Shown piece after piece: positions 1 through 38,267 of a stretch of 38,267 bases of DNA. A program made the translations under genes and the position numbers. The notes under the pieces are model-generated. The model saw only the letters and a list, made by a program, of their open reading frames with translations, made no database searches and had not been told where the DNA came from. Numbering within the stretch: position 1 is the first letter of the stretch; every line of letters begins with the position of its first letter. Where the stretch lies: the NCBI RefSeq assembly GCF_000003605.2, contig NW_003109083.1, forward strand, positions 476,977-515,243. The letters run 5' to 3'. This DNA comes from Saccoglossus kowalevskii (lineage: Eukaryota; Hemichordata; Enteropneusta; Harrimaniidae).

Positions 1-820
1 GTATAACTTTAGATTGACAGAGCATAACTTTAGATTCACGGGACATAACTTTAAATTCACAGAGCATAACTTTAGATTCACAGAACATAACTTTAAATTC
101 ACAGAGCATAACTTTAGATTCATGGAACACAAATTTTAAATTCACAGGACATAACTTTAGATTCATGGAACATAACTTTAAATTCACAGAGCATAACTTT
201 AGATTCACGGGACATAACTTTAAATTCACAGAGCATAACTTTAGATTCATGGAACATAACTTTAAATTCACAGGACATAACTTTAAATTCACAGAGTATA
301 ACTTTAGATTCATGGAACATAACTTTAGATTGACAGAGCATAACTTTAGATTCACGGGACATAACTTTAAATTCACAGAGCATAACTTTAGATTGACAGA
401 GCATAACTTTAGGTTCATGGAACATAACTTTAAATTGACAGAGTATAACTTTAGATTGACAGAGCATAACTTTAGATTCACAGGACATAACTTTAAATTC
501 ACAGAGCATAACTTTAGATTCACAGGACATAACTTTAAATTCACAGAGCATAACTTTAGATTCACGGGACATAACTTTAAATTCACAGAGTATAACTTTA
601 GATTCACGGAACATAACTTTAAATTCACAGAGCATAACTTTAGATTCCCGGGACATAACTTTTAATTCACAGAGTATAACTTTAGATTCACGGAACATAA
701 CTTTAAAATCACAGAATAAAACTTCGCAGGTCAAATCTTTATATTTGCATGAGAAAACTTTTAATTTGCAAGACAAATCCTTCTATTCGCAGTACAAGGC
801 TTTGACTCTCTATGTAGAGG
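1..820. repeat. 21-bp tandem satellite array, decaying at right edge
   Basis: About 34 copies of a 21-bp unit built on CATAACTTTARATTCAC run from the window start to about 715. Units alternate between a GATT type preceded by G and an AATT type preceded by A, so many copies form a 42-bp dimer. Common variants are CACGG, CATGG and GACAG at the unit end. One unit near 127-148 has an extra base. From about 715 to 820 the period persists but identity falls (AAAACTT, CAAATCTT, AAATCCTT), like the old edge of an array. Because 21 is a multiple of 3, both strands are open for hundreds of bases. These reading frames are a by-product of the period and I do not call them genes. The array probably continues to the left. 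Confidence 0.97.
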
Positions 821-1659
821 AAGTAGATTATCACACATTATCATATTTAACATGCACGGTGGTATTATCAAAGCTTGCGTTAGTACGTTGGATTGAGACA
901 AATATTGAACAATAATTCAGTTTTCTACTTCTTTGCAAACATTTTGAGACACTTTTCGTATGAACACTATTATGTGTTGCGTAACTTGTGCGCACACTTA
1001 TTCACCGATTGAATTATACTATTACGAGTATGTGGACAGGGGCATATTCGTTAAAGATGCAACAACTTAGACCTAATGATGGCTTTTCGATTTTCTGAGG
1101 AAAGATGGAAACTAGAAGTTATTCAAAGTTATAAAAATACACTGATATTGTTCCTCCGCTACGAAACGTGTAATACCCCGTTTTAAGAGTGATTTTAAAA
1201 GTGGTGAAAATATGCAAATCAAATAATTTGACAGATGGAAAAGTGAAAGATAAATGAATTGTAGTGCATATATGCAGATCCGAGGATTGAGTGGGATTGC
1301 AATAGAGTAAATTTATATTTAGAGAACATGTTTCTCTGAATACCATATTGGAAGAGACTGGGCGCTTTCATTCATTTCAGTGAAAAAGGTTTTAAAATGT
1401 TATTGTTTGGTATAATATCTACAGTTTCACGAAGAGTTTGAATTTCCCACTTATGTCGAAGACACTTCTTCATGCGCTTGTTATTATTCTTTGCAACAAA
1501 TATATTGTCTATTTTTTAATGTTATATACAAACTTACTTTATTAACGTTTATATTTACGAATAGAAACTTACTTGATTATGTGGTTTGTGTATTGCATGT
1601 TATGATTAATGTACAATAGTGGGAGGTGCTTGATCATGAAACGCGTCATTTGATATATT
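821..1659. other. Gene-free AT-rich stretch
   Basis: I see no exon-like frame, repeat or RNA gene here. Short open frames, such as the minus-strand one at 1119-1346, have AT-driven composition and no splice or family support. Confidence 0.5.
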
Positions 1660-2075
1660 TTGTCAATAACACTTTGAAAAATGGTAATGATTTTATACCA
1701 TGTTATCAGTGGAAATACATTTTAACATATCTCTGTTACAAGCACTTGTCAATATTCAGTTTGTGTTTTTCGTGGAAGCACTTATCAAAGTGATGCTATG
1801 ATAACCAATTTTTCAATACATATTTCTGGTGGAAACACTTTCAAAATGTGTTGTGTCTAGTGAAATCAATTTTCAAAGAGTTGTGATAACACTTCATTAA
1901 AACATTTCCTTAGTTGAGACACTTGTCTACGTGTTGTGATCATAAACATTTTACAAAATGTGTGTCTAGTAAAAAAACACCTTTAAAAGTGTTGTAATAA
2001 TAAGCAACTGTTATACAAAAGGGTTTTCTATTTGAAATACTTTACATAATGTGCAAATACATCACTATTGCAATA
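1660..2075. repeat. Degenerate tandem repeat
   Basis: Sub-motifs of the form ACACTTT-CAAAA-TGTGTTGTGA recur about every 40-75 bases, for example near 1675 (AACACTTTGAAAA), 1784, 1836 (AACACTTTCAAAATGTGTTG), 1947 and 1981. Several copies carry a GTGTCTAGTGAAA or GTGTCTAGTAAAA segment. The unit length is irregular and copies are poorly conserved, so this looks like an old minisatellite. No coding capacity is evident. Confidence 0.6.
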
Positions 2076-2205
2076 TAAATACTGGCTACAATGTTTTCGT
2101 CATATCACTGTTCGTAATTATGCAGATTATAAACATATATGTGTTTTTAAAGTGGGGCAAGCTTACAAACACTTTAAATGTTTTACCTGTCAGTCGTATA
2201 CACGT

Positions 2206-2400
2206 CAAGGTTCATGCTTAAAATGGTTCTTTAGATATCAATAGATCAGATTATTGGTGAAATATCGGGTAGTTGTATACACTTCCGGCCAACACTGCAG
2301 CGGATGACGAAAAATGTCGAAAATAATTGTAAGAAAATCAAAAAATCATCTTAATTTGTCTGTTTTACACCGCATATTTCTCCAAGGTTCATGCTTCAAA
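2206..2400. repeat. Short direct repeat, about 180 bp apart
   Basis: CAAGGTTCATGCTT followed by AAAA or CAAAA occurs near 2206 and near 2383. Upstream of both is a loosely similar TGTC-GT-TACAC segment. This may be a small old duplication. Support is limited to these short matches. Confidence 0.4.
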
Positions 2401-2472
2401 ACTTTGCAGATAGAAAGTTGTCACCGTTGACCATTTCAAAGATGTATTCATTCGAGGTATACACCTATGGTG

Positions 2473-2562
2473 TGACGTCAGAATAGAGGAATAACAGGAC
2501 TATGTATAACTACTATGCATAACGGGTACATGGTTACCAGAGTAAATACTTTAATGACGTCA
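2473..2562. promoter_or_regulatory. Two CRE-like palindromes TGACGTCA, 82 bp apart
   Basis: Perfect TGACGTCA octamers, the CREB/ATF recognition sequence, lie at 2473-2480 and 2555-2562. No exon was found within several kilobases, so regulation of a nearby gene is not shown. The octamer recurs seven times in this window, so it may belong to a dispersed repeat. Confidence 0.4.
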
Positions 2563-4872
2563 CAGTGAGTTATATCTGATGATGCTCTGTTTTCAGTTTT
2601 GTCAACACATAAGATATAAATTTAAATATTGTGTTCTTATATAAAACATATCGAACATTATTCTATGTAAATTTATGTAATACCTCACCCTACCGCCTGG
2701 GAGTGTTGAAATAATCATTTTCGATCGGAAGATGTCACATAACGAGTGGAAATAACTATCATGCTTCACAACAGTGTATATATTCAAAAGATCAAATCGC
2801 ATATTTTCCAGATGATACACATGCAAGACATCGGTTAAAAAATCATGCGCAAGTTAATTTTGCATATATACAATTTTACATGTCAGGGTCATTATGATTA
2901 TCTGTACTAGGTATGATGAGACTTGGCATCACTGATTGCTATCAATGAGTACACTTCTAATTGAACTGATTACACTTCTTCCAATAGAGAGTTTTTAGTC
3001 CATAATTTGAATTATTCGCATGCTTTGTCAGCTTGTGATCTAGAATGAATTAATGATGCAGACACTTCAAGGTGCACATTATACACGAATGAAATAACTC
3101 TCGACTGTTGGCCTTGTGTTAATAGCTAACTATAATGAAGATGGATTTCGACACGTCCTGAATTATATGAGACAAAATTAATATAACGCGTATTTTTGGA
3201 AGCTCCAAATGATATGTTGTCGTAATTAGAGGAAGTAGTTTTGAATGGTTCATGAAAATATTACAATCGAAACTAATATCGAGTCTGAGTAATAGAATTA
3301 ACTGTAAATTTGGTTTCGTGTTAGAAACATCTGCTTCTGTATCGAAGGCATACTTAATCAAAATCATATTTTAGAGCGATGAATGGATACATAGATGTAG
3401 CTGTATTGTTGTATTCCTTTGTTAACACCGGCAACCTGTATTGAGTGCATTGTGATTAGAATCTGCGGTGACAATCTTCATATGTTATTGCATAACAGTG
3501 TTCCGTATTAATATCTAAAAATATATCAAGATATTATATCAGCATTTAAGCGAAAGTTTGCTGCTACGCTATTAGGTGCAACGCCTAATCACTGATTATC
3601 AAGTGGCCATGGCAAGTATTTAGTAATGTACATACTGACTTAACAAGTACATTCACTGTAGCAGTTGCAAATCGTAAGCTCAGCATCAGAGTTTATTTTA
3701 GTACGTTTTTACGAAATCATTTTACAATTCATCAACAATCTAAGAAAATACTAACTACTACTTAGATGAATATGATACATCTCAATAAAAAACTATTCTA
3801 AGTTTCTGCTGCAATCATGAAAGATTATCAATCAGGTAAATTATAGAAACATATTTGATTGATAAGTCATGAAACATGATTTCTATTTTCAGCTTCGTTT
3901 TTTTATTAAATAATGTTTGTTTTTTCACATGGTATATGTTCGTATAAACAAGGTTCGTTCACAAGTCGTCTTTATTTGAAATATTGTAAAAATTGAAGGT
4001 ACATTAAATTTCATAGGAACACATTATGTTAATCTGTTTCAACCTGTATATTATATTCAAATGTTATGCTTTATTTTGACATTTACTTTGAGCAAAAATT
4101 CAACTTAAAATTTTAAAATGTTTATGTTTATACCCAACGTTCTGAAATTGAATGATGTCCGATATCGACCGATTGATATCCAAATTCATTAAACAAAATA
4201 ACAATTTCCAGAAAACTGAATAAATCAGATGAATAACAATCAAATATGTGACAATACGCATACAATACAACGCCATGTGTTACAAAACAACTGAGCAGAC
4301 GTTGTTTCATAAGCAAACCGTCATATATCAGCCATAGTCGAATACCCCGTTTTGAAATGCATAAGAAAGATGATGTTGTTGCATTCAAAAATTATTTTAA
4401 AACAATATTACTCGCTCTCGCCACATAACTGTCATTAACAATCGTATGTCCTACATTCTGCGGTCAAGTAGAACGCTAGCATATGCTTGTCTTATGTATT
4501 AGTCGCGTCGAGTAGTTGTGTTTGACTTATTGTATTCCTTGACAGCTCCCTAAGGTCTCATTAGTTTTCAATCCTCCCCATTTTTCGTGATGATGTGCTA
4601 GTTCGTTGCTTCAATTGAGAAGGTTCAGATTTTTTGCGGTAACTGTATAACTTCATACATTTTATTCCAAATGTTCTCGTTCTTCTCGAATAGAACATAT
4701 TTCAGAAGAAAAGCAGAGGTAAAATGACAATAAGAAATATTATTTAAATTGATTACGTGGCAACGACTGCTTAGGGCCCGGCGGAAATTCATCTTCAATA
4801 TTGTCAATATTCGCTTGGTAGTATAACTCACTTAGAATTATGATTTTGCATATTATTGAGGTCACGTGTACC
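2563..4872. other. Gene-free AT-rich stretch
   Basis: No supported exon or repeat family was found. Minus-strand open frames at 2602-2826, 3119-3367 and 4128-4388 are rich in Ile, Phe, Tyr and Ser as expected from base composition. None is flanked by a convincing acceptor and donor in phase. Confidence 0.45.
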
Positions 4873-5230
4873 CCGCCGATGGCCCGTATGCACTGCCGTG
4901 GATTTTAAAAGGTTCTGATGACAGTGGAGCTAATGCTTTGATCTTGTTGCTATGGGCATTACTATGGTTGCTAGGATATGACAACCTAACATGTCGCATT
5001 GTTTTCAATATTTAATTGTTAGGGATATAGCTAGATCTGATAACGTCTTAGAATTTTACTTTCGCTTGTGAGTGACGTCACATAACCTTCCATCTTCAAT
5101 CCGCCAAAGTCTGCCGTGAACTGGAATTAATGAGCCAAAATAATTGCTTTGAACTGGTTACTATGGCCATGGTCATAGTTGCTACGGTACGACAACCTTA
5201 CACCCATCATCAATGTTGATATCTAAATGA
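4873..5230. repeat. Diverged tandem duplication, offset about 210-230 bp
   Basis: Copy A (about 4873-5020) and copy B (about 5101-5230) share ordered blocks: CCGCC, then CTGCCGTG, then TAATGCTTTG or TAATTGCTTTG, then GTT(G/A)CTATGG, then a GTTGCTA block followed by ATGACAACC or ACGACAACC. The best core is 4931-4990 against 5141-5200. Between the copies lies a CRE-like TGACGTCA (5073-5080). The copies are too diverged to be recent. They may be two monomers of an old element, and the GTTGCTA...GACAACC motif is weakly palindromic. Confidence 0.6.
5073..5080. promoter_or_regulatory. CRE-like palindrome TGACGTCA
   Basis: A perfect octamer sits between the two copies of the diverged duplication. 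The sequence matches CREB/ATF sites. Function is inferred only from the match. Confidence 0.3.
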
Positions 5231-5295
5231 CACTCTATTTAACCAGGGGGTGTTGTTTACTATTATGAACGAGAACAGAATCTCGATTCCAATTT

Positions 5296-5320
5296 GTAAT
5301 TCCATATTTCATGGAATTAC
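5296..5320. repeat. Perfect 10-bp inverted repeat
   Basis: GTAATTCCAT and ATGGAATTAC are exact reverse complements around a 5-base spacer. It could form a small hairpin. It stands alone and has no adjacent gene. Confidence 0.7.
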
Positions 5321-5602
5321 AGTGGCATGACAATATGCATTTAATTGGGTACAATGAGTTAAAAACAAAGGTAATCACAAAAAATACTGTACAATTACAC
5401 ACCCACCCAGGGACACTGTGCATGGTTTATTTGCTAAAATCGCTTCATCGTCAGTAAAAGTGCGTACCAATTGTTTAATCCAAACCCACTTCAAAGAAGA
5501 AACGATCAAATCACAGTTATATGAAAAGAAACTTCATGCTAGCCGATCAGCACAACAAACGGAGAACATTTCATATTAAAGAGACCTAGTGGAACACACC
5601 TG

Positions 5603-5615
5603 TGACCTGTGACCT
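5603..5615. promoter_or_regulatory. DR1 nuclear-receptor half-site pair
   Basis: TGACCT-G-TGACCT reads on the minus strand as two AGGTCA half sites spaced by one base, the classic DR1 arrangement bound by RXR or HNF4-type nuclear receptors. The match is exact. No promoter or exon is seen nearby, so occupancy is untested. Confidence 0.4.
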
Positions 5616-8191
5616 GCCAAGAAACGCCAGGATTCAGATACAAGCGATGTGGTTGATACATTTAACAAAGATACAGTAATAGTATTCTAAATTAGTAGAT
5701 ACGAATGTTTTAACATATGTAATTTTGTACTTTCAATTCTTCTATTGCATGTGGATATTTGCAGTTCTACGTAGAATGCTTCATCCGTTACATAAATAGT
5801 TGGATACACATATTGCCATCCACCATGGTAAAGTTTGATATCGGAATTCCATTATTCTATATAAATTATTCAATGCAAAAATGTATATATTTTAGATGCA
5901 TATATTTGTATTCATATAATATGTATTTCTTTAAATTTGTAATCGTCTTCTCTCAAAAATGTTCCTGAAAAAAAAACTACTTTTACCTACACGGTTATAA
6001 ATTATATAATAATTTCCTTTTTAATAAAAATATACTTTCGTATGTTAAATCAAAGTATTTGTTCACACTTTTGACAGTTTTTATTCTTTTTTTCCGTCTC
6101 TTTGTAGTTTATATTTACCACATGAGCATCCACGCTAAACGACAAAGCAGGATAGTCTGTGCATTCTGTGTCGATCACAAATGCTACCGAAATAGTCAAC
6201 GCGCCACAGAGGCATATTAACGATTGTGGAACCGGAAACTATCTGATTGGTTGCTAGTCGGAACTTTTGTATATACTGGTATAATATTCGGTGCCTGATT
6301 GTCGATCGTGCTTACTTCAGTTATTTTCTAATTGCTTAATATGACTCAGACAGTAATTACATGCATATTTTGCTTTATGTTCTACTGATTACGTGACGTA
6401 TTTATTATTATTTAGTATAGACCACAAATTTCACAATTAAATTACATTGTTTCACTCCAACTAATATTTCCATCTGTTCATCTATTTATTTTTTAATTGA
6501 GGGCTGTGGTATATATGTCTAAATGAGTACGGAATTGTGCAGTGAAAATAGCATATATAACAGTATATACATAGGGGTATTCGCAGGTCGACGTATAATC
6601 AGCATTATTTCCGGACTATATAATTTACATTGTAGCGAAGTCTGCTCAAGAGAAGCCTGCCACTGTCAAGGGGTTATTAAATACATTATATCATCTCAGG
6701 CGAATTGAGACATTATCTTGTAGGAACTGACACTTTATCGATTCGGAGCTTTTGTCAACCTATATTACTGCTGTAATAGGGATATATAACCTCAAAATAC
6801 CCAAAAAGCAGTAAATTTAAAACTAAGACTTTTTGAAACGTATAAGATAATTAGACCGATATTTAAAGAGTAGCTCTATAATAACCGATTATGAAGATTG
6901 AATAATACGTAATTTGACACACAAATCAGTATAACTGTCACAGTAATTACCCACAATGACCGCTTCACCCCTGGCTTCAATCGCTTGTCATAATTGTTAA
7001 CCGATTCTATACATGGCTTCCGGTAAATAGTCGAATACCTTGGCAGACAACGACAAATAACTAAAAACATACAAAAACAAACTGGAAGGTCATCTGAATA
7101 AATTATGATAATAGTTAATGAGAAGAAGTGGAGAATTTTCATAGTGTAATGCTATTAGGAAATCGTTCTCCTACACTACCAATTCACCTAATATGAATAT
7201 TCATGTTTTTATTCTTGCGCGTTTTTTTTTCTATTGATTTCACATGTTTTGGCTCAACAAAATAGGTAAAACTGTACTCGCTACATATCTGAGATCATCA
7301 TGAAATGGCTGTCAAATGCAATGTTTACGCTTAATCTCCATATCAAAACTAAGTCTTAGAAACCAATATAATCGGCTTAAGAAAAATATGACGCGACTTG
7401 CCTACCAATGGATGTATACAATGTTCCATTCACTGTCAAGCAAAATGCACAATGCTAGAATTTCTTGTAATCAATTCTGTTGCTCTATGTGAACTGTTGT
7501 AGATGGAAGTTAACTGTTAACAGCTATTTTCAATCACACATTCCCACGAGGTTCTTCACATCTTTAAACAGATTTAGTTTCTAGAAATATTATACGTATA
7601 ACGTTCAATGCACGTTTATATTGTATTTTGTAACATTCTTCGATTATTATCTATGATTGCTCCAAAGACAGACGAAACGGCTAGATTGTTAGCCGCAGTT
7701 GTGCATCCTCGTATTTCAATACTATGCGAATTTACTCGGTGGTTTTCTCAACGGAAAGAAATATCCTTATGATTGGTATCAAATTTTATAAATGGAACTG
7801 GGATAATGAACAAGAAAAGATACAATGTACCAATACCACTTCATATTATATTGTGTGCTACAGCTATTGTCATCACAAAAAATCAATACGTGCAAGGAAA
7901 ATATTGAAAACAACGCTTACAAATATTGCTTCTATGCGTGATACAAACCATTTTACGATATGTTTTGGCGTCAAGTCAAATCTAATAAAAGTCATTTATC
8001 GATAAGAACACCATCCCAATCAACGAATCTTCTAGTGGGGCATAAATGAAACAATCTCATTAATATGAATTGTTGCTCCAGGATGTGGTTTGTAGAGAGC
8101 TCTGAATCAGACTTGGATGTAGTGTATCAAGTGGACTAGCCTTCTCTACCATAATTTGTTAACAACATCATACCCGGCGGGGTCTGCTGGA
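5616..8191. other. Gene-free AT-rich stretch
   Basis: No exon with matched splice sites was found. The 93-codon plus-strand frame at 7724-8005 and the minus-strand frame at 6876-7142 show no domain pattern. A palindrome, ATGAATATTCAT, occurs near 7193. Confidence 0.45.
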
Positions 8192-8205
8192 GTTGCCATG
8201 GAAAC
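8192..8205 (+). promoter_or_regulatory. X-box-like RFX motif
   Basis: GTTGCCATGGAAAC fits the animal RFX X-box consensus RYYNYYATRRNRAC at every position. RFX factors bind such sites upstream of ciliary genes. The surrounding 40 bases are more GC-rich than average. No start exon is recognised downstream, so the role is inferred. Confidence 0.4.
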
Positions 8206-11200
8206 AAAAGTCTTCTTAAACAAGGTCTTTACTTGGAAACTTGGAATACTGGCGAGATCCAGAAAATCCAGAAAATATATTGTCCCCTGTTTTTACCTTA
8301 TCAAGTATTGCCTTAAATAAATATAGTTCGAAAAGTGGTCACCAAAATGCGCCCGCTAAATCACACTAGAATGTGTAATCACTGTATGTTGATAATGAAA
8401 ATAATTTTGTTGGATACCATACTTTTCCAAGAGGAATATACATGTGAAAGGGTGGGGACTACAGCGTTTTCCGAGATAACAGTACAACACATTTATACTA
8501 AAGTATTTAAAGAATGGCATAATTAAGGCGAATACAAATGGGTGGAACGAGATTTAAACTTCCTGGAGATGGAATTTTAATGGACTATTTTAATTCTTAT
8601 TCCAGGTAATCAGTTTGATTTATTCCTAGAATGGAATTTTCGATTTCTGGTGAGTATGTCTTTGCTTTCCTGTGTTTTTTCAATTTCTGGCGAGTAAATT
8701 TGATTTTCTGTGACCAGTACTAAAACATAGATAATTGAAAAGAGTGTTTTTCCATCTGTATTTAATAGTTTACAGTGGCATCTAAACAATTGACCACATA
8801 TATCCATAAAGCTAAACCATATATAGTGTTATCCCATTAAACACTGAGCAAACTAATCTCGTTGCCATAATGGTATCATATTCAGGGTCGATTGAGTGCA
8901 AATCGCTGTATGTGAATCTTACCTGCTTTGCTACAGCTTACCGATAAAATGTGTTTGTGAAACATTCGTTTGAAAACCTCTTTCACGTGGTACAACATTG
9001 TGGTGGAAATGCATTCTGCTGTTCTTTTCAATATAGGATGTTTATTTTAACTGCGTATTTTAAGCAGTCTTCGGGTCTCCCGCTATCTTTTCATTTTCGA
9101 TGTAATTACCACACGATAACCCCGTGTTTCCTTCTCTCTAGTATCATACCAATGTATACATGTAAATGTACAAGTTTTCAAGTTGTAATCTTTATAAATT
9201 ATAAACGTTGTTATTGAAAACTTTCAGTCTTTGTTGAATTGTCGTGCTGCTCAGAAACAAATGCGTTTCAGTAACCAGAACATGTGAATCAGAATAATAC
9301 AAAGATCGTAATCCATTATTGATTATAAATATCAGTAGTTTGAAAAAGCTACATTTTTTTACAAGTTTTAAGTCTCCTCTTAACAGCATTTAATAACGAA
9401 GTGTACTTAATTTCTGATTTAAAACTATGAAAGAAATCACTCACTCTAAAATAAGGAATGAATGTACTTACACATAAACAACAAAACAAATATTGACCGT
9501 CATTTTTAACACTTAATTCTAACACGCCAATTCAAAATATGTTCAAAGACATAAAGTTATCAATGAAACGTTGAAGACTGTTCACAGTATCTTACATCGC
9601 ATTTTAAACGATGACATCTGAAGCAAACACAAATATAGTATATGTATTATACATATTGGATGATGTCATTATAAACGGCGTAAAAAGCAATTTCCTTGCA
9701 CGCTGAAAAAGCGTGTGTCGACAGTTTTGTAATGTCAGCCTATCACCATAGGCGCTTATTTTAAATTCAAAGTACACAGGTGCATGTACAAACACCAGCG
9801 CCGTAATTGAAAAGAGATAGAATAGTCGGATATGGGAAGATCCGTAACTATATGTGGTTGAGAGAGGCAAATACATAAAACATGCAAAACAAATCATGAA
9901 TGTTCAACCTTGAGACTGTTCATGATCACTTTGCTCATTAGTCTCGTTATTTATACTGAATACAACTTTAAGGTTATTTTCTGATAGTACCGGGGGTAAT
10001 ATTTTGTATTGTGGGAAACTTTAATAATATTTTTCGGGCACGTAGCGCGAGAAGAATGCTACTACTATTTTAAGCACTTACTCAAGATATATATAAAAAA
10101 ACTATTTATTTCGTTAATAGTGTTTGAGATTGTTTGAATCTGTAATGGTAAATTTGCAAATCAATTTTGAATGTGCACACAACCAGCACATTTCCATGGA
10201 CATTTCCAATGTAAGGAAGACGTCATGCAGTTGACTTTTAACGTTTGGTCGCCACTCGGAATAGTCAATAACAATGTTATTTACTAACATTCATTATTAT
10301 ACATCTGTCACCGCAACGCCCTAAGTTACAGGGTGCTGTAATTTTGCAGTATTTCACTGGGTATTTTAATTCTACCATATTAGGAAAAGCAAATTCCATA
10401 TATGGTATGTCTTTACATACGTGCATACTTTGCAGTATCCTTGTAATAACCTCATCTTATTACTTGAGTTTTTACAAAGTGGTCAACTGGCAAAAATATT
10501 GCGCTCTGTGTGCCGTTTATATTTGTTGGCCCGTTATTATTAGCACGAAGTCAAATGACACCAAATAGTGTGAATGGAATACCATGATTGTTACTGATCT
10601 GATGTGTCGGATTGAAATAAGTGCCGACATGTCCAACTCACTAAAACTTTACAAGAAATCACAGTTTCACTAGTACGTATGAGTTGTCATGCATAAGTAT
10701 TTAAATGATAATATTATAACATCGGTGTTTGTATGTCAATATCGCCAAATTTCAGTCACTCACGACGGGAGTAAGAAAATACAAAAACGTAATAAGTAAA
10801 GTTGCAGATGGAGAGAAATCACAAAACAAAATGTGAACAATGTAAGGATTGACATAATACAACTTAAACACGATAACAATTAGGGTAAATCTGTACATCA
10901 TAAAGTGCTTTTTTGAACATCGCCATTTAGATATTAAATCAAGTTGTCATTGTTAACAACCCTGATTTCACTCGCATTCTTTAATATTGAATATAATTTG
11001 CCTTGCCATTGAATAACGCAATATATGTAATAACCTGGTTACATTATTGACAACCTTTTAACATTTGTGTATACATACAAACATACAAAAACACAATGAC
11101 AAGGAATGCAAGTATGATTAACCCATGTTGTGCACGGTTTTTGCGCCAATCGTCAACTCAACTACTTAGTAAAAAAATAGAGTCTGTCCAACTACAACGT

Positions 11201-11252
11201 TAGAAGTCTTCATTGAAGTACGGGAGCACACCAAGTGGTTAATATAGTGGGT
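8206..11252. other. Gene-free AT-rich stretch
   Basis: No supported gene was found. A weak 49-bp direct duplication lies near 8640-8710 (ATTTCTGGTGAGTA and ATTTCTGGCGAGTA). Short frames at 8335-8526, 8610-8807, 8951-9217 and 9604-9897 lack splice context or motifs. Confidence 0.45.
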
Positions 11253-11420
11253 AATAAGAAATCGTAGCTCAACCAGAACTACCGACGTTTCGACAATTGC
11301 CTTCATTAGGATCAAACAACTGCTGGCTCCTGCGTTTTCACAGTCAGCAGTTGTTTGACAAAACGTCGAAAGAAATAAAATCTTGAAGATCAAGTTCTGG
11401 TTGAGCTATTATTTCTTATT
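11253..11420 (-). mobile_element. Foldback element with hammerhead-like core
   Basis: The outer arms 11253-11280 and 11393-11420 are near-perfect reverse complements (about 26 of 28 bases), ending in AATAAGAAAT and carrying GCTCAACCAGAACT. Inside is an exact 14-bp inverted repeat, TCAAACAACTGCTG (11312-11325) against 11345-11358. Read on the minus strand, the left half shows CTAATGA (11303-11309), then a short GGC-AATT-GTC hairpin, then GAAACGTCGG (11291-11282). This resembles the minimal hammerhead ribozyme core CUGAUGA...GAAAC...GUC found in terminal repeats of Penelope-like retroelements, with G changed to A in the core. The right half is a rearranged inverted copy. No protein-coding part is present. 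It could instead be an unrelated MITE. Confidence 0.6.
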
Positions 11421-13512
11421 ATCAACTACTTATTATATTATTTGTATGTGTTTGTATTGTACTCTGGCGTAACTACATTGATCGTGAAATATACGGTCGG
11501 CTCACCAGAGAACTATAGAGAACCTATACGTCTACATACCAAATGTTTAATTATAATTATAATATAATTAAATAGTATAATTTCAGTCATGTTCTATTAC
11601 AAATGATAAATAATATAATACTAAATAGCTTAACCTGAAGCATATTGTTTTGGCAAATGAATTCATGCAAAAATCAATTATCTTGCAATGGTTATGTCAA
11701 GAAATAAAGTCTACGGCACAATCTAAAAATCCGTTGAATTAAATGCATCTGCCGTCTTAACTCCAAATGATATGAACACGAACAATATTTTATTTTCCCA
11801 TGTCATAATTCAAATTCATCTCTGAATGCCCTAAGCAGTCTATAAATGCTCTACACAGTCTAGAATGTGTGTATTGCAGTAACAAATTCTCTTTATTTTT
11901 GCATTTTAAGTTACGATTCTAAGTTCATATCCGCATATATTTGGGACAATGAAAATGTGTCACACATTTTTCTAAATATTTTTTTCAAGTAGTTATAAGT
12001 TTAAATATTATTTGCAAGGCAATTAAATCATGTGTAGATTAAATGTATTGCATATAGATTAAAGTGTTTGTTATCACATTTATGATTATTATAATGAATT
12101 ATAAAAGAGAATGTAAATATTGTTCAATAAATGTCTCATTTTCGGCAGAAAAAACGCTTAGTAGCATGACGCCGAGACCAAAACTTAGGCAAAGGCCCTC
12201 AATGATGTTCAATGCTAGGTTGAAAATGCATGTTTTTCTTTGTCATAATTTTGATCGTTACAACGTATATACATATGGTGATAATAAATGTGTAGATATC
12301 ACATTATTTTAGATGAAATATCACAATAATGCTCAAATCTCCATTGACACGTATGGATAGTTGTCGTTTTATTAAATATTAATTGGTTTTTAACAGCCAG
12401 GTCAATGGTTCAACGACATATTTTTAATCAACCGTGTGTATACAAGCAAAGTAAACAATCGGGAATCACGATTTTTATTTTTTTTAAATGACATAGCGAC
12501 ATACCGTTATGTCAAAATATCTACTATACTTTTTAATTCACAAAGTTTCATTTATTTTGACATGCAGTTGATTTAATGTATGTTTATTGTTTTGTTATAG
12601 TTTATACCTCAAATACAACGTAATTCATTAATCTATTAAATATTTGCATGTTGATAAGTATGACTGCCAATTATAAATATATGATAAGGCGATTTAAATA
12701 TACAATAAGGTGATTCAAATTCTCATATTTGAGTCTAACTAAAACCGAGTAAACGATATCACATTACTTCGCTGGAATATGTATCTTCTATTCGTGTATG
12801 GCCTCAGGGTTAGCGAATTTGAATACTGAATCAGTTACAGATGATGGATTATCGCCGTTACACTCGTGTGCAGCGTGTGTGGCGTCTTAATATTAAATAT
12901 TAGTACAAAGTTGGTATGTGGTAAACGTATTTAGGAAATTCGAATGTCCAGTTAATAAATAAGTAAAATGATAACATCTATAACTTGAAAGCAATACAAA
13001 ATGTATTTCTCACAGATAACATTAATTATTAAATTATAACTATTATTATACACTACGTAAAATTAGCTCCAGAATACATAAATATTATGCTTTAGGCCTT
13101 TTTTGTATTTCTAGTACGCACAATTTCTAAGGTGATCTCTCAAAAAATCGCTAGTATTTTGCTAATTATTCGTTATTCCAAAGTCATGAAATACTGAAAG
13201 GTTCCACACTGTCAGACCGTCCCCAATTATTTCAGATCTGCAAAGAAACAAAAAGTGTTTATGGCATTGTGATTTGTATCCCTGCTATGTATCTTTTTGT
13301 ATCATGATGGATTATATTTTTATCCCTGTTGTATTCAGAATGTATTCAGAAAACTATTTTCTAGCTAACAATAACCTTGCCTGAAATCACCGATCGTTAT
13401 TTGTTCAACTGCACGACCAATCAAAATTAAATTAGGCGAATATGTGTGCTAGTTGGACTTTGGACGGGATGGCTGTGACTTCGTCGAAGTGTGGGTGGGA
13501 GGGTTGTTTGTG
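11421..13512. other. Gene-free AT-rich stretch
   Basis: No exon is supported. A two-copy 21-bp duplication (ATAAGGCGATTTAAAT and ATAAGGTGATTCAAAT) lies at about 12677-12718. The 82-codon frame at 12064-12312 shows no recognisable motif. Confidence 0.45.
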
Positions 13513-13542
13513 TAAATAAATAATTAAATAAATAAATAAATA
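13513..13542. repeat. (TAAA)n microsatellite
   Basis: About seven near-perfect TAAA tetranucleotides, with one interruption (TAATTAAA). It lies just after a G-rich stretch (GTGTGGGTGGGAGGG) at about 13480-13495. Confidence 0.85.
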
Positions 13543-13669
13543 CTAAGTTTTGGGTAATTATCAAGAATATTAAATCGCTAGTTCGATGTCAGTATGCATT
13601 TAGTTCGTATACTCAGGCGGCTGTGTGCAGGGATGTTTTATTTTAATACCATTTAATTGATTTTAAATT

Positions 13670-13677
13670 TGACGTCA
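13670..13677. promoter_or_regulatory. CRE-like palindrome TGACGTCA
   Basis: A perfect octamer. Downstream, at 13705-13745, are further partial relatives (CGTGACGTGG, ATGACGCCA) and a GGTAACCATAG segment. On the reverse strand the latter resembles the ATGGTTACCAGAGT segment near 2530 that precedes another CRE. This hints at a shared dispersed element. Confidence 0.3.
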
Positions 13678-14716
13678 ATGAGAACCATTGTTGCGTAACA
13701 GACCGTGACGTGGGCGAGTAATGACGCCACTCTGGTGGTAACCATAGCATGCTTAAGACAGTGAAATGTGAAATATCATGAAGGTCCATATATGATATGG
13801 CCTACTTCGACTGACATTCATTATGAGATACACTCCAGTGTTTCTTCAATCATTCTGCATTTGTGTTAGTTGTAATAATAGTGAAAGTATGATTAATTAC
13901 AACTATTGGATTAAATATTACTATGAACACAGTTTAAACTGGCTTGCATTACGTATACCTATACTTGATATCAACATTACATAAATTAGAATACACAACA
14001 GGTTCCTATTACTGTTCATTCACAAACAAGTGAAAGGACTCGTACCAGGTTGTGTCAAGTAACGTTCAATAACGCGTTACAATGACACTCCATCCAATGT
14101 AAAATAAACGTGTTAGAATCTGACATTTCCTTATAAGGAAGGCATCGACTCCATACGGCGTGATCGAACGAATGTATTCTACTATATGATACTATGTATA
14201 ATATAACTGTAAATCCTGTATATGTTAACTAGTAGTGTACACTTGAATTCCTTTTCACTTAAACGACAATGTATTTCCATGACACACGATCTCGAGCTAC
14301 TCACCGTCCAATGCTATACAATATTATACTAAAAAACAACTTAATGCATACTAGTACTATAATATATATAATATTTGTAATTATATTGTAATAAATATGA
14401 ATTTGAACCATGATTCATTGAATTAATGTAATATTCAACTATAGTAACTCGTAAGGGAAACCTTTATCGAAGACAATGACACATGTAAGAATCAAACATT
14501 CTCATTTTAAACATTCTTATTTCTGCTGTGTTGTAATATTAACAATCCTCAATTACATGACACCCGAATACATAAACCTTACCCTTAATTTATATATTCA
14601 TATCAGTATATGATAGAAATGTATAAATAACTTGATGTTAGATGTGAAAATTTGCAAAATAAATGAAACAAAAAATGAAAACAAACATGAAACAAATTGT
14701 TTACAATTTGTAAAAG

Positions 14717-15070
14717 TCATCGACCTCTTTTTTTATATATCTGATGGAAATGCATTGTGTTCACGTCAAAGTCATCCATAAATTTCATTACAAGGTCTAT
14801 TGGTCGGGAATTACATGAATTACATTTGAACGGAGAACTGTAGGCAGGTGAACCGAATCTTTCTAATATGCCTTTGTATTGTTGGAAGAAAATTAATTGC
14901 TCGGAAAAAGTCAAGGATCCTACTTCCAAAAAATAGTCCGGTCCATTAAGATTCGCGCATATATATACCGTATTAAATAAGGTGTGTGAAGCTAAATGGG
15001 TGAATTGATTGTCTCCAAATCCTGCACTGCCATGCCTGAGTGAATTTGAAATTCTATTTATACATGCATT
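14717..15070 (-). CDS. Unrecognised protein-coding fragment, probable terminal exon
   Basis: Reading leftward on the minus strand, 117 codons stay open from just after a TAA (15073-15071) to a TGA (14719-14717). The product looks protein-like rather than AT-driven: an early RHGSAGFGDNQFTH segment, then YICANLNGPDYF, then SEQLIFFQQYKGILERFGSP, a CNSCNSRPIDLV segment, and a basic C-terminus, HQIYKKRGR. The first in-frame Met is close to the end (LVMKFMDD), so translation cannot start normally within it. It is either a last exon or a fragment. Possible minus-strand acceptors ending in AG place the exon start at about 15053 or 15035, but their pyrimidine tracts are weak. I do not recognise the family and assign no function. 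No upstream exon was found. Confidence 0.55.
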   Translation of the reverse strand, partial: NACINRISNSLRHGSAGFGDNQFTHLASHTLFNTVYICANLNGPDYFLEVGSLTFSEQLIFFQQYKGILERFGSPAYSSPFKCNSCNSRPIDLVMKFMDDFDVNTMHFHQIYKKRGR

Positions 15071-17526
15071 TTAGTTGTTAATGGTAAAACGTTTATATAG
15101 TCATTATGAGATGTCAATTTTGCTGCAAAATGATAGTCGTTGTGCCAAATATTGATGAGTTTGATGAAATAATTGAAATATCACAATTTTTAATAATAAA
15201 TATGTGGGTAGTATGAATACTTGTACTTTCACATGGGGCGAATTAATTCATTAACGCATTAATTCTATAACAATGCATGCGCGCACCAAGAGAGAAACAT
15301 GATGAAATCCACAGTGATATAAAGGTGCAACCAACTGTCTACGTGTAACGAATGACGACCGTGTTATTAAAAATTCGCCAGTTTTGCGTCATTTCTCCCT
15401 TTCATATGCAGTCTCCCTGTGATTGATTCACATATAGTAAATTGCAACTAGATAGATTTACAATAACGACGATTTTTTTATAATGACGAAGGATTATAAT
15501 TGTTAAAGGGTTTTGCGTCACGCTTTTCGTCGGTTTCCGACTAAGCAAACACACTTTGTTACACGTATGTGTTGTGGACGTACATCTGCCACAGAATCTA
15601 CAATTCATATTTGCCAAGATCAGAATAATGGCGTCTGCGAATCAATTACTAGTTTGCTGTATGTCTGTATGTTCTTCATTTTACTCGGCGATAACAACGT
15701 TCTGGATTTAATTAATTTGACGATAGAGATTACATATTCAGGATTAATTCGTGTTTCTATACGTACAGAAATCAATATGTGGGTTTTTTTGTATGAACGC
15801 TTCGACGTTAGTCGTCGTATGACACTGTAACTCGTTTACCATTATAATGAGGTCATATCACCCATCAAGGTATGTATAGAGTCTTCTCAGTTTGCATACA
15901 ATGTCTGGGCGGGGTATGACAATGAAATGCATGACAGAAGAGTGTGGTTCATTTCGACTTATCACATGCATCGCATCCATTATACCATGTTTATGAAAGC
16001 AGTATAGATCCCCATGCCAGACATGTTTTTACAGGTGCATTTGGTTATTTTGTCTACAATTTGTCAATTTGAGATAACATACACTTATATAAATATAAAT
16101 CAATGGGCCGCTTATTACAAGTGCTTTATACTCAACATTGGCAGAAATGAACCACTAAATGTGTGTGGCATTTAAATCTACCAATATGCACCATACTTGT
16201 GTATGCTGCTATATCTATGTCATACATGGCTGTGTTGATTATCTTACACATATTGTTGTATATATTTATACCATCCACTTAGTGGATATGCTTTGGATTA
16301 CGCCCTAGGACAACAAACAGGTTTATCCGCTTTCAGTTGAACTCATCATTTTGGCGTCATTTACGAATTACAGTCTGTCGACCTTTACTGTAATTCTAAA
16401 CCATAAACCATGCAGATTAAGCCACATATATATAATCTTATATTGGGGTAAGCTTCAAATTCCAGTGGCATTTGTTTCATATTTCAAACACTTCAAATTA
16501 GTGTGTTATTAAACTGTCAATCATAGACTAGATTGTCATAAATAGATGTACCTCCATACAACAAATAGGAATAAGATCTGGTTTCACCACTATCGTGAAT
16601 TGAATACATACATACATTACACGGGATCATGTTTCCACTGAACAGCATTGACATTGAATCCCGAATAGTTTGGACCCTCAGATGTGTTACTAGTATTCTG
16701 GAAAATATCGAACAAAAACAGACTGTCAGTGTAACATAAATCTAAAACATGTAACACGTAATGTTTACCATTCTTTAGTGAAGAGATAAAACTAGATCCC
16801 ATCGCAAGAAAATATAATTGTTATATAAATAATTGCATTAATATAAAATATATTAATCCCGAAAGCAGGATAAAAGCTATTCCGACATGTTCACCTTTCA
16901 AATAACACACACTGCATTTCAGTTAGGAAGAGCTTTGGCTTTGAAGGTTAAGGAAGTTCATTTTGACCTTTCAACTTATTAACGTAAATATTCTAATCCG
17001 GTGAGTGTGTGTATGATTTGCCGGGGTTATAAAAGCTCATTATAGAATTGGACAACCAATGCAAGTCAGAATAAGTACATTCACAACACACACATTAAGC
17101 AAATACGGAACATATAATGCAATCATGTACGAATTTCAATGTCTCTTGTGTACATTTCTAAAAGCATGATGCCACGGTATTTAGTCTTTAAAATCGAACC
17201 AGCTTGCAAATAATCATTTCAAAGCAGTCAGCCAATCAGAAACAAGTAAAAACACAAAATATAACACAATACTACCGAGTATATATGTTACTCGTGTCTG
17301 ACCTGTTGTGCAGTCCTTTTCATCTTCTAGAATTATAAATATTTTCCCTTTTTATGTCACAGCTATTCAGGTAGATTATTTTAGGAGGATAGTTTCCGAT
17401 ACATTGAAAACAACCTTTAGTACAGAAAACATCAGTCTACCAAGCTAATGTTTATATTTAACTAGATCAGAATATATTTTGGAAACGGTAACAATTAACT
17501 ATTAACTATGTGCAGGTTGATATGAG
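15071..17526. other. Gene-free AT-rich stretch
   Basis: No supported exon. The 105-codon plus-strand frame at 15513-15830 overlaps a 71-codon minus-strand frame (15402-15617). Neither shows a domain pattern or clear splice sites. Confidence 0.4.
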
Positions 17527-17885
17527 TGACGTCATGGGTTAGTGTTAACCAGCTCTACAAACACGTGATATCAGGTGACATCCATTTTATAACATGCTCA
17601 ACTCCGAATGTCAAATCGACTCAAAAATCGCCATGTTGTGTTCATTAGGCGTAATTCTTAAATGCGCTGGTGGACGCCAATTTGCAGTTACGGCCGCCGA
17701 TGGTTTTCGAAATGGTCTGAAATTTATTTTAAATAAATTTTCAGTTGCTATGAGTTATTCTCATGCACCCTTAGAGTAATTGTTGTTATCCAGTCTGAAA
17801 TGCTCACATCGCAGTGATAAAAGTGCTACTTCGCACGATTTTGTTTCCTCGCTACTGGTTGAACACATACAGACGGGTGACGTCA
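17527..17885. promoter_or_regulatory. Two CRE-like sites, each followed by a CACGTGATAT E-box
   Basis: TGACGTCAT occurs at 17527-17535 and 17878-17886. CACGTGATAT follows near 17563 and again near 17957. The order is the same in both, which suggests a duplicated module or repeat. CRE sites bind CREB/ATF factors, and CACGTG binds bHLH factors. The intervening 61-codon frame (17594-17779) is not convincing as a gene. Confidence 0.4.
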
Positions 17886-17905
17886 TCGTGTTTATAGCCA
17901 CACAG

Positions 17906-17938
17906 TGTGAAATATTATTTATAATGTTATATTTCACA
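17906..17938. repeat. Inverted repeat around an AT core
   Basis: TGTGAAATAT (17906-17915) and ATATTTCACA (17929-17938) are perfect reverse complements with a 13-base AT spacer. It sits between the second CRE and its E-box. It may be the core of a small palindromic transposon remnant. Confidence 0.65.
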
Positions 17939-20041
17939 ATAACGCGCTAAAAAATCACGTGATATGTTTCGAAAACATGTTTTTGAAACATTTTTCATTT
18001 GGTTTAGAAAGCAATCCGTCATACATATCGAAATATGATCTTCAAGTGCAGTTGAAAGATATAAAGTAGATGCTGAAAGTATTGGCCTTATTTAAATAAT
18101 GTAAACAATAGTTGTCAGCCTAGAATACAACGGCATGCTTGTACGAAAAGCAATGCAGTATATAGGTGAAATAATTATTTATTTACGACAATAATTAACG
18201 GGTGGTGATCCTACTTAAACCAATCTGAATTGGTTAATTTTGCCGGTTTGTTAACTATCGAAGACGGTGAGTTGATCGAGGACTTACTAGTATATGGATT
18301 TCATATAACATGGTGAATCGTTGAATATGACAGAAAATTAATTAAGGGCATCTGACGTATTCATTCCACGACCTTCGTGGAAGGGGTGAGATGTGAACAA
18401 ATAAAAATTATAAGATGTAGTTACAGTAGGAATAGAATAATATTAATTAAATTAGGTCATTCTCAGAATATAAACTGAGTTTATGTTAAATACCCAGTAA
18501 TAATTACAAGTTTGTCTGTACAGTCGTCAATTGCTATGTAACAACAATATTCGTTCGAAACGTAAGCTGTAGAAGATGGTGGGTTACTTTTTCGTTACGG
18601 GTTGCTAAGACCATGGCATGCATATACACGGAGATCATGCATTGATTAAGGCAGTGGTTTGTAGAACCTTGTTCAGCTCTGTCAATGAGTAAACAACATA
18701 CATGTCACTGAAAGCGCTAACAATTCTTCAGAAGAAACGTAATGTATAGAAGTACATAGCGATTGAAACAATAAACATTTATAGTTTGCGCGAGTTCGTC
18801 GTGGTAATTGGTATATTGAAGATGTGGGATTCTGGCAGGTTTATTCTATACCTACTCACATAGTCATGTCAGTAAATCAAGTCTTCCACATGTTCCACAT
18901 ATTCGGTCGATAAAACGCATAATCTATTCGAAGTGGCAGTTGACAGTTTGTTATTCGAAAAACAGATAAATCAACAAGGCCATTACACAACATCAGTTAT
19001 CGGCGTAAAACTCGTTACGATCGATACACTATAATTGGATTTAATTTAACGTTTCCGCGATAAACATCCTGACATGGCATTTTCACTCAATGATTCGTCT
19101 TAGTTAAAACTGTCAATTTTAGTCATCAACAATACAATTACCTATCAAAAAAACAGCACGAAGAAAAATTGTGGTGAATTAGACGACAATAACCGATGCC
19201 GTACAATAAGGCAATGTTATTTCAAGCTTATAGCTTTCAAATCTCTACACATATATTTCCAGCTCATTCGTTATACTAGATCCTATAGAACATATGCAGG
19301 CATTAATTTCTCTTATCGAAACTCGTCGAAATCAAAGGTTTAGAGGGGATGACTATCCTTAACATTCAAATAAGTTTGTTTTTGGTTATGTGATGAGACT
19401 TCGATAAATGTGATAATAATGTTACATATCTGATTTTAATTTCAATGCCATCTGTCCGTCTCAGATTAAAAAAATATCATTTGATTATGAAAAATATAAG
19501 GCGGTTTCCATTTGTAGAGCGAGATGTGCTCCTGATATCATCTGCTATCTCCTGATATCCATATGTTTTATTGATTTCACTTGCCATGCGTTTTGGGATT
19601 TGTAGATTTTCTTTGATATGTACGTGGATATAGTTTTGGCGTGTTGTTATTTCGACTTAATATCTGAGTTTGAAGTCAATTTACTCATTTCTTTTTTGAT
19701 CTTACAATGTTTTATATTGTTTGAAAATGACATTCAGCTTTGTTTATGGTAGTAATAAGTAATTCATACGAGACATGCGCACAGACAAATAATCGGTTAT
19801 ACATTATAACAGTTATAACAAAATCATATTTGACCATGTCACCAAGCGTAGTAATATAAGTAATTTTGAATATTTTATTAATATTTTACATGAATGATTT
19901 ACCAGGGAGATAAGACAATGTTGTTTGATTTCAGTACAACGCAATAAACCGGATTTCAGAATAGGCAAAAGTAGTCTATAGATATATCTGGTGTTGAACA
20001 CAATAATATGAAAAAATACCGAAACAAATCTTGTCTATTCG
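17939..20041. other. Gene-free stretch with small inverted repeats
   Basis: No exon is supported. AACCAAT and ATTGGTT form a 7-bp inverted repeat at 18218-18235. TTCCACGA and TCGTGGAA form an 8-bp inverted repeat with a 3-base loop at 18363-18381. Both are isolated. Confidence 0.5.
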
Positions 20042-20055
20042 GTTGCCATAGCAAC
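20042..20055. promoter_or_regulatory. Palindromic X-box-like RFX motif next to CACGTG
   Basis: GTTGCCATAGCAAC fits the RFX X-box consensus at every position and is nearly palindromic. It runs directly into ACACGTG. No first exon is recognised near it. Confidence 0.4.
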
Positions 20056-22563
20056 ACGTGCCGTAAGAATACTATTGACAAATGTAAATGTCAGCTTCGT
20101 TTATATTAAACAGGTATTTGTTCAGACTGACGCTCTGGGGTACCAATTTACAGAATGCAAATTCAGTTCAGGTTATATGACGTGATCGTAAACTTTAATC
20201 TCTATGTTTTGTCACACAGTGGTTGGTTGTGAATTCAACATTTCAATATATACCAGGCAAGGTACGCGTGTATCTGTATTTGTGTTTAGCAGCGTATGAA
20301 TTCGTAAATACTCTTATGATCCAATACTATTTGTTATTGCACTTCACTTTCAATAATGCCATCAAGACGGCTAATCGCGAAATAGTATCGCATGACAAAG
20401 GCAAGTATTAGTATGGCAGAATACACCCAAACCCTGCAGCTGAATCTCTAGTTTTGTTTACATTGCGTTTGAGTTTGCTGCTTTAGCTTTCGAATTCATA
20501 TTACGTGCTATGTGTTTACGCAACAAACATTGTGTCTTGGCGAACCATCCGCTAGTTTGTTCCCACTAGGTTGTTTCTTCTATAAAATATTCATTCCAAT
20601 GTCTAACAATAATTCATTATTTTACTATTAAATTTATATTATTATATAAAGTTAATTTTATATAACAATGTGTCTGTGGGTTGGGGTGTATATGCAAAGC
20701 TTGCAAACTACCAGGGTTCATTTGCCTATAATGTAACAATTCAATATAATAGTTGATGTGAATAGAAAACCCATCAGAATCAAACTTGACTATCAGGTCC
20801 ATCCACAAATAAACAATGCATCACAGGCGTTGAAGTCATTCTATGGGGCTTTGAAATTGTACGCCACAGAGCTTAATAGACATGAATACTATATCTAATA
20901 CAAATATACATATAACAATTTACTGTAGATGGCAAATAATATCTGAGTGTTCTTACTATTGTTACTACTTGTTTGAAGCATGATAACATTGAAGATGATC
21001 GGTGATAGTCATGTATGTGTTGTTGATGGTACAAACGATATTCTCCGGTTGAACTAGAACAAACAACATATATGTATCACAAAGATGATAATCAGAGAAA
21101 CGAAAATCATTATGGAAAGAATCAAAAACCAATGGTCCGACGTTCATTGTTTTGGAGCCACAAATCAAAGTATTGCTTCAACCCAAGCGTATTGACTAAT
21201 GATCAGTCTCAGTTACATGCGTTATTATGAGTTTGTTTTTTTATTAATTTCGGCGACATATAATCTAACATGTGCAATGTGAAACAAGAAATACGATTCG
21301 CAATGGTTGGATCAAGATTATGGGAAACAACAAAACGATATGGAATTGAGTACCCCTATTGGATGCAATGAATTGATGGCCATAAGCATATGGTTTCTTA
21401 TCATTTAAATATTTAGCTTAATATTAAAATTCAACATAATCGCCTTGTGTTAGGAAAAAAGATTGCATTTTGACTCATACAGTCAGTTGATTGAGCAGTT
21501 GTTGACTAAAAGAATCGAACCCACAATGTCCCTCGTGCATGGAGAACGGAAAAACAACTTTATAACATCGCGCAGATTCATTGGCGGAACTATTAACACG
21601 TGATAGCATCTCCATTTCCCATTGACATTGCCATGTTCGTGTTGCAACACCCCAGTGACTTCTACTTTGACAATTATATAATTTGAGAAATCGTACTACA
21701 ATTGCAAAGCTGTATTGTAATTAGTATTCAATCCACTCCGTTCTGACTATTAATTTCAAGGAAATATATTAAACTTTACGTGTGAAAAGGAAATTTAAGT
21801 CGCACTACTAAGAGGGAATTTCAAATTCTGATTAGATCGCCATTCATTCAAAGGTTACATAATAACCTTAATGTCCGATCGAAACCGATTATAAACCTTT
21901 TGCGATAATATAGACTTCAATCGGTAATTAGAGTTGTATTCAAAGAGATAACTAAACGCATTTATTCTCAAACCACTTGACTGATACTTTAATTAAATGT
22001 ACTTTAATTAAAATCCTGAAACATAATAGTGAATACCATGGGTGACATGTATCAGCTGTGTTCACTATGCCATACTATTAATCCGTTGCTTAGCACGGTG
22101 GTAATAACATACACAATTGTAGATCCTTGGACAAATGACATATTGAGAAATTAAGAAGTCCAAGAACAAACGTCAAGTGATTGACAGCCAATGACAAAAC
22201 AACCCACAAGCACAAAGCAAACCAACTGACACAAGTAAACCACACTACATAGCTAAATAAGTAAGAGAAAGATATATAGACTCCATGGTATACATGAAGT
22301 GATGTAAGATGTTTCGCAAACAGTGAACACATTCTCATCCATATACGATAGCGACCATATATCATTCTGGGTCGTAATCAAGTGGTTTCTGAATGACAAG
22401 CTTATTATATCTGCCAAAAGAAACTTGTAAAGGCTTGTCGTTCTACTTAGTTTAATATTTTTTACGAAATCAGATCATGGCTCTTCAAAAAGTTTAAAAA
22501 CGTACTACAAGCAAATAACGAAAGCTGGAAAATATTTATCTCATAGGTAGGAGAGAGCGGGAT

Positions 22564-22607
22564 ATTGTTATAAATGTGTGGAAGATTGTTATAAATGTGT
22601 GTGGAAG
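22564..22607. repeat. Two-copy tandem duplication
   Basis: ATTGTTATAAATGTGTGGAAG at 22564-22584 is followed directly by the same unit with an extra GT (22585-22607). It looks like a simple recent duplication. Confidence 0.8.
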
Positions 22608-23410
22608 ATTGATAATACTGAAATTAAAATCATCTGGCATGTAACATTATGATAATGTTGTGGATAATATGTTTTGCGTGCTACTCAATTTTTTTGACAA
22701 GAATACATTTTATTAATTATTATATTTATAGTGTTCGTATAGAGCCAGCAGAAAAATTAAACACTAAAGGGAATTGATTTTAAAAAAGAAAAGTTACCCA
22801 ATCATATACATTTACTTGTATGCCTATACATACCATTGTACTGTAACAATTGTACACCCAGTAGCTTAAATAGCCTTGATGATATGATATGATGAATTAT
22901 GCATAGCTGACGTTTTATTCATAACGATGTAATCTTTCTAGCCCGCTTGATATAACTGTAGATACATCAAATGAAGGGTCATTGAGGTTGGTAGTCACGT
23001 AACAACATATATTTATATGGATGCCAACATAAAATCGTCAGATGCGATTACTATTGTACTCACATGCGTGTAATGAGTCGATCATTGGAAAAAATTCGCT
23101 TCAGTGACGAGCAAATATCCCAACGGTGGTTGCATGTAAGGCAATGCAATGCATGGTCAGATATTAAAAGCAATCCTGCTTGCCTAGTTCACTGGACCGA
23201 GGAAGGTATTTAAGTAACAAACTTTCGTTAAAACGTTACGTGGAACCATATGTTAACAGCAGTATTCCAAAACGCTTATCATTGGATTATTATGAAATTT
23301 ATCCTTTTTTTGTAATTGTTCATTTTATTTCATTAGTATCATGTCAATCACCCTTCGTAATACGTCGTAGTGATTATTTTTATTTGGTATAATAATATTT
23401 TTTTTATTAT

Positions 23411-23436
23411 TAAATATATATATATATATATATATA
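23411..23436. repeat. (AT)n microsatellite
   Basis: About 12 AT dinucleotides, preceded by a T-rich and TTATTA stretch. Confidence 0.9.
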
Positions 23437-24439
23437 ATCCGCATGTAAACCGTCTACAGCGTGCTACTTATAGAACCAAAAATACTTTTACTAAAAACTT
23501 TTTGCCATTATTGCATTGCTAAAAAAATCATATTTTTGGGCTCAACAATCGGACAATCATTGGCAATAAAAAATGTCAATAAGAAAATATTACTTCTGAA
23601 AAGGTTTACGGGCAATGATTGTGTATGCAATGTATACTAAACGAACATCTAGTTTTCTTGTTGCATAATCACTTGGCTTGCTTCACGGTGTGATTCCATG
23701 GTCATTCGATCGTAAGCTCGTTTGCTGATTATTACCGTGTCCGCTGAACCACTTCCAAGGCTGTATATCGGCAATAACATATACGGCATAGATATACATT
23801 ATATAACAGCATTTATGAAAATATCTGTATTCAGGCACGCCATGTTGGTAATATTAAATGAAATAATAAACGAAACGGAATAATTGTGACATATTAGGTT
23901 TGACTAGACATTGCTTAGCTTGCGTGATAACGATGACCAGAGGCTGAGGAATAGCATTAAACATAAAGAGGTAATAAAATAAGTTTAAAACGTAATATAA
24001 AACTGTAAGGGTCTTATCGTTAGAATAATTCACGCAAATGTAATAAGAAAATAAGATACTTTTGAGACATCTTGAATAATTCGAACTGCATAATTGCTCA
24101 TTACAATTCAGCGGATATATATTGAATGCAGTTCGTATGTGATGCGCGTACCGCTAAATATAACAGCGGGTTATTTCGCAGCGTGTTTGTACTATTAAAA
24201 ATCAATTATTCAGTATTATATCAATGTTTCATCTCATCATTGTACACAAGACATAACTGTGATATGTGGTGTGTCTATATAACTATGATACGAGGGTCTG
24301 ATTTATTACTTCGTTTTTAAAGTCTTTGAATCAATACTATTGGATACATTAATTTCCTCAACCCATGAACAAAACAATTACTAAAAACCATATTGCGTTT
24401 TCAGTAATAGGAAGTCACGCCTGCATGTGTAATTGATTA

Positions 24440-24477
24440 GGCGAGTGGACAGCGCGGCTTACTGGAAGACACTCGCC
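24440..24477. repeat. GC-rich inverted repeat upstream of the putative promoter
   Basis: GGCGAGTG (24440-24447) and CACTCGCC (24470-24477) are exact reverse complements separated by 22 bases. It lies about 230 bp upstream of the TATA box and within one of the more GC-rich patches of the window. Role unknown. Confidence 0.5.
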
Positions 24478-24706
24478 CGTTGTCTCAGTTCTCCTTCTTT
24501 TGATGGTCAATCATAAAACAGAACTACAGTTCATTGTTGGCTGATGTGTCCTTTGTGTGTCGTGTTTAATATTCACCGGCCTTAAATAAACTAATAAACT
24601 ATACATGCAACGTAAGTGCCCATTTCCATTAAGTGCATGAATCTAGAACGCAGTGGTTGGTTCAACAGCTGGCAGTGCCCGTGGATATTTAGTATGGTGT
24701 TGTGTG

Positions 24707-24714
24707 TATAAAAG
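24707..24714 (+). promoter_or_regulatory. Candidate TATA box of the channel gene
   Basis: TATAAAAG is followed 34 bases later by TTCACTAT (24738-24745), which resembles an initiator with A+1 at 24741. The spacing suits a TATA promoter. The next strong splice donor downstream is at 24930, giving a leader exon of about 190 bases. TATA-like strings are common in AT-rich DNA, so support comes mainly from the position. Confidence 0.4.
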
Positions 24715-24740
24715 ACATTTGCCACATAGCTGTCTCTTTC

Positions 24741-24929
24741 ACTATCCAGGATGTAAAATGAAGCGTCATGTGGAGTTATGACTGGCGGTTGGATACACAC
24801 CCGAATGCGCGCGACTCAGCTGCATCCGTTACATCGCTGATCACGTGAACTGTTGCTATGAACGAGTGGGAATCGTTGTATGGATCGTCTTCATTCAACA
24901 ACCACGAGGCTTCGTTACATTACGAAAGG
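24741..24929 (+). other. Candidate 5'-leader exon with upstream ORFs
   Basis: This comparatively GC-rich block ends at AAAGG|GTGAGT, a strong splice donor. It has at least four upstream ATGs. The last (24858, G at -3) opens a 24-codon frame, MNEWESLYGSSS onward, up to the donor in phase 0. Spliced to the acceptor at 25463 it adds 20 codons and ends at TGA 25524-25526. That stop overlaps the first channel ATG (25523) as ATGA. The channel frame is also open back through this exon to a TGA at 24779 but has no ATG, so it does not extend the protein conventionally. The exon and its start are inferred; the donor is seen directly. Confidence 0.4.
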
Positions 24930-25463
24930 GTGAGTAGAAAACTACAGTTTGTAAATATATTTATGTCTATATGTCTATCGTATTGCCCTGCCTATTCGAT
25001 CACTGTGTGATTGAATAAAAACAGCGTTGAAGAGCTCACTTAATGCAGTTTAAATTTTAACCACACAACGCTTCAATTACACGCGTATATAGCGGAGACA
25101 TGGTAAAGGAACGTGACCAAATGCCAGCGAGGTAGTTGTACATACAAATAATTACTTCAATAACAAAATCGCTAGTGCTACACGTGTATCTATGGCAAAA
25201 TGTGATTTTACGATTGAATCCGTGGTATACAACTTATCTATTTCACATGTGAGATTAGTCAGTTGGCTGAACTGGATCGCTTCGTTCACAGTGCTACGAT
25301 TTCTCATTAGTTGCGAATCAATGATTTTCATTCCAAGCAGAAAAATCCGTATGTATCTGTAGCGTTATGATTTCCCAGAATTTAAAGGAGGCGGTAACGC
25401 TATCATGTATGATGCGATCAGCTTAGAAGCTAGTGATTGTTATTTTTTTTCATTCTCTAATAG

Positions 25464-25522
25464 AAATACGCGTACAATTGTCTGACCAGAAGCTACATAT
25501 TGGATTGTTTGTTCATCTATCT
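25464..25522 (+). other. Probable 5'-UTR part of the signal-peptide exon
   Basis: The exon start is set by a strong acceptor: a run of T and C (TATTTTTTTTCATTCTC) followed by TAATAG at 25458-25463. An acceptor here implies an upstream noncoding exon, probably the one ending at 24929. These 59 bases contain no stop in the channel frame and no ATG before 25523. Confidence 0.55.
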
Positions 25523-25593
25523 ATGACTATGCCTCCAGCCATAATCAATGTTGGTTTTATTTTCTTCATAACAACAGTATCGACCGGAGCAAG
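25523..25593 (+). CDS. Cys-loop anion channel, coding exon 1 (signal peptide)
   Basis: The exon encodes 23 codons plus two bases: a short MTMPP start, the hydrophobic core AIINVGFIFFITTVST, then GA and a split Arg codon. This is a typical secretory signal peptide, with likely cleavage near TGA|R. The donor AAG|GTGAGT is at 25594, and the two leftover bases AG join the first G of the exon at 32977 to give AGG. The first ATG has a weak context (T at -3). The second, at 25529, has A at -3 and may be the real start, trimming two residues. The signal peptide directs the receptor subunit to the plasma membrane with its ligand-binding domain outside. Identity rests on the phase match and on the two downstream exons. 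Confidence 0.75.
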
Positions 25594-26128
25594 GTGAGTC
25601 GATTAATTCACGCTCGATTGTACTTCGACATTACATATCGTATGCTTGTTCGTTGTATTTCTTTCAACAATGTCTTCAGATTGAAGCAGGAATCGGCGTA
25701 CGTCCCTGTGTGTTTGCAACGTATTCGGTGAAAAGAAAAGAACATCTAGATTTCGTTCGTAATCTTTCTAAAATTGACGGATAACGCTAATCGCTTCTCC
25801 ATGTGATAGGAATGAATGGGTGAAACCTCGATTAATAAACAGTCGCTGTTCACTATTGCGAGAACGTGGTCACATTTCCCTGTTGTAATCGCCTTACGAA
25901 AGTAACAATGACGTCTCTTTTGAAACTATTGCTTGTTCACTTTGTGAAATTGTATTTTTAAATTCAGTATTAACGATTAGATTAGTGGTTATAGACATTA
26001 GTTATTTTATAATTATAGATAACGAAGCTAATCATTAAGTAATAATGGTATGAAAATAATAATGTCATCGTTATTGTTCAACAATTGACCTTGAATCCTG
26101 AACATATGACCATGTCTCAACATATGTA

Positions 26129-26226
26129 ATATATACAGCACGGAAAATACGACAGGTATATGTCCCCCAATATCTCGACATACATTGGGGGACAGATATA
26201 TGTCGTATTTCCCGTTCTGTATATAT
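26129..26226. repeat. 98-bp near-palindromic hairpin (MITE or miRNA-like)
   Basis: Two arms of about 43 bases are reverse complements with few mismatches. The inner stem is GTCCCCCAAT against ATTGGGGGAC around a loop of roughly a dozen bases (about 26172-26183). The middle pairs AAATACGACA with TGTCGTATTT, and the outer end pairs ATATATACAG with CTGTATATAT. It is far better paired than other inverted repeats here. Its size suits a compact palindromic transposon remnant or a hairpin precursor of a small RNA. It lies inside intron 1. Two overlapping minus-strand frames across it are by-products of the palindrome. Confidence 0.8.
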
Positions 26227-27107
26227 ATAAAAACGGAAGATGTATTTGGAAACACACATACACACACATATGTATATATTATGATTTTTGTTCATGAATA
26301 CAGACGCGAATGCCCTTAATGTGCGATAATTTTTTTACTAAATGTCACTTACACTAACACTGTTATTAAATCGATATATTGTGCAATAAACTAAAAAGAT
26401 TCACATGTAATGATAGATATTGTATAAGATATTGCAATTAGTGAACTTCAAAAGATATCCCCGCTCATTAAAATCAGTTTAAAGAGCTCCTTTTTTTCAA
26501 TATTATACTGAATTAAAACCCCGTATTTGTTAAATGAAAATAATTCACTTGATACTACAGTTTATAACTAACCGACTAATCTGCCCGTTTAGTCGTGTCG
26601 CAGTCAGTATGACTGTTTCTAATTTACGGTGAGCGACCGGATATTGTGTAGGTTATTTTCAATTCAATTTCGTTGCAAGTCGACCGGTGTGTAACCTATT
26701 TCTAACGTGATGAATATTCAACGTTTAGACAAAATAGTTACATTTTAAATCGCAGGTTGACACGTAACTGGTGTCACTGTTCTTAAGTGATACAGTACAT
26801 ATATTGATTTAGTTTGTCCCTGCTTATACATTGTCACGCATTTACAGTTGCCATGTAAATATCCGTCTTAGACACAAATATAGAAATAATACAAACGTAA
26901 GATTCGATAAACATCACACTCACGATACTCCCTTGTGTATTGCCGTGCGTAATTCGCCACTTTTTTTTTTCTTTTGAACTATAGGTCAATTACGATTTCA
27001 GTTCTAAGAATAATTTTTTTTGAACTTTTCTTTCTTCATTACAAAATACTCATCAAATCTTGGAATAATGTAGCTACACAGCATCCAGTCAGTACACATT
27101 TATTCGA

Positions 27108-27124
27108 TCAGTCAGTCAGTCAGT
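27108..27124. repeat. (CAGT)n microsatellite
   Basis: Four consecutive TCAG/CAGT tetranucleotides (GATCAGTCAGTCAGTCAGTA) in intron 1. Confidence 0.8.
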
Positions 27125-28289
27125 ATAATGAGATAACTTTGATTGGCCTATAAATTGCATTTCAGTAATATAAACAAACTATCTGTCATATATTTCATTA
27201 TATAATTTTTTGAAACAATGATGAATTCATACATTTGAAGTGCCTGCGTCGGCTGCTGGTATATCGAGTAGATAACACGTCTTACAGGACAAAACACGTT
27301 ACTAACGTATCAATTCGTTGAACATTAATGTTTTGAGTGTACGACATGTTGTGCTAGTGTTCAAAAGCTCACAGATCAAAACAAAAACACATCGAAATTC
27401 AGGTCGGTACTACTACTTGATTAGTAAACATAACATTTGTAAGGCCGGTCAATGTAATGACAAGTTAGGCTTGATTAAGTCGAGACATCGATTGAGTAAT
27501 AAGAACGTGAAATCATTTTGATCATATCAAATTATTGCCTACTGCTTCCCTAGTTTTGTACTTAGGAGTGGCAATTCTATCACAAAGATGGTGAATTTTA
27601 AAATTCATATTCAATCTGTATATGTCTACAGGGCTTTCTTAGTGCGCATAATTAGGTAGTCTGCATATTACAATGAATTGCATTCTTGCTTGTGATTGGA
27701 CTAAATTACGTTGTGTTTCCTTGAGAAATCAACTTACATATCCGGTTGACCGTGAGACATTTACTTCATTCAGTCACAGGCATAATTGATTTTAAAATGT
27801 ACGACATGTGTGATTATATGTTTTATAGCGAGGCATTTAAACCTACTTTATGCATTTGACATAAATGACGCTTTTCATTTGCCTGTGGAAATATTTGATT
27901 ACGATCGACACTAAATTATATAGAAAACTACTGCGTATCATCAATATTAATATGACCTATTATGCAAATAACATAGAAATTACAGTTTTACATATGTCAA
28001 TGACTTGATATATTATATTATCATGACAAAATACATTGTCTGTTTTTTTTACACTTTTCGATTTTTATATTTTGCTTGAATATGTTAACTATTGAACGGC
28101 ATTATTTCATCACATGGCAGAGATTGTCATGATTACAATATCTTAATAGACAGAAACTGATGTAACTAATCTTGAAATGTGACATAACGCATGAGAGACC
28201 AAAAAAGAACGAAGTGTGTTGATGGTAACCCCAACACCAACTGCATTTACGTTGTTGCTCCCATGAACGTCTTCGTGAATAATTAACCA

Positions 28290-28314
28290 CGTGACGTAAT
28301 GCCCAGTGACGTCA
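28290..28314. promoter_or_regulatory. Adjacent E-box/CRE half-site and full CRE
   Basis: CACGTGACGTAAT is followed at 28307-28314 by a perfect TGACGTCA. The cluster lies in intron 1 of the channel gene and could be an intronic enhancer or part of a repeat. The match is exact; the function is inferred. Confidence 0.35.
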
Positions 28315-28737
28315 TATGAAACACACGTTATACGTGCGCTGGGAAATATTGTTCTACGAACAGATATGTATGTTCATTTTATTTATGGTTTCAGGATATG
28401 AGGTTTGTCAGGCGACATATAAAACATTGTTCATAAAATTAAAATACGTTTCTTTCATCGGTAAGCATACTCGCCAAAAGAACAATGGTATGGTAAACTA
28501 CCTCCAAAAATAATTCTTTAGATTCTCTTTGAAAAAGTTACATTGTTTTGAAATTGGAAACACATAATTTTAATACTTCACTGCATGATTTATTCGAAAA
28601 TAAATACTAATTTAGGTAACTATTTAAAATAATTCGTAATCGAATTGTGCTAGAAAGGTAGATATATAATTATATTGCATTATGTATTATGTTTAACGCC
28701 ACAACACACCATATCATAATACAATACTATAGAATTT

Positions 28738-28760
28738 ATTAGATTTATTTAAAATCTAAT
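28738..28760. repeat. Perfect 8-bp inverted repeat
   Basis: ATTAGATT and AATCTAAT flank a 7-base AT spacer in intron 1. Confidence 0.65.
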
Positions 28761-31700
28761 ATCACTTTACAGTCGTATATAATCGTGTTTTCAATTACTA
28801 CACTCGACTATACAATAGTGTAATATTGTTCATTTAAATGTTTTTTTCATTACCGTATCTGTGAAGGTCAAATACACGCATTCAGCATATATCTAACTAC
28901 ACAGAGGGCGTATTCTGCATAAAATTTAGATTAAATACATTGTTTCCCTGTTTCCATTATCATTGAGTATTTATGATTGCAAGTCGAATACTTGTCCCAT
29001 GCTGATCACGTTTCATCTGAAAACTACCATGGTATGTTATATCACTGCACAAAGTGCACATCAATGTGCTATTTCTGTAGCAATATGCTATATTGGGTAT
29101 CAATAATGTATGTGAGATAATTCATCCAGAACATCTCTAGCTTATTATAATACTAATACCTAATTTTATATAGTTATACTGACAAGCCGGTACGCGATTG
29201 TTCATATCGTACGGTATAATAATTGGACTACGTGAATGTTAAACGCACGTGTAAGTGACCAGTTAGGTAGGAGAACAAAACGTAACATCTTGAAGTCCTT
29301 GGTCATACTGCCCATCCTCGTACAAAAAAAAAAACACCTCGGCTGACAGTTTTTTCCGCATTGTTTTTTTCTTTCAGTTATTGATGTCCTCCGCCGATAT
29401 GTTTAGATGTACTTGGTCATTTGATCGAGTACGTTGCGCAAATAGTGTATATGTTTCCAACAACAATAAAATACTGATTGACAGCATATGTAAAGGGTTC
29501 CTCATCACATCACATTCATAGGTATATTTTACCAGTCATGTCATCTAATCCCCTATGTATAGCATATATTCACATTCTGTACATAAAATCTGTTCTTATT
29601 GCATACAAGCCAAGTGAAATAAAATAAATTTCTTTAAATAATTTTGTTATTTTCGCATGCAATTTAAAAACGCCACTTGGACGGTCATGTTTCAACGATA
29701 GTGCCATGTCTATGTAGGCAGCTATGCAACTAAATTAGAAACGATAGTAGTTACGTCACAGTGGGTTTTATACTTATTGCTTTATTCGATTTTATGTCTT
29801 GTAAGTGGGAGATAACGCAATAGTTTAATATGTCCTGTGGCAGTTAGTAATAGTCTGAAGTAGTGTGACAGGTACATTAAATAGAACTGGATATTCCCCT
29901 ATACTTTTACCACCATATTTATCACCAAGGTTATCATTCCAAGAACGGCATCATCATCATGTTCGTTTGATCTAGTTATTACTAAGTGTACAATTCTTAG
30001 TGATAAGATTTGTTTACATCATCCAAATCATAGTTGGTTTATTACACTATTAATGCCATTGTAATGATACATAATAGTCATAAGTTAAGTTTACATTCCG
30101 TTTGGTAAATTTGAACTGACTATTTCTCATTGAGGAAACAATACGTTGTGGCACTTCCTCGTTAGATAAGGTGATCTATATTGACGATTCCTTCTATTTG
30201 ATGTTATTATATTGCATTTCTAGGTCAATTACATATTTCACTTACTCAGTTGAAAAGTGTATGTTGCCAGTGTATGGCTATCTAAAACTGGGTCATTCGA
30301 CGTAATATAATGGAATTTAACTGCTCCTATTTATTAAACGTCCCTATAAGTTTGATCAGATTAGATTACTTGTGTAGCATCATTCATACACTTTTTAATC
30401 TGATGTTTTATACGTATATACACATGCAGGCTTCGTCATCATTAACTGATTTATATATTTGTGGACTGGACGGGATTTCATTTGTGGCATGCGTTAGATA
30501 GCCTAATAATCATCACTAGATCACAAGTAACGTAAAATTATTTGCACTTGTGGTCTTGTGTCCCATGAAATATCAGGGTTGCTCACGGGATTTAGACTTT
30601 AGTTGTCTATATATCCAATTTATCCAAGTAGCGTCGACAAACTATTCTCTAGTTATGATTAGTTAACCCACTGGGCTCCGGGATCTGACGCAAGCGAGAC
30701 CAGATTTATGCAGTGTGACAATATTTGCTGGAAATACGTCATGGTTATATTTACATGAATACTCTCGTGATTACCCAGCATTACTGAGTCCGAGCACGCT
30801 CGATCCTGCTACGTGACGTAATATATATGCACGGTAAGTTGGGTGTTTAGTTTCTGTGATCATATCCGGTACACACCCCAGCAAATAATAGCACAATACT
30901 AAACAAGCGGCATGAAGAGTGAAGTGGGAAATCGTTTTGAATCAATTTGACAGATTCACGTAATGAAAACTTCTGAGTGAACTCAGTAATAATACGTCTC
31001 AATATATGAACCTTACAACTTCTACTGTAAAAAAAGTAACTTCACAATCAGTAAAATGGATAATAATCAAAGTATCAACCCTCTATAATCAGATTCGAGT
31101 TATCAAGAGTGTAGGTTGGTGAATACCCGTATGGTATACACGTTATATTACATTTGAACCATGGCACATGGAAACACTTACATCAAGGAATTGTTAGAAT
31201 TCACTTCAAATTTAATATTAGACAGTGTCGTGTGTGTATTTTATAACTTGTAATTTATTTCAATAAACATTGCGTCAGGTACTCGTTTGTATAGAATCTA
31301 TTCGACCATTCTAACATGTCTACGAATGACCTCGCATCTATGTACGGTTTTTAATCATCCGCCGTTGGGACTTGTCACACCTTTGTAATTGATTATTGTG
31401 AGGAAATGTTTCTCTTTTAAGCTGGAGATACGCTAACCCACGCGTCTCAGGGACGGGAGCTTGCATGGTATAACATATCTCATCAATAAAATAAACTCAC
31501 TATTTGATCAGTGACGCAGTCTATCCATGTGAACACCATACTTACTGTACGATACCAAAGGGATTGGTTAGCAGATAAATAATAATACATACACTTCAGT
31601 CAACTTTATATGTTAATATATTAATTAATTTTGTTATTGTTATGTTTAGTTTTGTGTCATGTGTATCACATTTATAAAAAAAAATGATACGTAACTCGTT

Positions 31701-32719
31701 GAATGGAGTTTCCAACGTTATCGCCAAACCCATGGGCGCTTACCTAAAAAATCATAAAATGCTGAAATATTAATGATAGAAACTAGAATATGCATTCTAT
31801 TTTGTATATATTAACTATTAAACTAGCCGCCTGGATGCTTTGTCGATATACAGTACAGAATTTTGTTATTGAAATAAACCAATAATATTCCATAATTTCA
31901 CAAATTCGTAAATTTACCAGAGTGCAGGTGCTATTTGTTTGAATCGATTGATCGCCTCATTTTCTCGCTAATTTGCCGATTTTTCAGAATGAAGATTTAC
32001 AGATGAAACTGAAAATATATGATATATAAAAATTATTTAAACTCCTTAAAAATATACAGTCTGGAAATCAATAACGATACAAAGTTGTCGATTAGTTTGA
32101 CATGTACATTGTGAGGATTAAATTCAGGTCAAACCCCAGTAATCAGTATACAATAACACAATAGAACATTGCACGTGATGTGAATAATTACTTATTCATT
32201 CATTCGAAAGGGCGGATACAGTAATTAGAACAGACATGAACACGGGTATTCTCTTCTATTTTTGCTTTTAATTATCGATGCCACCAAGTGCCCCAAATTT
32301 CAATTAATATCTTGACTGATTCGTCGTGACTTCTTTCTCGTAAAGTTGATTACTGTTAACAACTGGACGTAGGTCATTATATGTCTTTGCACGATATAAA
32401 TACGGTGTTTTAATCTTACACTTTGTAACTGATATGGTAATATCACTGCTATATACGTGGTTAACGTTTTATCATCAGTGTTGTTGCGTTGAAAGCTCAG
32501 GTCAGAAATGATCTCTAAGAGTTCATTATCGAGGAAACAGATTTATATTAGTCAAATTGTTTGATATAATATGGTATAATGACAAGTATTGTCAAGTACT
32601 TATAAGTAGACATATCTAGACAGAATTGCAGCTGTGCGTTGATTACTTCTTGCCGTGTTATATAATTGGTCATCTGCTGATATAGATCAGATTTAAAAAA
32701 GATGTAAATATCGGTGACC

Positions 32720-32881
32720 ATGGTTACATGTGGGTACACAAACAATCGTTATTCAACTGACGCCCTTAATGAAGAAGTGTATGACACCCCGGAGCACTGC
32801 GTCTGTGTGAAAAATCAAAAGCTGTATAATGCTATACCAAGGTTGGTGGTAAGTGTGGCCAGTGTTCAGGTCTTTGTATGA
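32720..32881 (+). other. Small open frame, possible cryptic exon
   Basis: A 53-codon frame starts at ATG in a strong context (GACCATGG) and encodes a charged stretch, NNRYSTDALNEEVYDTPEHC, then VKNQKLYNAIPRLV, followed by a donor-like GTG|GTAAGT at 32849. The composition is more protein-like than nearby frames. It is not in the channel's family pattern and sits only about 95 bases before exon 2, in an intron. A 75-codon minus-strand frame overlaps it. It may be an element fragment or chance. Confidence 0.2.
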
Positions 32882-32976
32882 TGGAAAATGAATCTCTAAT
32901 GCTTCAAAACAATAGTAAATGTATGTGTCTGTAACTTGAGGATCAGTTAAACACTTTTTTCCATATCCATTCACAG

Positions 32977-33047
32977 GCATTCTGATGTTCTTAACAAGAT
33001 TTTACATGAGGGAAATTACGATCACGAACAAAGACCTTCGGCAGAAA
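32977..33047 (+). CDS. Cys-loop anion channel, coding exon 2 (N-terminal helix)
   Basis: A 71-bp exon between TTTTTTCCATATCCATTCACAG and GTAAGT. It starts with one base completing a codon from exon 1 (AG|G, Arg) and ends with one base (A) of the next codon. It encodes HSDVLNKILHEGNYD, then HEQRPSAE. This is the start of the mature extracellular domain in glycine and glutamate-gated chloride channels: the amphipathic helix (SD-L-K-L), then the YD-xxx-RP turn that leads into strand beta1. In most relatives an Arg or Lys precedes the RP by two residues (YDARIRP); here the turn is DHEQRP. The exon has no stop, and its phases match both neighbours, which is strong evidence for a real, intact gene. 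Subunit class (glutamate, glycine or GABA type) cannot be decided from it. Confidence 0.9.
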
Positions 33048-34756
33048 GTAAGTGCCTTAACTCGTGTTTTTCCCTCTCGTGTTTTCAGTGACTGGCATTC
33101 TTTCTAATAGAGAATATGTTCGTCATTAACATCGGTCACATCAAAGCAGTGAACGTAGAAAAAGGAAGTCATTATACACAACAATCTTCTATTCAGATTA
33201 AAATCGATTTCAACGAAAATCACACACTAGTAATGTTTGATAATATCTTGATCTAATCATTGGGTGTGAGGCTATGTTCAGATACTCACAACACGTGGCT
33301 CATTTGTGGATTTCTGAAATCAACCATGGTTGAGTGTACGATTCAGTATAGTAGAATGTAATTAGAATGTAGTAACCCTGAAGTTACTCGATTTGTTAGA
33401 ATAAAATTACTCACTGAAACCAAGGCCAACATATATTGTATGCCAATCGTAAAATATAGTCATTGTTAAGACCCAAAGATATCTCGTATATTGAAATCTA
33501 TTGAACACTCATATATAATAGTGCCACATAACTAAATTATACTAGCAGCCTATTTGGTGGGTTTAACAAAATTCAAACCCAATAATAACAACTGAAAGTA
33601 ATTATCTGCAGCAGCACTTGCAGCAATGATGTTATTATTATTATTCTCATTCGTCTACAAGATAAGGATCTGTCACAAGCACCATTTCTGGACAAAACTG
33701 TAAACTAACCTAAACTACGGGATTTAAACTCATTTCTAGTTGTACTCAGCCACGTTGTCTGTTTATCGGCAGATTTCGCCAGGTAGCGAGAATCAATAAA
33801 ATTCACTAGGGAAAAATCAGGCTTACTTTATCTGATATCAAATCTCTATATACTAAATCTGTTGTACATTTGAACTCATTACGCAGTGAGCGCGGTCGTA
33901 CCAAATACAGTATGAAAATAAACAGCGTGTGATTTTTATAACACTGCCAGGGGACATGGATCCTAGTTACATAGTTTATTCGTAGATTATTTCCTTTTTA
34001 TCGCGTGATATTAAAACGCAATAAAATAAATATTAGCACAGCTTTCGCTAAGCTCAGGGCATTTCCTAACGACTCGATATAATGAGGATCGCATGCATGT
34101 GTAATAGGCACACTATTCAAAATTGGGGATTTTGCTATCAACAGAATCTTAGTATTCAAATAAATACTGTTAGCAAATTACACCCGTAGTGTATAGGTAT
34201 ATCATCCTATCCTATTGGCTGACAATCACATTGGTGTAACTACGGTAACTGTTCAGTAATTGAAATGATGAACATATGTTTAGGCTGATTATAATCCCAC
34301 ATTATAAGGTGCTGAACTGCACTTACGTCATATTGGAATACGACTTAGAGGGTCGTATATTATTTAGGCTGTAAAAGCAGGTGTCACACACATGCATAGT
34401 AAACAAATTCACAATAAAAAAAAGTTCTTCATCTTGATTCGCAAGTCACACAAAAACAATTAAATCGCCGTAAATATGCAGTCTGTGATCGCCATTGGAT
34501 GACGTTAACGGGTACGATGATGGGATTACAACTGAGCTTAAAGGCCGTCTATATGCATATTGTTTAATGTGCATTATATTATTGGTATGTGAATATTAAA
34601 GGAATACCGTAGCATTAGTTGATAGACCAGGATAGAACCAGCTGCGATGTGTCGTTAGTAAAGTTATTCAAAGCGATACTGCTCTGTTTAAAGAATAAAA
34701 TACCTCCGTTTCAGTTCATAAAAACTGATACACATTCACTTAGACACACCCACTCA

Positions 34757-34793
34757 ATATGGGCAATGAAGTGATCCACTTCATCCCATATAT
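34757..34793. repeat. Imperfect inverted repeat
   Basis: ATATGGG-CAA-TGAAGTG pairs with CACTTCA-T-CCCATAT around a 3-base loop. It is a possible small hairpin within intron 2. Confidence 0.65.
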
Positions 34794-35377
34794 ATGACCC
34801 TCTTTACCAAAGTATGTATTGGAGGCAATACTGACCAGGCTATTGCAGCATTGACATCTTTATCCATTTACTACAAAGCTCATTCGGGGTGTATTTATTT
34901 AGTTATGTATTTATTACACAAACATGATACCATCTGTATGTCATGGTATTTAAAATTGGAATCTGGGTCACTCTATCTTTAGGGTTATGTTCGTGTGGAT
35001 TTGACAAACAGAAACTTGAAACACGCAATAAATAACACTAAACTACTAAATATATGCACGAATTTATTTGTCCCTTAATGATTTAATATTGTTATTTATA
35101 TTCGTTTTCCTGAATGTTTAGCCACTGTGTAGACGCTGACAAAAGTATGTTATTCAGTGTTAGTAGAATACATTTGTAATTTCCACACTCAAGCATACAT
35201 CAAGAGAAACCTGTACCGTTATCACACTGTCCATCGAGCTGTGCAATTGTCTGCAATTCCGTATAAACGAGTTCTGGTGACACAGTGCCATCAATTGTTA
35301 TAAGTGATTTTGTTCAGTCGTCAACACCAAGATCTTGGACAAAATTAAATGGGTTCAGCAAAAAGAACTAGAATCGC

Positions 35378-35391
35378 GTTGCTATGGAAAC
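35378..35391 (+). promoter_or_regulatory. X-box-like RFX motif
   Basis: GTTGCTATGGAAAC fits the RFX X-box consensus at every position and is followed by a GC-rich stretch (CGAGCGCTCTCGCTCTCAGC). It lies in intron 2. It could mark an alternative promoter, but no first exon is recognised. Confidence 0.35.
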
Positions 35392-37217
35392 CACAACGAG
35401 CGCTCTCGCTCTCAGCGCGGAGATTGTGAACACTGCACACTACCTGTTTCCGAACATTCAGTTTAATCATAAAGTCGTGCTAGTAACCGCAAAGCAGAAT
35501 TATTCCTAGATACAATGAATCGTATCCACCTGCAAAAATATAATGAGCATAATTTTGTACTTCACATACTACAGCAGTGTTATATTTGTTGCTAAGCTGC
35601 GCGATACTGAAGATGAATTCACCTTCGGTATATAAGTGCATGCACGTAATTTACAAAATTCACCGGTACAACGGGTTCGTGGAACATGTGTTGAAACTGT
35701 ACTGTTTAGTGAACAGGAAAATGTGTCCACTCCTAATCTTAATTGAAACCATCGGCATTATCAAATCAGATCTGCGTACGAGTGAATGACCTTTTAAACT
35801 GTGAACATAGTGTATGCAATTCGGTGTGGATTACTTCAGATGTGTTATGGTTCAATGTCTTGCTTATACATTGACGCATATACTACTGTGTATAAAAACA
35901 AAACTTGACTGTATGTTGTAGCATTCACGTTTAAGTAGGTTTCATGCTGTTTTACGTACCCACACAAAACGTGTTCAGCCGGAGTACAACCATGATAAAT
36001 ACGGGCTATTTGTGCTCGTATATTTTATTTCTGTGATTAAATTACTGGGTACATGAAATAAAAGCAATTGTAACATCAATGTTTCGATAGTGACAAAACT
36101 ATTAAATCTGTTGACTTTCCACTGTGTGGTTTCCCCGTGGAATTGTTAGTGATAAATGAGAAGTCCATAGGAAATGAGTACGGTGATCAGTGTATGATAA
36201 TAAAAATCATCAAAGTAACGGCAATCCCGAATGACTCAATAAATAATATCATGAAAATAAAATCCTTACCATTATATGCTCCCAATAGACCTCTGAAATA
36301 TTAGCAGATTTACATTCTGTGCTGCATTCTAATCGATGACAGATAATCTTTGCCAAGTTCATTAATAGGTCAAAAGGTTTGGTATGACAGGTTTACACGA
36401 TAAGATCTTCGCATTTTTTTTTGATATCGTTGATTTGATAACATATTGAATGAAGAAAATACAGTGTGGCTTTCATACGGTTTTACCAATGTTAAATGGA
36501 TGCGTAATATTTGACATTGACTATTTTGAATGCCGTATTTTAGGTAAATTTTAACATTTAATTTTTTTGAACATTTTTTATGTAGTATTGTTAATTATGA
36601 ACAAAATAAACGTAATTCCGTAGTGGCTGTAGGTCGTGATCAAAATATTGAACAAATATGAATTGGTAAAAAATATTCCAGTTCTTAAGGTGACAGAAGT
36701 TCACTATTGACGTTCAACATATTAACCGTTGATTGATTTTGTTATAATTATTATAGTGGTAAGTGTCAATTATGCACACGATTACCCAATTCACTTATGT
36801 ATATTAAATATATCAAGAAAAACCTATCTATGTTTAAAAATGGATTCCGCTCTTTCGTTTTTATTTGTTCAATGACGTTGTTATAAAATCGAAGGGGAAT
36901 CAGTTTGTATTTCTGTCAGATAAATAATTTGCAAGCGCCATGTTACTGACGATCAGTAAACATTGTTACCTGTGCAGTCATTGGAAAGTAAATTTACAAT
37001 TTTACGCTTGTTATCACATTTATTCATCCATATCTCCCGGCTTGTCTACACAATTCTACGCTCGTGACAGTGTTTAGTAAGCAGCATCAACTGTAAAAAA
37101 ATCAATGTTAGGAATTTGCCTCCCATGTTTGGCATTTAAGGGCATATGATCTTGTACGTAAATGTATATGAACGTATGTATTATATTCGACTTACACGAC
37201 TCCTTCGTTAATTTCAG

Positions 37218-37285
37218 TTGGACCAGTTAATATATCCGCCAGTCTGTTCATCACAAGTATACATACCCTATCCGAAATTTCTATG
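37218..37285 (+). CDS. Cys-loop anion channel, coding exon 3 (68-bp beta1-beta2 exon)
   Basis: A 68-bp exon between TTAATTTCAG and GTAAGT. It takes one base (A) from exon 2 to complete Ile and ends in phase 0 after ATG. It encodes GPVNISASLFITSI, then HTLSEISM. This matches strands beta1 and beta2 of the ligand-binding domain in glycine, GABA-A and glutamate-gated chloride receptors: a GPV, alternating hydrophobic residues, F-I/V-x-S, then a SE/AE-x-x-M end. Vertebrate GABA-A and glycine receptor genes carry an exon of the same length and content, usually followed by one of about 221 bp beginning Asp/Glu-Tyr. That next exon is not found before the window ends, so the gene continues to the right. 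The Cys-loop itself and the membrane segments are outside the window. Confidence 0.92.
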
Positions 37286-37877
37286 GTAAGTACCAATTTT
37301 TTAACAACACCATGTTATTTCATATTAAAAAATATTCATATACTCCTCCGTAACCTACTATCAATGCATTCCATTTAAATTAATATGGTCAATTAGGCAC
37401 ATGCTATTCTCCCATCTTTCCAAAGAAGGTATCGTAGAGAATACAATATTCCCGATGGACATAGGTATCACGTCAAACTTGGGATCATTGCTTTCTTAAG
37501 TTACTGCATCGTGAATATTTTACAGACATATAAACTCAGAGATACTAGGCTGTGTGGGAATTGGAAATCACTGTACGCAAATTCTAAGTGAAATGTATCT
37601 TCCAATTTTGCCATATATACTGCAATCAATTTTAATTGTCAGTGAATGGCCGAATACAACATACATTGTTACACGTGGCAGTAGCGCTATACACATGGAT
37701 ATATGTGCGTCCAAAGATAAGGATATTATATGCGTTACATTTCAATGTGGCATGTCAGTCAAGTAGAAACGATCAATGATATTCATATAGGGATCGTATC
37801 AACTTCGCACATATCATTTATATAATAACCAATTACCTGCGCGGAGTATTGTTTGTATCTATTCGATTTTACTGATA
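37286..37877 (+). other. Start of intron 3 (no exon seen)
   Basis: No acceptor followed by an Asp/Glu-Tyr frame was found. The 70-codon frame at 37554-37766 does not resemble the channel's next segment and begins at GTG. Confidence 0.55.
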
Positions 37878-38267
37878 TCACACCGTTACATACTGAGCCC
37901 ATAGCACCACACATTTACATAGTATCACACTATTTCAGTTACATACAGGGCCAATAAAATCACACTATTACAGTTACATATAGGGCACATAATATCACAC
38001 TATTTCAGTTACATATTGGGTACATAATATCACACTATTACAGTTACATACTGGAAACATAATATCACACTATTACAGTTACATACTGGGCACATAATAT
38101 CACACTATTACAGTTACATACTGGGCACATAGTATCACGCTATTACAGTTACTTACTAGGCACATAGTATCACACTATTACAGTTACATACTGGGCACAT
38201 AGTATCACGCTATTACAGTTACATATTGAGCAATAAGTATCACATTATTACACAGCTACATACTTAG
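37878..38267. repeat. 35-bp tandem array running off the window end
   Basis: Units start at 37925, 37960, 37995, 38030, 38065, 38100, 38135, 38170, 38205 and 38240, each beginning TCACACTATTACAGTTACAT and ending in a variant of GGGCACATAATA. A diverged half-related copy with an insertion lies at 37878-37924. Variation is small (CACGC for CACAC, ATTTC for ATTAC, CATAGTA for CATAATA) and greater at the left edge. There are no unique spacers between copies, so it is not CRISPR-like. It lies within intron 3 of the channel gene. Confidence 0.96.

Follow-up and report, generated by a model that had tools for sequence, protein, structure and literature searches.

The analysed stretch of 38,267 nucleotides (the window) very probably carries the 5′ coding end of a gene for an anion-selective Cys-loop receptor subunit of the GlyR/GABA-A type, and this gene is a member of an old family that comprises an array on the same contig, a further gene on C3381 and perhaps one on C1000. 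Three small exons were confirmed on the + strand with the positions, lengths, phases and splice borders given by the original prediction. Its description of them as the 5′ half of the gene was overstated, as they encode 70 residues of a protein estimated at 400-450 residues, about one sixth. The features are as follows.

25523..25593, + strand: exon 1, 71 bp, phase 2 at its end; MTMPPAIINVGFIFFITTVSTGA, predicted signal peptide; donor GTGAGT
25594..32976, + strand: predicted intron 1, 7,383 bp, consensus borders
32977..33047, + strand: exon 2, 71 bp; HSDVLNKILHEGNYDHEQRPSAE, N-terminal helix and Y-D..RP turn
33048..37217, + strand: predicted intron 2, 4,170 bp, consensus borders
37218..37285, + strand: exon 3, 68 bp, phase 0 at its end; GPVNISASLFITSIHTLSEISM, beta1 strand, Thr at the loop G position
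37286..38267, + strand: first part of predicted intron 3, which would continue beyond the window as far as exon 4 (contig position 541875)
37917..38267, no strand assigned: 35-bp minisatellite within intron 3, running up to the assembly gap at which the window stops

The donors of exons 2 and 3 are both GTAAGT, and the acceptors in the three-exon chain are ATTCACAG and AATTTCAG. With joins in the phases AG/G, A/TT and 0, the predicted splicing would give a frame that is open over 70 codons. The first 70 codons are split among three small exons separated by long introns, with a gap inside a minisatellite next, which makes the gene hard to annotate.

To evaluate the exon calls, a leave-one-out control was performed in which candidates from the window were scored against the paralogues, or against human GLRA1 alone. 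Exon 3 scored 82 against the paralogues with a runner-up of 32 (251 candidates, both strands), and 53 against GLRA1 alone with a runner-up of 28. Exon 2 scored 43 against the paralogues, the next best place among 566 candidates reaching 32, and 32 against GLRA1 alone with a runner-up of 21; the former score was tied by an 89-bp version with the identical acceptor and a poorer donor. Both exons scored above all other places in the window. In 60 Markov resamples (+ strand), the top scores for exon 3 were at most 40 with either reference set, and those for exon 2 at most 40 with the paralogues and at most 30 with GLRA1. Exon 2 by itself is therefore close to noise, slightly above the best random score; what carries the case is exon 3 together with the phase chain and the paralogues. 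Exon 1 is a prediction and the least secure of the three, its call resting on signal-peptide character and donor. It has a hydrophobic, uncharged core and a second in-frame ATG at 25529. Four rows among 272 ATG..GT phase-2 candidates passed the filter, two of them being the two ATGs of exon 1; its donor was the best among the passing candidates (6 of 7), and one other passing candidate was slightly more hydropathic (2.76 vs 2.67). No second copy of exon 1 was found by whole-genome protein search, which gave six non-self matches, each weak alone (E 0.03 to 4.2).

When the translated join of the three exons was searched against PDB, glycine receptors accounted for all 17 rows up to E 10 (best 0.0035); the only Pfam match was Neur_chan_LBD (PF02931, E 0.0043, under its cut-off). 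The database check proposed with the original prediction thus did return a Cys-loop receptor. The search for the remainder of the gene was carried out in the 572-Mb assembly that contains the window. A 224-bp candidate exon 4 beginning with Asp-Tyr was found at contig 541875 (window-relative 64899), followed by exons 5-9, the downstream exons together spanning contig 541875-549668. An Asp/Glu-Tyr exon of roughly 221 bp had been anticipated just right of the window; the Asp-Tyr start held, while the exon proved slightly longer and 26.6 kb away. The joined 322 residues matched glycine receptor alpha in PDB at 1.9e-86 and, as the second-best group, GABA-A beta at 8.7e-77, with no GluCl in the best 60 of 239 matches; both PF02931 (2.8e-41) and PF02932 (2.7e-27) were above cut-off. 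These results bear out the assignment to the Cys-loop anion channels and, together with the missing arginines of loops G and D, narrow a subtype that had been left undecided. The downstream exons, outside the window, also hold the cysteines 13 residues apart (CHLYLQRFPMDKQTC) and loop A WTPD of the superfamily. Pro-Ala-Arg before M2, a mark of the anion-selective branch (GlyR/GABA-A/GluCl), was present in each of the five exon 7s that were read (genes A, B, W, E and F, W being the window gene).

The connection between the two groups of exons crosses an assembly gap, and they could belong to two genes: exons 4-9 of the window gene would then be hidden in the gap, and so would exons 1-3 of another gene, to which the exons at 541875-549668 would belong. 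The gap makes up about 13 kb of the interval and could hide exons, and spans of only 8-10 kb for exons 4-9 do occur in the array (A, B and W; 22 kb in E). Against this, one 35-bp minisatellite unit flanks the gap on both sides, its copies filling 0.35 kb to the left of it and about 3.8 kb to the right (contig 528333-532150). Exons 3 and 4 are therefore most likely separated by a single intron 3 of about 27.6 kb as assembled, and it is mainly for this reason that we reject the two-gene reading as quite unlikely. Moreover, a search of the 13.5 kb preceding exon 4 (contig 528332-541874) turned up neither exon 2 nor exon 3, and the joined frame stays open, its alignment to GlyR running through the exon 3/4 junction. 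Between 397 and 635 kb of the contig, exon 3 (68 bp) and exon 4 (224 bp) each occur six times, without exception on the + strand, so that a single exon 4, at 541875, is left unclaimed for the exon 3 of the window.

The rest of the window was also searched. Exons 4-9 of the window gene or of the upstream gene C were sought by tblastn with eight exon queries, and none of the nine matches at E ≤1 was credible (best 0.011, all ≤24 residues). Of the 55 ORFs with 70 aa or more, ten were scanned with Pfam, giving one weak match (E 0.059). No tRNA was found in the window, and no Rfam family matched at gathering score.

Eight such receptor genes, including the window gene, are present on the contig and a ninth on C3381. 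Exon 3 is 68 bp long in all nine. A 71-bp exon 2 candidate with identical phases was found in paralogues C, E, F, G, H and I, although alternative splice choices tie in score in C, E, F, G and H; exon 2 measures 68 bp in paralogue B and 80-95 bp in paralogue A. None of the paper titles listed in literature searches described this array, and a description may exist. The array genes are under purifying selection in exons 3, 4, 5 and 7: in exons 4, 5 and 7, pS was 0.74-0.90 vs pN 0.11-0.24 in all 10 pairs of five genes, and for exon 3 of the window against the eight paralogues pS was 0.46-0.98 and pN 0.15-0.38. Exon 2 was less constrained (pN 0.33-0.57 vs six paralogues). It is thus very unlikely that the window exons are a decayed or orphan 5′ fragment, since pN was below pS for exon 3 against all eight paralogues, the downstream exons were likewise constrained, and the joined gene runs for 294 codons over seven exons with consensus splice sites and no stop or frameshift. 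A feature in favor of a pseudogene is the length of intron 2, 4.2 kb vs 0.2-1.8 kb in the eight other genes (counted by hand), but a long intron also occurs in gene F (intron 3, ~11 kb).

To gain insights into the ligand, the binding residues were compared with those of glycine receptor alpha, which has a second cysteine pair around loop C. In this alignment, the window gene retains ESFGY in loop B as well as the aromatic residues of loop C, whereas loop D Arg is replaced by Ser, loop C Thr by Leu and loop E Ser by His, and Gly and Gln stand in place of the loop C cysteine pair (paralogue A has two loop C cysteines). In W and A an arginine lies two residues further along loop D (SLRW, IERW) and could compensate for the missing one. 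Of the 40 anion-type exon 4s read in this genome, 25 have the loop D arginine, which was present in none of the 10 in the clade holding the array genes. The tally comprised six array exon 4s and 34 fetched from the genome profile-search rows listed, chosen for covering the region of the profile that corresponds to exon 4, with shorter and nAChR-like rows excluded. What appears to be new here is that a whole clade of ten members lacks this arginine, the loop D residue to which the agonist carboxylate binds. This arginine is regarded as lost rather than never had because three reference receptors have it.

It is unlikely that the gene is a true glycine receptor, that is, a glycine-gated orthologue of vertebrate GlyR alpha. 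The best PDB match, the retained ESFGY and the exon pattern would agree with such a receptor, as vertebrate GlyR/GABA-A genes have a comparable exon pattern and sizes. However, the four replacements in loops C, D and E speak against it, and an exon 4 tree (74 columns, rooted at midpoint only) places GLRA1 with other genes of the genome, C693:168622 and C184:31072, apart from the array family, with modest support (93/79); the fork holding the array family reached 91/81, under the threshold of the tool. GluCls are common among invertebrate anion channels, and RPS and LFITSI in this gene resemble stretches of GluCl sequence. A glutamate-gated chloride channel is nevertheless very unlikely, given the absence of GluCls from the best 60 PDB matches noted above and the presence of Thr both at loop G, in exon 3, and at the site of loop A (both sites as placed by us on the sequence), and of Ser at loop D. 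According to PMC4338433, whose definition of GluCls was used, loop G Arg occurs in ecdysozoan and loop A Arg in lophotrochozoan GluCls, together with loop D Arg, and R95A at the loop D site of AVR-14B is described there as abolishing glutamate potency.

Since the loop D arginine is absent, the gene appears to encode a GlyR/GABA-A-like anion channel subunit whose homomers, if any, are probably not gated by glycine, GABA or glutamate. Exons 1-3 would be spliced across the minisatellite-bearing intron 3 to exon 4 at contig 541875 and on to exons 5-9, and the product, judging from its sequence, would be a chloride channel subunit. The principal face may still cage an amine, and the complementary face would no longer hold a carboxylate. 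Either the channel would be opened by a ligand that has no carboxylate, such as a biogenic amine or a compound resembling choline, or the subunit would serve as principal face only in heteromers, like GABA-A beta. We give this functional part of the explanation an even chance.

Among known systems, GlyR alpha (zebrafish alpha1, PDB 3JAD) is alike in being the best match over 295 residues and in Cys-loop, ESFGY, PAR and exon order, and unlike in the ligand-binding replacements given above. GABA-A beta subunits, described as supplying only the principal face of the GABA site, also lack loop D Arg (PMC4006026), but the window gene is closer to GlyR alpha by the PDB E-values. In the same source, loop D Arg is replaced in the invertebrate amine-gated chloride channels HisCl1, ACC-1 (ACC1), MOD-1 and LGC-55, whose amine ligands have no carboxylate; the likeness is by description, not by sequence. 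Likewise by description only, the gene resembles unassigned lophotrochozoan anionic subunits, among which several new classes are reported, many without the amino-acid binding motif (PMC4338433). The molluscan nAChR expansion arose by tandem duplication of Cys-loop receptor genes as here, with many genes intronless by the account in PMC6896357, whereas the present array is anion-type and intron-rich.

Taken by itself, the gene is an unremarkable addition to the anion-type Cys-loop subunits. As a tentative and rather doubtful wider reading, about ten GlyR-derived chloride channel subunits, forming an old clade, may have left amino-acid transmitters for some other uncharged or cationic signal, with the contig array as the birthplace; if so, the clade would parallel the nAChR-derived receptors turned chemosensors in other animals. 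The more useful outcome is the conserved family itself, which has the channel parts and lacks the carboxylate clamp and so offers a defined orphan-receptor set for new invertebrate inhibitory ligands.

The original prediction had placed three small exons in the window, and their coordinates, consensus borders and phases were all confirmed, the join being open through 70 codons without a stop. They make up the 5′ coding end of a candidate anion-type Cys-loop receptor gene (W):

Exon 1: window 25523-25593, + strand, consensus borders, ends in phase 2
Exon 2: window 32977-33047, + strand, consensus borders, ends in phase 1
Exon 3: window 37218-37285, + strand, consensus borders, ends in phase 0

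When the 70 residues were searched against protein databases, Cys-loop receptors were matched as predicted, with weak E-values: all PDB matches up to E 10 were glycine receptors (17 of 17 rows, best 0.0035), and the sole Pfam match was Neur_chan_LBD (E 0.0043, under the curated cut-off). Because these values were weak, a control was carried out on AG..GT candidates in the window that agreed in phase and were of similar length; each received a score against human GLRA1 and the exons of the paralogues, with the window's own exon left out of the reference set. Exon 3 scored 82, with a runner-up of 32 among 251 candidates; exon 2 scored 43, a value it also reached with a weaker donor, and the next best place reached 32 among 566. 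In 60 Markov resamples (+ strand), the highest score for either exon was 40. Exon 3 is thus clear of background, and exon 2 depends on its context. For exon 1, four of 272 ATG-to-donor candidates passed the filter; two were its own two ATGs, which had the best donor, and another was slightly higher in hydropathy. Among the three exons, the first is predicted with the least certainty.

Within the segment examined of contig NW_003109083.1 (C346:397001-635000), the window occupies 476977-515243, and N-gaps lie on both sides of it (contig 458712-476976 and 515244-528331). The exon 3 scan of this segment returned six 68-bp exons, all on the + strand, with scores of at least 54; among the 2190 candidates from the two strands, none of the others rose above 23. 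Four of the six belonged to the reference set, so the leave-own-out control in the window is the fairer test of exon 3. The segment also contained six 224-bp exon 4s starting with Asp-Tyr or Asp-Phe, five exon 5s (83 bp) and five exon 7s (230 bp). Exons 3 to 7 of their own were present in paralogues A, B, E and F (exons 8-9 of F lie outside the segment), and exons 2-4 of paralogue C were located before the left gap; the three window exons therefore have no other partner left, and neither does the 224-bp exon 4 that begins at contig 541875.

The window ends within a 35-bp minisatellite (window 37917-38267), and the sequence after the right gap opens in the same unit and runs about 3.8 kb further. 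Since this unit is on both edges, the gap most likely lies inside a single repeat array within one intron. This intron 3 would measure 27,613 bp as assembled, and scanning contig 528332-541874 turned up neither an exon 2 nor an exon 3. At the left edge of the window lies a 21-bp minisatellite of about 34 copies (window 3-724); it does not reappear across the left gap, whereas the 35-bp unit does so across the right one. Other repeats were a near-perfect 96-nt inverted repeat in intron 1 (window 26130-26225; z -10 versus shuffles), possibly a small miniature transposable element, an inverted repeat whose 36-nt arms are 89% complementary and separated by 112 nt (window 11245-11428), and a dispersed repeat (window 10277-10409) with at least five matches in other examined parts of C346 (75-88% identity, both strands; counted from 60 of 82 matches listed).

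Exons 1-7 joined into 294 in-frame codons, and both Pfam receptor domains were above cut-offs in the joined gene. Extended into the beginning of exon 8, the joined translation of 322 residues matched GlyR alpha (1.9e-86) and GABA-A beta1 (8.7e-77) in the PDB; GluCl was not seen among the best 60 of 239 matches. An M4 stretch is at contig 549567-549647, and the borders predicted for exons 8 and 9, which fall in the M3-M4 loop, are imprecise, so the full protein length is only estimated, at 400-450 residues.

The assembly of 572 Mb holds at least 159 PF02931 matches. Searched with the 70 residues, it gave nine matches at E ≤10, namely exons 1-3 themselves and six non-self exon 3s (five on C346, one on C3381) with E 0.03 to 4.2. 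A and B were missing from this list and were found by the contig exon 3 scan. Together these give nine genes. Eight are on C346 (A, B, C, W, E and F on its + strand, G and H on its - strand), and gene I is on C3381. All nine have an exon 3 of 68 bp. For exon 2 the best reading is 71 bp in seven genes (an alternative splice choice ties in six of them), 68 bp in B and, imprecisely, 80-95 bp in A. Signal-like exon 1 candidates with a fair donor were found in C, H and I, only weak ones in E, and none in G. In exons 4, 5 and 7, pS was 0.74-0.90 against a pN of 0.11-0.24 in all ten pairs of five genes; silent sites are near saturation and amino-acid sites are not. Compared with each of the eight paralogues, window exon 3 points the same way (pS 0.46-0.98, pN 0.15-0.38). 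Constraint is weaker on exon 2, where six paralogues gave pN 0.33-0.57 and a pS from 0.67 up to saturation. The duplications appear old and the genes retained.

Aligned with GlyR alpha, the joined gene keeps loop B ESFGY and the loop C Tyr/Tyr, lacks the loop C cysteine pair, and has Leu for the loop C Thr and His for the loop E Ser. The loop D Arg, which binds the agonist's carboxylate, is present in 25 of the 40 anion-type exon 4s surveyed across the assembly (six from the C346 array and 34 others). None of the ten members of the clade containing the array has it (Ser 5, Thr 2, Ile 1, Val 1, Pro 1); ten is an upper figure, because the fork has support of 91/81 and C1000 is placed there on a long branch. 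Five further exon 4s lack it (His 3, Lys 1, Tyr 1), four on C451 (L042, L045, L057, L060) and one on C3285 (L056). The best exon 4 tree needs two changes for this absence, its well-supported branches force only one, and a single origin could still apply. Anion-type exon 4s on C2600, C4668 and C2442 (L046, L048, L051-L053, L055, L059, L062) closely resemble one another and make up a group of their own, which keeps the Arg and has W-V/I-PPL instead of WxPDL; haplotype copies may be among them.

In PMC4338433, a loop G Arg belongs to the definition of ecdysozoan GluCls; exon 3 has Thr at the site where we placed it. The loop D Arg is absent from HisCl1, ACC1, MOD-1, LGC-55 and GABA-A beta subunits (PMC4006026). 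The window gene might encode a chloride channel subunit whose ligand is an amine lacking a carboxylate, or one whose part in a heteromer is limited to the principal face, a reading to which we give about an even chance; the gene's identity is far more certain than its function. PMC4338433 describes numerous anionic subunits from molluscs, annelids and a flatworm, of which a good many lack the binding motif and seem to make several new classes; molluscan nAChRs have expanded in tandem (PMC6896357). Anionic subunits of orphan type and Cys-loop genes arrayed in tandem are thus both known kinds, to which the window gene adds a further member.
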